Assembly (NCBI GenBank): GCA_902617025.1
Contig: CACMVB010000002.1
Coordinates: 124,001-188,000 of the forward strand
Source: an uncultured Pelagibacteraceae bacterium
GTDB lineage: Bacteria; Pseudomonadota; Alphaproteobacteria; Pelagibacterales; Pelagibacteraceae
Direction: 5' to 3'
Length of the DNA: 64,000 nucleotides
A program made the translations under genes and the position numbers. The notes beneath the pieces are model-generated. The model ran no database searches. It was not told where the DNA came from and saw nothing but the letters and a program-made list of their open reading frames with translations. How positions within the stretch are numbered: the first letter of the stretch is position 1; each line of letters opens with the position of its first letter. Positions 1 to 64,000 of the stretch are shown one piece after another.

Positions 1-5
1 CTCAT

Positions 6-1277
6 TTAACTCCATTTCTTTTCAAATTTGTGTCTAACGATTTGAGCTGCCAAGTTCATTAAAATTAAAAAAGCTAGAAGCACCATAATACATGCAGATA
101 CTTTTTCAACGAAACCCCTCTCAGCACTTTCTGACCATATATATATCTGAACTGGTAAACTTGCAGCAGGATCAACTGGCGTTCCAGGTATTGTGTTCAC
201 AAAAGCAACCATTCCTATTAAAATTAAAGGGGCTGTTTCCCCTAAGGCTTGAGCTAAGCCAATTATCGTTCCAGATAAAGTTCCAGGCATTGATAGTGGC
301 ACAGTATGATGCATGGTCGTTTGCATATTACTTGCACCCATCGCTAATGCAGCTTCTCTTATACTTGGTGGTACAGCTTTTAAAGAGGCTCTTGCAGCAA
401 TAATTATTGTTGGTAATGTCATAAGAGACAAAGTAATTCCTCCAACAAGTGGTGTCGATCTTGGTAAATTAAAAACTGCTAATAAAACACCAAGACCTAG
501 CAAACCAAATACTATCGATGGAACAGCTGCTAAATTATTAATGTTTACTTCTATAAAATCTGTAAATTTATTTTTTGGTGCAAATTCCTCGAGATAAATT
601 GCAGCTAACACTGCAACAGGAAATGAAAACGCTAAACATACTAGTATACTAAAAACTGTTCCCATAAACGAGCTAGCTATACCTGCTAGTTCTGCCTCTC
701 TTGAATCAGGGCTTGTAAAAAAACTAATGTTAAACTCTGATAAAATATCCCCTCTTTCATTAAGCATATCGTAAATCTGCAGCTGATAATCATTTACTCT
801 TCTATTCTTTTCAGGGATATCTCTTGGATAATTTCCTTTATGAACTTGATCAACATCATCAGAAGCTGTTAATTTTATGGGTACTATTTTACCCAGAAAG
901 TCTGGATTTTTTAAAAGTAGATCTTTAACTTCAGTCTCATATTTATATGAAACCATTTGAATTAATTGACGATCCTCTTCTTCAGGAAGTCCAGGATCTA
1001 ATGAGGTCATAGCTTTGTAAGCAACATCATAATAGTCTGCATTTTCTAAATCATCTTTTGATGGACTTTCTGCATCGATTAAAAGTAATTCTTTATCATA
1101 ATGAACTTCTGTTACTATCCAAGTTTTTTGGAAAGCTGAGTAACCTTTTGAAAATATCTGAAACATAAAAACTGCTAAAAAGCTTAAAGCTAATCCTATA
1201 GCTATTTTGCCATACCATTGAAATCTTCTTTCAGCGTTATATCTTTTTTTTAATAAATTTTTCTTAAAACTATTCAT
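6..1277 (-). CDS. pstA: Phosphate ABC transporter permease PstA
   Basis: ORF 6..1301; internal Met at 1277 fits better (short overlap with pstC). Permease motif GETAPLILIG and order after pstS-pstC. Confidence 0.93.
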   Translation of the reverse strand: MNSFKKNLLKKRYNAERRFQWYGKIAIGLALSFLAVFMFQIFSKGYSAFQKTWIVTEVHYDKELLLIDAESPSKDDLENADYYDVAYKAMTSLDPGLPEEEDRQLIQMVSYKYETEVKDLLLKNPDFLGKIVPIKLTASDDVDQVHKGNYPRDIPEKNRRVNDYQLQIYDMLNERGDILSEFNISFFTSPDSREAELAGIASSFMGTVFSILVCLAFSFPVAVLAAIYLEEFAPKNKFTDFIEVNINNLAAVPSIVFGLLGLGVLLAVFNLPRSTPLVGGITLSLMTLPTIIIAARASLKAVPPSIREAALAMGASNMQTTMHHTVPLSMPGTLSGTIIGLAQALGETAPLILIGMVAFVNTIPGTPVDPAASLPVQIYIWSESAERGFVEKVSACIMVLLAFLILMNLAAQIVRHKFEKKWS

Positions 1278-2646
1278 ATTTTTCCCTATATTTTTTAACA
1301 ACTGAAAGAGCGATTACATTTAAAAATAAAGTTACTATAAATAAAGATATTCCTAAGGCAAAAGCTGATTGAGTTTTTGGATCTCCAAATTGTTGGTCTC
1401 CAATTAAAATTACTACAATTTGTGCTGTAATGGTTGAAGTTGATTCGAGTGGATTCATTGTAAGATTAGCCGCTAGTCCTGAGGCCATTACAACGATCAT
1501 TGTTTCTCCCACCGCTCTTGATACTGCTAAAAGTATCGAACCTACGATACCAGGTAAGGCTGCTGGAAAAATTACTTTTTTTACAGTTTCAGATTTTGTT
1601 GCACCCATTGCGTAACTTCCATCTCTTAAATTTTGCGGTACTGCTGTTATAACGTCATCGCTTAGACTTGAAATAAAAGGAATTATCATTACTCCCATAA
1701 CTGCTCCTGCAGCTAAAGCGCTCTCCGCTGAAACTTCTAAGCCCATAGCATTACCTATTTCTTTAACAAAAGGACCGACGGTTAAAGCTGCAAAAAAACC
1801 ATATACTACTGTTGGAATACCAGCTAAAATCTCAATAATAGGTTTAGCATATTTTCTTACACCTCTTCCAGCATACTCAGATAGATATATCCCACTCAGC
1901 AAACCTATGGGGATGGCAACACACATTGCAATAAAAGCAATAAAAAAAGTTCCAGCAAATAAAGGTACAGCTCCGAAAGCATCCTTCATTAATTCAGGAT
2001 CTGGTTGACCATCTCTTACAAAAGTTTTAGCAGGATACCAATGAGTTCCGAATATAAAGTCAAAGATTTTTACTGCTTGAAAAAACCTAATCGCTTCGAA
2101 TAAAAGTGAAAAAACTATTCCAATTGTAACTAAAACTGCACCTAATGATGCAACAAATAACACCCATTTAAGAAAAATTTCTACTGGTTCTCTCATGCGA
2201 TCATTTTTCTGAACAGATCTATATGCAAAACTCAGAGAGAAAATTAAAATTGCTAAAATAATTGCTACTTTAGCGCTGTTAGCTATTCCTTTTAATTGAA
2301 TGTACTTATTAGCAGACTCATCTAGAAAATTAGTAATATTTCCCGTGTAAGTTCCTGCGGCTAATGCTTTAACCTTTGTGTAAATAAGCTGAAGCTCGTT
2401 TTTGGTTAAGTTCTGATCAGTGTAATCTTGTAAAATAAATGTTTTAACTATTGATGGTTCAAAAACTGACCAAAGAGCAAAAATTATTAATGCTGGTGCA
2501 GCACACCAAGCAGCTAAATAATATCCATAAAATTTTGGTAATGCCGTAAGTCTTTGTGATGATTGAATAACTAGAGCTTTTTTTCTACCGAAATAATAAC
2601 TTGTGAAAGCTAAGAGAATAATAAAAGTTACAAGTATTAAATTCAT
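1270..2646 (-). CDS. pstC: Phosphate ABC transporter permease PstC
   Basis: Multi-TM permease, motif RAVGETMIVVMASG, adjacent to pstS/pstA. Confidence 0.93.
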   Translation of the reverse strand: MNLILVTFIILLAFTSYYFGRKKALVIQSSQRLTALPKFYGYYLAAWCAAPALIIFALWSVFEPSIVKTFILQDYTDQNLTKNELQLIYTKVKALAAGTYTGNITNFLDESANKYIQLKGIANSAKVAIILAILIFSLSFAYRSVQKNDRMREPVEIFLKWVLFVASLGAVLVTIGIVFSLLFEAIRFFQAVKIFDFIFGTHWYPAKTFVRDGQPDPELMKDAFGAVPLFAGTFFIAFIAMCVAIPIGLLSGIYLSEYAGRGVRKYAKPIIEILAGIPTVVYGFFAALTVGPFVKEIGNAMGLEVSAESALAAGAVMGVMIIPFISSLSDDVITAVPQNLRDGSYAMGATKSETVKKVIFPAALPGIVGSILLAVSRAVGETMIVVMASGLAANLTMNPLESTSTITAQIVVILIGDQQFGDPKTQSAFALGISLFIVTLFLNVIALSVVKKYREKYE

Positions 2647-2663
2647 ATTGAGCTTCCAGAGAT

Positions 2664-2690
2664 AAAAAGGGGGTAAAATACCCCCTTTTT
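2664..2690 (-). terminator. Intercistronic hairpin AAAAAGGGGGTA-AAA-TACCCCCTTTTT between pstS and pstC
   Basis: Perfect 12-bp inverted repeat with A/T flanks, in the 59-bp pstS-pstC gap. Confidence 0.8.
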
Positions 2691-2705
2691 GTTTAATTGA
2701 TACTA

Positions 2706-3710
2706 CTACTTCTTAGCAGGCATGTTAACTAACTTCGTAGCGTTAGTTCTAGATGTTTTGTATAACTTGCCATCTAGGGGTACTAGCCCGATATCAGTTA
2801 AATAACCTTTTTTACCCATAGCTTTTTTACTTGTGAACTCTTTTACGAATTCATGTAAGCCTGGTACAACGCCCACGTGAGCTTTTTTCACGTAGAAGAA
2901 TAAAGGTCTTGCAACTGCATAGCTATAATCTTGAATAGATTTTAAGCTTGGTTGACCACCTTCAATGCTCGCTGCTTGCAATTTGTCTTTTGCAGCTAAG
3001 AAATAACTGAAACCAAAGAAACCAAACATTTCTTTATCAGCAGCTAGTTTTTGAATAATTAGTGAGTCGTTTTCACCAACTTCAATTACCGCACCGTCTT
3101 CTCTTAGTGCTTTATATTTAGCACCAGCATCTTTTGAAGCTTTATCGATACCTTTTTTCATTACTAATGAATTCCAGGCATCTCTTGTTCCTGATGTTCC
3201 TGGAGGTACCATCACTTTAATTGGGTAGTTTGGTAATGAAGAGTCAATATCGCTCCATTTTTTATATGGATTCGGTACTAACTTACCATCTTTAGCAACT
3301 TCTTTTGCTAATGCTGCCCATAATTGTTTTTTTGTAAAGTTTACTGGTTTAGCATCTTTAGAATAAGCTAACGTTATTCCATCATTACCAACTGTAATCT
3401 CTACGATTTCTTCAACACCATTTTTTTGACATAGCGCGTACTCTTTAGCCTTCATGGCTCTAGATGCATTTGTTACGTCTGGGTGCTCTGTACCAACACC
3501 GGCACAGAATAATTTAGCTCCACCACCTGTTCCTGTTGACTCGATTACTGGTGTTTTAAATTTACCAGACGAACCAAACCTTTCAGCAACGATTGTTGCG
3601 TACGGGAATACAGTTGAAGAACCTACGATTTTAATCTGATCTCTAGCTTGAGCAGAAGTTACAACTAACATTGCAACTAATGAAGCCAAAGCGATTGATA
3701 GTTTTCTCAT
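2706..3710 (-). CDS. pstS: Phosphate-binding periplasmic protein PstS
   Basis: Signal peptide, IKIVGSSTVFPYATIVAERF, VPPGTSGTRDAWNS; upstream of pstC. Confidence 0.94.
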   Translation of the reverse strand: MRKLSIALASLVAMLVVTSAQARDQIKIVGSSTVFPYATIVAERFGSSGKFKTPVIESTGTGGGAKLFCAGVGTEHPDVTNASRAMKAKEYALCQKNGVEEIVEITVGNDGITLAYSKDAKPVNFTKKQLWAALAKEVAKDGKLVPNPYKKWSDIDSSLPNYPIKVMVPPGTSGTRDAWNSLVMKKGIDKASKDAGAKYKALREDGAVIEVGENDSLIIQKLAADKEMFGFFGFSYFLAAKDKLQAASIEGGQPSLKSIQDYSYAVARPLFFYVKKAHVGVVPGLHEFVKEFTSKKAMGKKGYLTDIGLVPLDGKLYKTSRTNATKLVNMPAKK

Positions 3711-3778
3711 TGTTTATCCTTTCATTTATTAATTAATTAACAAACATTGGATTCATAGAATTAAGAGGACTCTTAAAT

Positions 3779-3796
3779 ATTACAGATGTGTTACAA
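3779..3796 (-). promoter_or_regulatory. Pho-box-like direct repeat upstream of pstS
   Basis: Minus strand TTGTAAC-ACAT-CTGTAAT: two 7-mers at 11-bp period, about 70 bp upstream of the pstS start. Confidence 0.7.
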
Positions 3797-3817
3797 ATTT
3801 ATTAAAATGATAACTTT

Positions 3818-4429
3818 TTAGTTGAACTTTCTAGTTATCTCGATTTGTTGATAATCAGAGGCTAAAGACCCTCCGCAACTAAAAGGTCTTACTTTATTTT
3901 TAACTGCGTAGGATTGAGTTGGCTTTAATGTAACTTCTAGTTGTACAAAGTTAACTAATTTTTGTGTAAAACCTTTATCATATCTCCAAGCATTCCATTG
4001 TGTTGGAGCGGTGAATACTTCACTTAAATAAGATGCAGCTTTTGAGTGAATCATATTGCTCTCGTTTTGTCCTTTTAAAAGATTATTTTTAACTTTTTCA
4101 AAAATTTTTCTACATTTAATTGAGTCCACCATGTACGAGTTAGCATTTAAATGAGTGCTCATCGGTGCTGACACAATTAATTGAATTCCATCGTCTCTTC
4201 TAGAAAATAAAGCTTCAGTATAAATTGTAGATACATTTTTATTATCTACTTCAAGAACTAAATCGTTTTTAGCTTGCCTAAGATCGTTTTTAAGTCTTAA
4301 AAGTCCAAGATCAAAAACTGTAAGAGGTTGAGAACGTAAAGTTTTCTCAATTAAGTTTACATCTGCCTTAACAGTTGTAAAAGTTAAAGTTAATAAAACC
4401 AGAATTATATAATTTGTTATTCTAGTCAT
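3818..4429 (-). CDS. Uncharacterised secreted/periplasmic protein in the Pho cluster
   Basis: N-terminal signal peptide (MTRITNYIILVLLTLTFTTVKA); lies between phoR and pstS; family not recognised. Confidence 0.7.
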   Translation of the reverse strand: MTRITNYIILVLLTLTFTTVKADVNLIEKTLRSQPLTVFDLGLLRLKNDLRQAKNDLVLEVDNKNVSTIYTEALFSRRDDGIQLIVSAPMSTHLNANSYMVDSIKCRKIFEKVKNNLLKGQNESNMIHSKAASYLSEVFTAPTQWNAWRYDKGFTQKLVNFVQLEVTLKPTQSYAVKNKVRPFSCGGSLASDYQQIEITRKFN

Positions 4430-4492
4430 ACTAGAATTTTAACTATTTTGCTGTCTATCTCAAGACATAATTTAATAAAATTGTGATATTTG

Positions 4493-5689
4493 CTAAAATT
4501 TAGAAAAGTGAACCTTTATTTCGGTGCCCCTTTGAGTCTCACTTTTTATTTCTAACTCACCTCTATGCTGATTAACAATGTGCTTCACGATCGCCATTCC
4601 AAGTCCAGTGCCACCAACTTTTTTACTTTTAGCTGCATCAACTCTAAAAAATCTTTCTGTAATTCTCGGAAGTTGTTCAGTTGGAATTCCAATACCATTA
4701 TCTTTAATGGACACGGTGTAAGAGTCTCCTATTACTTTTCCGTTACCTTGCCCACAATTAACCTCGATCTTTTTATTTTTTTCTGAATATTTTATACTGT
4801 TATCAATAATATTTGAAAAAACTTCAATTAATTTTTCATGATCGCCTTTAATAAAGAAATCATCTTTTATATTATTTTTAAATTCAAAAGATTTTAAATT
4901 TTTTTGATGGATGTCTTCAACGTTACTTAAAATTTCTTTTAAATTTACTTTATCTTGAGGCTGTATATGTTCCTCTAACTCAATTCTACTTAATGAAAGT
5001 AAATCTTTAATTAAGCTTTCCATCCTATCAGCTTGCTCAAGCATTATCGGTATGAATTTTTTTTGCGCTTCTAAATCATCTTTCGCATGTCCGCTTATAG
5101 TTTCTAGAAATCCTTTAATAGAAACTAAAGGCGTTTTAAGTTCATGGCTAACATTGGCTACAAAGTCAGATTTGAACCTTTGCGCTTTTATAATATCAGT
5201 TAAATCTTTTAGAAATAAAACAACTGAGTCAGGATCATCGACATATGAGGTCGGCCCAGAGAATAGATGTACCTTAAAGAACTGAAATGAGGGAGAGGAT
5301 AATTCTAAATCCATAGTAATTGTCTCTTTTTTTAAAAGCACTAAATCAATATTTTGGAGTAAATCAGGAACTCTTAATAAAGTAGCCACGTGCTTATTTA
5401 AATTATTTTCTCCAAATTTCTTTTTTGCACTATTATTAAAAAATTTGATATTTTTAAATTTATCTACAATTAGAATTAGATCATCGATTTGATTTATAAT
5501 CTTTACTTGCTCATTAGTTTTTTCAATATTTTCATTGGTGATGTCTTCTATCCCCTCTTCATTATTACTTGGTTTGTTCTCTCTCTTAACATCGGATCTT
5601 GCCTCCATGCCTGCTACAATGGATTTTCTGGATACTGCAATTACTACGATCACAATTATCCCAGCAAGAGAATAAAATAATAATTCCAT
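4493..5689 (-). CDS. phoR: Phosphate regulon sensor histidine kinase PhoR
   Basis: N-terminal TM, PAS-like region, HisKA FVANVSHELKTPLVSIKGFLETI, HATPase GTGLGMAIVKHIV; next to pst genes. Confidence 0.88.
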   Translation of the reverse strand: MELLFYSLAGIIVIVVIAVSRKSIVAGMEARSDVKRENKPSNNEEGIEDITNENIEKTNEQVKIINQIDDLILIVDKFKNIKFFNNSAKKKFGENNLNKHVATLLRVPDLLQNIDLVLLKKETITMDLELSSPSFQFFKVHLFSGPTSYVDDPDSVVLFLKDLTDIIKAQRFKSDFVANVSHELKTPLVSIKGFLETISGHAKDDLEAQKKFIPIMLEQADRMESLIKDLLSLSRIELEEHIQPQDKVNLKEILSNVEDIHQKNLKSFEFKNNIKDDFFIKGDHEKLIEVFSNIIDNSIKYSEKNKKIEVNCGQGNGKVIGDSYTVSIKDNGIGIPTEQLPRITERFFRVDAAKSKKVGGTGLGMAIVKHIVNQHRGELEIKSETQRGTEIKVHFSKF

Positions 5690-5731
5690 GATTTGATTAT
5701 ACTTTAAAGATATAGACTAAAGAAATATTTT

Positions 5732-6739
5732 TTAGCGGTTTGATACCGCACTATTTAAAAAGATTTTTGCGCAATTTTCCCAGGTATATTTTTTTGCATG
5801 CTCAATGCAAGCGCTTCTATCTGACTTAAGAGCTTCAAGTGCTGCTTTTTTAAGATCGTTGTTTAACGAGCCAATGTTTGTTCCGTTAAAAATATCTTTT
5901 GGTCCTGCTACTGGGTAAGCAGCTACTGGCAATCCACATTTTAAAGCTTCTATAATTACAATTCCAAAAGTATCTGTTTTGCTCGGGAAAACAAAAACAT
6001 CAGAAGAAGCAAAGTAACTTGCAAGCTCACCATTTGTTCTCTCTCCTTTAAATATCGCTTCAGGGTATTCTTTTTTAAGTTTATCTAAATCAGGTCCTTT
6101 ACCAACAACTAGTTTCGTGCCTTCTAACTCTAAATCCAGAAATGCTCTTATATTCTTCTCAATAGATACCCTTCCCACATAAAGATAAATTGGTCTTTTA
6201 TACTCTAAATTAATCTTTTTAGGCTTTTGAAATGCCCCGTGGTTTGCCCCTCTAGTCCAAACAACCATCTTATCCTTATCAAAACCAATATCTTGAAGTT
6301 CATCTTTCATTGACTGAGTTGTTACTAAAATTTTTTCAGCCTTTGAGTGAAATCCTTTAAGGAACTTTTGAGCAAGCTTAATTGGCAAATAAGGATAGTA
6401 TAGCTTCAAATATTTATCAAATTGAGTATGGTAAGACGTAGTAAACTTAAGCTTATTTTTTACACAATATCTTTTTGCAAATATTCCTATCGGGCCTTCT
6501 GTAGCTATGTGAATTATATCAGCATCGGCTTTAGAAATTAATCTACCTACTCTAGGCCAAACATTAAGAGAAAGTTTTATTTCATTATATTTTGGCATTG
6601 GCACAGTAAAAAATTGATTAGGTTCAATATATTCAACCTGATGTCCAATTTTTTTTAATTCATCGCCAAGATTTTTTAAAGTTCTACAAACACCGTTCAC
6701 TTGCGGATACCAGGCATCAGTAACGATTAAAATTTTCAT
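5732..6739 (-). CDS. GT4-family glycosyltransferase, putative Agt/SqdX-like glycolipid synthase
   Basis: MKILIVTDAWYPQVNGVCRTLKNL and VFPSKTDTFGIVIIEALKCGLPVAAYPVAGP; abuts PlcP-like gene. Confidence 0.8.
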   Translation of the reverse strand: MKILIVTDAWYPQVNGVCRTLKNLGDELKKIGHQVEYIEPNQFFTVPMPKYNEIKLSLNVWPRVGRLISKADADIIHIATEGPIGIFAKRYCVKNKLKFTTSYHTQFDKYLKLYYPYLPIKLAQKFLKGFHSKAEKILVTTQSMKDELQDIGFDKDKMVVWTRGANHGAFQKPKKINLEYKRPIYLYVGRVSIEKNIRAFLDLELEGTKLVVGKGPDLDKLKKEYPEAIFKGERTNGELASYFASSDVFVFPSKTDTFGIVIIEALKCGLPVAAYPVAGPKDIFNGTNIGSLNNDLKKAALEALKSDRSACIEHAKKYTWENCAKIFLNSAVSNR

Positions 6740-7555
6740 TTATTTATTTACTACTTTTAAATACGGCTCGTAATCAACAACGTCACCTCTGATTTTATCC
6801 CAGTCAATAACTTCCATGCGACCATCAAAATGTTCTACCAAGAAAGTTGCACCTTCTACCCAATCACCACAATTTAAATATCTCACACCATCTAAGACTT
6901 GATCGGCAGAATGATGAATATGGCCGCAAATTATGCCATCAACATTTTTTCTTTTAGCATAAGTTGCTAAAGTTTTTTCATAATCGCCTATATATTTTAC
7001 AGCGTTCTTTACTTTGTGTTTTAAATATTTTGCTAAAGACCAATTACCCTTTTTAAATAATCTTCTAAAAAAATTGATAACAACATTAAACTCAAGTAAA
7101 AAACTATAAGCGATAGCTCCTACTTTTGATAACCATGGAGCATATTTCATCACTCCATCCCAAGCATCACCATGAACAACAATATACTTTTTATTATCTG
7201 AACTTATATGTATGGCTCTATTTACCACTTCAATATCGCCAAAATGTAATGGTAAAAATTTTCTGAAGACATCATCATGATTTCCCACAATATATTTTAC
7301 TTTTGTTCCATGTCTTGCTTTTCTTAATGTTTTTTGAATCACATCATTATGTTCTTGAGGCCAGTAAAATTTTGTTTTTAAAGCCCAAACATCAATGATA
7401 TCACCAACAAGATATAAATTCTCTGACCTTGAATGTTTGTAAAATTCTAATAATTTGTTTGCTGCACTTTTTCTATGCCCAAGGTGCAAGTCAGAAATAA
7501 AGATGCTTTTGTAATTTAAAATCTTTCCTTTAGATTTAGTTTGAATTGTTTCCAT
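6740..7555 (-). CDS. plcP: Metallophosphoesterase, PlcP-like phospholipase C candidate
   Basis: FISDLHLGH, LVGDIIDVW, VGNHDD, HGD, CGHIHH motifs; linkage to Pho genes and GT4. Start METIQTK chosen (ORF extends to 7594). Confidence 0.75.
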   Translation of the reverse strand: METIQTKSKGKILNYKSIFISDLHLGHRKSAANKLLEFYKHSRSENLYLVGDIIDVWALKTKFYWPQEHNDVIQKTLRKARHGTKVKYIVGNHDDVFRKFLPLHFGDIEVVNRAIHISSDNKKYIVVHGDAWDGVMKYAPWLSKVGAIAYSFLLEFNVVINFFRRLFKKGNWSLAKYLKHKVKNAVKYIGDYEKTLATYAKRKNVDGIICGHIHHSADQVLDGVRYLNCGDWVEGATFLVEHFDGRMEVIDWDKIRGDVVDYEPYLKVVNK

Positions 7556-7599
7556 ATTTTTTATAAAACGAATCTCTAGTATAAGTAGAATCATAAATA

Positions 7600-7617
7600 T
7601 GTTACAGAATTGTTAAA
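7600..7617. promoter_or_regulatory. Pho-box-like repeat between plcP and DAG kinase genes
   Basis: Plus TGTTACA-GAAT-TGTTAAA (minus TTTAACA-ATTC-TGTAACA), 11-bp period; TATACT -10-like hexamer follows on the minus strand toward plcP. Confidence 0.6.
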
Positions 7618-7619
7618 AT

Positions 7620-8516
7620 ATGGATAAAAAATTGAATTTTGCCGTTATATTTAATGCTAATGCAGCAGGTGGTAGAAAACTTAAATTAATTAATAAGGTT
7701 ATTTATCTTTTAGAAAAAAATCACCTTGTAGATCTTTTTAAAACCGAAAGCGAAGATCATGCAAGAAAAGTTTTTAAAGAATTATCTAATAAAAAATTTG
7801 ATCGGTTAGTATTTGCTGGCGGTGACGGGAGCGTATGTTTTGGTATTAATGAAATGTTTAAAAGTGATAATCTAAAAGACAAATTAGTAGGTTACATACC
7901 TGCTGGCACTGCAAATATTTTACAAATAGAAACTCAAATTAAGAAAAAGGCAGAGGAGATTTACAACGTCCTCGTATCAGATAATCATAAGAAAATTTCA
8001 TTAGCAAAAATAAATGATAAGTACTTTTTCTTGATGGCTGGTGTAGGTTTTGACTCTCGAATTGTTGAGTCCATAAATATTAATATTAAAAAGTATCTTG
8101 GAAAAGTAATTTTCGCTTTAAAAGGTTTTCAGCATTTTTTATTTTTAAAAAATAATAAAATGGAGGTTGAGGTAGATAATGAAAAAATTATGGCTGATTG
8201 GATTTTATGTACTAATTCAAAATACTATGCTGGTCCCCATTCTATAACAAATGATACCAATATATTTGAAAACAGGATAGTGGCTTACATATTTAAAGAC
8301 CTGACTAGAATAAAATTACTTTATTATGTTTGGTTGATTTTAACCAAAGGTGACTTAACTCCTGCAAAAAGTGTAATTAAAAAAGAATTGAACAGATTAA
8401 AAATAAATGGTGTAAACAATAAAGTTCTATCACAGGTTGATGGTGAAAATTGTGGTTACGTAAACAGTCTTGAAATCCAAAAAACAGACAGATTTATAAA
8501 TTTATTAGTTCCGTAG
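7620..8516 (+). CDS. Diacylglycerol kinase / YegS-like lipid kinase
   Basis: FNANAAGG, FAGGDGSVCFGINEM, GYIPAGTANILQ motifs. Confidence 0.85.
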   Translation: MDKKLNFAVIFNANAAGGRKLKLINKVIYLLEKNHLVDLFKTESEDHARKVFKELSNKKFDRLVFAGGDGSVCFGINEMFKSDNLKDKLVGYIPAGTANILQIETQIKKKAEEIYNVLVSDNHKKISLAKINDKYFFLMAGVGFDSRIVESININIKKYLGKVIFALKGFQHFLFLKNNKMEVEVDNEKIMADWILCTNSKYYAGPHSITNDTNIFENRIVAYIFKDLTRIKLLYYVWLILTKGDLTPAKSVIKKELNRLKINGVNNKVLSQVDGENCGYVNSLEIQKTDRFINLLVP

Positions 8517-8618
8517 GATTTTCTAAATTTTTTCAACTTTTAGTTTAAAAGATTTTTCTTAATTTAATTTGAAAAATTTTTTAGATTGTTTTAGATTTTT
8601 CTTTTTTGGAGGAACAAT

Positions 8619-8816
8619 ATGAAAAAAAAGTTAAAAAAAAACGAAAAGAAAAAGAAAAAAATACTAAAATCAATCGATAAGCTTAAAAATAAGATAAGCA
8701 CTAAACAAAAAAAACTATCAAAGATTGATCTAAAGATAGCTAGTATCGAGAAAAAAATCGCTGAAAAAAGAGCTAACAAAAATAAAGAACCTATCACAGC
8801 ATCTTTAAATAATTAG
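8619..8816 (+). CDS. Small lysine-rich coiled-coil protein (65 aa)
   Basis: Strong SD GGAGGAACAAT before ATG; very Lys-rich heptad-like sequence. Confidence 0.65.
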   Translation: MKKKLKKNEKKKKKILKSIDKLKNKISTKQKKLSKIDLKIASIEKKIAEKRANKNKEPITASLNN

Positions 8817-8835
8817 TTTATAAAGAAATTAAATG

Positions 8836-8859
8836 CCCCTGATTTAAAAATATCAGGGG
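8836..8859. terminator. Bidirectional hairpin terminator CCCCTGAT...ATCAGGGG
   Basis: Perfect 8-bp stem between convergent genes. Confidence 0.8.
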
Positions 8860-8860
8860 T

Positions 8861-9205
8861 TTACTTTAATTTACCAAAAAGGTTTAAAAGTATTACTCCT
8901 GAAATAATCAAAATTAATCCAACAATTCCATAAAGATTAGGAGTCTGATTGTATTTAAATATTCCAAATAATGTAACTGCAGTTATCGTTAACGCTCCAT
9001 AAGTCGCATAAGTAAATCCAACAGGTATTATAGTCATTGCTCTAGATAAACAAAAAATACAAACAACAATACTTGTGATGCAAAAAATTGTTGGTGTGAG
9101 CTTGGTAAAACTTTCTGTAGTTTTTAAAAAACCGTTAGTGGCAATGCCTGTAATGATAGCTAAAATTAAATAAATATATCCACTAAATAAACTTATACTT
9201 TTCAT
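8861..9205 (-). CDS. SMR/DMT-type small membrane transporter
   Basis: 114 aa, four predicted TM helices, SMR-like pattern. Confidence 0.65.
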   Translation of the reverse strand: MKSISLFSGYIYLILAIITGIATNGFLKTTESFTKLTPTIFCITSIVVCIFCLSRAMTIIPVGFTYATYGALTITAVTLFGIFKYNQTPNLYGIVGLILIISGVILLNLFGKLK

Positions 9206-10146
9206 TGTGCTTTAGCGAACTGGCCGCCGTCTTTATATCTCCATAACCATTTTTTCATCTCCTCTTCAACATCTGTTGGATCTATATCAAGATCTTTTAA
9301 TTTTAGATGATTATTGGAAACAACATTATCTGCTTCAGATAAAATTTCGCATTGGTCTCTTGTTAAAATCGGAGGGAATGGAAGTAAATCCGTTATAGTG
9401 CTCTGTATTTTTGCAATAGGCATTGGCATTTCAACAACGAACCTTTTTTTGTTAATAGTTGATAAAATTGACTTAACCATATCCCCAAAACTAATTACTT
9501 TTGGTCCTCCAATTTCATAAATTTTACCTTCGTTATTTTTAATTTCAATTGCTTTTAAAATAGAGCTTACGACATCTGAAACTAATATTGGTTGAAACTT
9601 ATAATTTTTTCCAACAACTGGAATTACAGGCAATATACTTAATTTTGAAAAAAGATTGGTAAAATTATCTTCGGGGCCACATACTACACTTGGTCTAATA
9701 ATTACTGTTTTTTTAAAATTCTCTATTGCTTTTTGCTCTCCAAAAAATTTTGATTTTTGATATAGAGATTTTGATTTATCATTAGCTCCAATAGCACTAA
9801 CATGGATAAATTTTTTGACATCTGTCTCTGAACAAATCTTAGATATAGCTTCAGGAATTTTTGAGTGAATATTAAAAAATTTTTGTTTTCTTGTCTCAAA
9901 AAGAATACCAATCAAATTTATTACTACATCAGAGTTCTTAATAGCCTCTTTTAAATCTTTGAAATTATTTGGATTCCAATCTAGTAACTCTATAGCCCCG
10001 GGAGTAGCTTGAGTCTTTAAATAACCTTTCTGAAAGGGTTTTCGTGTTGTTACGATACATCTAAAGTTTTTCTTGGTCAAATTTCGAACAAGATATCTAC
10101 CTATAAAACCCCCGCCACCTAAAATTGTGCAAATTCGATTTTTCAT
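9202..10146 (-). CDS. NAD(P)-binding epimerase, complex I NDUFA9-like
   Basis: TILGGGGFIGRYLVRNLTKKNF Rossmann motif; NDUFA9-type C-terminus. Confidence 0.85.
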   Translation of the reverse strand: MKNRICTILGGGGFIGRYLVRNLTKKNFRCIVTTRKPFQKGYLKTQATPGAIELLDWNPNNFKDLKEAIKNSDVVINLIGILFETRKQKFFNIHSKIPEAISKICSETDVKKFIHVSAIGANDKSKSLYQKSKFFGEQKAIENFKKTVIIRPSVVCGPEDNFTNLFSKLSILPVIPVVGKNYKFQPILVSDVVSSILKAIEIKNNEGKIYEIGGPKVISFGDMVKSILSTINKKRFVVEMPMPIAKIQSTITDLLPFPPILTRDQCEILSEADNVVSNNHLKLKDLDIDPTDVEEEMKKWLWRYKDGGQFAKAQ

Positions 10147-10163
10147 GGTATTTAGACTTATAT

Positions 10164-10787
10164 ATGAAAATTATTAAGATTAAAGGGGACATAACATCAG
10201 ACGTCGCAAGCTCATTCAAAGATAGTATCGCGATCGATACTGAGGCTACTGGCCTTCAAATACCAGAACGTGACAAATTAAGTTTAATTCAAATTTGTGA
10301 TGAGAAATTAAACGTATTTATTATTCAGCCAAATAAAAACGATTTTAAAGCTCCAAATTTAGTTTCAGTTTTAGAAAATGAAAAGGTTTTAAAAATCGGT
10401 CATTTTTTAAGATTCGATAAAAATGCTTTAGAATATTTTCTTAAGTGTAAAATAAAAAATATTTTTGATACTAAAATCGCATCTAAAATAGTAAGAACTT
10501 ATACAGATACACACGGATTAAAAAATTTAGTTCAAGAATTTTGTAATAAATCTTTAGATAAAAGACAAGGAAGCAGCGATTGGAATAAAGATATCAATGA
10601 TTTATCTGATAAACAATTAGAATACGCTGCTAATGATGTAATTTATTTACATAGAATAAAATTAGAACTTGAAAAAATGCTTCTTAGAGAAAAAAGAATG
10701 GAAATATTCAAAAGATGTTTAGCTTTTTTAGATACCAGAGTAGAATTAGATCAAAAAGGATTTAAAGAGGATATCTTTGAACACTGA
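10164..10787 (+). CDS. rnd: Ribonuclease D
   Basis: DEDDy exonuclease: AIDTEATGL, FDTKIASKIV, LEYAANDVIYLHRI. Start moved from ORF start 10125. Confidence 0.88.
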   Translation: MKIIKIKGDITSDVASSFKDSIAIDTEATGLQIPERDKLSLIQICDEKLNVFIIQPNKNDFKAPNLVSVLENEKVLKIGHFLRFDKNALEYFLKCKIKNIFDTKIASKIVRTYTDTHGLKNLVQEFCNKSLDKRQGSSDWNKDINDLSDKQLEYAANDVIYLHRIKLELEKMLLREKRMEIFKRCLAFLDTRVELDQKGFKEDIFEH

Positions 10788-11764
10788 TGAAAAACAAAAA
10801 TTACATATCTAAAGCCAAAAACTCGGCTAATATTCAAATCAATGAGTTAAAAAAGATAAAAAAAGTTTTTAATAATTCTTTTGTAAAAGCTGTTGATCTT
10901 ATCTCGAATTGTAAAGGAAAAATCATATTTGCTGGAATAGGTAAATCAGGTCTTATTGCTAGAAAAATATCTGCAACTTTTTCAAGTGTTGGTATACCAA
11001 GTTTTTTTTGTGACCCTGCACAAGCTTTACATGGTGATATGGGACAAATAGAAAAAAAAGATATTTTAATTATATTTTCTTATTCTGGAAATACTGCTGA
11101 GTTAACAAAAATGTTAAGATATGCAAATAGGTTTGGGATTAAAATAATCGGAGTTGCATCAAAACCTGACAGTATTCTTTTAAAAGCGAGTGATATAAAA
11201 TTAATTCTTCCAAAAGTAAAAGAGGCTGATGTTACAGGTATGGTTCCAACAACTAGCACTACAATGAGTTTAGTTTTAGGAGATTGTTTGGCAACAACAA
11301 TTATGAGTCAAAAAAGATTTTCAAAGGAAAAATTTAAAGTTTTTCACCCCGGGGGAAATATTGGAAACTCTTTATTATTAGCAAAAGATATAATGATATC
11401 CGGTAAAAAAATGCCAGTGATTAACCATAAAAAAAATTTCAAAGAGGCTTTGAAAACTATGAATCAGAAAAACTTAGGTATACTAGTATTGTTAAAAAAC
11501 AAACACATTTACGGTTTAGTTACTGATGGAGATTTAAGACGAGAATTAAAAAATTATTCTACGAATAAAAAGTTAAGTAAATTTATGACCAAAAACCCTT
11601 TAGTTGTTAATGAAAATATGCCTGCTTCTAAAGCATTGGCTATAATGAATGAAAAAAAAATAACAAGTTTGTTGGTGGTTTCAGACAAACACCTTAATAA
11701 ATCTAATAAGATACTCAAAGGAATTATTCATATTCATTTTTTGTTACAAACTGGAATAAAATGA
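10787..11764 (+). CDS. kdsD: D-arabinose 5-phosphate isomerase (SIS + CBS domains)
   Basis: GIGKSGLIARKISATFSSVG SIS motif, tandem CBS, upstream of lptC. Confidence 0.92.
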   Translation: MKNKNYISKAKNSANIQINELKKIKKVFNNSFVKAVDLISNCKGKIIFAGIGKSGLIARKISATFSSVGIPSFFCDPAQALHGDMGQIEKKDILIIFSYSGNTAELTKMLRYANRFGIKIIGVASKPDSILLKASDIKLILPKVKEADVTGMVPTTSTTMSLVLGDCLATTIMSQKRFSKEKFKVFHPGGNIGNSLLLAKDIMISGKKMPVINHKKNFKEALKTMNQKNLGILVLLKNKHIYGLVTDGDLRRELKNYSTNKKLSKFMTKNPLVVNENMPASKALAIMNEKKITSLLVVSDKHLNKSNKILKGIIHIHFLLQTGIK

Positions 11765-12372
11765 TAGATAGAAAAAAGAAATTAAGGATAACTCAGATTA
11801 CATTGTTAATACTTGGAAGTATAATAATTTTTTATACTTATTTAAATACAGATAAACAAAACAAAACTAAAGAAATAATTATCTCTGAAGAAACAAAAAA
11901 AAAAATAGATAAACAATTTTCCAATCAAACTGAAAATAGCGATATATTTTATAACATTGAGTATTCAGGTTTAGATTTAGCTGGTAATAGGTATGTTTTA
12001 AAATCTGAGGAAGCATACAATGATAAAGATAACCCAGAAGTAGTTAATATGAAATTAGTTAAGGCTTTCTTTTATTTTAAAGATGGCACTTTTCTAGAAG
12101 TTAAATCTGATAAAGGAATTTATAATAATAAAACGCTTGATATGAATTTTGTAGGAAATATTAGAGCAAATTATGATGGAAGTGAGCTTCTAGCACAAAA
12201 TGCAAACTACTCAAACTCAAATGGTTTTTTAACGATTACTGAAAGTGTTAAAATTAAAGATATCAGAGGGACAATAGTTGCAGATAAGCTCTTATTTGAT
12301 ATAAAAAAACAAAAATTAAATATTGAGTCATTTAATGATAAAAAGGTAAACGCAAAAGTAAATTTAAAATGA
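11761..12372 (+). CDS. lptC: LptC-family LPS export protein
   Basis: N-terminal TM plus LptC/OstA-like beta repeats; between kdsD and lptB. Confidence 0.8.
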   Translation: MIDRKKKLRITQITLLILGSIIIFYTYLNTDKQNKTKEIIISEETKKKIDKQFSNQTENSDIFYNIEYSGLDLAGNRYVLKSEEAYNDKDNPEVVNMKLVKAFFYFKDGTFLEVKSDKGIYNNKTLDMNFVGNIRANYDGSELLAQNANYSNSNGFLTITESVKIKDIRGTIVADKLLFDIKKQKLNIESFNDKKVNAKVNLK

Positions 12373-13124
12373 AAAAAGGTTTTAGAATTTTAAAGTTCAA
12401 AAAAGACAAACCAATATTTGAGGTAAAAGATATAAGTAAGTCGTTTGACGGTAGACCTATTTTAAAGAAGCTCTCGCTTAAAGTTTATCCAGGGGAATGT
12501 GTTGGTGTGCTTGGCCCTAACGGCTGCGGAAAAACAACTCTATTTTCAATGTGTATAGGTGAGCAAAATGTTGACAACGGAAAAATTTTTTTAAATAGTA
12601 AATCTATAGAACAAATACCGATTCATCTTAGGTCAAAAGAAGGTTTAGGTTACCTACCTCAACAAAGAAGTGTATTTAATATGTCTGTTTACGACAATGT
12701 GTTAGGAATCGCACAAATTTCTATAAAAGGCACAGAAAATCAAAAAGCTATAACTGAGAAACTTCTTGATGAGTTTAATTTGCAACACTTGAGAACTTTA
12801 AATGCTTCAGTTTTGTCTGGTGGTGAAATTAGGAGACTAATGATGGCTAGAGTAATGATCAACAAACCAAAAATTGTTTTATTAGATGAACCTTTGGCAG
12901 CTTTAGATCCTTTAGTCATTCAAGATATTCAAAAATATATTTTAAAAATTCAATCAAATGGAACTGCAATATTAGTAACTGATCATAATGTTAAAAATTT
13001 ATTTGATATTACAGATAGAAGTTACGTTTTAGGTGAAAATACAATTATAGCTGAAGGGACTTCTAGAGAGTTGCTAAAATCTTCTAAAGCAATTGAGCAT
13101 TATTTTGGTTCTCAGTTTTCTTAA
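12369..13124 (+). CDS. lptB: LPS export ABC transporter ATP-binding protein LptB
   Basis: GPNGCGKTTLFSM, LSGGEIRRLMMARVM, LLDEPLAALDP. Confidence 0.93.
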   Translation: MKKGFRILKFKKDKPIFEVKDISKSFDGRPILKKLSLKVYPGECVGVLGPNGCGKTTLFSMCIGEQNVDNGKIFLNSKSIEQIPIHLRSKEGLGYLPQQRSVFNMSVYDNVLGIAQISIKGTENQKAITEKLLDEFNLQHLRTLNASVLSGGEIRRLMMARVMINKPKIVLLDEPLAALDPLVIQDIQKYILKIQSNGTAILVTDHNVKNLFDITDRSYVLGENTIIAEGTSRELLKSSKAIEHYFGSQFS

Positions 13125-13127
13125 ATA

Positions 13128-14474
13128 ATGCCATCAAAAAGTTTTAATTTAAATATTAATAAAAAAATACCTCCATTTTCAAAAACAATTAACGTTGACT
13201 CAGACAAGTCCATATCCATTAGAAGTTTTTTGATTGGTGCGATAAGTAGGAATATTACGTCAACTACAAACGTCTTAGAGTCTGAAGATGTATTATCTAC
13301 TATAAATTGTCTTAAAAAATTGGGAGTTAAAATTAAAAAAAAAAAATCAAAAAACTATCAGATTTATGGTAAAGGGTTGGGTTCGTTAACAACCAAAAAT
13401 AATGCTCAATTATTCTTTGGAAACTCTGGGACATTAGCTAGACTTTTAATTGGAATTTTATCAACTACACCTAATATTAAAGCTAAGATTAAAGGTGACA
13501 AATCTTTGAATAAAAGAAGTATGAAAAAATTAATTTTATTAATGTCAGAATTTGGGGCAACTTTTTTACCTAAGAATAAATTCAATTTTCCTTTAAAATT
13601 AATTTCAACTCAAATGCCTATTGGAATTCAATATGAAGCAGGCATTTCAGCTCAATTGAAAAGCGCGGTAATACTAGCGGGACTCAATTCTTACGGAAAT
13701 ACTGAAATTATTGAGAATGAGCGAAGCAGAAATCATACTGAGAATATGCTTTCAAAAAATTCTCAAGCAATTAAAATTTACCAGAATAGAAAAAAAATAA
13801 TTAAAATTTTTGGAAAAAAATTCTTAAATCCATTAAGTATAAACGTTCCAGGTGATCCTTCTTCAGCAGCATTTTTTACAGCGTTAACTTTACTTAATTC
13901 AAAATCAAATTTAATAATTAAAAACGTTGGTTTAAATTCAACAAGAACTGGTTTTTATAGGTTACTGAAAAAGTATGGTGCGAATATTAAGTTTAAAAAT
14001 CTAAAAATTAAAGATAAGGAGCCAAGAGGAAATATTGTTGTGAAAAGTTGTAATCTAAAACCCATCAAAGCTTCAAAAGAATACTATGTAAATTCTACTG
14101 ATGAGTATCCGATCTTATTCGTTATAGCTGCTTTAACAAAAGGAATTTCTGTATTTAAAGGTATTAAAGATTTGGCTAATAAGGAAAGTAATCGTATTAA
14201 GGAAATGCAAAATTTATTAAATCAAATTGGTATCAAAACTAAAGCTGGTAATGACCAGTTAAAAATTTTTGGGAAAGGGTTAATTGATGCCAGTGAAAGA
14301 AAAATCAAAATATCGAACTTGGGTGATCACCGTATATGTATGTCTGCGTTCATTTTATCGATTTTGACGGGTGCTAAAACTACCATAAAAAATTTTGATA
14401 CTGTCTTTACTTCTTCGCCATCCTTTCTAAAAATAATGAAATCTCTAGGAGCAAAATTTGAAATACAAAATTAA
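13128..14474 (+). CDS. aroA: 3-phosphoshikimate 1-carboxyvinyltransferase
   Basis: DSDKSIS, FGNSGTLARLL, VPGDPSSAAFF, DEYPIL, GDHRICM motifs. Confidence 0.92.
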   Translation: MPSKSFNLNINKKIPPFSKTINVDSDKSISIRSFLIGAISRNITSTTNVLESEDVLSTINCLKKLGVKIKKKKSKNYQIYGKGLGSLTTKNNAQLFFGNSGTLARLLIGILSTTPNIKAKIKGDKSLNKRSMKKLILLMSEFGATFLPKNKFNFPLKLISTQMPIGIQYEAGISAQLKSAVILAGLNSYGNTEIIENERSRNHTENMLSKNSQAIKIYQNRKKIIKIFGKKFLNPLSINVPGDPSSAAFFTALTLLNSKSNLIIKNVGLNSTRTGFYRLLKKYGANIKFKNLKIKDKEPRGNIVVKSCNLKPIKASKEYYVNSTDEYPILFVIAALTKGISVFKGIKDLANKESNRIKEMQNLLNQIGIKTKAGNDQLKIFGKGLIDASERKIKISNLGDHRICMSAFILSILTGAKTTIKNFDTVFTSSPSFLKIMKSLGAKFEIQN

Positions 14475-15102
14475 AAAATTTCAAATTTCATGTGACGGTG
14501 GAGCAGCTACTGGGAAATCTACTGGCGCGAGGATGATCTCAAAAAAATATAACTTGAATTTTTTATCTTCAGGACTTCTTTATAGATATGCAAGTTATTT
14601 GATTATTATGTATAATCCAAAAAATAAAATTGGTTTTTTGAAAAAAAAATTTGAAAAGTTAAAATACGAAAAACTAAAAAAAATTAATTTACATACTCCA
14701 AAAATATCAGAAAACAGCGCTATTATTGCTAAAGAAAAGAATATAAGAAACATTTTGAAAAAATTTCAAATTAATTTTTCAAAAAAACATAAAAGATGTT
14801 GCATTGAAGGTAGAGATATTTCTACAAAAATTCTTCCAAATTCTAATATTAAATTTTTTTTTAAATGCAATTTAAAAATTGCAGCAAATAGAAGATACAA
14901 AGAACTTAAAAAATTTAATAAAAAAATAAAATTAATTGACGTAAAAAAGGCCCTTAAAATAAGAAATTTATTAGACATTAAAAGAAAAAACTCCCCTTTA
15001 CTTAAACATAGAGATTCGATAGAAATCGACACCGGAAAAATGAATAAACAAACAATGTTATTAAAAATGTCTAAACACGTTGAGGAAGTGCTTAAAAAAT
15101 AA
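14458..15102 (+). CDS. cmk: Cytidylate kinase
   Basis: TTG start; CDGGAATGKSTGARMISKKY P-loop, EGRDISTKILP; aroA-cmk-rpsA order. Confidence 0.88.
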   Translation: MKYKIKKFQISCDGGAATGKSTGARMISKKYNLNFLSSGLLYRYASYLIIMYNPKNKIGFLKKKFEKLKYEKLKKINLHTPKISENSAIIAKEKNIRNILKKFQINFSKKHKRCCIEGRDISTKILPNSNIKFFFKCNLKIAANRRYKELKKFNKKIKLIDVKKALKIRNLLDIKRKNSPLLKHRDSIEIDTGKMNKQTMLLKMSKHVEEVLKK

Positions 15103-16824
15103 ATGTCAACTGAGCAAGAAATTAAGAATAACAATTCATTAAAAAAAGAGTTTCAAAATCTACTAGATCAAGACTTCAAAGATAGAAAATTAAAGGAAAA
15201 CGAAATAATAAAAGCCACTGTAACTGAGATTACAAAAAGTTTTATAGTTGTTGATTGTAAAGCAAAAATGGAAGGCATGATACCTATTGAGGAATTCAAA
15301 AATGATGATGAACTAAAGAAATTAAAAGTGGGTTCTCAAATAGATGTGTATTTAGAGAGAATTGAAAGTTTTAAGGGTGAAATAATTATATCTAGAGATA
15401 AAGCAAGAAAAATGAAGGCATGGAAAAAAATGGAAAAAGTCTTCGAGACTCAAGAGGAAATGACTGGTTATATAACAGGAAAAGTTAAAGGCGGATTTAT
15501 AGCAAATGTAGAGGGCTTACCTTGTTTTATGCCGTCTTCGCAGATAGATGTGAGACCTTTAAAAAAGGTCGATCATTTAATGAATACACCTGTCAAAGTT
15601 ATTGCAACTAGAATAGATAAAACTAGAGGAAACGTTTGTGTTTCAAGAAGAGCTGTTTTAGAAAAAAGCAAAAATGCAGAAATTACCGAAGCGCTTAAAA
15701 ATATAAAAGAAAACGATGTAATTGATGATGCTATTGTAAAAGCAACTACAGATTGGGGAATTTTTTTGGATATAAACGGGATCGATGCACTTTTACACGT
15801 GTCAGACTTAAGTCATGGTAGAGTAAAGAAACCATCCGACTTAGTAACTATAGGCCAAAAATTAAAAGTTAAAATAACAAAAATAGATCCAAAGACTAAT
15901 AGGGTTTCAGCTTCAGTTAAAGCTTTAACAGAGGACCCATACGCAAATATTGAAAAGAAATATAAAGTTGGGGAATTTTATGAGGGTGTTGTAACGAAAA
16001 TTATGGATTATGGTTGCTTTGTTAAAATTGAAGATGGTGTTGAAGGATTAATCCATAATTCAGAGCTTGATTGGACGAATAGGAATGTAAAACCTAGTAA
16101 AGTTTTATCAGTCTCTCAAAATATTAAATTTAAAATCGTCAACATAGATAAAGATACTAAAAGGGTTTCTTTGTCGTATAAAGCTACTTTAGATAATCCA
16201 TGGGAAAAAATTAAAGATAAGATTAATAAAGAGGTTAAAATAAAAATTAATAATATTACAGATAAAGCTATATTTGGAGAGCTAATAGACTCAGGTTTAG
16301 CAGGAATGCTTCACTACAAAGAAATATCTTTTGATGAAAATATTGAAGACTTAAAAAAATTTAAAAAAAATGACAAACTGACAGTAAAAATAATTGAAAT
16401 AAAGGATGACAAAATAAGATTTTCTAAGAGAGCTTTAGATAAAGATCCATTAGACTGGTTTAGAGAGAATAACAAAAAAATTGGTGATGTAATCACTACC
16501 AGAATTCACGAAGTATTAAAAACTGGGGTAAAAGTATCTATTGATAAAGATAAAAAATTAATTGTGACAATTAGAAAGGCAGATTTAGCGAAAGACACAG
16601 CTGATGCAAGGCCTGAGGTGTTTTCTCGGGGTAATGTTTTAGACGCTAAAATAACTGACTTGGACTTAAAGCAAAGAAAAATAAAATTAAGCGTTAAAGC
16701 TGCTCAGATTGATGAAGAAAAATCGCTTATAGCAAAATTTGGTGAGGGAGCTACTAAATCTGGAGCTACTTTAAAAGGTATTTTTGAGAAGGCTATTGGA
16801 AAAAAAGGAAAAAAAGAAAAATAA
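15103..16824 (+). CDS. rpsA: 30S ribosomal protein S1
   Basis: Multiple S1 repeats (WGIFLDINGIDALLHVSDLSHGR, GCFVKIEDGVEGLIHNSELDW). Confidence 0.96.
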   Translation: MSTEQEIKNNNSLKKEFQNLLDQDFKDRKLKENEIIKATVTEITKSFIVVDCKAKMEGMIPIEEFKNDDELKKLKVGSQIDVYLERIESFKGEIIISRDKARKMKAWKKMEKVFETQEEMTGYITGKVKGGFIANVEGLPCFMPSSQIDVRPLKKVDHLMNTPVKVIATRIDKTRGNVCVSRRAVLEKSKNAEITEALKNIKENDVIDDAIVKATTDWGIFLDINGIDALLHVSDLSHGRVKKPSDLVTIGQKLKVKITKIDPKTNRVSASVKALTEDPYANIEKKYKVGEFYEGVVTKIMDYGCFVKIEDGVEGLIHNSELDWTNRNVKPSKVLSVSQNIKFKIVNIDKDTKRVSLSYKATLDNPWEKIKDKINKEVKIKINNITDKAIFGELIDSGLAGMLHYKEISFDENIEDLKKFKKNDKLTVKIIEIKDDKIRFSKRALDKDPLDWFRENNKKIGDVITTRIHEVLKTGVKVSIDKDKKLIVTIRKADLAKDTADARPEVFSRGNVLDAKITDLDLKQRKIKLSVKAAQIDEEKSLIAKFGEGATKSGATLKGIFEKAIGKKGKKEK

Positions 16825-17106
16825 TTGTCACGACCGTACTTAATTAAAAAGCTTAAAGAGAAATTTCCCGACTTAAATAAATTAGAATTACAAAACATAT
16901 TAGATACATTCAATGAAAGTATAGAGAATGCTTTGAAAAATAATAAAAACGTTGAATTGAGAGGTTTTGGAACATTTTTTCTAAAAAGAATTAAAGAAAA
17001 ATTCTCAGCAAGAAATCCTAGGACGGGAGAAACAATTTATGTTCCTGAAAAAAATAAGGTAAGATTTAGACCTACAAAAAATCTTAAAGAGGTTATTAAT
17101 AAATGA
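16825..17106 (+). CDS. ihfB: Integration host factor/HU family DNA-binding protein
   Basis: TTG start directly after rpsA stop; GFGTFFLKRIKEKFSARNPRTGETIYVP. Confidence 0.9.
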   Translation: MSRPYLIKKLKEKFPDLNKLELQNILDTFNESIENALKNNKNVELRGFGTFFLKRIKEKFSARNPRTGETIYVPEKNKVRFRPTKNLKEVINK

Positions 17107-17777
17107 GTAAACCTATCATCTTTATCGCATGCGATACAACAAGTACAAAAAAAGTGAGAAAAATTATTAAAGAATCTCAAAATTCAAAAATAAAATTTGG
17201 TTATAAGTTTGGACTAGAATTTTTAAACTCAAAAAATGGAAGAAAATTTATATATAGTCTGAAAAATAAAATTACGTTCGGGGATTATAAATTAGCAGAT
17301 ATACCTAACACTTGCGCTTCTACTATAAAAGCAGTTAAAGATTTAAAATTAAATTATATTACAATTCATATTAGTTCAGGTTTAAAAGCTATTCAGGCAG
17401 CTAAAAAAGTCGCTGGCTCAATAAAGTTAATAGGTGTCACAATACTTACTTCACTTGATAAAAAATCTTTAAAAGAGATTGGATTTAATAAAGAAATAAA
17501 AAAATTAGTTCTTCATCAAGCTAAATTGGCAGCCAGAGCAAAACTTGATGCAATCGTCTGTAGTCCCCATGAAATAAAAATAGTAAGAAAGGTTTTTAAA
17601 AAAGAAATCATCACACCTGGAATAAGATTTGCAAATGAAAAAAAGGGAGATCAAAAGAGAGTAATGTCACCAAAACAAGCTATTCAAAACGGTGCAACTG
17701 CCTTGGTGATGGGAAGAAGTATTATCGTTGGTAATATAAAAAACAATATTAAGAAACTTATTAAAGAATTAAATTAA
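17103..17777 (+). CDS. pyrF: Orotidine 5'-phosphate decarboxylase
   Basis: ACD, KFG, GDYKLADIPNTC (D-x-K-x-x-D), PGIRF, DQKRVMSPKQAI. Confidence 0.92.
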   Translation: MSKPIIFIACDTTSTKKVRKIIKESQNSKIKFGYKFGLEFLNSKNGRKFIYSLKNKITFGDYKLADIPNTCASTIKAVKDLKLNYITIHISSGLKAIQAAKKVAGSIKLIGVTILTSLDKKSLKEIGFNKEIKKLVLHQAKLAARAKLDAIVCSPHEIKIVRKVFKKEIITPGIRFANEKKGDQKRVMSPKQAIQNGATALVMGRSIIVGNIKNNIKKLIKELN

Positions 17778-18392
17778 ATGAAAGTTAAAATTTGCGGCTT
17801 ACACCCAGCCAGAGATGTCCAGTTTTGTATTGATTTAGGAGTAAATTTCTTAGGTTTTGTATTTTATCAAAAATCTCCTAGGAATGTTAACTTAAGCGAA
17901 ATCGGAAAATTAAAAACCTATGATAGGTTAAGTTCAAAATTTGTGGCTGTAACAGTCAATCCTAGTGACGAATTTATCAAAAGTGTAGTTTTAAATCATT
18001 TTGACTTCATTCAACTTCATGGATCAGAAGAGAATGAGAGAATTAAAGAAATAAAATCAACGGGCTTAAAAATTATCAAAACTATAAAAATTAAAAAAAA
18101 GTCAGACATATATGATTATAAAAAATTTAATGAGTCAGATATTATTTTGTTTGATACCCCAGGAATGGAAAAGTCAATTGAGTTTCCAAAAGATTTAATC
18201 TCAGAACTTCCAAAAGGAGAACGGTATGCCCTTGCAGGTTCAATATCTCAATATAACATTGAAAATATTAAGAATTTGGGAGTGAACTTTTGTGATTTGT
18301 CAAGTAGTTTGGAAAGAGATACAGAAATAGGATACAAAGATCATCAAAAAATAAAAAGATTTATGAATAAAATAAATGACCTTAAAAATTAA
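17778..18392 (+). CDS. trpF: Phosphoribosylanthranilate isomerase-like protein, divergent
   Basis: KICG, GFVFYQKSPR, IQLHG conserved; GGSGxxFDW and SSGVE loops altered. Confidence 0.82.
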   Translation: MKVKICGLHPARDVQFCIDLGVNFLGFVFYQKSPRNVNLSEIGKLKTYDRLSSKFVAVTVNPSDEFIKSVVLNHFDFIQLHGSEENERIKEIKSTGLKIIKTIKIKKKSDIYDYKKFNESDIILFDTPGMEKSIEFPKDLISELPKGERYALAGSISQYNIENIKNLGVNFCDLSSSLERDTEIGYKDHQKIKRFMNKINDLKN

Positions 18393-19608
18393 AAAAGGTG
18401 TACCTCTAATCGATCAGCATGATAAAAATTTCATGTATGGGGGTAAATTTGGAGGAAATTTCATTCCGGAAACTCTGAAGAAGCCAATAGACGATTTAAC
18501 AAAACTTTTTTCAAAATTAAGAAAAGATAAAAAATTCCTTAAAGAAAGAGATTATCATTTTGAAAGTTATATTGGAGCGCCAACTCCATTTATAAAACTA
18601 GAAAACTTAACAAATCACCTCGGAGGAGCTCAGATATACGCAAAAGTCGTTTCTGAAGCAAATGGTGGAGCTCATAAAATTTATAATGCTACTGTACACT
18701 GTTTAATTGCTAAAAGAGCAGGTAAAAAATTTATAGTAGGTGATACAGGTGCCGGCTATGCAGGAAAAATGCTCTCTATGGCTGCAAAAAAATTTGGTTT
18801 GAGATGTAAAATTTTTATGGGTGCAAAAGATATAAAAAGACAGAGACCTAACGTTGAAGCAATTAAAAAAAATGGAGCTACTATCGTTCCTGTCACATCT
18901 GGAAGTCAAACATTAGTTGATGCCGTTAGTGAGTGCATGCGCTACTGGGTTGCTAATAATGATACGACGAATTTGTGCGTAGGCTCAACAGTAGGACCTA
19001 ATATCTTTGTAAAAATTTGTGCATGGAGTACAGCACAAATTTCTCGAGAACTAGTTACGCAATTAAAAGAAGAATTTGGAAAAATTCCAAGAAAAATAAA
19101 GCTATTAAACTGCGTAGGTGGAGGAAGTTCAGCGATGGGTTTTTGGAATGAGTTCATAGACACTGACGCTGAACTTATAGGTATAGAGGCTGGTGGACCA
19201 AAAAATAGTAAACTACACGCAGCTCCATTATCCAGTGGATCAAAGATAGGAATTCTTCATGGTGCTGCACAATATGTTATTCAGGACGAAGATGGACAAA
19301 TCGGCTCTACTGAGTCCATTTCAGCAGGTTTGGATTATCCTGGCATTTCTCCATTACATTGTTTCCTTAAAGATACAAAAAGAGCTAGATATACTTCAGC
19401 AAGTGATGAGGACGCTCTAAAAGCATATAGGTTAGTTTCAAAATTAGAAAATATTTCTCCTTCCCTTGAGCCCTCACACGCTTTTGCTGAAGCGATTAAA
19501 CTTGCACCAAAATTAAAATCGTCAGAAATAATTATTGTAAATTCATGTGGTGATAGCCTTAAAGATAAAGATATTATTAAACAAAAATTAGGGTCATATA
19601 TTAGATGA
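18376..19608 (+). CDS. trpB: Tryptophan synthase beta-chain-like protein, divergent
   Basis: GGKFGGNFIPETL, GGAHK lysine, CVGGGSSAMG, SISAGLDYPG; altered ETGAGQHG and KREDLxH motifs. Confidence 0.85.
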   Translation: MTLKIKKGVPLIDQHDKNFMYGGKFGGNFIPETLKKPIDDLTKLFSKLRKDKKFLKERDYHFESYIGAPTPFIKLENLTNHLGGAQIYAKVVSEANGGAHKIYNATVHCLIAKRAGKKFIVGDTGAGYAGKMLSMAAKKFGLRCKIFMGAKDIKRQRPNVEAIKKNGATIVPVTSGSQTLVDAVSECMRYWVANNDTTNLCVGSTVGPNIFVKICAWSTAQISRELVTQLKEEFGKIPRKIKLLNCVGGGSSAMGFWNEFIDTDAELIGIEAGGPKNSKLHAAPLSSGSKIGILHGAAQYVIQDEDGQIGSTESISAGLDYPGISPLHCFLKDTKRARYTSASDEDALKAYRLVSKLENISPSLEPSHAFAEAIKLAPKLKSSEIIIVNSCGDSLKDKDIIKQKLGSYIR

Positions 19609-20405
19609 AATCAAAAATTAATCTAACTTTTGAAAAATGTAAAAAAGAAAAGAGACCAGCCTTATTAACTTATACTGTTGCGGGAGATAACACGAAACTT
19701 AACTCACTTAAAATGTTAAATAAAATTTCAAAACATGCAGATATTTTAGAACTTGGTTTCCCTCATAATACTCCAATAGCAGACGGAGGTCAGATACAAG
19801 GTAGTTCACATAGAGCTCTTAGGAATGGATTTAAACTAAAAGATGTTTTTCAAATAGTTAAAAAGTTTAAAAAAAACAATCCTAATAAACCTTTAATTTT
19901 AATGGGTTATTTTAATCTTATTTATCAAAACGGCGAAAATAATTTTTTAAAAAATTGTAAAACTGCTGGAGTTGATGGATGTATTATTGTTGATCTTCCT
20001 TACCCAGAAAATAAAAAATTTGCTAACAAATGCAAAAAAAAATCTATTAATTTTATTCAACTTATATCTCCCACAACTCCAGTAAATAGAATGAAAAAAA
20101 TTATTAGAGACTCACACGATATGGTTTATTACATTTCTATGCTGTCAACTACAGGCGGTAGGCTTAAAGTTTCGCCAAAAAATATCTTAAAAAAATATTC
20201 AAAAATTAAAAGAATCAACTCCAAAAAGAATATCGTAATAGGCTTTGGAATAACAGATAAGACTATTTCAGGCCTAAAATCTGCTGATGGACTCGTTGTA
20301 GGCAGTATGTTGTGTAAAACTATTACTAATTCCCTCAAAATGGGACAAAATCCTGTCACAAATTTAGATAAAGTTGTGTACAATCTAAAAAATAAAATTT
20401 TATGA
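19605..20405 (+). CDS. trpA: Tryptophan synthase alpha-chain-like protein, divergent
   Basis: ILELGFPHNTPIADGGQIQ, GFGI, VGSML; follows trpB with overlap. Confidence 0.87.
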   Translation: MKSKINLTFEKCKKEKRPALLTYTVAGDNTKLNSLKMLNKISKHADILELGFPHNTPIADGGQIQGSSHRALRNGFKLKDVFQIVKKFKKNNPNKPLILMGYFNLIYQNGENNFLKNCKTAGVDGCIIVDLPYPENKKFANKCKKKSINFIQLISPTTPVNRMKKIIRDSHDMVYYISMLSTTGGRLKVSPKNILKKYSKIKRINSKKNIVIGFGITDKTISGLKSADGLVVGSMLCKTITNSLKMGQNPVTNLDKVVYNLKNKIL

Positions 20406-21316
20406 ATTGGATAACTAAATTTATCAAACCAAAAATTAAGTCTCTTTTTAAAAAAAGGTCTTCAAATGTAACAGAAAACTTATGGACTACATGTAGTTGT
20501 AAAAATCTTATTTACTCAGAAGATATGGACTCTAACCAAAAGGTATGTCCTAAATGCGGTGAACATCATAAGCTTACTTGTGCAGAAAGATTCAAAACGT
20601 TTTTTGATAATAAAGAATTTGAATTAATCAAAACACCTTTACCAAAAGATGATCCATTAAATTTTGTAGATAAGAAAAAATATACAGATCGTTTACAAGC
20701 TGCAAGAAAACTCACTGGTCAAGACGATGCAGTGTTAATCTCCAAAGGTAAAATCCAAAATATAGAAGTCGTAGCTGGTGCACAGGACTTTCGATTTATT
20801 GGTGGGTCATTTGGAGCTGCCTCGGGTGAAGCTTTTATAGCCGGAGCTCAATACGCAATTGAAAATAATTTACCTTACATTTTCTTTAGCTGTTCAGGAG
20901 GACAAAGGATGCATGAAAGTTCTATAGCTTTGATGCAAATGTCAAGAACGGCTTTAGCGGTTAACGAATTAAAGAAAAAAAATGTTCCTTTTATTGTTGT
21001 TTTAACCAATCCAACAACTGGTGGAGTAACAGCATCTTGGGCTATGCTCGGGGATATTTTAATTAGTGAACCAAAAAGTGTAATAGGTTTTGCAGGACGT
21101 AGGGTTATTCAAGATACAGTTAGAGAGACTTTACCTGATGATTTTCAAACAGCAGAATATGTAAAAGACCACGGTGGAATAGATCTAATTGTAGAAAGAC
21201 AGTATTTAAATTCAACTATTGGAACATTATTAAATGTTCTATTGAAAAAGGCAGAGGCTAAGGCTAAACAAGAGTCTAATGTCACAGTCGATCAATCTTT
21301 ACAATCAGCTAGCTAG
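20402..21316 (+). CDS. accD: Acetyl-CoA carboxylase carboxyltransferase subunit beta
   Basis: Zn-ribbon-like CSC...CPKC, GAASGEAFIAGAQYAIEN, SCSGGQRMHESSIALMQM. Confidence 0.94.
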   Translation: MNWITKFIKPKIKSLFKKRSSNVTENLWTTCSCKNLIYSEDMDSNQKVCPKCGEHHKLTCAERFKTFFDNKEFELIKTPLPKDDPLNFVDKKKYTDRLQAARKLTGQDDAVLISKGKIQNIEVVAGAQDFRFIGGSFGAASGEAFIAGAQYAIENNLPYIFFSCSGGQRMHESSIALMQMSRTALAVNELKKKNVPFIVVLTNPTTGGVTASWAMLGDILISEPKSVIGFAGRRVIQDTVRETLPDDFQTAEYVKDHGGIDLIVERQYLNSTIGTLLNVLLKKAEAKAKQESNVTVDQSLQSAS

Positions 21317-22541
21317 TCATAAACTATTTAGTAAATCTATAAATTTTGGTTTAAAAAGAATAAAATTAGCCTTAGGCTTGTTAGGGCATCCAGAAAAAAA
21401 ACTTAAAAATGTAATTTCAGTCATTGGAGAGTCTGGCAAATTTACAACTTTATTTTCTTTAAAATCATTTATCGAAGCTAATAATCAAAAGGTAACGACT
21501 CATGTTTCGCCTTCTCTTAGAGACATAAAGGAAAGATTTTACATAGGTGATAAATATTTAGATCATAAAGAAATTAAAAAAACTATAAAAAAGATAGAAA
21601 AATTAAATATCCCTTTAACAGTTTTTGAATGTCTTACTTTAGTTTATATTATAAATGCTTCAAAGATAAACGCTGACTATAATATACAAGAAACAGGTGC
21701 TCTCTGGAGACTGGACTCTAATAATATAAATGATTTTCCTAGACTTCAGATTTGTACAAATATCAATAAACAACATTTAAATTTTTTAAAACGAAAAACT
21801 TTGGATGAGGTTATTAGAGAAGATGTTGGGTTTCTTAGTAATTTTACAAATATTTATATAGGTAAACAAACGCCATATGTTTTAAGAAAAATTAAGACAC
21901 TTTTAAAAAAAAACAAGAGTAAAGTTATTTATCCAAATGCATGGAAACTTATTAAAACGGGTAACCATTACTACTATCAAGATAGAAAATTTAAAATTAA
22001 ACTTAATACTAAAAATATTTATTCTAAAGGAATGTTTGAAAATGTTTGTCTTGCTATAAAAGTAGCTCTTGATCTTAATATAGATAAAAAAGTCATTCAA
22101 AAAGCTTTGCCTTTTCTATCTTTTGAAGGTCGATTTCAATACTTAAATAAAGGTAAAATTAAAAACAAACTAAATAGAAATGAATTAATCATGATCGATG
22201 GAGCGCATGCTACTGCTGATGCGCAAAACTTAGCATCATATTTAAAAAAAATTAAAATTCCTAAATATGGAATTTGGGCCATGACTAAAAATAAAGATCC
22301 AGATTTGTTTATTAGACAACTTAAGGGAGTATTCAAAAAAATTATTACAATGCCAATTGATAATGAGGTCAATTCTGTCTCAGCTCAAGAATTGTATAAA
22401 GTAGCAACTGAAAATAAATTTAATGTAGAAAAAAGCGATAATTTTGCCCAAGCATTAAAGAAGATAAGTAGTAAAGAAAAAAAACTTATTGTTTGTTTTG
22501 GCAGTCTGTATAACTGTGGAAATATTTTAAATAAAAATTAA
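21279..22541 (+). CDS. folC: FolC/Mur-ligase-type protein, divergent
   Basis: Conserved position after accD; SPSLRDIKERF, VFECLT, IDGAH; degenerate P-loop GESGKFT. Confidence 0.75.
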   Translation: MSQSINLYNQLASHKLFSKSINFGLKRIKLALGLLGHPEKKLKNVISVIGESGKFTTLFSLKSFIEANNQKVTTHVSPSLRDIKERFYIGDKYLDHKEIKKTIKKIEKLNIPLTVFECLTLVYIINASKINADYNIQETGALWRLDSNNINDFPRLQICTNINKQHLNFLKRKTLDEVIREDVGFLSNFTNIYIGKQTPYVLRKIKTLLKKNKSKVIYPNAWKLIKTGNHYYYQDRKFKIKLNTKNIYSKGMFENVCLAIKVALDLNIDKKVIQKALPFLSFEGRFQYLNKGKIKNKLNRNELIMIDGAHATADAQNLASYLKKIKIPKYGIWAMTKNKDPDLFIRQLKGVFKKIITMPIDNEVNSVSAQELYKVATENKFNVEKSDNFAQALKKISSKEKKLIVCFGSLYNCGNILNKN

Positions 22542-22855
22542 ATATGTGGTTTAATAAATTCAAGCATGTCTTTTTCGCTTGAAGCACCTACTTTTGTACC
22601 TAAAAGCTTACCCTCTTTAAATAAAAGAATTGTTGGTACACCTCTCACTGAATACTTAGTTGGCTCATTAGGCTGACTTTCAATATCGTGATAATAACAA
22701 TCAATCTTATCTGACATGTCATTTGAAATTTTTTCTACTATTGGTTTAAGCTGTTGACATGGTCCACACCATGAGGCTGAAAATTGAATTAGTGAAAGTT
22801 TGCTTCCACCAATTTGCTCACTAAATTTTTCGTCTGTAGAATCTTTGAATGCCAT
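22538..22855 (-). CDS. trxA: Thioredoxin
   Basis: SASWCGPCQQLKPIVEKI, VRGVPTILLFKEG. Confidence 0.94.
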   Translation of the reverse strand: MAFKDSTDEKFSEQIGGSKLSLIQFSASWCGPCQQLKPIVEKISNDMSDKIDCYYHDIESQPNEPTKYSVRGVPTILLFKEGKLLGTKVGASSEKDMLEFIKPHI

Positions 22856-22889
22856 AACCTTTAATTAAGTATTTTTCATTTTTTGTCAA

Positions 22890-24311
22890 CTATGCAGATG
22901 AATAATATTTTTCTAAATCTTCAACGTATGCGTTAATATCATCTAATATTTTTAGTTTTTCTGGTTGGTTTTCTTTTTCAAATTTTGCTCTTAAAGTATC
23001 TATCTCTGAATAAGTTCTTGGAATCGTATTCCAGTTTTCATTATTAGTGCTTAAAAGTTTTTTTGAAATATCTTTATGAATGAAATTAAAATCAGATTTA
23101 TTTAAAACCTCAGGTTTTTCCATGTAAAGCAATTTTTTTCCAAAGTACTGTAACCTCTCATCTTTGAATTTAGAGATGACTTGAAGTTTTTTATCCCAGT
23201 CGACTCTGTGAAACTCTGGCATTATTTTATTATCTTCTGTTGAAGTAAATTTAGCGTAAATACTTTCCTCATTATATAAATCTTCTTGTGACTTTGTCTG
23301 TTCTTTTTCATCAATTTCAGATCGTTTTACCGAGGAAACCTTTTCCGCAAAAGCTTCATTATTTTTTATTATTTTAGCTCTTTCCTCTAATTTTTTTGAA
23401 CCAATAAGTTTGTACTCATCAAATTGATTTCCATAAGATGGATTCATAATAACTGGATGTTTATTGTGTCTAACAGTTCTTATGAATTTTGGTTGTTTTT
23501 TCATTGCTGTAGTTAATTCTTTAATTGACATGTCCAAATATGGAGAAGGATCATGTCTTAAATCAAAACATAATGGCCATTGATATTGAGGATGCTGACA
23601 AATGAACGTTTGAACATATGGTCTGCTTCTTCCATAAAAATATTCATTCGTACAAAAAAGTAATTCTTTTTTTATTAACTCTAAGGACTGATTTTTATCC
23701 ATTGTTAACATGCTTGCTTTCCAAACATTTGGCGCTTTTTTAGAAATTAATTTCGCTATCCCAATAGTAGCTATTACATCGCCGATTGCACTATGTGCAT
23801 CTCCATGTTCAATACCGTTTAAAGGTGCCATTTGATCTAATTTGTAAACATCGTTCCCTTTTTCGTTTACAGAATTTTTAAGTGTATTTGGGTAATACAA
23901 GTTAGCAGCTCTTGCCAAACTTAAAATATCTCCTCTATTATTTCCGTTTGTGCTGGTAATGTAAGGATATTCTAATGTTTGAAATAAAGTGCACCTTAAA
24001 AATTCCTCATCAAACTCAATACTATTGAACCCAATGTAAGTAGCCTTGCCCCATCTTTTAAGTGTTTCAACAAACTGCCTGATCATTTCATAATGAGAGA
24101 GGTTGGACTTTTTTAGCATTGATGGTGAGGTCTTATTCACGATCAGCGCCATGGCCTCCGGAATTATTCCAGGACTTAATCTACACCTAGCATCAAAACG
24201 ATCTAGTTCATCTAAATTGTCATTAGTTAGTACAGCTCCAATTTGAATTATTTGGCCCCAAAATTTATTAGATGAACTGGTCTCAAAATCGTAAAAGACA
24301 AAATTAGACAT
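22890..24311 (-). CDS. sbcB: Exodeoxyribonuclease I
   Basis: FVFYDFETSSSNKFWGQIIQIGAV (DEDD exonuclease), ExoI-like architecture. Confidence 0.9.
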   Translation of the reverse strand: MSNFVFYDFETSSSNKFWGQIIQIGAVLTNDNLDELDRFDARCRLSPGIIPEAMALIVNKTSPSMLKKSNLSHYEMIRQFVETLKRWGKATYIGFNSIEFDEEFLRCTLFQTLEYPYITSTNGNNRGDILSLARAANLYYPNTLKNSVNEKGNDVYKLDQMAPLNGIEHGDAHSAIGDVIATIGIAKLISKKAPNVWKASMLTMDKNQSLELIKKELLFCTNEYFYGRSRPYVQTFICQHPQYQWPLCFDLRHDPSPYLDMSIKELTTAMKKQPKFIRTVRHNKHPVIMNPSYGNQFDEYKLIGSKKLEERAKIIKNNEAFAEKVSSVKRSEIDEKEQTKSQEDLYNEESIYAKFTSTEDNKIMPEFHRVDWDKKLQVISKFKDERLQYFGKKLLYMEKPEVLNKSDFNFIHKDISKKLLSTNNENWNTIPRTYSEIDTLRAKFEKENQPEKLKILDDINAYVEDLEKYYSSA

Positions 24312-24320
24312 AATTTATTT

Positions 24321-25349
24321 TTACTTAAGAACTTTTATCTTTTCTGGATTTTCTTTCAAGGAATCTGTTACTTGCTCTGGATCTTTAATATTCCCAAGTG
24401 TATTCATTATGGATCTAGCGTCCCTACCAAAACCATCGGTTGCAGCCATGGCCTGCTCTAATTTCTTTCTTAGGTCTTTAATCCCATCAAAATGTTTTTC
24501 AAACCTAGAGCTTATGTTTCTTAGGTCACTATAAATTTGAGTTGCGTGTTGTTGAACTTTTAGTGTTTGAAATCCTAAATGATAGGATTGCAACAAAGCT
24601 GATAAAGTATTAGGGCCAGAAACTGTTACTTTATATTTTGTTCTAAGTTCTTGTAATAATAATTCTTTTGACTTTGGATCTCTATAACTTGAAAGTTCTG
24701 AAAATAATCCTTCAGTTGGAACATAAACTATTGCAAAATCTGTACTTTTAGGTGGAGCTATATATTTTGAATTTACTGTTTTAGCCTTTAATCTAAATGC
24801 AGCAGCTAAATCTTTTCTTGCCTCAGCTTGTGCCTCTTTATTATTAGCATTGTACGCGTCATCAATTGCTTTATATTTCTCAACTGGCCAATGACTGTCG
24901 ATAGGTAATAAAACGTCTTGAAGCTTAATAGCAAATTCAACTGTCTCGGACGTATCATCTTTCATTTTTGCATTTGCAATAAATTGAGATGCTGGCAATA
25001 AATCTTTAAGGAGAGCACCTAATCCAAATTCTGCAAGTGTTCCATATGTTTTTACTCCGCTTAAAATTCTACTAAAATTATCTTGGCTTTTATTTAGCTC
25101 ACTTACTTGCTGGTTAAAAACTGAAACTTTTTCATCAACCTTAGTTAAAGCTCCTGTCATATCCTTAGCAATTTCTTTGCTCATAGATCCAAAAGATTGG
25201 CCGAAGGTTTCCTTAAATGAGTTAAATTCATCTTTGAAGGCTTGTTCTGGATTTATTTGTTTTTCAGGCCTATTTCTTACTAAAAAGAAAATAACTCCAA
25301 GATTAATAATGAGTAATAATACCACTAATACTGTGATTAACGAATCCAT
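24321..25349 (-). CDS. rmuC: DNA recombination protein RmuC family
   Basis: N-terminal TM, coiled coil, YVPTEGLFSEL, RmuC C-terminal domain. Confidence 0.87.
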   Translation of the reverse strand: MDSLITVLVVLLLIINLGVIFFLVRNRPEKQINPEQAFKDEFNSFKETFGQSFGSMSKEIAKDMTGALTKVDEKVSVFNQQVSELNKSQDNFSRILSGVKTYGTLAEFGLGALLKDLLPASQFIANAKMKDDTSETVEFAIKLQDVLLPIDSHWPVEKYKAIDDAYNANNKEAQAEARKDLAAAFRLKAKTVNSKYIAPPKSTDFAIVYVPTEGLFSELSSYRDPKSKELLLQELRTKYKVTVSGPNTLSALLQSYHLGFQTLKVQQHATQIYSDLRNISSRFEKHFDGIKDLRKKLEQAMAATDGFGRDARSIMNTLGNIKDPEQVTDSLKENPEKIKVLK

Positions 25350-25365
25350 GAATCAATATACCACA

Positions 25366-26310
25366 TTAAGAATTAATATATTTCAAAATATTTTTTGCTG
25401 GCAAAGTTCTCCTAACCCAGTGTCTTGGAATACTCTCTGGTTTTAGTGCTGCGAAATATGCTCCAACAAAGTTTGCTCTTGAACAATTGCAACCGCCAGC
25501 TTTAATCGTTTTTGTAATAGCAGACTTATAGCTGTTAGATGTTATAATCGCATGAATTGATCCCATAAATGTGCCTGGATAACTACAAGCTTTACCAAAT
25601 TTTCTTACAGTCATTATATGATTTTGGTTTTTTAGTCTTAAAACTTTTTTAATATTGTTAATTACATCTTTGAAATATTTGTTTTTTTTGTATTTTTTAA
25701 CAAAAGATTGAACAGGATTTTTCTCTTTTTTATTAGCTAATTCTATAATCTTTAATTTAGATAAAGCATATTTTTCATTTATTCTTGAATTAGCTACAGA
25801 TTTAATAACTTTTTTAAGTTCTTTTTCTTTATTATTATAAAGAAAATAAGGCAGAACAGCGCAAAAACCATCGGACTCGTTCACTTTTGTGCCACCGGTA
25901 ATATTTTTCTTAGATTTAATATTTTGAATAGTCTCTAAGATATTCTGATGGATCCAAGGACCATTCATGGGTTTTTTCCATTTAACTTTTTTATATTTTT
26001 TTCTTAATTTTAAATTTTTCCAGTAACCTGAGCCTGGACCAAAGTTTTTAATTACATTTTTTTTGAAATTTTTAAGAACTTCTGATTTTGAATAAAGCAA
26101 AGTCCTAAACATTACCTGTCCAACATCATTATATCCTGAGACATTTCCAGTTTTTATATTGTAAAAAGGACTTCTATTTTTTTTTAAAAAAGCTATTTCT
26201 TTTTTTCCCTTAATATATTTCTTTAACTTTTTTGGGTCATATACCCAATGTAGAGGTCTAGTCGCTGCGTCCGCAACTGTTGCACCTAAAAAAATATGTA
26301 AATTATCCAT
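25366..26310 (-). CDS. ADP-ribosylglycohydrolase / J1-crystallin-like protein
   Basis: GATVADAATRPLHWVYD N-terminus and C-terminal AGGCNCSRANFVGAYFAA. Confidence 0.65.
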   Translation of the reverse strand: MDNLHIFLGATVADAATRPLHWVYDPKKLKKYIKGKKEIAFLKKNRSPFYNIKTGNVSGYNDVGQVMFRTLLYSKSEVLKNFKKNVIKNFGPGSGYWKNLKLRKKYKKVKWKKPMNGPWIHQNILETIQNIKSKKNITGGTKVNESDGFCAVLPYFLYNNKEKELKKVIKSVANSRINEKYALSKLKIIELANKKEKNPVQSFVKKYKKNKYFKDVINNIKKVLRLKNQNHIMTVRKFGKACSYPGTFMGSIHAIITSNSYKSAITKTIKAGGCNCSRANFVGAYFAALKPESIPRHWVRRTLPAKNILKYINS

Positions 26311-27394
26311 TTAGTGTAGCTTTACTATTAGCTAGGGATCCACAAGATGCATTTATGTCTCTACCTCTACTTCTTCTAAATAGAGAAAGAAAACCTGCAT
26401 CTTGAATTATCTTTGAAAACTTATCAATATTTTCTTGAGTTGCTGGTTTGAAATCCTTATTTGATAAAGGATTAAACTCAATCAAATTTAATTTTGAAGG
26501 AACTTTTTTCATAATCTTTATTAGTTCTTTAGCGTGTTTATCTGTTAAATTCTCTTCTAAACATATCCATTCAATAAAAATAGGTAATTTTGTTTTTTCA
26601 TAATATTTTTTTAGTTTCGGTAATAATGAATTAATTGAATATTTATCATTTATTGGCATTAATTCTGATCTATGTTTTGGTATAGAACTATGTAGGCTCC
26701 ATGCAAGATAAACATCTAACTCATTTGCAGCCCACACTATCGCATCTAAATTATCTTTTTTAGTTCCTACTCCTACTGTACTTACTGTAATTCTAGTTCT
26801 TCCATACTCCAAGCCATCTTTATTTTTTGAATTGTCTATGGCAACTTTTACATTATCTAAATTCAGAAAAGGCGAGCCTTCACCCATCAATACTTGATTG
26901 GTTATTTTTTTCTGTGTTGACCAATCATTAATATAATCTTTACTTAAAATTATTTGCGAAATTATTTCTCCTGGTGATAAATTCCTTACTAATTTTTTTG
27001 AAATTTGAGCTGTTGCGCAAAATTCGCAAGATAGATAACAACCCACTGATACAGATAAACAAATTGTATATCTGCTTTGAGATTTATCCGGAATAAGAAC
27101 TGTCTCAACATTTCTTTTATCTTTAAGCTCTAAAAGAAATTTAATAGTTCCATCCTTAGATTTTTGAACGTCTATAATTTTTGGTTTTTCTAAACTAATC
27201 AAATTTTTGATCTTGCCTCTTAGTTCAGCTCCAAATGTTGTAAGCTCGTCAAAACTTTTAATATTTTTTTTATAAACTGCGTTAAAAAGTTGTTGAGACC
27301 TCATCTTTGCTTTTTTTGGCTCAACTTCTCCTTTTTCAATTAAAAAAGCTTTTAGTTGATCAAAATTAAGGTCATAAAAATTTTGTTTTTCCAT
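26303..27394 (-). CDS. rlmN: 23S rRNA/tRNA adenine C2-methyltransferase RlmN
   Basis: Radical-SAM motif SVGCYLSCEFCATAQ, LMGEGSPFLN. Confidence 0.92.
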   Translation of the reverse strand: MEKQNFYDLNFDQLKAFLIEKGEVEPKKAKMRSQQLFNAVYKKNIKSFDELTTFGAELRGKIKNLISLEKPKIIDVQKSKDGTIKFLLELKDKRNVETVLIPDKSQSRYTICLSVSVGCYLSCEFCATAQISKKLVRNLSPGEIISQIILSKDYINDWSTQKKITNQVLMGEGSPFLNLDNVKVAIDNSKNKDGLEYGRTRITVSTVGVGTKKDNLDAIVWAANELDVYLAWSLHSSIPKHRSELMPINDKYSINSLLPKLKKYYEKTKLPIFIEWICLEENLTDKHAKELIKIMKKVPSKLNLIEFNPLSNKDFKPATQENIDKFSKIIQDAGFLSLFRRSRGRDINASCGSLANSKATLNG

Positions 27395-27416
27395 TGAGAG
27401 GATATTAAAGAGTTAA

Positions 27417-27438
27417 GTGGGGATTTTAAAGTCCCCAC
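27417..27438 (-). terminator. Hairpin GTGGGGA...TCCCCAC between a 63-aa ORF and rlmN
   Basis: Perfect inverted repeat; weak U-tract. Confidence 0.5.
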
Positions 27439-27449
27439 CCTATAAAAGT

Positions 27450-27641
27450 TTAAAGCTGATTTTTATCAGTTTTTAAATGCTTCAAAATTTTTCCGGAATT
27501 TTTTCCGTTCTTAACCAAATAACCAGCCGTTCCATTGGCATTTGCCTCGGGGGCTTTTTGGTTTTTACTTAACTGCATTGAGAGTTTCTGCTCAGCTTTT
27601 TTTACGGCAGAATTTCCATACAGTTTGCTAAATCTATTCAT
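27450..27641 (-). CDS. Small hypothetical protein (63 aa)
   Basis: ATG at 27641 preceded by AAAGGAGTTGCT (good SD); MNRFSKLYGNSAVKKAEQKLSMQ... Confidence 0.65.
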   Translation of the reverse strand: MNRFSKLYGNSAVKKAEQKLSMQLSKNQKAPEANANGTAGYLVKNGKNSGKILKHLKTDKNQL

Positions 27642-27663
27642 AGCAACTCCTTTCATTTCTACC

Positions 27664-27728
27664 GACTTTGCAACCTTTAATAGGTCCGGCATGTCGAATG
27701 CCGAGTCTTTTTTCCCATGACAGATGGG
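27664..27728 (-). ncRNA. Candidate structured 5' leader (hairpin plus three-way junction)
   Basis: Minus strand CCCAT-ctgtc-ATGGG; then GACT[CGGCAT-tcgac-ATGCCG]G[ACCT-attaa-AGGT]tgcaAAGTC. Confidence 0.4.
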
Positions 27729-27762
27729 TGAGTAAACTTTAATATAAGGTTTATATTTGTCA

Positions 27763-27918
27763 ATGGATAATAAGCTTTTAGGAGTAATCATTATAGGTTT
27801 TGGTCTATTAGTTCTTTTCAGCGAACAAGAATACTCGTGGGTTATATCAGCCATTGCAGTGGGGATAGGTTCGGGATTTCTAATACGAAAAAATGAAAAA
27901 AATGATATAGACAAATAA
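27763..27918 (+). CDS. Small membrane protein (51 aa)
   Basis: MDNKLLGVIIIGFGLLVLFSEQEYSWVISAIAVGIGSGFLIRKNEKNDIDK; two likely TM helices, 2 nt from the next gene; absent from ORF list (short). Confidence 0.65.
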   Translation: MDNKLLGVIIIGFGLLVLFSEQEYSWVISAIAVGIGSGFLIRKNEKNDIDK

Positions 27919-27920
27919 AG

Positions 27921-28499
27921 ATGTCTAAAAAAATTTTCATTGTATACGGCCATCACGACATAAAAAAATCATTTAATGCTTCCGTAAGAGATACTTTTAT
28001 CGAAGAAGCAAAAAAATTAGGTTATCAAATTGATTTAATTAATTTACATGAGGAAAAACCGATTCCTTTTTTTGATGGTTCTGGCCCTAATGATCAAATT
28101 TTAAATTATAGAAAAAGACTAGAAGCTAGTGATGTATTATTTATGATTTCACCTTGTTATAATCTGAGAGCAACTGCAATTTTAGAAAATTGGATTGATT
28201 TAACTTTAGCTCCTAAATGGTTTTTCTCTTTTAAAAGACTTGTTGGCAATTGGGGTTACCCTGTTGCAGGTGCGATGAAAGGTAGAAAGGCTATAATGTC
28301 AATGTCTTACGGTGGAAATTGGTTTTCAATTCAAACCTGGTTTCAAAATATTCCATTTAGGAGAATTAAAGCAGGGGTTTTAAAGCTTGGTGGAATGGAA
28401 ACAACCTACATAAGATTTTATGAGGTTTTACCAGGTATGACACAAGAAAAATTTAATTCACATATGGAAAAAGTAAGAAAACTAGTGCGAAATTTATAA
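27921..28499 (+). CDS. NAD(P)H-dependent oxidoreductase (flavodoxin-like fold)
   Basis: IFIVYGHHDIKKSFNASVRDTFIEEAKKLGYQIDLINLH; KefF/NQO-like. Confidence 0.8.
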   Translation: MSKKIFIVYGHHDIKKSFNASVRDTFIEEAKKLGYQIDLINLHEEKPIPFFDGSGPNDQILNYRKRLEASDVLFMISPCYNLRATAILENWIDLTLAPKWFFSFKRLVGNWGYPVAGAMKGRKAIMSMSYGGNWFSIQTWFQNIPFRRIKAGVLKLGGMETTYIRFYEVLPGMTQEKFNSHMEKVRKLVRNL

Positions 28500-28537
28500 T
28501 AATTTAAATTTTAATTTAAAAAGTATATAAGGCAGAT

Positions 28538-28984
28538 ATGGAAAGTTTTAAAAATTGGATGACTGAAGCAGCTAACATCATGTTTGATGATAGTAAAAAC
28601 GACTTAAGAAGCTTGCCAAAATCTGTAAGACTTCAAATTTTAATTGTTTTGTCTTTTGTTTGGTCCACTGTGTTTAGCCTTTATGTATTTAGCGTAACCT
28701 CTTTTGTTTTTGGATGGGCTGGAGTAGTTATGGCGCATATTGGATTAATCATAGCAGTTTACTTAACATTTAAATTTTTTCACAAAAAACAAGAACAACC
28801 AGTCAGTGTTTTTCAATCCGGAAATTATAACCCTGCAAAAATATTTGCTGTCTTTTTTATTGTTTTTTTTATCTTTATTTTTACTAAAGGAATTGATGTC
28901 TTAACAAGGACTAATAGTTACGAAACTCCGTACTCTGGTCCTGAAACGACTACTGAAGAAAGAATCAAAAGATTTGTAAAATAG
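28538..28984 (+). CDS. Hypothetical membrane protein
   Basis: Several hydrophobic helices; no recognised family. Confidence 0.65.
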   Translation: MESFKNWMTEAANIMFDDSKNDLRSLPKSVRLQILIVLSFVWSTVFSLYVFSVTSFVFGWAGVVMAHIGLIIAVYLTFKFFHKKQEQPVSVFQSGNYNPAKIFAVFFIVFFIFIFTKGIDVLTRTNSYETPYSGPETTTEERIKRFVK

Positions 28985-29008
28985 CGTTTCCAAGACTAAA
29001 ATTAACTA

Positions 29009-29845
29009 ATGAAATTATTAAGAGTTGGTGAGTTAGGAGCTGAGACTGTTGCTGCCTTAGATAGTAACAATATCGTTAGGGATTTATCAGATCACATTAA
29101 AGACTTAAATCCACAGACAATTAATGAAGAAACATTCAATAAATTAAAAAGCATAAAATTATCTGAGCTAAAGAAAATCAACCCAAATATTAGAATTGGC
29201 GCTTGCATCTCAAATCCTGTAGATTTTTTAGCGATAGGTTTAAACTATAAAGCACATGCAGAAGGCACCAAATCAAAATTACCTACTGAACCAATTGTTT
29301 TCAATAAAAGCTCTGGATGTATTCAGGGGCCTAATGATCAAATAGTAAAACCTAAATCTGCTAGCAAAATGGATTATGAGGTTGAAGTTGGCATGATTAT
29401 TGGTCGGAAAGGAAAATATATTAAGGAGGAAAATGCTCAAGATTATGTATTTGGCTATTGTATCGTTAATGACATATCTGAAAGATCTTGGCAAAAAGAA
29501 AGAGGTGGTCAATGGATTAAAGGTAAATCTATAGCAGGACCAACAGGGCCTTATCTTGTAACCAAAGATGAAATAAAAAACTTAAATAACATTAATTTAG
29601 CGTTAGACTTAAATGGCAACAGAAGACAAACTGGAAATACAAAAAGAATGATTTTCAATTTCAATTTTTTAATTTCTCATTTAAGTCAATTTATGACTTT
29701 ATATCCTGGGACAATTATCACTACCGGAACGCCTGCGGGTACAGCAATGGAAATGGAAAAACCTGAATTTCTAAAGGCAGGTGACAAAATTCACTTAAAA
29801 GTAGATGGACTGGGTGAACAATTTCATGAAATAATAGATGAATAA
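29009..29845 (+). CDS. Fumarylacetoacetate hydrolase family protein
   Basis: AIGLNYKAHAEG, DYEVEVGMIIG, TGTPAGTAMEM. Confidence 0.9.
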   Translation: MKLLRVGELGAETVAALDSNNIVRDLSDHIKDLNPQTINEETFNKLKSIKLSELKKINPNIRIGACISNPVDFLAIGLNYKAHAEGTKSKLPTEPIVFNKSSGCIQGPNDQIVKPKSASKMDYEVEVGMIIGRKGKYIKEENAQDYVFGYCIVNDISERSWQKERGGQWIKGKSIAGPTGPYLVTKDEIKNLNNINLALDLNGNRRQTGNTKRMIFNFNFLISHLSQFMTLYPGTIITTGTPAGTAMEMEKPEFLKAGDKIHLKVDGLGEQFHEIIDE

Positions 29846-29847
29846 GT

Positions 29848-29958
29848 ATGTCAAAAAGATATTCGGGTAAAAGTCAAAAAGATAGAAACTTTATGAAAAA
29901 AGCAAAGTTATCTTTAAAAGAAAAGAGAAAGCTTAAAAGAGAGAAAAAAAATAAATAA
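29848..29958 (+). CDS. Very small basic protein (36 aa)
   Basis: MSKRYSGKSQKDRNFMKKAKLSLKEKRKLKREKKNK; starts 2 nt after FAH stop and shares TAATG with the next gene. Confidence 0.45.
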   Translation: MSKRYSGKSQKDRNFMKKAKLSLKEKRKLKREKKNK

Positions 29959-30584
29959 TGTGTGGAAGATACAGTATTCGAAAACCAGTAACTAAAACCG
30001 TTGATTTGGTAAAAAAAAACATAAAGGTTGAAGACACAGATAATTATAATGCACACCCAACTCAAAAGTTGCCTGTAATAAAATCCTATTCAAATGGTAA
30101 GGCTCTTGAGCTTTATGAGTGGGGATTAGTACCGAGTTGGTCTAAAAAATTAGACAAGTTCTCTCCTCTTATCAATGCAAGAAGAGAAACCCTTATGGAA
30201 AAAGTTACTTTTAAGAATCTTATCCAGACTTCAAGGTGTATTATTCCAGCTGATGGCTATTATGAATGGAAAAGAGAAGATAAAACAAAAACTCCCTATT
30301 ATTTTTCAAAAGAGGATGATGAATTGATGTATTTTGCCGGGATATATCAGAATAATCAATTTTGTATAATTACAAGAGAAGCAACTGAAAAAATTAGTAC
30401 CATCCATCACAGAGAACCAACGATTATTAATCAAAGCCAGATTAATAATTATTTGAACATTAAAAAAGACGCTATGGAAATATTAAACTCTATTAAACCA
30501 CCCAATTTAAAGTTTCATGAGATATCAAAAGATGTTAATAATCCAGTAAATAATGACCCTGCTTTAATTAAACCTTTGAACTAA
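29958..30584 (+). CDS. SOS response-associated peptidase (SRAP/YedK/HMCES family)
   Basis: MCGRYSI with catalytic Cys2, INARRETL, CIIPADGYYEWK. Confidence 0.93.
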   Translation: MCGRYSIRKPVTKTVDLVKKNIKVEDTDNYNAHPTQKLPVIKSYSNGKALELYEWGLVPSWSKKLDKFSPLINARRETLMEKVTFKNLIQTSRCIIPADGYYEWKREDKTKTPYYFSKEDDELMYFAGIYQNNQFCIITREATEKISTIHHREPTIINQSQINNYLNIKKDAMEILNSIKPPNLKFHEISKDVNNPVNNDPALIKPLN

Positions 30585-31394
30585 ATGAATTTATCTATCT
30601 CACCAGGAAAAAATAATGTTGGAGCTTACATCAACGACATTAATTTGAAATCCCTAGATCAAGATCAGGCAACAGAAATAAAAAAGATTTTAAATAAGTA
30701 CGGAGTTATATTTATAAAAGAACAAAATCTTGATCCTGAAACCTATCAAAATTTTGCAAAGAATATAGGTCAACCCGTAGTGTATCCAAGACTTAAAGGT
30801 TTAGATGAAAAATTTCCATTTATAAATGTAATCGAGAGGAAACCTGATGATAAAAATTTAAGTTTTGGTTCTAGCTGGCTTCATCAGGATACAAGTTATT
30901 TAGCTAATGATAGACCTAGATACACAATGTTAATGGGTATAGAAATACCAGTTGGCCAAGGTAATACGATATTCTCATCTGGCTTTAATGCTTACGATAA
31001 ATTACCAGACGACATTAAAGAAAAAATTAAAGACGCTACTGGAGTTTTTTCATCGGCAGGTCCGATAGCAATAACCAGACTCGAACGAGAAAAAGAAATG
31101 GGAATAAAATCTTCAGAAAGTATGGAAGCCGAACATCCAATAGTTATTACTGTAGATGGGAAGAAAACTCTTTATGTATCTCCAGGACATTTAATGAAGA
31201 TTAAAAATGTAAAAGAAGATGAAGCTGAATATTTAAAAAATTATTTAGTAGATCACGTCAACAAAGAAGATTTTATATTTTCATACGAATGGACAAAAGG
31301 TGATATCTGTCTTTGGGATAATTTAAGTATTCTGCATATGGCTAGTGAAATTAAGAACTGCAGAAGAGTTATGCATAGAATAACAATTAAATAA
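30585..31394 (+). CDS. TauD/TfdA-family 2-oxoglutarate-dependent dioxygenase
   Basis: SSWLHQDTSY (HxD), GDICLWDNLSILHMA. Confidence 0.87.
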   Translation: MNLSISPGKNNVGAYINDINLKSLDQDQATEIKKILNKYGVIFIKEQNLDPETYQNFAKNIGQPVVYPRLKGLDEKFPFINVIERKPDDKNLSFGSSWLHQDTSYLANDRPRYTMLMGIEIPVGQGNTIFSSGFNAYDKLPDDIKEKIKDATGVFSSAGPIAITRLEREKEMGIKSSESMEAEHPIVITVDGKKTLYVSPGHLMKIKNVKEDEAEYLKNYLVDHVNKEDFIFSYEWTKGDICLWDNLSILHMASEIKNCRRVMHRITIK

Positions 31395-32438
31395 CTATTT
31401 TTTTAAAACCGTAAGGTGTCCCATTTTTCTTTTATCTTTAATTGATTTTTTCCCGTAATCATAAAAAAATTCATTTTTACTAAATGTTTTGGACCTATAA
31501 GTCTCGATATCTTTACCCAAGACATTAAACATTTCAGCGTTAGAAATTTTTTCAACTTTTTTTACACCAAGATTACACACAGCTGCAACATGTCCAGAAA
31601 ATTGACTTATGGAAAACGCATTTATTGTTAGGTGACCTGAATTATGGACTCTTGGAGCAATTTCATTGACTAACAAATTATCATCTTGATCAATGAAATA
31701 TTCAACACACATCGTGCCAACATAATCTAATTTTTCTGAAATAAGCTTTGCATAACTCTGTGCTTTTAAAAAAATTTCTTTATTTATATCTGCAGGGATT
31801 TTTGAATGATTTAAGATTTGGTCTTTATGAATATTTTCTATAGGTTCATAAATATAAGTTTCACCATTTAAATATCTTGTTATTACAACTGATATCTCTT
31901 TTTTTAAATTTACCTTTTTTTCTAAAATATAATCAGCAGTAAAACACCAATTTTTTTTTACATCATCAAGAGAATTTAAAATATATTGTCCATGTCCGTC
32001 ATAACCAAGTGTATTTGATTTTAAAATTCCGGGTAATAAGTTTTTATTCTTTTCGACGTCTGCAGCTTGTTTGATAAAGGCCCAGTCTGTAGTTTTAATA
32101 CCTAAATCATTGACGAAAGTTTTTTCTAATTTTCTATTTTGAATTATTTTATTTATTTCAGGTTTAGGTAAGATTTTTTTTTCTTTATCGATCTCATTTA
32201 AAATATTTATTGGAATATTTTCAAACTCATAAGTGATAATATCGACTTTGCTCACAAACTCTTTTATCTTTTCTTTGTTGTCGTATTGTGAGTAGATAAA
32301 TTCACCCGAATAATTTTGGGCAGGACCATTTTCATCGTCTGATATTACTATAGTCTTTATATTAAGTTTTTTTGCAGCCTGGCATAACAATGAACCAAGT
32401 TGACCTGAACCAATGATCCCTAGGGTGCTTATTGTCAT
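31395..32438 (-). CDS. purK: N5-carboxyaminoimidazole ribonucleotide synthase
   Basis: LGIIGSGQLGSLLCQAAKKL; VNEIAPRVHNSGH. Confidence 0.94.
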   Translation of the reverse strand: MTISTLGIIGSGQLGSLLCQAAKKLNIKTIVISDDENGPAQNYSGEFIYSQYDNKEKIKEFVSKVDIITYEFENIPINILNEIDKEKKILPKPEINKIIQNRKLEKTFVNDLGIKTTDWAFIKQAADVEKNKNLLPGILKSNTLGYDGHGQYILNSLDDVKKNWCFTADYILEKKVNLKKEISVVITRYLNGETYIYEPIENIHKDQILNHSKIPADINKEIFLKAQSYAKLISEKLDYVGTMCVEYFIDQDDNLLVNEIAPRVHNSGHLTINAFSISQFSGHVAAVCNLGVKKVEKISNAEMFNVLGKDIETYRSKTFSKNEFFYDYGKKSIKDKRKMGHLTVLKK

Positions 32439-32442
32439 CGAA

Positions 32443-32928
32443 TTAAGGTTTTTTTTTAATAGATTTAGTTTGCAGACGTTTCCATTTATCTAAATTTGAT
32501 TTAATTTTTTCATCAAAATTTCCAATAATTGAAGCTGCGAGTAAACCAGCATTCATTGATCCATTTATAGCCATTGTGGCTACGGGACAACCTCGCGGCA
32601 TTTGTACTATTGATAACAAACTATCTAAACCCTTAAGTTTTTTTGTTTCTATCGGAACTCCAATAACTGGCAAGGAAGATAAAGATGCCACCATGCCAGG
32701 CAAATGTGCTGAACCTCCAGCTCCAGCCACAATAACACCAAAACCGTTTTTTGAGGCTGACTCTGCAAATTCAAACATTCTTTTTGGTGTTCTATGCGCA
32801 CTTACTATTGAAATTTGATATTTAATTTTGAGAGTGTTTAAAATTTTCGCGCATTCTTTCATTACGGAAAGATCCGATTGAGATCCCATAATAATTGCTA
32901 CTTTATTATTCAGTTTATTACGCTTCAC
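32443..32928 (-). CDS. purE: N5-carboxyaminoimidazole ribonucleotide mutase
   Basis: VAIIMGSQSDLSVM, SAHRTP, AGAGGSAHLPGM; GTG start. Confidence 0.94.
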   Translation of the reverse strand: MKRNKLNNKVAIIMGSQSDLSVMKECAKILNTLKIKYQISIVSAHRTPKRMFEFAESASKNGFGVIVAGAGGSAHLPGMVASLSSLPVIGVPIETKKLKGLDSLLSIVQMPRGCPVATMAINGSMNAGLLAASIIGNFDEKIKSNLDKWKRLQTKSIKKKP

Positions 32929-32949
32929 AGATTAATTTAACAATTATTT

Positions 32950-33058
32950 GTATAAAAACAATGGCCTAATTAGATTAAGCCACTGATTTATTTAGGAGGA
33001 AAGATTATGCTCGAACTCTAAAATTTAAAAATTTGGGACTATTTTGAAGTTCGAATAG
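32950..33058 (-). ncRNA. Candidate small RNA or purE attenuator
   Basis: Minus strand: TCGAACT...AGTTCGA stem, single-stranded UUUCCUCCUAAA, then TGGCTTAAT-CTA-ATTAGGCCA hairpin followed by TTGTTTTTAT. Confidence 0.45.
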
Positions 33059-33239
33059 AGAGATTTTTTTGAATTTCTTATCAACGTTAGTCTTTAACTT
33101 GTTTTTTTTTGCTTGTTTGATTCTCATAATATCTTGTAATTTATTTTTAACTCTATGAGTATTGCTGAATTTGCAAACTTGAGTTGAATATAGTTTATAA
33201 CGTAAATTTAGGCAGATATTAGGCGTTTCTTAGCCAAAT

Positions 33240-33632
33240 TTAAATTTTTGCAAAAAAATCTTTAGAAAGTTTTTTTATTGACCCACTTCGATTTAACACT
33301 GCTAGTTCCACTTCTGCGCTAACTAGAACTTCCCCACCTCTTTTAACCTCTTGAAGCAAGTTTAGTCTGACGTTGGTTTTTTTTAAAACAACTGTTTCGA
33401 CACTTAGATTGTCTTCAAAAACTGCTGATTTTAGATATTTAATGTTGCATTTCCTAACGACAAACATTGTGTCGTGCTCGTTCATAAGTTGAGTTAAACT
33501 AAGACCAAATTTTTCGTGTATTAGCTCCGTTCTAGCTCTCTCGATATACTGAAGATATCTAGAGTAAAATACTCGACCAAAGTCAACATCTTCAACATAA
33601 ACTTTCAATTCATAAATGTGGCTTTTAGACAT
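33240..33632 (-). CDS. ybgC: Acyl-CoA thioesterase, YbgC/4-hydroxybenzoyl-CoA thioesterase family
   Basis: VYVEDVDFGRVFYSRYLQYIERARTE hot-dog motif; start at MSKSHIYEL. Confidence 0.9.
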   Translation of the reverse strand: MSKSHIYELKVYVEDVDFGRVFYSRYLQYIERARTELIHEKFGLSLTQLMNEHDTMFVVRKCNIKYLKSAVFEDNLSVETVVLKKTNVRLNLLQEVKRGGEVLVSAEVELAVLNRSGSIKKLSKDFFAKI

Positions 33633-33740
33633 AATTTCAATCATAAGGCTAAAGTTTATCTTATTCAATAAAGTTTCAATTTCTTTTTTTGGTCCAAATT
33701 ATGCCAAGCAAAGCACAGACTTTAACTTTAAATTTTAATC

Positions 33741-33944
33741 ATGAAAATATTATCTACTTTTATATTGTTGCTTATGTTGACTAATTGTGCTGGAGGCAAC
33801 ATGGCCAAAGTAAAATTTGGCAAAAGATGTACAGCTACCGATGAAAATGGTTTTAAAGAAAGCTCGTATGTTTGGGTCATTTCAAAAGAAGCACTTAAAA
33901 CATTTGATAAGAGAATAAATAAATCTAATTGTTCGGATATTTAA
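33741..33944 (+). CDS. Small putative lipoprotein (67 aa)
   Basis: Signal peptide with lipobox-like LLMLTNC. Confidence 0.65.
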   Translation: MKILSTFILLLMLTNCAGGNMAKVKFGKRCTATDENGFKESSYVWVISKEALKTFDKRINKSNCSDI

Positions 33945-33982
33945 TTTCCTTTTAAATTTAATTGTCTGTGCTAATAAGGGGT

Positions 33983-35065
33983 ATGCGAATACCCCTTATT
34001 CTGTGTATATTATTTTCATTAAGTACTAATTTAAATGCTATGGAAAAAAAACCTTATCATCATGTTTATAAAGACGGAAAATTATTTGCTTTTAGAAACC
34101 TTGAGGGAGGTCCTAAAAGGGATCCTAATTTTAAATGGGATTGGAAAGTTTTTAGGGAGGAAAAAAAGAAACTTAAGATTGATTATCCACCTGAACATGT
34201 AATTGATAAAAAAATAGTTTTAAAAAATCTTGAGAAACATAAATCCGACTCATATGTGATGTGGCTTGATCACGCGAGCTTTATAATTAAACTTGGAAAC
34301 ACTACAATTATTACTGATCCAGTTTTTGAAAAGAATTATGGGCCTATGGTATTTGGGCCCAAAAAATACATAGATTCTCCTTTAACTCTTAAAGAACTTC
34401 CGAAAATAGATTTATTTTTACTAACACATAATCATTATGATCATATGAGTATCCGTACGATAAAAAACTTTCCTTATAAGAATACTAAAGTTCTTGTGCC
34501 TCTAAAGCTTGGAAAATATTTCACAAAAAATGGATATAAAAAAGATACTGTTAAAGAAATGGATTGGTTTGATAAAATTAAAATTAATGATGAAATCACA
34601 GTAACGATGCTTCCAAGTCAACATTGGTCCAAACGATGGATTTGGGGAGATGGAAATACAAATAGATCACTTTGGGGGAGCTTTTTAATTGAATACAAAG
34701 ATAAAAAAATCTTTTTTGCTTGTGATACTGGACCAGCTCCATTTTACAAAGAATTAGGAAAAAAATTTGGTCCTATCGATTTGGGTTTTGGAAATTTAGG
34801 CGCTTATAATTTCTATCCATTAGTTCCAGTTAAGGATAAATCTACAGCTCACGCAAATCCTGAAGAACTTTTATCTTTAATGAAAGACTTAGAGGTAAAA
34901 AAAGTTATAGGAATGCATTGGGGAACAGCAATATTAAGTTTAGAGCCGATCTGGGAGCCACCCGTAAGGTTTAAAGAAAACGCTGAAAAGTTCGGCTATG
35001 AAAAAGACGAAGCAATTATATTCAAAATTGGTGAGATTAAAAAATTAAAGGACCTTATCAACTAA
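33983..35065 (+). CDS. MBL-fold metallohydrolase, NAPE-PLD/UlaG-like, secreted
   Basis: WLDHASFIIKLGNTTIITDPVF, LTHNHYDHMS, GMHWGT; signal peptide MRIPLILCILFSLSTNLNA. ATG 33983 preferred over TTG 33962. Confidence 0.83.
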   Translation: MRIPLILCILFSLSTNLNAMEKKPYHHVYKDGKLFAFRNLEGGPKRDPNFKWDWKVFREEKKKLKIDYPPEHVIDKKIVLKNLEKHKSDSYVMWLDHASFIIKLGNTTIITDPVFEKNYGPMVFGPKKYIDSPLTLKELPKIDLFLLTHNHYDHMSIRTIKNFPYKNTKVLVPLKLGKYFTKNGYKKDTVKEMDWFDKIKINDEITVTMLPSQHWSKRWIWGDGNTNRSLWGSFLIEYKDKKIFFACDTGPAPFYKELGKKFGPIDLGFGNLGAYNFYPLVPVKDKSTAHANPEELLSLMKDLEVKKVIGMHWGTAILSLEPIWEPPVRFKENAEKFGYEKDEAIIFKIGEIKKLKDLIN

Positions 35066-36266
35066 CTTTTTTTTTATTTCTTTCTCTATCAAGCAATTTA
35101 GTAAGCGAGTCTACCATAAGATCTGAAGCTCTAAATATTTCCGTTGGTTTAAATTCATAAGAGTTATGTTTTTCTGGATTTGATTTATCTTCAATTATAA
35201 TTCCTTCATCAGGTGAATTATCTTTGATGTATATTAAAATCAACCAATCATCCTCTGCGGTATCATCCCATTTTATAAATATTTCACCAGTCTCAAATCT
35301 TCGATCAACAACCCTCATAATACTTAAGTATTTTGGAATATATCTTTTGTTTATTTGAAAGCATAAACTATGGGCAGATCTGTAAAAGCTTTCTAAAGCA
35401 TACTCAATTTTTTCTCGTTCCTGATTATAAATTCTCTCTTTTTCTAATAAAGTTTCCTTATTATCTGTATCTTCAATTTTAATTCCTAATTGAGCAACTC
35501 TTTCTCTGATTGCTTCATTAACTTTTTGTTCTCTTAAAAATCTATATTTTACTTTAATTTTCTCTATGCGTTGTTGAACTTCTTCGTAGGACTCTCTTTG
35601 TTGACTTAGTACATATTTCTCCAAATTTTTTATTTCTAAAGCCTCTCTTTTTCTAAATTGTTCTATCTTTTTTTCTAAAGCAATTTGTTCTAAAAATTTT
35701 CTCTGTTTCTCTGCTTGCTCTTTTCTAAGTTCAGCTTGCTCCAATCTTATAAATTTCTGCAATTCTATCTTTCTCTCACGGCCTAATTTTTCTTCTTCTC
35801 TAAGTTCAAGTGCTTTAGCTTTAATTGCAAGCTCTTCTTGTTGTTTAAAACGTTTTTGCGCTTCTATTTTCTCTCTTTGCATTGCTTGAATTTTAATTTT
35901 TTTTTGTTTTTCTCTTTCTTCTTGAATAACTTTTTTTATATTTGAAACTCGATTAGAAATACTTTGAAAGAATTTCTGCAGAGATTTATCTAGATTAAAA
36001 TTAAATCTGAGCATTGATCTCAATTTATCGCTTAAGCTTAAAATTCCTGATACAACCGCTCTTGTTTTTTGTGTTTTTTTATTTTTAAATTTAGACGGAA
36101 CAGTTCTCTTTTTTCGTGACTTAGTTTTTCCTTTTTTTTTAATATTTCTTTTTATTCTTGATTTTCTTTTGGTAATTTTTTTTCTTCTTTTAGTACTTTT
36201 TTTTGATTTGAATTTTTTTGATTTTATTGACTTAATCTTTTTAAGTTTCTTTTTTTTTCTTTTCAT
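35058..36266 (-). CDS. Hypothetical protein: Lys/Arg-rich tail, long coiled coil, C-terminal globular region
   Basis: First ~70 aa mostly K/R; residues ~100-290 charged helical; ordered C-terminus. Confidence 0.75.
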   Translation of the reverse strand: MKRKKKKLKKIKSIKSKKFKSKKSTKRRKKITKRKSRIKRNIKKKGKTKSRKKRTVPSKFKNKKTQKTRAVVSGILSLSDKLRSMLRFNFNLDKSLQKFFQSISNRVSNIKKVIQEEREKQKKIKIQAMQREKIEAQKRFKQQEELAIKAKALELREEEKLGRERKIELQKFIRLEQAELRKEQAEKQRKFLEQIALEKKIEQFRKREALEIKNLEKYVLSQQRESYEEVQQRIEKIKVKYRFLREQKVNEAIRERVAQLGIKIEDTDNKETLLEKERIYNQEREKIEYALESFYRSAHSLCFQINKRYIPKYLSIMRVVDRRFETGEIFIKWDDTAEDDWLILIYIKDNSPDEGIIIEDKSNPEKHNSYEFKPTEIFRASDLMVDSLTKLLDRERNKKKVS

Positions 36267-36292
36267 ACTGCTATTTAATTTAATAACAGTTT

Positions 36293-37498
36293 TTATGAAT
36301 ATATATAGTCTCTTGTTCTATGAGCAGAATGAAAGTTCTTGACAATTTGTAATTGAAAAACAACAAGATCGCGGTATCTGAAAGCTGCCGCACAGCTTGC
36401 TAAATAAAATTCCCACATTTTACAAAATTTTTCATCAAACAAATCTTTTATCTCATTCCTTTTTGCTAAAAATCTTTCTAGCCAAGCCTCAAGTGTTTTA
36501 TCGTAATGTCTAATTAAAGTTTCTGTGTCAGCAACGATAAGGCCAGTTTTCTCTATTGGTTTTATAAGCTGACTCAGTGAGGGACATACACCACCTGGAA
36601 AAATATATTTATTTATGAATTGATTTGGAGCAGAAGGTTTGTCCACAACACCAATTAGATGAAATAGGAAATTTCCATTTTCATTTAAAAGACTGTTAAT
36701 TTTCTTAAAAAAAGTGTTGTAGAACTTTACTCCTAAGTGTTCCCCAAAACCTACCGACACAATACGATCGTAGTTTCCATTTACTAATCTATAATCTATT
36801 AATTCGAATTTAACTTGATTTTCCAAACCTAACTTCTTGGCCTTCTCTTTACAGTAATTTATTTGATTAGTGCTTAATGAAATTCCAATTACTTCACAGT
36901 CATACTGTTTTGCTATCTCAAAACAAAGACCGCCCCACCCACAACCAATATCTAAAACTCTTTGATTTTTTTTAATATCAAGTTTTTTTATTATATGTTG
37001 GATTTTATTTTCTTGTGCCTCTTCTAAAGTTTTAGTTTCATCTTTCCAGTAACCACAGCTATATTGACGATGGTGCTTATCAAGCATCACATCATAAAGA
37101 ATTTCACCTTTTCTTCCACCAATATCATAGTGGGCCTCAACATTTTTTTTTGATTTACCTGGAAAATTGAAATTAGTAATAAATCTCAATGCTTGATAAA
37201 CTTTTTTAAAAAAAATACTTGCTGTGCTAACTTCACTTCTTCCTAGATTTTTTAGAACTTCCATTAAAAATTCCTTCAATGAAGCATTTTCAATGACTAT
37301 ATCTCCTCTCATAAAACCTTCAGGAAATTCAAGTTCAGGATTGAGCAAAATTTTCCAATTTAAATCTTTTTTTAGAAGTTTTAAAGTTATAGGGTTGAAC
37401 TGTCTTGGTGAACCACAAATATATTTTTGATTTTCAGAGTCAATTAGTATTATTCCACCTTTTTTGAAAATTTTTGTAAATAATTTTGCTAAAATCAT
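36293..37498 (-). CDS. cfa: Cyclopropane-fatty-acyl-phospholipid synthase family
   Basis: AHYDIGG, VLDIGCGWGGLCFEIAKQYDCEVIGISLS, EHLG, YIFPGG. Confidence 0.92.
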   Translation of the reverse strand: MILAKLFTKIFKKGGIILIDSENQKYICGSPRQFNPITLKLLKKDLNWKILLNPELEFPEGFMRGDIVIENASLKEFLMEVLKNLGRSEVSTASIFFKKVYQALRFITNFNFPGKSKKNVEAHYDIGGRKGEILYDVMLDKHHRQYSCGYWKDETKTLEEAQENKIQHIIKKLDIKKNQRVLDIGCGWGGLCFEIAKQYDCEVIGISLSTNQINYCKEKAKKLGLENQVKFELIDYRLVNGNYDRIVSVGFGEHLGVKFYNTFFKKINSLLNENGNFLFHLIGVVDKPSAPNQFINKYIFPGGVCPSLSQLIKPIEKTGLIVADTETLIRHYDKTLEAWLERFLAKRNEIKDLFDEKFCKMWEFYLASCAAAFRYRDLVVFQLQIVKNFHSAHRTRDYIYS

Positions 37499-37501
37499 AA
37501 A

Positions 37502-38386
37502 TTATGCTGCTAGGGTTTTTTCACTAATAAATTTTAGTTTGTTTAATTTTTCAATAAGTTTTTTCAGTTTTTGCTCACTTAACAAAGTAAGTGGAGGTAA
37601 TATATTCTTATAATTTTCATCTTTTATCGAATGAAAACTGTGCAAAGCTGATATTAAATTATAGCCATCGAAGGTTTCACGAACACTTATTAATTGATCA
37701 TTTTTTGTTTGCGGTATCTTATTTTCAAAATCATCAAATACTTTTCTGGCTAAGAAGTGCGTTGAGTTAGTAACTGCACTTATAACACCGCTAGATCCTT
37801 TTTCTAATCCTTTAAGTAGTTTAGCCTCGCTACCAGGAAATATTAAAAAATTCTTAATTTTCAAATTTTCATACAAATTATAAGATGAATCTTTAACTCC
37901 AATTATATTTTTAGGGAATGACTTAACTAATTTTGTAATTGCATCAATTGAAAAAATATAACCAGATAATTTTTGAAAATTATAAATTACAATTTTAATT
38001 TTTGGGCATGCTAAAATTATTTTTTTGTAAAACTCAAACACTCCCTCATCAGAATTTCCAACATAGTATGCGCTTGGCATTAACAAAATCGTATTAAAAT
38101 TAAACTCGCTGGCATATTTTATTAACTCAATATTTTCATTAAGACTGTTGCAGCCTGTGCCTAAATAAAAGTGTTTTCTTTGTTTGTGTGTAGAAATTTT
38201 TGAAATGAGCTCCATTTTTTCATTTTTAGAAATCAGTTGTGACATTCCAGTGCTTCCAAAAAAGAAGCAACCATGTAATCCATTTTTGATTAAGTTCTCA
38301 GCATGAGAAATAGTAGCCTCAACATTTAACGTTAAGTCTTTATTTAAAACACTTAAACTTGCTGCGTATACGCCTCGTTTCAACAT
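37502..38386 (-). CDS. Dihydrodipicolinate synthase/N-acetylneuraminate lyase family protein
   Basis: TIM-barrel; GCFFFGSTGMSQLIS, IIGVKDSSYN lysine. Confidence 0.82.
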   Translation of the reverse strand: MLKRGVYAASLSVLNKDLTLNVEATISHAENLIKNGLHGCFFFGSTGMSQLISKNEKMELISKISTHKQRKHFYLGTGCNSLNENIELIKYASEFNFNTILLMPSAYYVGNSDEGVFEFYKKIILACPKIKIVIYNFQKLSGYIFSIDAITKLVKSFPKNIIGVKDSSYNLYENLKIKNFLIFPGSEAKLLKGLEKGSSGVISAVTNSTHFLARKVFDDFENKIPQTKNDQLISVRETFDGYNLISALHSFHSIKDENYKNILPPLTLLSEQKLKKLIEKLNKLKFISEKTLAA

Positions 38387-38433
38387 CTTATTGTCCCAAT
38401 TTATTGAAATAAATTATAATATAAGTTTCAAAA

Positions 38434-39396
38434 ATGAAAGTTCTGATTCTAATAAATAAAGTTGGGCTAGGAGACTGTATAATTCACCTGAATTATATAC
38501 ATGAAATCTCGAAAAAATATGAAAAACCAGTTTCTATATTAGCTAAAGAAAATACTAGGGCAAAAGATCTTTTTCAAGACGATCCTCATATCAAAGAAAT
38601 CATAACATTAGATCGCTTAGAAGATGAAACTGGTAGCCACGATGGTTTAAATGGATTTATAAAGTTGATAAAAGATATTAAAGAAAAAAAATTTGATAAA
38701 GTATTCATATTTAATAGTTCAGTAAGATATTTTTTAGTTTGTAAATTTGCAGGAATAAAAAAAATTGCTCAATATCCTCTATTTAAAAAAAAGGGGCAGC
38801 ATGTTGTTAATACAGCAAAAATTTTCACTGAGAGTGAAATTGATAAAATTGTATCAACTCAACCAAAACTCTTTGTAAATCAAGATAAGATATTAAAAGC
38901 TCAAAAAAAAATGTCATTAAATTATAAATGTATTGTATTAGGTATTAGTGCATCCGGACCAACTAAACGCTGGGAAATAAAAAATTTTATTAAATTAAGT
39001 GAAAAAATAAATCAAAAATTTCCATCGAAATTTTATTTAGCAGCTGGAAAAAATGACCAGTCTTTGATAAATGAAATATCGAATTCAAATATAGGATCTA
39101 ATTGTATATCTTTAAATAACTTAAAGATAAATGAAATGCTTCCAATTATAGCAAATTGTAACTTATACTGCGGAAATGATACAGGTTTTATGCATATCAG
39201 TGCGGCTCTTAATGTAAAAACTGTAGCTTTGTTTATGGATAGTCCAGTCCTGGCTTATGGAAAGTATTCAAAAAATATTAATGTAATAATACCAGAAGGT
39301 GAGACTGAAGAGACAACAACCCATGATACTTTGGGTGCAGACAAGATCTCTTTTGATAAAGTTTATAACAAATGTATTGAGCTTTTAACTAACTAA
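38434..39396 (+). CDS. Glycosyltransferase family 9 (heptosyltransferase-like)
   Basis: INKVGLGDCIIHLNYIHEI, CGNDTGFMHISAALNVKTVALF. Confidence 0.85.
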   Translation: MKVLILINKVGLGDCIIHLNYIHEISKKYEKPVSILAKENTRAKDLFQDDPHIKEIITLDRLEDETGSHDGLNGFIKLIKDIKEKKFDKVFIFNSSVRYFLVCKFAGIKKIAQYPLFKKKGQHVVNTAKIFTESEIDKIVSTQPKLFVNQDKILKAQKKMSLNYKCIVLGISASGPTKRWEIKNFIKLSEKINQKFPSKFYLAAGKNDQSLINEISNSNIGSNCISLNNLKINEMLPIIANCNLYCGNDTGFMHISAALNVKTVALFMDSPVLAYGKYSKNINVIIPEGETEETTTHDTLGADKISFDKVYNKCIELLTN

Positions 39397-39901
39397 AATC
39401 AGTTTTTAATATTTTTTCTTTTGCTTCATTTACTAATTGACTCAATCTAGAACTGTCTACATTACGGTTCATATCAGGATGAATTTTTTTTTGTAATTGA
39501 TTAGCTGCTTTTAAAACTTCTTCTTTGCTCGCACCCTTTTTTAATCCTAGCAATTTATAAGCTTCTTCTGATGTAAGGCTTGAAGATCCTGGAGTTTGGC
39601 CAAACTGACCTTGAGAAAATCTTCCTGCGTTATTTTTCATGAATTGGATTAGTCTCCATAATTGATACATTTGCAGAGCAGTAAACCCTTTAATCTTGAG
39701 CCCAGAGAGCAAGATCAACCACATTGGAAGACTGAAGATGAATTTACCGCCAATTGTAAATAGTACAGCTAGAATCAACGATATATAAATTGCAATTTTT
39801 TTTATAGTTGTAGCTATCTTTTTTGAACTAGCCCTAGCGAACCAATTTAGAAAAAGGTAGATTACGACGAAAATGATAATTCCCAACAAAAACAAATTCA
39901 T
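39389..39901 (-). CDS. Membrane-anchored DnaJ-domain protein (Tim14/Pam18-like)
   Basis: N-terminal TM segments; J-domain with HPD (KKIHPDMNR). Confidence 0.82.
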   Translation of the reverse strand: MNLFLLGIIIFVVIYLFLNWFARASSKKIATTIKKIAIYISLILAVLFTIGGKFIFSLPMWLILLSGLKIKGFTALQMYQLWRLIQFMKNNAGRFSQGQFGQTPGSSSLTSEEAYKLLGLKKGASKEEVLKAANQLQKKIHPDMNRNVDSSRLSQLVNEAKEKILKTDFS

Positions 39902-39914
39902 ATAATTTCTTAGT

Positions 39915-41999
39915 ATGAATATACCAAAACTTAAAAAAATAAAGACTACGAAAAATTATCACGGAATTCCACTAGAAGATGATTATTCATGGGTTGATCA
40001 GCCAAATATCCTTGAAGTTTTAAAGGATCCAAAAAAGTTAAATTCTCAAGTCAAGGATTACATAGAAGCTAACAACAAAATAACTGAAGGCTACTTCTCA
40101 GACGTTAAAGAATTACAGAAAAATTTATTTAACGAAATCAAAGGAAAAATTAAATTAGATGACACTGGATTGAAATATAAAGATAAAAGATATTATTATT
40201 GGTCAAAAACAGAAGCTAAGGGTAATTACGGTAAAAGAATGAGGCAACTGATTGATGGCTCTAAATCTGAAGAAGTTTATTTTGATGGTGATTTGGAAAA
40301 GAAGAAGTCTGGTTCAGAGTATTTTGGAGTCGGCACTGTAAGCACTTCTTATTGTGATAATTTTATTGCTTATTCTCTAGATTTAAAAGGATCAGAATAT
40401 TATACAATTTATTTAAGAGATCTTAGAACAGGAAAAAATGAAAAAGATGTAATTGAAAATACAAGCGGAAGCGTCACTTGGGCTTTAGATAATAAAAGCT
40501 TTTTCTACTCGAAATTAGATCAATATCATAGACCAAGACAAATTTTCAAACATGTCATTGGAACATCGACCGATCAAGATCAACTTATATTTGAGGAAAA
40601 GGATGAAACTTTTACTTGTGGTATTGGTATTACCTCTGATGAAAAATATTTCATTATTGGGACTTCTGATCACATAACAACTGAAGAATATTTTTTTTCT
40701 ACTTATGCTAAAGAAATTAAACCCACTCTTTTTCAAAAAAGAAAAAATGATATTCGTTATTCAATAGACTCTTGGCAAGGTTATTTTTATGTTCACACTA
40801 ATGAGGAGGCTAGAGATTATAAGGTACTCAGATGTAAGACTAGTCAGATAGATAAATTAGAAGTTTTTATCCCAGCAAAAAAAGAGACTGTTATCGGTGG
40901 GTTTGAATTTTTAGATGATTATATTATTAGATCAGAAAAGTCTGATGCTATACCAAAACTGTTTGTAAGAAATATTCAAACTAACAAAGAAGAAGAAATT
41001 AAAATTTCAGATGAACCAATAGGCGTTCCTAGTGTTTCTTTAATGCAAAGAGATACAAATACTACAATGATAAGAGTTGGATGGGAAAGTATGGCAACTC
41101 CAGGACAAGTATATGAGTATGACATCGTCTCAAAGCAAAAAAAATTAGTAAAACAAACAGAAGTTCCATCTGGGCATGACTCCGGTAATTATGTTGTTGA
41201 AAGAATAAAGGCTGAGTCTCATGACGGTCAAATGATACCTATTAGTTTGGTTAGATTGAAAACAGCAAAACAAGATGGAAAATCAAAAATTCTTTTATAT
41301 GCCTACGGGGCATACAAACATAGTATATCTCCGTCTTTTAGTACCTCAAGATTTTGTTTAATTGATAGAGGAATTACTTTTGCGATAGCTCATGTTAGAG
41401 GTGGAGGAGATTTAGGAGATAGACATCATGAAAAAGGTAAAAAAAAATTTAAGAAAAATACTTTTTTAGATTATATAGCTTGCGCCGAACATCTTATAGA
41501 ACAAAGATATACATACAAAGGTGGAATTTGTTTTTATGGCGGATCTGCTGGAGGTCTTACAGGTGGAGCTGTGGCTAATATGGCTCCCGATTTATTTTTT
41601 GGAATGCTTTTGTTAGTTCCATTTGTAGACACAATGACAACTATGTTAAATGAGAAATTACCCTTAACACCAGGCGAATGGGAGATGTGGGGAAACCCGA
41701 TAAAAAGTAAAGAGTACTTTGAATACATCTTATCCTATGCACCTTATAACAATATTAATAAAAAAGATTACCCGCCGATGCTTATTACAACATCTTTGTT
41801 TGACAACAGAGTTCTTTACTCTGAGCCAGTTAAATATATTGCAAAACTTAGAGAGACAAAAACTGATAACAATCCTCAATTATTAAAATGCAAAATGGAA
41901 GCAGCAGGTCATGGAGGAATGTCTGGACGCGACAATGCGATCACAGAACTAGCAGAAGAGTATTCTTTTATTTTAAAATCTGCAAAAATTTTAAAATAG
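39915..41999 (+). CDS. ptrB: Oligopeptidase B (S9 family)
   Basis: Beta-propeller plus CFYGGSAGGLTGGAVANMAPDLF serine motif. Confidence 0.92.
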   Translation: MNIPKLKKIKTTKNYHGIPLEDDYSWVDQPNILEVLKDPKKLNSQVKDYIEANNKITEGYFSDVKELQKNLFNEIKGKIKLDDTGLKYKDKRYYYWSKTEAKGNYGKRMRQLIDGSKSEEVYFDGDLEKKKSGSEYFGVGTVSTSYCDNFIAYSLDLKGSEYYTIYLRDLRTGKNEKDVIENTSGSVTWALDNKSFFYSKLDQYHRPRQIFKHVIGTSTDQDQLIFEEKDETFTCGIGITSDEKYFIIGTSDHITTEEYFFSTYAKEIKPTLFQKRKNDIRYSIDSWQGYFYVHTNEEARDYKVLRCKTSQIDKLEVFIPAKKETVIGGFEFLDDYIIRSEKSDAIPKLFVRNIQTNKEEEIKISDEPIGVPSVSLMQRDTNTTMIRVGWESMATPGQVYEYDIVSKQKKLVKQTEVPSGHDSGNYVVERIKAESHDGQMIPISLVRLKTAKQDGKSKILLYAYGAYKHSISPSFSTSRFCLIDRGITFAIAHVRGGGDLGDRHHEKGKKKFKKNTFLDYIACAEHLIEQRYTYKGGICFYGGSAGGLTGGAVANMAPDLFFGMLLLVPFVDTMTTMLNEKLPLTPGEWEMWGNPIKSKEYFEYILSYAPYNNINKKDYPPMLITTSLFDNRVLYSEPVKYIAKLRETKTDNNPQLLKCKMEAAGHGGMSGRDNAITELAEEYSFILKSAKILK

Positions 42000-42003
42000 C
42001 AAT

Positions 42004-42031
42004 CTTGAAAAAATAAAAGTAATCCCCATAT
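42004..42031 (+). promoter_or_regulatory. RpoH (sigma-32)-like promoter of hsp20
   Basis: CTTGAAA - 13 nt - CCCCATAT upstream of a small heat-shock gene. Confidence 0.8.
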
Positions 42032-42037
42032 CTTATT

Positions 42038-42084
42038 TGTCGGTTGCCAAGTGGGGCTGACATCAACCTTGCTAACAAAGGAGG
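42038..42084 (+). promoter_or_regulatory. ROSE-like RNA thermometer in hsp20 5' UTR
   Basis: Hairpin TGTCGGTT...GGCTGACA, then CUUGCU opposite AGGAGG giving the UUGCU/AGGAG pairing with G-G mismatch over the SD. Confidence 0.72.
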
Positions 42085-42088
42085 ACAT

Positions 42089-42532
42089 ATGACAAGTAAG
42101 GATCTATCGATCTTTAATTCACTTAGACCTTTTAGCATTGGATTCGACGACATGTTTGATCAATTCGAATCTATGTTAGGGAATGGTAGTCTTGGTGTAC
42201 AAACCAATTATCCACCATACAACATCCGAAAGGCAGGCAAAGATAAGTATGCTATTGAAGTAGCGGTTGCTGGCTTTAACAAAGATGATGTTGAAGTTGA
42301 ATATGAAGATAATCTTTTAACTGTAAAAACAAAAGACGTTAAAAGAACTGAAGAAAAAGAAGGAGATGAAGTTATTCATAGAGGAATATCACAAAGATCT
42401 TTTGCTAGATCATTTACAATTGCAGATGATGTAAAAGTGAATGGTGCTGAGCTTAAAGATGGTTTACTAACTATTTCTTGTGAAAAAATTATCCCTGAAA
42501 TTAAGAAAAAAAGACTTATTGAAATTAAATAA
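42089..42532 (+). CDS. Small heat-shock protein Hsp20/IbpA family
   Basis: YAIEVAVAGFNKDDVEVEYEDNLLTV, GISQRSFARSFTIADDVKV; SD AGGAGG 5 nt before the ATG. Confidence 0.94.
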   Translation: MTSKDLSIFNSLRPFSIGFDDMFDQFESMLGNGSLGVQTNYPPYNIRKAGKDKYAIEVAVAGFNKDDVEVEYEDNLLTVKTKDVKRTEEKEGDEVIHRGISQRSFARSFTIADDVKVNGAELKDGLLTISCEKIIPEIKKKRLIEIK

Positions 42533-42541
42533 GTTTACCTT

Positions 42542-42567
42542 ACTTGCGGAGTATTTACTCCGCAGGT
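42542..42567. terminator. Bidirectional hairpin ACTTGCGGAGTA-TT-TACTCCGCAGGT
   Basis: 12-bp stem between convergent genes. Confidence 0.8.
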
Positions 42568-42569
42568 AA

Positions 42570-42875
42570 TTAAAAGCAATTTTTGCTACTGAAACCAACC
42601 ACAATATTCCTTGGGTTTACCTCAAACTTACGTTCACACTTAATTTTATATTTTTCAGTTATATAGACGTAATTTCTATTTCTTGTTTTTAAAAATTCAA
42701 CTTTATCAGGTTGGCCATAAAAACTTTTAAGATCTTCTTCAGGTTTATTTAACCATTTACTTAATTCTTGCTCTTCTTTAGTTGTCGTATCTTCAATTTT
42801 CTTTGAGACAGTTTGGCAACCAATTAATGAAATTAAAAATAATGTGTATAAAATCGTAAAATAAAATCTTTTCAT
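42570..42875 (-). CDS. Small putative lipoprotein (101 aa)
   Basis: Signal peptide and lipobox LISLIGC. Confidence 0.75.
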   Translation of the reverse strand: MKRFYFTILYTLFLISLIGCQTVSKKIEDTTTKEEQELSKWLNKPEEDLKSFYGQPDKVEFLKTRNRNYVYITEKYKIKCERKFEVNPRNIVVGFSSKNCF

Positions 42876-43010
42876 TCTTATCCTTATTTTATAACGAAAA
42901 GTTATAAACAGATATATTTACTCTTGGTTGAATCAATGGAGATATGAGGGATTTAGTTAAGATTTTAGCGATTATTTAGAGTAATAAACTTTTAACGGAG
43001 GTTTTATTTT

Positions 43011-44321
43011 ATGATGGATAAATATTTTGAGTATAGAAAACATAAAACAAATTTTAAAACTGAGGTAATAGCTGGTGTAACTACTTTTCTTACAATGGCA
43101 TACATTATGTTTTTAAATCCCTTTATCTTATCTGGCGAATTTGCCGGAACAGAAAAAGGTTTTTTTGATTTTGGAGCAGTATTTACTGCAACAATATTGG
43201 CTACAGCGCTAGCGTGTTTCATCATGGCATTTTACGGAAAAACTTGGCCTATAGGTTTGGCGCCAGGCATGGGTATAAATGCATTTGTTGCATACGGAGT
43301 AGTTGCAGGAATGGGTTACACACCACAAGCAGCATTGGGTGCAGTATTGGTTGCTGGAATTATTTTCTTAGCTATATCACTCACACCTTTAAGAGCGTGG
43401 TTGATTAATTCGATTCCAAAAAGTTTAAAACTAGGAATAGGTGCTGGGATAGGATTATTTTTAGCTATTATTGGTTTAGAAATTATGGGAGTAGTAGGAG
43501 ATCATCCAGTCACATTAGTTACTTTAGGTGACATTAAGAATCCTTTAGTGCTTCTTGGTTGTTTAACTTTTGTCTTTATGATTGTTTTAGAAAAGATGAA
43601 AATAAGAGGTAACATTATAATTGGTATTATTCTATTTAGTATAATAGCTTGGGCTACTGGTTTAGCAAAATTTAATGGTGTTGTTGGTTCAATACCACCA
43701 ATGACATACTTATTTGATTTTGATCTTAAAGCAGCACTTACAGCAGGTATGGCTTCAATAGTTTTTACATTATTGTTTATAGACTTTTTCGATACAGCAG
43801 GAACATTAACATCTGTTGCTAACGTAGCGGGTAAAGTTGATAAAAAAGGTAAAGTGCAAGACATCAACAAAGCTATGTTATCTGATAGTGTGGGAACAGT
43901 TGCTGGAGCAATGATGGGGACAACAACTGTAACTAGTTATGTTGAGTCAGGTGCGGGTGTAAAAGCCGGAGGTAGAACTGGAATGACTTCGCTTGTAATT
44001 GGAGTTTTATTCCTAGCTTGTTTATTCTTTTCGCCGCTCGCTACAAGTTTACCAAAAGAAATAGATGGTGCAGCGTTGTTGTACGTAGCAATATTATTCG
44101 TAAGAAATATCACTGATATTGAGTGGAATGATATAGCTGAGTCAGGTCCTGCAGTAGTTGCAATGATAACAATGCCGTTAACGTATAGTATCAGTAATGG
44201 TATTGCTCTTGCATTTATTTCATATGCATTAATTCAAATATTTACGGGTAAATTTGGCAAAACTTCTCCTGCTATTTGGGTAATCGCAGTATTTAGCGTA
44301 ATTAGTTTTTACGTAGCTTAA
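43011..44321 (+). CDS. NCS2-family purine permease (guanine/hypoxanthine, AzgA-like)
   Basis: GVTTFLTMAYIMFLNP, GLAPGMGINAFVAY, VESGAGVKAGGRTG. Confidence 0.92.
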   Translation: MMDKYFEYRKHKTNFKTEVIAGVTTFLTMAYIMFLNPFILSGEFAGTEKGFFDFGAVFTATILATALACFIMAFYGKTWPIGLAPGMGINAFVAYGVVAGMGYTPQAALGAVLVAGIIFLAISLTPLRAWLINSIPKSLKLGIGAGIGLFLAIIGLEIMGVVGDHPVTLVTLGDIKNPLVLLGCLTFVFMIVLEKMKIRGNIIIGIILFSIIAWATGLAKFNGVVGSIPPMTYLFDFDLKAALTAGMASIVFTLLFIDFFDTAGTLTSVANVAGKVDKKGKVQDINKAMLSDSVGTVAGAMMGTTTVTSYVESGAGVKAGGRTGMTSLVIGVLFLACLFFSPLATSLPKEIDGAALLYVAILFVRNITDIEWNDIAESGPAVVAMITMPLTYSISNGIALAFISYALIQIFTGKFGKTSPAIWVIAVFSVISFYVA

Positions 44322-44328
44322 AGATTCT

Positions 44329-44350
44329 AGGGCCAGTTAACTCTGGCCCT
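44329..44350. terminator. Bidirectional hairpin AGGGCCAG-ttaact-CTGGCCCT
   Basis: 8-bp perfect stem between convergent permease and PRTase genes. Confidence 0.8.
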
Positions 44351-44877
44351 TAATTCTTCTGATGTTTGTTGATTAAGTCCTGAACTTTTATTTCTTCATA
44401 ATGCTCAAATGGTTGAACTATCCATGGATTGCTCTTTAGCCTTTGTGCGCAAAAATCTGGTTCAAAAGTTGAGTCTTTTTTTTTCCAAAGTACAGCAGTC
44501 TTTATTTCTTTTATATTATTTTTGAGGGGTGGATATTTTTTCAACCAATCAATACTTTTGTTTAAAGTGATGCCAGTATCAGATAAATCATCACATAATA
44601 AAATATTTCCTTTCATATCCTGAACCGTAGAACTCATTTCTCTCGAAAAAACTAAATCACCTTGTTGATCTTCTGTACCCTCCCCTGAATAGGACTCGAC
44701 TGCTAAGTAAGCGCATTTTAATTTAAAAACACGACTTAAAACATCAATAATTGGTGCTCCACCCCGCATAATACCGATGAGTAAATTTGGTTTGAAGCCA
44801 CTTTCATAAATTTGTATTGCTAATTTTTCAACGATTAGATTATACTCTTTCCAATCTATAATAAGTTTATCTGCCAT
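44350..44877 (-). CDS. Purine phosphoribosyltransferase
   Basis: LLIGIMRGGAPIIDVLSR, ILLCDDLSDTGITL PRPP motif. Confidence 0.87.
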   Translation of the reverse strand: MADKLIIDWKEYNLIVEKLAIQIYESGFKPNLLIGIMRGGAPIIDVLSRVFKLKCAYLAVESYSGEGTEDQQGDLVFSREMSSTVQDMKGNILLCDDLSDTGITLNKSIDWLKKYPPLKNNIKEIKTAVLWKKKDSTFEPDFCAQRLKSNPWIVQPFEHYEEIKVQDLINKHQKN

Positions 44878-44910
44878 GAAAAAAGTTAATTTATTTTAAA
44901 GGAGTTGTAA

Positions 44911-45198
44911 ATGAAAGGATACGTAGTCTGTGTTTATAAAAGTATAAGTAATGAGGCAAAGTTAAAAGAATACGCTATCAAAGCTAGAGCAGCAGTTGAA
45001 AAATATAAGGGAAAATTTTTAATTAGAGGCGGAAAATCTACATCTAATGAGGGCGATAGATCTCCAAGAACAGTTGTAATTGAGTTTCCATCATATAATG
45101 AAGCTAATAACTTTTATAATTCAAAAGAGTATCAAGATGCTCATTCTATTCTTGAAGGCTACGCAGAACGTCAGCATCAAACGATTGAAGGCGCTTAA
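44911..45198 (+). CDS. DUF1330-family protein
   Basis: GKFLIRGGKSTSNEGDRSPRTVVIEFPSYNEANNFYNSKEYQ. Confidence 0.88.
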   Translation: MKGYVVCVYKSISNEAKLKEYAIKARAAVEKYKGKFLIRGGKSTSNEGDRSPRTVVIEFPSYNEANNFYNSKEYQDAHSILEGYAERQHQTIEGA

Positions 45199-45818
45199 TA
45201 TTGAATTGGTTCATCATCAATACTGCGCCAGAGATACCACGTGGCAACCGAACAATAAGGAGTAAATTTTTTATAAAGTTTATTTAAAAAACTTTTTGGA
45301 GGAAAATATTTTTTCTTATAATTATTTGATATTGCTCTTAATAGACCAATATCTTGCAAAGGCCAAATATTGGATCGATTGTAAGTGAATAATAAAATCA
45401 TTTCTGAACTCCATCTGCCTATTTGTCTTAAAGTTGATAAGTATTGAATGGCTTCCTCGTCATTCATGTTTTTGATTAATTTAGGATCAAATTCTTTCTT
45501 TACAAATTTTATTGATAATTCTTTAATTCCCAAAGCTTTTTGTCTACTTAAACCACAGGATTTAAGTTGTGTTATTGATAATTTCGATACTTTTAAGGGA
45601 CTAATTCTTTTAGTTTTTTTTTGAAATTTTTTAAATACTGAGTTAGCAGCTGATACACTTATCTGCTGACCGACTATACTTTTGCATAAAGAGTAAAAAA
45701 TATCTTTTCTAGTTGTCAAAAATTTATCATTATATTTAATGATAAGTCTTTTTAAAACTTTATCTCTTTTAGACAAAGTTTTAACTGCTTTTAACCAATA
45801 ACTCGGATATTTACTCAC
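45195..45818 (-). CDS. DNA-3-methyladenine glycosylase II-like (HhH-GPD)
   Basis: SIVGQQISVSAANSVFKKF, LRQIGRWSSEMILLF, Asp in WPLQDIGL. Confidence 0.88.
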   Translation of the reverse strand: MSKYPSYWLKAVKTLSKRDKVLKRLIIKYNDKFLTTRKDIFYSLCKSIVGQQISVSAANSVFKKFQKKTKRISPLKVSKLSITQLKSCGLSRQKALGIKELSIKFVKKEFDPKLIKNMNDEEAIQYLSTLRQIGRWSSEMILLFTYNRSNIWPLQDIGLLRAISNNYKKKYFPPKSFLNKLYKKFTPYCSVATWYLWRSIDDEPIQY

Positions 45819-46693
45819 GGCCTCGGGCTTACAACTTGTTTTTTAAGTTGTGACTCTCTCATAAAAATAATTACAGAACTTGCAATAATTAAACCAGCTC
45901 CCAAAAGAGTGAGCAATTTTGGTATTTCACCCCAAATGAAGTATCCTAATAAAATTGCAAATACTAAATTTAAATATTTTGTTGGTGTCACTAGTGATGC
46001 TTCTGCGATTCTTAGTGATACGGTAAGTAAAATATTAGCTACTGAACCAATTATTCCTGTAAAAATAAGAAGAAAGAGTTCAAATTTTGATGGCATGATC
46101 CAGCCAAAAGGAAGGGTTGCTAAACCAACTACCATGCTTAGTAAAGAAAAGTATAAAGCAATTCTATAATTAGGTTCAGTAGATGATAAGCTTCTTATGC
46201 TTAGAGCTACGCATGCAAAGAAAATACAAAAAATTATTGGAAATAAGTAATAAATATTTAATTCTTCATAAGCTGGTTTAACAATCATTAACATTCCAAT
46301 AAACCCAATGAAAACTGCAGACCATCTTCTAATACCCACTTTTTCTGATAAAAAAAATATTGAACCTAAGGTAACGAAAATTGGCCCTCCAAAAGTCAAA
46401 CTTACAACATCTGCTAAGGGTATCTCTCTTAGAGCAATAAAAAGTGCAACTATTGCTAGTGTCCCAGTCACAGCTCTGAAAGCATGTAGTTTTGGTCTGG
46501 TAGTTTTATAAAAAGTTTTAAATTCATTCTTAGGTACAAGCATTAATATAGGTATCAAACCAAAAAAGAATCTTGCAAATAATACTTCACCTACAGGAAA
46601 CTGATCTAACCATTTAACACAAGCATCCATCATCGCAAAACAGGCCACAGATGCTATACCGTACAATACGCCCAATTGATTTCGTGCTAGCAA
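45815..46693 (-). CDS. EamA/DMT-family transporter
   Basis: ~10 TM helices, EamA repeats. Confidence 0.87.
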   Translation of the reverse strand: MLARNQLGVLYGIASVACFAMMDACVKWLDQFPVGEVLFARFFFGLIPILMLVPKNEFKTFYKTTRPKLHAFRAVTGTLAIVALFIALREIPLADVVSLTFGGPIFVTLGSIFFLSEKVGIRRWSAVFIGFIGMLMIVKPAYEELNIYYLFPIIFCIFFACVALSIRSLSSTEPNYRIALYFSLLSMVVGLATLPFGWIMPSKFELFLLIFTGIIGSVANILLTVSLRIAEASLVTPTKYLNLVFAILLGYFIWGEIPKLLTLLGAGLIIASSVIIFMRESQLKKQVVSPRP

Positions 46694-46726
46694 TTTAATA
46701 TCCTCACAACTCTATATAATTACTTT

Positions 46727-47173
46727 ATGAAGAAATGTACACTTGCTCTTGGCTGTTTTTGGAAACCTGAGGAAAACTTCAAAAATAAGCCAGGTATAAT
46801 TGAAACAGAAGTCGGCTATGCTGGTGGATTATCCGATAAAGTTACTTATGAGGAAGTATGTAGAGGTGACACCGGTCATGCAGAAGTAGTAAGACTAACC
46901 TTTGATGAAAAAATAATTTCATTTAAAAAAATTTTAGATTTATTTTTTAAAATGCATGATCCTACTCAAAAAGATATGCAATATCCAGATGTCGGAACTC
47001 AATATCGGAGTGAAATATTTTATGAAGATGACATTCAAAAAGCTGAAGCTAAAGAAATTTTAGAAATCTTTAATAAGGAGCTTAATGGAAAAATCCAAAC
47101 AAATATTTCTCAAATTAAAAATTATTGTAAAGCGGAAGAGTATCACCAGAAATACTTAGAAAAAAATAGATAA
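46727..47173 (+). CDS. msrA: Peptide-methionine (S)-S-oxide reductase
   Basis: GCFWKPEENF, GYAGG, DPTQKDMQYPDVGTQYRS. Confidence 0.93.
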   Translation: MKKCTLALGCFWKPEENFKNKPGIIETEVGYAGGLSDKVTYEEVCRGDTGHAEVVRLTFDEKIISFKKILDLFFKMHDPTQKDMQYPDVGTQYRSEIFYEDDIQKAEAKEILEIFNKELNGKIQTNISQIKNYCKAEEYHQKYLEKNR

Positions 47174-47985
47174 TGAAACAGCTAGTTACCTCAGATTGGC
47201 TAGAAAAAAATATCGATAGAGTAAAAATATTAGATGCTACTTGGTGTTTGCCTAACTCAGGTAGAAATGCTGAGGAGGAATTTAAACAAAATCATATTAA
47301 AAATTCAATTTTCTTTGACATCGATAAAAATTCAAAAAAAAATTCTTCATTGCCCCATATGCTCCCTTCAAATAAAGAATGGGAAAATATTGTATCTAAT
47401 TTAGGGATAAATAATTCTGATCATGTAGTTATTTATGATAATTCAGATGTTTTTAGTTCATGCAGAGTCTGGTATTCATTTATTTATTTTGGTCATGACC
47501 CAGATCATGTATCAGTTCTAGACGGTAATTTTACAAAATGGTTAAGGGAAAAAAGAGCTGTATCAAAAGAGATAAGTAAAATTCAAGAAACTAATTATAA
47601 AGCTGAAGAAAATACATCTATAGTAATAAATAGAGCCCAAGTGAAAGAAAATATATCTAGTAAAAAATTTCAGTTGATAGATGCTAGAAGTAAAGAAAGA
47701 TTTTTGGGTTTGGTGCCTGAACCACGTAAGGGATTGAAAAGTGGTCATATCGAAGGATCAATTAATATACCTTTTCAATTGCTTTTAAATGAAGATCGAA
47801 CCTTCAAAAAAAAAGAAGATTTAATAAAGATTTTTAATCAGAATGAAATAGATAAAGATAAAGATATTGCTTTTACATGCGGATCTGGAGTCACTGCATG
47901 TATTTTAGGACTAGCTAATTCTATCATAAGTGGTAAAAAACCTACTATCTATGATGGCTCATGGTCAGAGTACGGATTAGAATAA
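47173..47985 (+). CDS. sseA: 3-mercaptopyruvate/thiosulfate sulfurtransferase
   Basis: Two rhodanese domains; CGSGVTAC active-site loop. Confidence 0.91.
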   Translation: MKQLVTSDWLEKNIDRVKILDATWCLPNSGRNAEEEFKQNHIKNSIFFDIDKNSKKNSSLPHMLPSNKEWENIVSNLGINNSDHVVIYDNSDVFSSCRVWYSFIYFGHDPDHVSVLDGNFTKWLREKRAVSKEISKIQETNYKAEENTSIVINRAQVKENISSKKFQLIDARSKERFLGLVPEPRKGLKSGHIEGSINIPFQLLLNEDRTFKKKEDLIKIFNQNEIDKDKDIAFTCGSGVTACILGLANSIISGKKPTIYDGSWSEYGLE

Positions 47986-47988
47986 AAA

Positions 47989-48861
47989 ATGAAAACATCA
48001 TCAAAATTAAAAGTTTTTTTAATTATTTTTTTTATTGCTATTTTTGCAATTATTGCTGCTAGACATTTTATTGGTTTGCATTTCAAAAAAAAATTCAGTG
48101 TACGGCCTGCACCGGGTGTAATAGTTGAAAAAGTTGAAAGATCTTTATTTTATAAAAGTATTGAAACTTTTGGTACAGCAATTGCGCAAAATTCAAAAAC
48201 TTATAGAATAAAAACTAGTGAAGTTGCTGGAAAATTAAATATTGATAATAGATTTGTAAAAAAAGGTGAAATAATCTTAAGACTTACAAGCGGAGAAGAG
48301 ATTATTGCTGATTTTGAAGGTAAATTGGGTAAAAGAGAAATCGCCCAAGGAGTTTTGGGTTCAGAAAGTTTAATAGTAACTTTGGATGATCTAAAAAGAA
48401 TAGTAATAGACATTAAAGTTCCAGAGAATTATGTAAGTATACTTAAACCAGGATTAAAAGCAGAAATCTCGAGTTCATCATTTAAGGAAACTTTTAAGGG
48501 AAAAATTCAAACTATTAGCTCAAGAATAGATCCTTCTACGAGATCAATTTTATCCAGAGTTTTAGTTGATAATTCTAATTTTAAAATCATTCCAGGGCAG
48601 CTAATGACGGTAAAAATAATATATGATGAAATTAATCAAATTGGTGTTCCTGAAAGTGCTGTCACGATTCAAGGTAGTACAACATTTGTTTACACAGTAA
48701 GAGACGAAACTGCTGAAAAAAAGAACATCGAAATTGGTAAAAGAAATTTTGGGAAAGTTTCTGTTATATCAGGAATAAATGAAGGTGATCTTGTTATTAG
48801 TGAGGGTGTCTCAAAAGTAAGAAATAATGCGAAAATTAAAATTATAAATCCAAAAAATTAA
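47989..48861 (+). CDS. RND efflux periplasmic adaptor (MFP)
   Basis: N-terminal TM, HlyD-like; adjacent to RND transporter. Confidence 0.88.
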   Translation: MKTSSKLKVFLIIFFIAIFAIIAARHFIGLHFKKKFSVRPAPGVIVEKVERSLFYKSIETFGTAIAQNSKTYRIKTSEVAGKLNIDNRFVKKGEIILRLTSGEEIIADFEGKLGKREIAQGVLGSESLIVTLDDLKRIVIDIKVPENYVSILKPGLKAEISSSSFKETFKGKIQTISSRIDPSTRSILSRVLVDNSNFKIIPGQLMTVKIIYDEINQIGVPESAVTIQGSTTFVYTVRDETAEKKNIEIGKRNFGKVSVISGINEGDLVISEGVSKVRNNAKIKIINPKN

Positions 48862-51800
48862 ATGTTTCTAACAGACTTATCTATTAAAAGACCTGTCGTA
48901 GCCTCAGTAATGAGTTTGGTGTTAGTGATATTTGGTCTTGTAACTTTTCAAGAAATTCCAACTGATGAACTGCCTGATGTGCAGCCTCCTGTAGTAACTA
49001 TTCAAACTGAGTATAGAGGTGCATCGGCAGAAATTGTTGATACTCAAATAACTCAAAAAATTGAAGATTTTGTTGGAGGAACACCTGGTCTAGAAACAAT
49101 AGACTCATTCAGTGAAGATGAAAGTTCAAGAATAACACTCACATTTGAAACGAGTTTAGATTTAGATGACGTTGCTAACGACGTAAGAAGTTCTGTATCT
49201 AGGGTACTAGATAATTTACCTGATGGGGCTGAACAACCAGAAATATTTAAACAAAGTGCGGGGATGCGAACTACTATGTGGTTGTCTTTCAACTCTGAAA
49301 CAATGACTGATTTAGAATTAACAGATTACGCTGATAGATATTTAACCGATACATTTTCTACTGTTGATGGAGTAGGCAGGGTACGACTCGGTGGTCAAAG
49401 AGAACTTTCGCTAAGAGTTTGGTTGGATCCAATAGCTTTGGCTGCTAGAGATCTTACTACTCAAGAAGTTGAGACGGTTCTCAGAAGAGAAAATACAGAA
49501 TTCCCAGCTGGGCGAATTGAGTCAAAAGATATCGATCTAACTATAAAACTCGATAAAGCTTATAAGGAAGTTGAGAATTATAAAAATCTACCTCTTAAAA
49601 GAGCTCAGGACGGTTCAATCATTACCTTATCGGACGTTTCAAGAATCGAATTAGGAGCTGAGTCAACAAGAACTCTTTTTAAAGGTAATGGAAAGCAAGT
49701 TGTTGGTATAGGAATATATCAACAGTCTGATGCAAACACCATCGCTGTAGCTAATGGGATCAAAAAAAAGATAAAAGAACTAAAACCAAGCTTACCACCA
49801 GGCACTACTTTAGAAGTTTCATTTGATAGAAGTAATTATATTAAATCTGCTATTAAAGAAGTTTATAAAACGCTGATAATTGCATTAATATTGGTGACTA
49901 TTATAATTTATCTGTTTTTAGGTAACCTTAGAGCTTTGGTTGTCCCTTTAATAGCTTTGCCTGTTTCATTAATCTCAACTTTTTTATCAATTTATGTTTT
50001 TGATTTTTCAATTAATCTTTTTACTTTAATGGCCTTAGTGCTAGCTATTGGTATTGTTGTTGATGATGCCATTGTGATGCTTGAAAATATAGTAAGAAGA
50101 ATAGAGTTAGGAGATACACCTTTAGTTGCAGCTTATAAAGGCGCTAAGCAGGTATCGTTTGCAATAATAGCTACAACTGTTGTGTTGGTTGCAGTATTTG
50201 TTCCTCTAATTTTTATTAAAGGAATTACAGGAGTTCTTTTTACTCAAACAGCAATTACTCTTGCATCGGCTGTGATTATTTCTAGCTTTGTTGCATTATC
50301 GTTAAGTCCAATGTTGGCTAGTAAATTTTTGCAAAAAGATATGCAAAAATCAAAAATTGTTTTAAAATTTGAGAAATTTTTAAAAGATCTCACTTATCTT
50401 TATAAAATTTCACTACTAAATTGGATTAAGAAAAGAAAAACTATAACTATTTTTTTATTGAGTACTCTTGCATTAACAATATTCTTTTTTAATTTTGCCA
50501 AGAAAGAATTAATTGCTCCTGAAGATAGGGGGGCATTTTTTGTAATTATAAAAGCTCCACAAGGGTCTGGTTTTAATTTTACCAAAGATCGAGCAGAAGA
50601 AATTGAAGAATTATTACTACCAAATGTAGGTAATGGTGAATATAGAAAATTAATCATGCGAGTCCCAGGTTTTGGAAAGTCGGCCAAACAAGTAAATAGT
50701 GGTTTTATAATTGTTCTTTTAGAGCCTTGGGCTAAAAGAGATCGTCATGGAGTTGAGATAATGAGAGAATCATTTGGAAAAATTGCAAGAGTGCCGGGTG
50801 TTTTGGCTTTTCCAATAATGCCTCAGGGAATAAGGACTGGTGGAATAGAAAGTCCAGTGCAATTTGTTGTTTTAGGTAACACATATGAACAATTGATTGA
50901 GTGGAAGGAAATAATTAAAAAAGAAGCAAGAAAAAATCCTGGTCTTACTTCTATTCAAGATGACTTTGATCTGAACAAACCTCAATTAAACGTAAAGATT
51001 GATCAAAAAAAAGCTGCTGATCTAGGAGTTTCGACAGAAGATATTGGAAAAACTATAGAAACAATTTTTGGTTCTAAAAGAGTCACAAACTTTACGAGGG
51101 ATGGAAAAGAATATTCTATAATTTTGCAAGGCGATATCAAAGATAGGCAAGAGCCAGATAGTATAAGTAAAGTTTTTGTAAGATCTAAAAACAATGGAAA
51201 GCTAGTATCTGTGTCAAATTTAGTTGCATACGACGAAGAGGGACAATCTCCATTCTTAGCAAGATACAATAGACAAAAAGCAGTTACTATTTCAGCAAGA
51301 CTTGTAGGAGACTATTCACTTGATGAGGCCCTAAAGTTTTTAGTAGGTGTTGTAGACCAAAATACACCTCAAGCAAAAATTGCTTATAAAGGTGAAAGTG
51401 AAGAGTATAAAAAAACTAATACTGAACTTTATGTAATATTCGCTTTAGCATTAATTACTGCATACCTGGCTATGAGTGCTCAATTTGAAAGCTGGAGGCA
51501 TCCACTGACAATTATGTTAACTGTGCCTATGGCTATTCTTGGCGGATTAATTGGTTTACTAGTAGTTGGGTCTTCACTGAATGTTTATAGTCAGATCGCA
51601 TTAATCATTTTGATCGGTCTCTCAGCTAAAAACGGAATCCTAATTGTAGAATTTGCAAACCAGTTAAGGAAGGAAGGAAAAAATTTAGAAGTTGCTGTAT
51701 TTGAAGCTGCCGCTATTAGGCTAAGACCAATTCTCATGACAAGTATCTCAACAATTATTGGCGTTTTACCGCTTATTCTTGGAACTGGACCTGGTGCTGC

Positions 51801-51957
51801 AAGTCGACTGACTGTTGGTATAACAATATTTGGTGGAATGTTATTCTCCACATTTTTTACTCTCTACGTAATCCCTACAGTTTATACAATTGTTGGAAGA
51901 GGTACCAAGAGGATAGATGCTGTCGAAATTGAGTTACAGAAGCAGCTTAAAAAATAA
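48862..51957 (+). CDS. RND efflux inner-membrane transporter (AcrB/MexB family)
   Basis: 1031 aa; IGIVVDDAIVMLENIVRRIE, GLSAKNGILIVEFANQLR. Confidence 0.94.
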   Translation: MFLTDLSIKRPVVASVMSLVLVIFGLVTFQEIPTDELPDVQPPVVTIQTEYRGASAEIVDTQITQKIEDFVGGTPGLETIDSFSEDESSRITLTFETSLDLDDVANDVRSSVSRVLDNLPDGAEQPEIFKQSAGMRTTMWLSFNSETMTDLELTDYADRYLTDTFSTVDGVGRVRLGGQRELSLRVWLDPIALAARDLTTQEVETVLRRENTEFPAGRIESKDIDLTIKLDKAYKEVENYKNLPLKRAQDGSIITLSDVSRIELGAESTRTLFKGNGKQVVGIGIYQQSDANTIAVANGIKKKIKELKPSLPPGTTLEVSFDRSNYIKSAIKEVYKTLIIALILVTIIIYLFLGNLRALVVPLIALPVSLISTFLSIYVFDFSINLFTLMALVLAIGIVVDDAIVMLENIVRRIELGDTPLVAAYKGAKQVSFAIIATTVVLVAVFVPLIFIKGITGVLFTQTAITLASAVIISSFVALSLSPMLASKFLQKDMQKSKIVLKFEKFLKDLTYLYKISLLNWIKKRKTITIFLLSTLALTIFFFNFAKKELIAPEDRGAFFVIIKAPQGSGFNFTKDRAEEIEELLLPNVGNGEYRKLIMRVPGFGKSAKQVNSGFIIVLLEPWAKRDRHGVEIMRESFGKIARVPGVLAFPIMPQGIRTGGIESPVQFVVLGNTYEQLIEWKEIIKKEARKNPGLTSIQDDFDLNKPQLNVKIDQKKAADLGVSTEDIGKTIETIFGSKRVTNFTRDGKEYSIILQGDIKDRQEPDSISKVFVRSKNNGKLVSVSNLVAYDEEGQSPFLARYNRQKAVTISARLVGDYSLDEALKFLVGVVDQNTPQAKIAYKGESEEYKKTNTELYVIFALALITAYLAMSAQFESWRHPLTIMLTVPMAILGGLIGLLVVGSSLNVYSQIALIILIGLSAKNGILIVEFANQLRKEGKNLEVAVFEAAAIRLRPILMTSISTIIGVLPLILGTGPGAASRLTVGITIFGGMLFSTFFTLYVIPTVYTIVGRGTKRIDAVEIELQKQLKK

Positions 51958-52546
51958 TATATTTGTTTTTATCTAGATTTTTTTTGCAGAGTGTTAATTG
52001 CTTTCTATATTTGTTTGCCATGTCCTTTACAGACTTTGCATATATTATAGCTTTTTTATCTTGTGAATAGTTTTTATAATCTCCCCATCCCTTATAATAA
52101 GCTAAATATTGTCGATAAGGATCTTTTTTTGAGATTTTTAGTATCTTATTAGTTTTATAAATATACCAACCTATAAAATCTACTGAGTCTTTGAATCTTG
52201 CCCTTGTAGCAAGTGGATTATTTGTTTCTCTTTTATATTGTTCCCAAGTACCTTTTACTGCTTGTGAATATCCAAATGAGGAAGAAGGTCTTTTAAAAGG
52301 TATTACTTTAAATAATTTCTTTCTTGGAGGTTTTGCGAGCCAATTAAAATCGCTTTCTTTTTTAACAAAAGCTAGCTGCAGATGAATAGGTGCCCCCCAT
52401 TTTTCATAAGAAGCCTTGGAATGTTTGTACCATAAATATCTTTCCTCAAATATAGCGCAACTATTTTGTGTGTTTTTTGGAATCGAAGAGCAAGCACTTA
52501 AAATTAAAAAAATTAAAATAAATATTTTTTTTTTAAAATGAATCAC
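51947..52546 (-). CDS. Putative lytic transglycosylase SLT-like lipoprotein
   Basis: Lipobox LILSAC; VKKESDFNW, SFGYSQAVKGTWEQY, YLAYYKGWGDY. Confidence 0.7.
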   Translation of the reverse strand: MIHFKKKIFILIFLILSACSSIPKNTQNSCAIFEERYLWYKHSKASYEKWGAPIHLQLAFVKKESDFNWLAKPPRKKLFKVIPFKRPSSSFGYSQAVKGTWEQYKRETNNPLATRARFKDSVDFIGWYIYKTNKILKISKKDPYRQYLAYYKGWGDYKNYSQDKKAIIYAKSVKDMANKYRKQLTLCKKNLDKNKYIIF

Positions 52547-52566
52547 TAAGTAATTTATACTAAAAA

Positions 52567-53061
52567 TTAATTAAGCTTTCTCCATTTTTCTGGCTCCATA
52601 AACTTTCCTTGCCATAATCCTAATTTGTTTTTTTTAGCAAAATCTTCGTCTGGCACATATTTTTTTGAGTATCTTCTATATGCTATTGCAAGTCCATTTC
52701 TGACCATCCATTGATTCAAGTTTATTTTATCCTTAAAACAAGTAGCAATATATCTATTATATCTATCTTTAGACGTAGATATACATTTAATATCTGATCC
52801 ATTTATTTTAGCAATTAATCGCTTTTTTGAAATTTTTCCACAGTTGTAGTCTTTGTAAAATATAAAACCGATAATATATGAAATTTTAAAAGACTCTTTT
52901 TTACATTTTTGTTTCATCTCTGGAGCATCTATACCTTCTAATCTAAATTTATAATTGTTTATATGAATAGTATCTCCATCTACAATTTTAGGAATTCCGG
53001 ATACTTCCTCTGCTATTGCAGCGGAAAACCAAATCAAAAATATTATTATACGTATTAACAT
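52567..53061 (-). CDS. Thermonuclease (SNase-like) family protein
   Basis: Signal peptide; IVDGDTI, RLEGIDAPE, LGLWQGKFMEPEKWR. Confidence 0.88.
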   Translation of the reverse strand: MLIRIIIFLIWFSAAIAEEVSGIPKIVDGDTIHINNYKFRLEGIDAPEMKQKCKKESFKISYIIGFIFYKDYNCGKISKKRLIAKINGSDIKCISTSKDRYNRYIATCFKDKINLNQWMVRNGLAIAYRRYSKKYVPDEDFAKKNKLGLWQGKFMEPEKWRKLN

Positions 53062-53454
53062 TTAATTTTTAATTTTTTTTAAAAATGTAAACATGAAATA
53101 AGCCGTCAATACTCCTAAGCTATTTGCATATACGTCGATAAGTTCAAATGCTCTATTAGGTATTAAATAATGTAATAATTCTAAAATTATAGAAATTAAA
53201 AATAGAAAAGAAAAGCTATTTACAAATTTTTTTTGATTGCTACGAAATATAAAACCTAAAATACTTAAATAGAAAAAGAATACAAAATGATTAATAGAGG
53301 TTCCAATTGGATTTGAAATAAAATCAGGTTGTTGTCCTAAATTACCGTATAAAAAATAACCCATTAAACTACCTGGGAATAAATAAAGAATTAATAGAGT
53401 TATAAATGAAAAATAGAATAAATATTTTAAAGTAGAGAAGATAGTAATTTTCAT
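53062..53454 (-). CDS. VanZ-like membrane protein
   Basis: Four TM helices; NRAFELIDVYANSLGVLTAYF. Confidence 0.7.
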   Translation of the reverse strand: MKITIFSTLKYLFYFSFITLLILYLFPGSLMGYFLYGNLGQQPDFISNPIGTSINHFVFFFYLSILGFIFRSNQKKFVNSFSFLFLISIILELLHYLIPNRAFELIDVYANSLGVLTAYFMFTFLKKIKN

Positions 53455-53494
53455 TTAGATTTTTATATAGTACATAATAACTTAATTAACTTAT

Positions 53495-54214
53495 ATGAGT
53501 AAACTAATCTTAACAAGACATGGCCAAAGTACATGGAATGCTGAAAATAGATTTACGGGATGGGTAGATGTTGATCTTTCAGAGCAAGGTAAGAAAGAAG
53601 CTAAAAAGTCAGGTAAGTTAATTAGTGAATTGAATATTAAAATAGATATTAGTTATACTTCTTATCTTAAAAGAGCAATTGAAACACTCACAATTATATT
53701 AAAAACTTTAAATTTGTCTATGAAGTTCAATACTGCTTGGGAATTAAATGAGAGACATTATGGGTCATTAACAGGTTTGAATAAGGAGGAAACAAAAAAG
53801 AAAATTGGTGAAGAACAATTTAAAAAGTACAGAAGATCTTGGGACGTGTCACCTCCTCTCATGGCTAAAGATAGTAATTACCTTGAAAATTTCAGCCCTC
53901 TAAACAGTGGAATACCTGAAAATAAAATTCCTTTGACAGAGTCTTTAAAGAACACTTACGAAAGAGTAATTCCTTTTTATGATATTGAGATAAATAAGAA
54001 TTTGAAAAACGGAAAAAATATTTTGATATCAGCTCATGGAAATTCATTAAGAGCATTGTGTAAATATCTCTTTAAGATTTCAGACACAAAGATTAATGAA
54101 CTAGAAATTCCAACAGGAAATCCGCTTATTATCGAATTTGATAATCAATTAAAAATTCAAAAATATTATTATCTAGATGATAGTAGGGCGAAAGATATTA
54201 TTTTTAATCAATAG
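53495..54214 (+). CDS. gpmA: 2,3-bisphosphoglycerate-dependent phosphoglycerate mutase
   Basis: LTRHGQSTWNAENRFTGWVDVDLSEQG. Confidence 0.94.
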   Translation: MSKLILTRHGQSTWNAENRFTGWVDVDLSEQGKKEAKKSGKLISELNIKIDISYTSYLKRAIETLTIILKTLNLSMKFNTAWELNERHYGSLTGLNKEETKKKIGEEQFKKYRRSWDVSPPLMAKDSNYLENFSPLNSGIPENKIPLTESLKNTYERVIPFYDIEINKNLKNGKNILISAHGNSLRALCKYLFKISDTKINELEIPTGNPLIIEFDNQLKIQKYYYLDDSRAKDIIFNQ

Positions 54215-54902
54215 GACTTAAAGAAGATATTTTTTCAAACATTTCTAAGGTATTTAAATGATAAAATTTTTGATTACTTTCCAATCCACCAAGATTGTTT
54301 TCATTTATTAATTTTTTCCAAACTTCATTCATAGAAAAAATATTTTTATTGAAAAAGGCTAAATGATCATTTTTCATTATTTGCAGGCCAGTAAAAATGA
54401 ATTGGTTATGTTCATCTTTAGAGATTAAATTATTCTTTAAATTGAAGTCACCTTTGAAAGAATTATCCAAAGATAATTCTTTTTTAACCAGTAACAAACA
54501 AGGTCTTTTATTTGTGAAATATTCTTTTTCTAAAGATTGAACTTCTTCAGAATATTTATTACTCCAAAGTGTATCTGGATTAATTACAAAAAAAGGATTA
54601 TCGTCAAATTCTTTTGTTCCTTTTTTTACTCCACCACCAGTATCTAATAATGAATCTTTTTCACTTGATATTTTTATTTTAGCTTGAGATTTAAAATTTG
54701 AGATAAATTTTTCTATTTGATTAGCAAGATGATGAGTATTTAGAGTTATCTCTTCCACACCATGATTGATTAAAAGATTTATTGCTCTTTCAAGAAGAGT
54801 GCTGCCTCCTATTTCCAATAATGGTTTTGGTTTTTTGTTAGTAAGAGGTTGCATTCTCTTGCCTAAGCCAGCAGTCAATATCATCCCGTGTTTTATTTTC
54901 AT
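54204..54902 (-). CDS. murU: Nucleotidyltransferase, MurU-like
   Basis: MILTAGLGKRMQPLTNKKPKPLLEIGG; adjacent to AmgK-like kinase. Confidence 0.83.
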   Translation of the reverse strand: MKIKHGMILTAGLGKRMQPLTNKKPKPLLEIGGSTLLERAINLLINHGVEEITLNTHHLANQIEKFISNFKSQAKIKISSEKDSLLDTGGGVKKGTKEFDDNPFFVINPDTLWSNKYSEEVQSLEKEYFTNKRPCLLLVKKELSLDNSFKGDFNLKNNLISKDEHNQFIFTGLQIMKNDHLAFFNKNIFSMNEVWKKLINENNLGGLESNQKFYHLNTLEMFEKISSLSPID

Positions 54903-55861
54903 AAATTATTTATTTTTTTTAGTTTTTTAATTTTTAGATGTTTTTTAAATAATAAGTTTAGGTTTTTGAAGATAGGATTTTTTAGGCGTCTTTCAATTAA
55001 ACTCCAGGTATAAGGTAAATATTTTAAGTAATTAGGTTTGCCATCCCTTTTAAAAAGTCTAACAAATATTCCCAGAATTTTTAAATTTCTTTGAACAGAT
55101 AATATCTCAAAATCATTTTTTAAATTTTTGTATTCCTCTTTTTTAAGTTTAGATTTTAAATAATAAAAATTTAATAATTTTTCTTGTAAATTTGAAGGCA
55201 ATTTTATTCTTACATCATCAATTAATGAAGCTACATCATATAATGGGTTTCCAATTATAGCATCCTGACTATCAATCAAACCAAGTTTATTATTATTTAT
55301 CATTATATTTGATGCATGAAAATCTCTGTGTACAAAAGTACTGTTTTTAAAATAAAGTTTTTTATATATTTTTGTTAATTCATTTTTTAAAATTTCTTTA
55401 ATTTTTTTTAGTTTTGGACTTTTGAAACAATACTTTAAATACCAATCAAAAAATAAATCAGATTCATTATGAAGATTCTTAATCGAATAATTTTGAAAAT
55501 TAATTTTGAATTTCCCTAAACGATAATTTCGTTGTAATTTTATATTTTGTAGTTTTATGATAATCTTAATTAGATCTTTGTAGTCGTTAAATTTATTTTT
55601 TTTTTTAATAATTTTATTATAAAAAGACTTTTGTCCCAAATCAGTAATCTCAATAATATCATGTTCATAGTGATTAGTGATTAGCTTAGGTGCATATATC
55701 TTATATTTTACTAAAATTTTGTTTACAACAATATAGGTAATTAAATTTTTAAATTTTTCTTTTTTGGCTTGAATTATAATTGATGTATTCTTTCCTTTTT
55801 GTAATCTATAAAATTCTCTAAATGAAGCGTCTCCTGATATTTTTTTAAGTTTATAATTCAT
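54899..55861 (-). CDS. amgK: Aminoglycoside phosphotransferase-fold sugar kinase, AmgK-like
   Basis: FVHRDFHASNIMI, IGLIDSQDAIIGNPLYDVASL. Confidence 0.83.
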   Translation of the reverse strand: MNYKLKKISGDASFREFYRLQKGKNTSIIIQAKKEKFKNLITYIVVNKILVKYKIYAPKLITNHYEHDIIEITDLGQKSFYNKIIKKKNKFNDYKDLIKIIIKLQNIKLQRNYRLGKFKINFQNYSIKNLHNESDLFFDWYLKYCFKSPKLKKIKEILKNELTKIYKKLYFKNSTFVHRDFHASNIMINNNKLGLIDSQDAIIGNPLYDVASLIDDVRIKLPSNLQEKLLNFYYLKSKLKKEEYKNLKNDFEILSVQRNLKILGIFVRLFKRDGKPNYLKYLPYTWSLIERRLKNPIFKNLNLLFKKHLKIKKLKKINNL

Positions 55862-56300
55862 TTAAAAATTTCCATCTATCTGAGCCTATAAATTTAATCT
55901 CTCTCTCTTTTTCATTTTTAACATAATCTAAATGTATTTCTAACTTATCAGTTAATGGAATATTAATCAGTTGAGGCCATTCAATAATCTTAATAGTGTC
56001 TTTCTTATCTAAAAAAATACCTAAATGCTTTAATTCTTGTTCATCTTTTATTCTGTAAAGATCATAGTGCATAATCTTAATTGTTTTTAAATCATACTCA
56101 TAAAGTAGGTTAAAAGTAGGGCTTAGTACTTCTGTAATCTTTTCTCCATTTTTTTCTTGCAAATGATTTATCAAATATCTTGTAAAAGTGGTTTTTCCTA
56201 CACCGATTTCACCAATTAAAAAAATACAATCATTCTTATTGAGCTTGTCTGCAACTTTTTGAGATAAGGAATTGAGATGTTCTAAAGATTTTACAATCAT
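55851..56300 (-). CDS. tsaE: tRNA t6A biosynthesis ATPase TsaE
   Basis: LIGEIGVGKTTFTRYLI, SPTFNLLYEY. Confidence 0.92.
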   Translation of the reverse strand: MIVKSLEHLNSLSQKVADKLNKNDCIFLIGEIGVGKTTFTRYLINHLQEKNGEKITEVLSPTFNLLYEYDLKTIKIMHYDLYRIKDEQELKHLGIFLDKKDTIKIIEWPQLINIPLTDKLEIHLDYVKNEKEREIKFIGSDRWKFLNEL

Positions 56301-56310
56301 TAGCTACTGT

Positions 56311-57600
56311 TTAGTAGCGGTAAGTATCTGGTTTAAATGGTCCTGATGGTTTAACGCTAATATAATCTGCTTGCTCTTTTGACATTTTAGTTAATTTTGC
56401 ACCTACTTTTTCTAAATGAAGCATGGCAACTTTTTCGTCGAGATGTTTTGGAAGTACATAAACTTTCTTTTCATACTTATCTGAGTTGTTCCATAGTTCA
56501 ATTTGAGCAATTACTTGATTTGTAAATGAAGCGCTCATAACAAAACTAGGGTGCCCTGTAGCACATCCCAAGTTTACCAATCTTCCTTCAGCTAAAAGAA
56601 TGATCCTTTTTTTACTAGGTAATTCTATTTCGTGCACTTGCGGTTTTATTTCATCCCATTTATAATTTTTTAATGCCTCAACTTGAATTTCATTATCAAA
56701 GTGACCTATGTTGCAAAGTATTGCTCTATCTTTCATATCTCTCATATGATCAGCTGTAACTATGTCTTTATTTCCTGTAGCAGTAACAACAATATCAGCA
56801 TCTTTGATAGCTTCATCCATAACAACAACTTCGTAACCTTCCATAGCAGCTTGCAACGCGCATATCGGGTCTGTCTCGGTTACCATAACTCTTGCACCTG
56901 CTTGACGTAAAGAAGCAGCACTTCCTTTGCCAACGTCACCAAAGCCAGCAACAATAGCTACTTTACCTGACATCATTATATCAGTTGCTCTTTTAATTCC
57001 GTCTACTAAACTTTCTCTACAGCCATAAAGGTTATCGAATTTAGATTTTGTCACTGAGTCGTTTACATTTATGGCAGGTATTAGCAGCTCTTTAGCAGCC
57101 TCCATTTTTTTAAGTGCTAAAACACCTGTTGTAGTTTCTTCTGATACACCCTTAACATCTTTTAATAAATTTTTATATTCTTTATGCATTAAAGCAGTAA
57201 GGTCACCGCCGTCGTCTAAGATCATATTTGGTTTCCAGTCTTTTTTTCCTTCAACAGTTTGCTTAACGCACCACCAGTATTCCTCTTCTGTCTCACCTTT
57301 CCATGCAAAGACAGGAATACCTGCTTTGGCTATTGCGGCAGCTGCATGATCTTGTGTTGAAAAAATATTACAAGAAGACCATCTAACCTCTGCTCCCAAT
57401 TCCACTAAAGTTTCAATTAACACCGCTGTTTGTATAGTCATATGAAGACAGCCTAGGATTTTTGCACCCTTTAAAGGTTTTTTACCTTTGTACTCCTTCC
57501 GGAGAGCCATAAGTCCTGGCATTTCTGTTTCTGCTAAAGAAATTTCTTTTCTTCCAAAATCTGCTTCGTTAATATCTTTTACTTTATAATCTTGAGCCAT
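56311..57600 (-). CDS. ahcY: Adenosylhomocysteinase
   Basis: [36 protein letters not shown]; start MAQDYKVKD. Confidence 0.96.
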
Positions 57601-57648
57601 ATTGAAGATGTTATTATCAACATAAATAAACCTTAGCAAGAAATAATG

Positions 57649-59169
57649 TTAGGAAACTTTAGGAAGCAAAACCTCTACCTGTGCTCCTTTAGCGTTAAGC
57701 CTATTTGAGGCTGCTACTGTACCTTTATGCAACTGAACAATATTTTTTACAATGTTCAAACCTAAGCCGGAGTGTTTCCCGAAACTCGCAGGTCTATTGC
57801 TATAAAAACGCTTAAAAATTTTCTGAGGCGATGTTTCAGCAAAACCTGGTCCCTCGTCTTTTACTGAAATTAATAAATTGCTAGAAGTTTCTTCAAGACC
57901 AATTTCAATTTTTTGGTTATCTTTGCTAAACGAAATTGAATTATCTAACAAATTAGCGATTACTTGCTCTAATCTATTACTTATACCGAATATAAAATGA
58001 CCATTTTTACTTTTAATATTGTTGATAACACTTATAACAATTTTTTTATTTTGATTAATAAGATCCTGGTTAAAGTCTTCTACTACACTATTAACAATTT
58101 CAACTAAATTAATTTTACTCATTTTTTCTCGGGATAAAGATGCTTCGTCTTTTAACATTTGTGTGTAATCCGTGATTAATCTTTCTATTCTTTCTACATC
58201 ATGATTTATGATTTTAAGAAGTTTTTCTGCCTCATTTTTTTCAGTAGTTTTATCTAAAAGTTCTGAAGCACTTTTTAAGGATGCGAGTGGATTTCTTATT
58301 TCGTGGGCTAAATCATTTGAAAATGTTTCTGCTTTATTAGTTCGTTGTTGTAATTCTTTAGTCATTTCATCAATAGACTGTGTTAGTTTACCAATTTCAT
58401 CATTTCTGACGAAAACTTTGTTTATATCAATTGTTTGATTAGATTTTTTTTTAACTCCTTCACTAAATTTAACTAAAAGTCCAATTGGCTTAAGGATATA
58501 TTTATTCAAAAATAGAGAAAAGATTAAAATCACAATCACAACAGCAATCATAGTTCTTATTATAAATGCTTTTCTTTCTTTCACAGCAGTGGTGATGTCA
58601 TTCGCTTGCTCTGAGACTACAATATAACCGATATCATCGTTTTGAAATTTAATTTTACTTAACGTGCTTACAAAAAAATTATTTTTTTTATTATTAGTAA
58701 CGGTCATTATTTCATCATTATATCTATTTGTAATAATATCTTTAATTTCATCTACTTCTTCTTCTTCAAATCTCTCTTCAATATTTGGCTTAATTGTTTC
58801 ACCATCCAAAGCTTCCTCAAAAATTATATCTGATCCTGTAAAAACACTTTGATCTAAATCTAAAATGTTTGTGTCACCAATTAGATTTCCTGATAAATCA
58901 TAAAATTGGACACGGTCTAGACTTTGAAACAAAAATCTTGTAGAGAGCAAAAAATCTCTAATTCCCTCTTTAGTGTATTCTATATTTAGTCTCTCAAGAT
59001 TATCTTTGGTATTTTTTATTACTATTTTATGATTGTCTGATCTTTCTTTTACTAGATTTGGCTGGATTGCTTCAAGGTATATGATTGTAAAAAGCCCTAA
59101 AACAGAAAAGACTGTAAGGTTAATAATTAAAAACTTCTTTAAAATAGAAGCTGATTTCTTTTGTTTCAT
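57649..59169 (-). CDS. chvG: Sensor histidine kinase ChvG-like
   Basis: Two TMs, HAMP, FSNDLAHEIRNPLASLKSASELL; paired with ChvI. Confidence 0.87.
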   Translation of the reverse strand: MKQKKSASILKKFLIINLTVFSVLGLFTIIYLEAIQPNLVKERSDNHKIVIKNTKDNLERLNIEYTKEGIRDFLLSTRFLFQSLDRVQFYDLSGNLIGDTNILDLDQSVFTGSDIIFEEALDGETIKPNIEERFEEEEVDEIKDIITNRYNDEIMTVTNNKKNNFFVSTLSKIKFQNDDIGYIVVSEQANDITTAVKERKAFIIRTMIAVVIVILIFSLFLNKYILKPIGLLVKFSEGVKKKSNQTIDINKVFVRNDEIGKLTQSIDEMTKELQQRTNKAETFSNDLAHEIRNPLASLKSASELLDKTTEKNEAEKLLKIINHDVERIERLITDYTQMLKDEASLSREKMSKINLVEIVNSVVEDFNQDLINQNKKIVISVINNIKSKNGHFIFGISNRLEQVIANLLDNSISFSKDNQKIEIGLEETSSNLLISVKDEGPGFAETSPQKIFKRFYSNRPASFGKHSGLGLNIVKNIVQLHKGTVAASNRLNAKGAQVEVLLPKVS

Positions 59170-59867
59170 TAGCTAACATTCCATCTATACCCGCTTCCAT
59201 ATCTGGTTTCAATTGCAGAAAACTTCTCATCTACCTTTTTAAATTTTTTTCTTATTCTCTTTACGTGGCTATCAATTGTTCTATCCTCGATTTCTGTATT
59301 TTCCTTGTATGCTATGTCCATTAAGTGTGCTCTTTCTTTTATAACTCCTGGTCTTTTGGCTAATTCTTTAACAATTAGAAATTCTGTAGTGGTTAGCTTA
59401 TCTGGCAAAGCTCTACCATTCCATTCACACTCCAATTGAGCAGGATCTAATTTTAATTTACCATGACTAATTATATTTTTTGTGTCATCGATAGTATTAG
59501 TTTTTTTCCTTAATTGAACTCTTATTCTCTCTATTAAAACTTTTGTAGAAAAACCTCCAGATTTTTTGACAAAATCATCAGCACCCAACTTCAAACCAAG
59601 TAATTCATCAACTTCATCATCTTTTGATGTTAGAAAGATAATTGGAATTGACATCTTTTTTTTAAGTTTTTTTAATAACTCTTCTCCGTCCATCCTTGGC
59701 ATTTTAATATCCAAAATAGCTAAGTCAGGAGGATTTCTAGTTAATCCTATTAAGGCAGACTCTCCATCGATATAAGTTTGAACTTTAAAACCTTCTCTTT
59801 CCAAAGCAATACTTATACTAGTTAGTATATTTCTATCGTCATCTACTAAAGCTATTGTTTGACTCAT
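59169..59867 (-). CDS. chvI: Response regulator ChvI-like (OmpR family)
   Basis: ALVDDDRNIL, LAILDIKMPRMDGEELL, winged-helix C-terminus. Confidence 0.88.
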   Translation of the reverse strand: MSQTIALVDDDRNILTSISIALEREGFKVQTYIDGESALIGLTRNPPDLAILDIKMPRMDGEELLKKLKKKMSIPIIFLTSKDDEVDELLGLKLGADDFVKKSGGFSTKVLIERIRVQLRKKTNTIDDTKNIISHGKLKLDPAQLECEWNGRALPDKLTTTEFLIVKELAKRPGVIKERAHLMDIAYKENTEIEDRTIDSHVKRIRKKFKKVDEKFSAIETRYGSGYRWNVS

Positions 59868-59906
59868 ATTTTTATTCTCTTAATTTTATTGTCAAAATTT
59901 AGGCGT

Positions 59907-62672
59907 TTAATGGGCTTCTCCCCAATTGTTTCCAGAGTTAATACTTACTTCTAAAGGTATTGAAAACATGTGATGGTCTGAGTGTGACACTGACGTCATA
60001 ACTTCTTTAACAATTTTTTTTACTTCACTTTCATCTTTTTTTAAACATTCAAAAATAAGTTCATCATGTATTTGTAAAAGCATTTTTGCTTTCTTTTTTT
60101 TTTCAAGGATTCTATCAATTTTAATCATTGCTAGTCTTATAATATCTGCAGCCGATCCTTGTATTGGAGCATTAATTGCTGCTCTTTCTTGGAATGCGCG
60201 TACGCTAAAATTTTTATCGTTAATTCCTCTTAAATGAATTCTTCTTCCAAAAATATTTGTAACAAAGCCTTGCTTTCTGCAAATTTTTATTGTCGTGTTC
60301 ATATAATCTTTAATTTCAGGAAATTTTTTAAAATATGAATTAATGAAACTTAAAGCCTCTTCATTTGAAACTGATATTTGTTTTGCCAATCCATATTGTG
60401 TAATTCCATAAATAATTCCAAAATTAATTGCCTTTGCTTTTCTTCTAAAATCATCTGTCACTTTTGCAATAGGAACATCAAAAACTTGGCTCGCTGTTAA
60501 AGAATGTATATCTTGTTTATTTTTAAAAGCTTTTTTTAATTCTTTTACATCAGCCATATCAGCAAGAATTCTCATTTCTATTTGGTTATAATCTGCTGAA
60601 ATTAATAAATTATTTTTATCTGCTATAAAGGCTTTTCTTATCTCTTTACCGTCTGAAGTCTTTATAGGAATATTTTGTAAATTAGGATCACTCGAAGCTA
60701 ACCTACCAGTATTAGTTGCAGCTAGTAAAAAAGAAGTATGCACTCTTTTTGTTTTTTTACTTATATGGTCTTGCAAAGCATCTGTATAAGTACTTTTTAA
60801 TTTTGAAACTTGGCGCCATTCTAAAACTAAATTAGGAAATTTATGTCCAGTTAATGCTAAGTCCTCTAAAATTTTAGCGCTAGTAGCTAAACTTCCTTTC
60901 TTAGTTTTTTTCAATTTTGCTATCTTTAAGTCATTATAAATAATTTCTCCTAATTGTTTTGGTGATCCAATATTAAATTTTTTACCTGATATTTTATAAA
61001 TTTCTTTTTCAATAGTTATTAATCTTTCCTCAAATTTTTTTGAAAGTTTTTTAAGATAAGCATCATCAACTTTTACACCACTCGACTCTAGTTTTGAGAG
61101 AATTTTTATCATTGGTTTTTCAAATTCCTCATAAATTTTTTCTAACTTTTCCCTAGATACTCTCTCAGATAAAACTTCATATAATCTTAACGTTATATCT
61201 GCATCCTCAGCAGCATATTCAGTGGCTGATTTAAGATCTACTTCTGAAAAATTTAACTGCTTTTTTCCAGTTCCTACCAAATCTTTATAAGATATAGTTT
61301 TATGACCAAGATGTAATTCAGATAATGTATCCATATTATGTCTATTATTTCCCGCGTCTAGTGTGTACGAAAGTAACATCGTGTCTTCCACTGAGCTTAG
61401 TTCGATGCCGTGGTTTTTAAATATTATAAAATCATATTTTATATTTTGGCCAACTTTTTTTATGCTTGGGTCTTCTAAAAGTGGTTTAAGTTTCTTCAAA
61501 ACAATATCCCTTTTTAATTCCGTTTTCTCTGTATGACCTACCGGGATATAGAAAGCTTCGTTAGCCTCATAACATAAAGATATGCCAACAAGATCTGCTT
61601 CTTGGGGATTTAAGGATGAGGTTTCAGTATCAACTGCTATAACTGATTTTTCATTTATTTTTTTTATTAATTCATCCAATTGTTTCTCTTTGAAAATAGT
61701 TTTGTAGGACTTTGTATTAATCTTATTGTTTTTTTTTACAGAATTTTTCTCATTAAAATCTTTGTTTCCAGGTTCTCCATAAAAACTAATTGCCTGGCTC
61801 AACAATCTATTAAATTCCATGTCTCTTAAAAAATTGTATAGTTTATCTTTATTAATATCTTTAATAATAAAGTCAGCAGCATCATTTCTAAGTGGAACAT
61901 CATTTTTTAAAGTTACTAATTGCTTACTAATCATAGCTTTATCTTTGTTAGATAATAGGGTTTCCCGTCTTTTGTTCTGAGGTATTTCTGATGCTTTCTT
62001 TAATAAATTTTCTAAGGTTTTATATTTATTTATGAGTTCTGCTGCTGTTTTAACTCCAATACCAGGAACTCCAGGCACATTATCTGAACTATCTCCAGCA
62101 AGTGATTGCACGTCGATTACTTGACTTGGTTTAACTCCAAATTTTTCAATTACATCTTTTTCGTCTATAACTTTACTTTTCATAGGATCAAATAGTCTGA
62201 CTTTATTTGATACTAACTGCATTAAATCTTTATCGGACGATATCACGGTAACCTTTGCTCCAGCTTCAGTAATTTTTTTTGCATAAGTGGCTATAAGATC
62301 ATCTGCTTCATAATTTAAAAGTTCAATAGACGGTAAGTTAAAAGCTTCAACTGATTTTCTTATATATTCAAATTGAGGAGCAAGGTCATCTGGTGCCTCT
62401 GCACGATTGGCTTTATATTCTTTATAAATTTCATTTCTAAAATTTTTTCTTGCAGAGTCGAAAATTACTGCAAAATGTGTCGGTTTATTTTTAGAATCGT
62501 CTGATCTAGCGTCTTCTAATAATTTAAAAAGCATAGAACAGAATCCGCTAACTGCTCCAGTTGGAAGACCGTCACTTTTTCTTGAAAGAGGAGGTAGAGC
62601 ATAATAAGCACGAAAAATATATCCAGATCCGTCGACCAAATAAAAATGATCTGTTTTTTTTATTGAACTCAT
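59907..62672 (-). CDS. polA: DNA polymerase I
   Basis: 5'-3' exonuclease, VIAVDTETSSL 3'-5' exonuclease, DYNQIEMRI, QIHDELIFE. Confidence 0.96.
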   Translation of the reverse strand: MSSIKKTDHFYLVDGSGYIFRAYYALPPLSRKSDGLPTGAVSGFCSMLFKLLEDARSDDSKNKPTHFAVIFDSARKNFRNEIYKEYKANRAEAPDDLAPQFEYIRKSVEAFNLPSIELLNYEADDLIATYAKKITEAGAKVTVISSDKDLMQLVSNKVRLFDPMKSKVIDEKDVIEKFGVKPSQVIDVQSLAGDSSDNVPGVPGIGVKTAAELINKYKTLENLLKKASEIPQNKRRETLLSNKDKAMISKQLVTLKNDVPLRNDAADFIIKDINKDKLYNFLRDMEFNRLLSQAISFYGEPGNKDFNEKNSVKKNNKINTKSYKTIFKEKQLDELIKKINEKSVIAVDTETSSLNPQEADLVGISLCYEANEAFYIPVGHTEKTELKRDIVLKKLKPLLEDPSIKKVGQNIKYDFIIFKNHGIELSSVEDTMLLSYTLDAGNNRHNMDTLSELHLGHKTISYKDLVGTGKKQLNFSEVDLKSATEYAAEDADITLRLYEVLSERVSREKLEKIYEEFEKPMIKILSKLESSGVKVDDAYLKKLSKKFEERLITIEKEIYKISGKKFNIGSPKQLGEIIYNDLKIAKLKKTKKGSLATSAKILEDLALTGHKFPNLVLEWRQVSKLKSTYTDALQDHISKKTKRVHTSFLLAATNTGRLASSDPNLQNIPIKTSDGKEIRKAFIADKNNLLISADYNQIEMRILADMADVKELKKAFKNKQDIHSLTASQVFDVPIAKVTDDFRRKAKAINFGIIYGITQYGLAKQISVSNEEALSFINSYFKKFPEIKDYMNTTIKICRKQGFVTNIFGRRIHLRGINDKNFSVRAFQERAAINAPIQGSAADIIRLAMIKIDRILEKKKKAKMLLQIHDELIFECLKKDESEVKKIVKEVMTSVSHSDHHMFSIPLEVSINSGNNWGEAH

Positions 62673-62714
62673 ATATACATATTACATTGAAATCTTAATG
62701 AATTATAAAAAAGT

Positions 62715-63644
62715 ATGAATAAATTTGCCCTAGCTGTTGAAAATCTAACAAAGGTTTACTCAAATTCTAAAACAAAAAAACATAATAAAGCATTAAATGA
62801 ATTAAGTTTTGAAGTCAGACAAGGTGAGATATTTGGATTATTAGGACCGAATGGAGCCGGCAAGACAACATTTTTAAGTATTCTAGGAGGCACCGTTATT
62901 AAGACTAGTGGGAAAGTAAATGTATGGGGTTTTGATTTAGATCAAAATCCTCGTCAAGTTAGAGCGTCTGTGGGAATAGTTCCCCAGGAAGTAAACTTAG
63001 ATGCTTTTTTTAGTCCAAAAAAACTTCTAGAACTTCAGGCAGGACTTTACGGCATTTCTAAAGAAAACCGTATAACTGATTTAATATTAAAGATGGTTTC
63101 TCTTCAAGATAAAGCTAATGTATACTCCAGAAGCTTATCGGGCGGGATGAAGAGAAGGTTGCTTATAGCTAAAGCAATGGTTCATCAACCCCCAATTTTA
63201 ATTTTGGATGAACCTACAGCCGGTGTTGATGTAGAGCTTAGAAATAATCTTTGGGAAAACGTAAAAGCTTTGAATAAAGAAGGGGTAACGATAATATTAA
63301 CAACGCATTACTTAATAGAAGCACAGGAGATGTGTGATAGAATAGCAATAATTAATAAGGGAAATTTAGTTGCGCTAGATACCACTGAAAAATTACTTGA
63401 GAGAATTAAAACAAAAAAAATAAATTTTAAAGTTAAAAATATTGAATTAAGTAAAAATTTAATGATGAAAGACATTAATTTTAAAATAAACTCTAAAAAT
63501 TCAATATTAGTTACTTATGAAAAAAATTCATTAGATTTTGGAGAAATAGTCAATTATTTAAACGAAAATAACATCGAAATTGAAGACATTTCTACACAAG
63601 ATGGCGATTTAGAAGATGTATTTGTCCAATTAACAAAACACTAG
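62715..63644 (+). CDS. ABC-2-type transporter ATP-binding protein
   Basis: GPNGAGKTTFLSI, SLSGGMKRRLLIAKAM, LDEPTAGVD. Confidence 0.9.
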   Translation: MNKFALAVENLTKVYSNSKTKKHNKALNELSFEVRQGEIFGLLGPNGAGKTTFLSILGGTVIKTSGKVNVWGFDLDQNPRQVRASVGIVPQEVNLDAFFSPKKLLELQAGLYGISKENRITDLILKMVSLQDKANVYSRSLSGGMKRRLLIAKAMVHQPPILILDEPTAGVDVELRNNLWENVKALNKEGVTIILTTHYLIEAQEMCDRIAIINKGNLVALDTTEKLLERIKTKKINFKVKNIELSKNLMMKDINFKINSKNSILVTYEKNSLDFGEIVNYLNENNIEIEDISTQDGDLEDVFVQLTKH

Positions 63645-63675
63645 ATTTTAATAAAAAAAAAGATAAATTATTCAA

Positions 63676-64000
63676 ATGGAATTTGTAAAAAGTTTAAAAC
63701 AAACAAAAATAATTAAATACATATTTATTGCTTTACTAGGCTCCATCCTTTTGGCCGTATCATCAAAAATTAAAATACCATTTTACCCAGTCCCTATGAC
63801 TATGCAAACATTCGTTGTATTACTTATAGGGATTTGTTTTGGATGGAAACTTGGTGTGGCGACTATTTCTTTATATTTATTCGAAGGCATAATTGGTTTA
63901 CCAGTGTTTTCAGGAACCCCAGAAAAAGGTATGGGAATAGTATACTTCACGGGACCAACAATGGGTTATTTGATAGGTTTTGTGGTAGCTGGATTTTTAG
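63676..64000 (+). CDS. bioY: BioY-family biotin transporter (truncated by window end)
   Basis: My translation: MEFVKSLKQ...KIPFYPVPMTMQTFVVLLIGICFGWKLGVATISLYLFEGIIGLPVF. Confidence 0.85.
   Translation, partial: MEFVKSLKQTKIIKYIFIALLGSILLAVSSKIKIPFYPVPMTMQTFVVLLIGICFGWKLGVATISLYLFEGIIGLPVFSGTPEKGMGIVYFTGPTMGYLIGFVVAGFL

Follow-up and report, generated by a model that had tools for sequence, protein, structure and literature searches.

Short ROSE elements are known from Pseudomonas ibpA (Krajewski et al., 2013; PMC3669281): the leader there consists of two hairpins, is transcribed from sigma-32 and functions in vivo as well as in vitro. In E. coli, IbpA represses itself through its own 5' UTR, and binding needs residue R93 (PMC10474464). 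Two ROSE families, ROSE_2 and ROSE_3, are drawn by Rfam as two hairpins. Among phage genes, translation of lambda cIII is controlled by RNA structure, in a case that involves neither ROSE nor hsp20. The SPbeta prophage carries a fourU element before blyA, which is also a thermometer on a phage gene but differs from the phage hsp20 leaders described below in motif class and genes, being neither ROSE nor linked to hsp20 (PMC10586365). We found no published ROSE element on a phage hsp20 in the open-access PMC literature, and Meyer et al. (2009; PMC2704228), who studied structured RNAs in Pelagibacter, make no mention of heat-shock genes. Here, we describe an hsp20 gene of a SAR11 bacterium that has a promoter box and a leader of two hairpins, both supported by covariation, the second pairing with the Shine-Dalgarno (SD) sequence; in SAR11 this RNA is tied exclusively to hsp20, and it recurs in phages.

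A sigma-32-type promoter ahead of the single hsp20 gene

The window, by which we mean the whole 64,000-nucleotide stretch analyzed, comes from a 1.04-Mb Pelagibacteraceae (SAR11) assembly; positions below refer to it, and all features lie on its forward strand. A Pfam search of this genome returned one PF00011 (Hsp20) gene, at 42089-42532, which starts with the ATG at 42089 and encodes an IbpA-like small heat shock protein of 147 aa (Pfam HSP20, 71.4 bits; PHROG 432, Hsp20) whose relatives by protein search belong to uncultured Pelagibacteraceae and Candidatus Pelagibacter. The letters and coordinates given for promoter, hairpin arms and SD in a preliminary description of the locus proved correct when we re-read the sequence. 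A -35 element, CTTGAAA (42004-42010), is separated by 13 nt from a -10 element, CCCCATAT (42024-42031). This succession of CTTGAAA, spacer and CCCCATNT at the expected distance is sigma-32 (RpoH)-like, and RpoH is encoded in the genome (360.7 bits, above the family cut-off). Among 113 distinct leaders of the family, TTGAA is present in 109, the full CTTGAAA in 97 and the composite TTGAA-N14-18-CCN..T in 89. Across the 1.04 Mb, the pattern CTTGAA-N14-17-CCATNT has seven matches, against three for a reversed control, and two of the seven precede hsp20 and groES; the same box lies 35 nt upstream of groES-groEL. The RpoH-like promoter proposed earlier is thereby upheld, and the assignment of a sigma-32 promoter upstream of hsp20 is well founded, the start site being predicted from the consensus.

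Within the coding region, codons 4-9 (42098-42115) could form a 7-bp hairpin, AAGGAUC/GAUCUUU, of which one genus (g2) has a compensatory version, AAGGACA/UGUCUUU, and which is absent from other genera. Conservation at third positions is unusually high in codons 1-12 (0.945 versus 0.787). We rejected the hairpin at 42098-42115 as a part of the thermometer: it is kept near this genus and lost in other genera.

Covariation supports a 5' hairpin with a bulged G

Leaders were collected at 80 public Pelagibacter loci and at a further 60 loci elsewhere in the order, and covariation of hairpin I was counted in 66 non-redundant leaders. Hairpin I (42038-42062) pairs TGTCGGTT (42038-42045) with GGCTGACA (42055-42062) in its lower stem; above it, a bulged G46 (bases are numbered by the last two digits of their position) is followed by the apical pairs C47-G54 and C48-G53 around a loop at 49-52. 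Of the two hairpins first proposed, this one is thus real in its stem but extends higher than had been drawn. Standard pairs occupy 99.2% of cells in the 66 leaders, and both sides have changed in seven of nine pairs, which none of 500 shuffles reaches; when the partner is slid, pairing falls to 55% or less. The alignment of related leaders, suggested at the outset as a check for compensatory changes, thus came out in favor of the stem. RNAalifold predicted hairpin I unprompted, and its covariation points to a stable 5' hairpin ahead of the one that contains the SD. The bulged G and its neighbors (Y-G below, C-G above) persist across leaders.

An inverted repeat adjoining a promoter has the usual shape of an operator, and 5' hairpins stabilize mRNAs, a role proposed for the one of Pseudomonas ibpA (PMC3669281); both would suit a reading of hairpin I as a DNA operator or a mere stabilizer of the mRNA 5' end, with hairpin II incidental. 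However, the arms co-vary across the family and so present no fixed operator, G-U pairs are common in the stem, the apical YGCC/GGG with its bulged G is conserved, and the RNA stays constant, with a nearly invariant UYGCU, behind upstream promoters that differ. We consider this explanation improbable and, on covariation, rejected both the DNA operator and the pure stabilizer.

Folding of the single sequence gives a z-score of -0.61 for the whole leader and -2.4 for hairpin I; the signal of more-than-chance structure is weak from one sequence alone but emerges clearly by comparison. A covariance model trained on SAR11 leaders only (R1) matches the whole leader at 42035-42091 (76 bits, E 1.1e-16; the sequence is itself in the training set), and this is its only match genome-wide at E up to 10.

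A bulged-G helix predicted to cover the Shine-Dalgarno sequence

Downstream of hairpin I, the window reads CTTGCT (42068-42073), AACAA and AGGAGG (42079-42084), and in the covariance model the anti-SD arm of hairpin II, CCUUGCU (42067-42073, with a bulged G71), pairs with the SD arm AGGAGG (42079-42084). The U(U/C)GCU at 42069-42073, imperfectly paired with the SD at 42079-42083, faces the SD in 116 of 117 Pelagibacteraceae leaders from 12 genera; the bulged G is invariant, and the loop varies from 5 to 9 nt while UYGCU stays. UUGCU had initially been drawn opposite the SD with a G-G mismatch. The pairing itself holds, but a register with bulged G71 (C67-G84, C68-G83, U69-A82, U70-G81, C72-G80, U73-A79) fits the relatives better, because 37 of 111 distinct relatives carry a C at the second position of UYGCU, and a C pairs with the G of this register, not with the A of the mismatch register.

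Little covariation is seen in hairpin II within SAR11 because the SD cannot vary freely. Phage relatives show it in the pair immediately flanking UYGCU/AGGA, which may be C-G, U-G, A-U or U-A and is intact in all 67 distinct cases (0 of 2000 shuffles). RNAalifold did not predict hairpin II on alignment A1, since MAFFT had placed ACCUUGCUA a single base out of step with ACUUGCUUA, and this hairpin was counted by motif-anchored alignment. Among distinct ATG-started ORFs, the motif precedes all 60 SD-bearing SAR11 hsp20 ORFs and 2 of 345 others. Taken together, the covariation of hairpin I, the near-constant UYGCU and the covariation of the SD helix support the architecture of a ROSE-type, SD-sequestering leader, as originally put forward.

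By nearest-neighbor folding at 37°C, the bulged-G71 register in the window reaches -2.4 kcal/mol versus -2.9 kcal/mol for a competing CCUU/AAGG pairing. From 5 to 45°C, the unpaired fraction of the SD in the window moves from 0.50 to 0.45, nearly flat with temperature, so that this method gives no thermometer-like opening curve for the window over that range; mean SD opening over the same range goes from 0.22 to 0.32 in SAR11 and from 0.10 to 0.27 in viral leaders. In our reading, nearest-neighbor rules are poor for such bulged, non-canonical helices. The habitat of SAR11 is of fairly constant temperature, so that a pure heat sensor would be less obviously useful there.

Relation to known ROSE elements

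With hits allowed up to E 10, the window matched none of the Rfam ROSE models (RF01832, RF02523 and others), while E. coli ibpA, the positive control, scored 100 bits. The Rfam scan proposed in the preliminary description was thus negative, and the SAR11 leader is ROSE-like in its architecture without scoring as an Rfam member. It precedes a Pfam HSP20 gene, a position that suggests control of a small heat shock gene. ROSE_3 (RF02523) and ROSE_2 (RF01832), neither of which matches the window at that threshold, share with it a hairpin I with a bulged G near the loop, in ROSE_3 within an AUGCC..GGGU motif, and a hairpin II in which CUCG-CU..AGGAG contains a bulged G. With the Pseudomonas ibpA element it has in common two hairpins, sigma-32, a stable hairpin I and, in hairpin II, a U(U/C)GCU that faces the SD; it differs in being AT-rich, about 10 nt shorter than the 61-62 nt Pseudomonas leader (PMC3669281) and too diverged in sequence for the Rfam models. 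Since the two-hairpin, sigma-32 kind of ROSE is proven in Pseudomonas, the SAR11 element is a new relative of a known kind.

The two-hairpin form had been ascribed to genome streamlining. This finds no support: Pseudomonas, ROSE_2 and ROSE_3 also have two hairpins, whereas an equally small sister family has three, and the short form is therefore no simple result of small genome size. In that sister family of the order (L235-L248, L250), the three-hairpin hsp20 leaders carry UCGCU, their middle hairpin has a bulged G, and an Rfam scan of them found no ROSE match.

R1 and ROSE_3 match the same stretch before the hsp20 gene of the Methylophilales phage Melnitz-3, the former at E 2.4e-7 in 27 kb and the latter at 34.1 bits (E 0.0012), which is sub-threshold against a cut-off of 43. 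On these matches, the Melnitz-3 leader is a bridge between SAR11 leaders and ROSE_3, whose consensus has the same AUGCC..GGGU and CUCGCU..AGGAG motifs. Run over 289 alphaproteobacterial genomes, R1 matched SAR11 and three others, two of them directly before hsp20-like genes. These two non-SAR11 alphaproteobacteria (L466 and L464) carry a two-hairpin ROSE-like leader that R1 found without the protein. We rejected the match in L467 as a relative; it is a terminator-like hairpin.

The same leader precedes phage hsp20 genes

Hsp20 matches occur in 509 phage records of the collection searched and are widespread in marine T4-like phages. Applied to 81 sources, namely E. coli ibpA and 80 hsp20 loci on viral contigs, R1 matched 65 at E up to 1, with the stronger viral matches at E 1e-6 to 1e-3 and E. 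coli ibpA unmatched. Four protein scans yielded 256 viral hsp20 loci with upstream DNA of sufficient length, 243 of which have UYGCY before the SD; the other 13 include the variant AACUGUCU. Among distinct ATG-started ORFs the motif lies on 127 of 139 viral hsp20 genes versus 3 of 690 other viral genes, and a bulged-G hairpin I, its stem showing all Watson-Crick pair types, was parsed in 115 of 129 viral leaders versus 2.4% of shuffles, all counts being of related phage sequences and not of independent events. An AT-rich leader with a strong SD might pair by chance, as the modest z-score of the whole leader would allow, but against these frequencies, and those for SAR11 hsp20, we hold chance pairing to be close to negligible.

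Both hairpins are present, by reading and not by a scored model, in all 18 phage isolates examined, which comprise cyano-, pelagi-, methylo-, Agrobacterium and Pseudomonas phages: HTVC008M, Mosig, HTVC115P, HTVC103P, Melnitz-3, S-SSM4, P-SSM4, syn9, S-ShM2, P-HM2, S-SSM6a, S-CAM9, S-CRM01, S-RSM4, ACG-2014f, S-CREM2, Agrobacterium phage Atu_ph07 and Pseudomonas phage Callisto. R1 alone, with default filters, found the leader in 12 of the 18 and misplaced hairpin I in HTVC008M and Mosig. A T4-late-like TAAATA lies just before hairpin I in 30 of 32 cyanophage-type and 35 of 46 pelagiphage-type leaders (background 2.7%), and TATAAT or TATACT occurs in 31 of 37 HTVC103P-type leaders (background 3.9%); judging from these consensus matches, the phage leaders probably stand behind phage-type promoters, T4-late-like or TATAAT-like.

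Some annotations near these leaders deserve comment. The annotated hsp20 start of S-SSM4 (L258, 1528) is 48 nt downstream of an in-frame ATG that follows the SD and looks misplaced, as does that of P-HM2 (L474, 211), where the ORF reads through the RNA leader. In HTVC008M, a tRNA gene (L254:661-731) lies upstream of a 30S S21-like gene near hsp20.

An orphan gene and variant leaders

In a pattern scan, hsp20 was downstream of the first phage form in 117 of 117 cases and of the second in 93 of 114; the remainder of the second form is mostly an orphan phage protein of about 70 aa behind the same RNA, and R1 matches in 12 of 15 orphan-gene contigs. The protein (about 70-83 aa, MLLYANMAIDAIQSSKTSW...) is seen, for instance, in IMG/VR loci L604, L618, L627, L642, L678, L697, L702 and L715. 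Family searches returned nothing beyond a sub-threshold Phasin_2 match (E 0.013); PHROG holds essentially no relative of it, and INPHARED none. Several orphan-gene loci have a terminator-like T run after hairpin I.

A variant leader has UUAACUGUCUAA..AGGAGGUUAA instead of UYGCU (L134, L136, L138, L161, L162, L357-L364 and the bacterial L234); this leader lacks the bulged-G motif but remains able to cover the SD. The hsp20 at L234 belongs to a SAR11 assembly, carries this viral-type variant and may be phage-derived.

Conserved residues point to possible self-repression by Hsp20

The residues aligned to Y34, R93 and R97 of E. coli IbpA are kept in the Hsp20 of the window. The R93 equivalent is R in SAR11 and in all but one (Callisto, which has K) of 16 aligned phage Hsp20s, and R by motif in 105 of 112 distinct viral Hsp20s, so that the IbpA-type arginine is found in SAR11 and most phage Hsp20s; E. 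coli IbpB, which does not self-repress, has Q at this position. The K98 equivalent is not conserved in SAR11 and phage Hsp20s. The likeness to self-repressing E. coli IbpA thus lies in the gene family, the ROSE-type leader and the conserved R93, and the difference in K98, with the SAR11 and phage side read from sequence (PMC10474464).

These residues bear on a reading in which the leader is chiefly protein-sensed, Hsp20 oligomers blocking translation until titrated by aggregates, with temperature acting indirectly. The essential role of R93 in E. coli (PMC10474464) and its retention here speak for it, as do the invariant bulged G of hairpin I, which SD sequestration does not need, and the presence of the leader under phage-type promoters, where temperature is no obvious signal; binding of Hsp20 to the leader would explain both the constrained bulged G and the retention by phages. 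On the other hand, K98, needed in E. coli, is not kept, R93, being part of a conserved fold motif, may owe its retention to something else, and some phage copies precede a non-Hsp20 gene. We regard such a chiefly protein-sensed leader as a serious candidate whose chances fall somewhat short of even. Protein autoregulation is, in our analysis, also a live second mechanism compatible with heat release. Of the thermometer first proposed, the SD-sequestering leader stands, while self-binding by Hsp20, the distribution in phages and the bulged G in both hairpins had been overlooked.

Discussion

We consider it quite probable that hsp20 in this genome is expressed as a sigma-32-driven mRNA with an SD-hiding, two-hairpin leader that is released by heat and probably also bound by Hsp20. 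Transcription from a sigma-32-type promoter would give the hsp20 mRNA a leader of some 50 nt, counted from the predicted start site. Hairpin I, with its bulged G, would fold stably at the 5' end, and in hairpin II CCUUGCU would pair with the SD AGGAGG through a weak bulged-G helix, keeping ribosomes off hsp20 until this helix opens, most likely by heat as in ROSE thermometers. The leader would probably also serve as a binding site for Hsp20, which would repress its own translation until denatured protein draws it away, as in E. coli IbpA. SD sequestration with heat release appears to be the most economical model.

For the phages, we lean slightly toward the view that the ROSE-type switch is a widespread mobile cassette, retained on the hsp20 genes of diverse phages. 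No longer coupled to the heat-shock sigma factor, it would stand behind phage-type promoters, would also control a second, orphan gene, and would respond to temperature, to the phage Hsp20 or to both. If so, phage chaperone synthesis would follow the protein-folding load. Control of phage Hsp20 appears undescribed in the open-access literature.

SAR11 is among the most abundant marine cell lineages and has few known regulators, and the leader adds a transcription-plus-translation control point for its single Hsp20. Phage and SAR11 leaders provide hundreds of natural variants with which to ask whether ROSE senses heat, IbpA or both. If the phage copies are thermometers or chaperone-load sensors, they would couple protein folding in phages to the temperature of the ocean or to the stress of infection.
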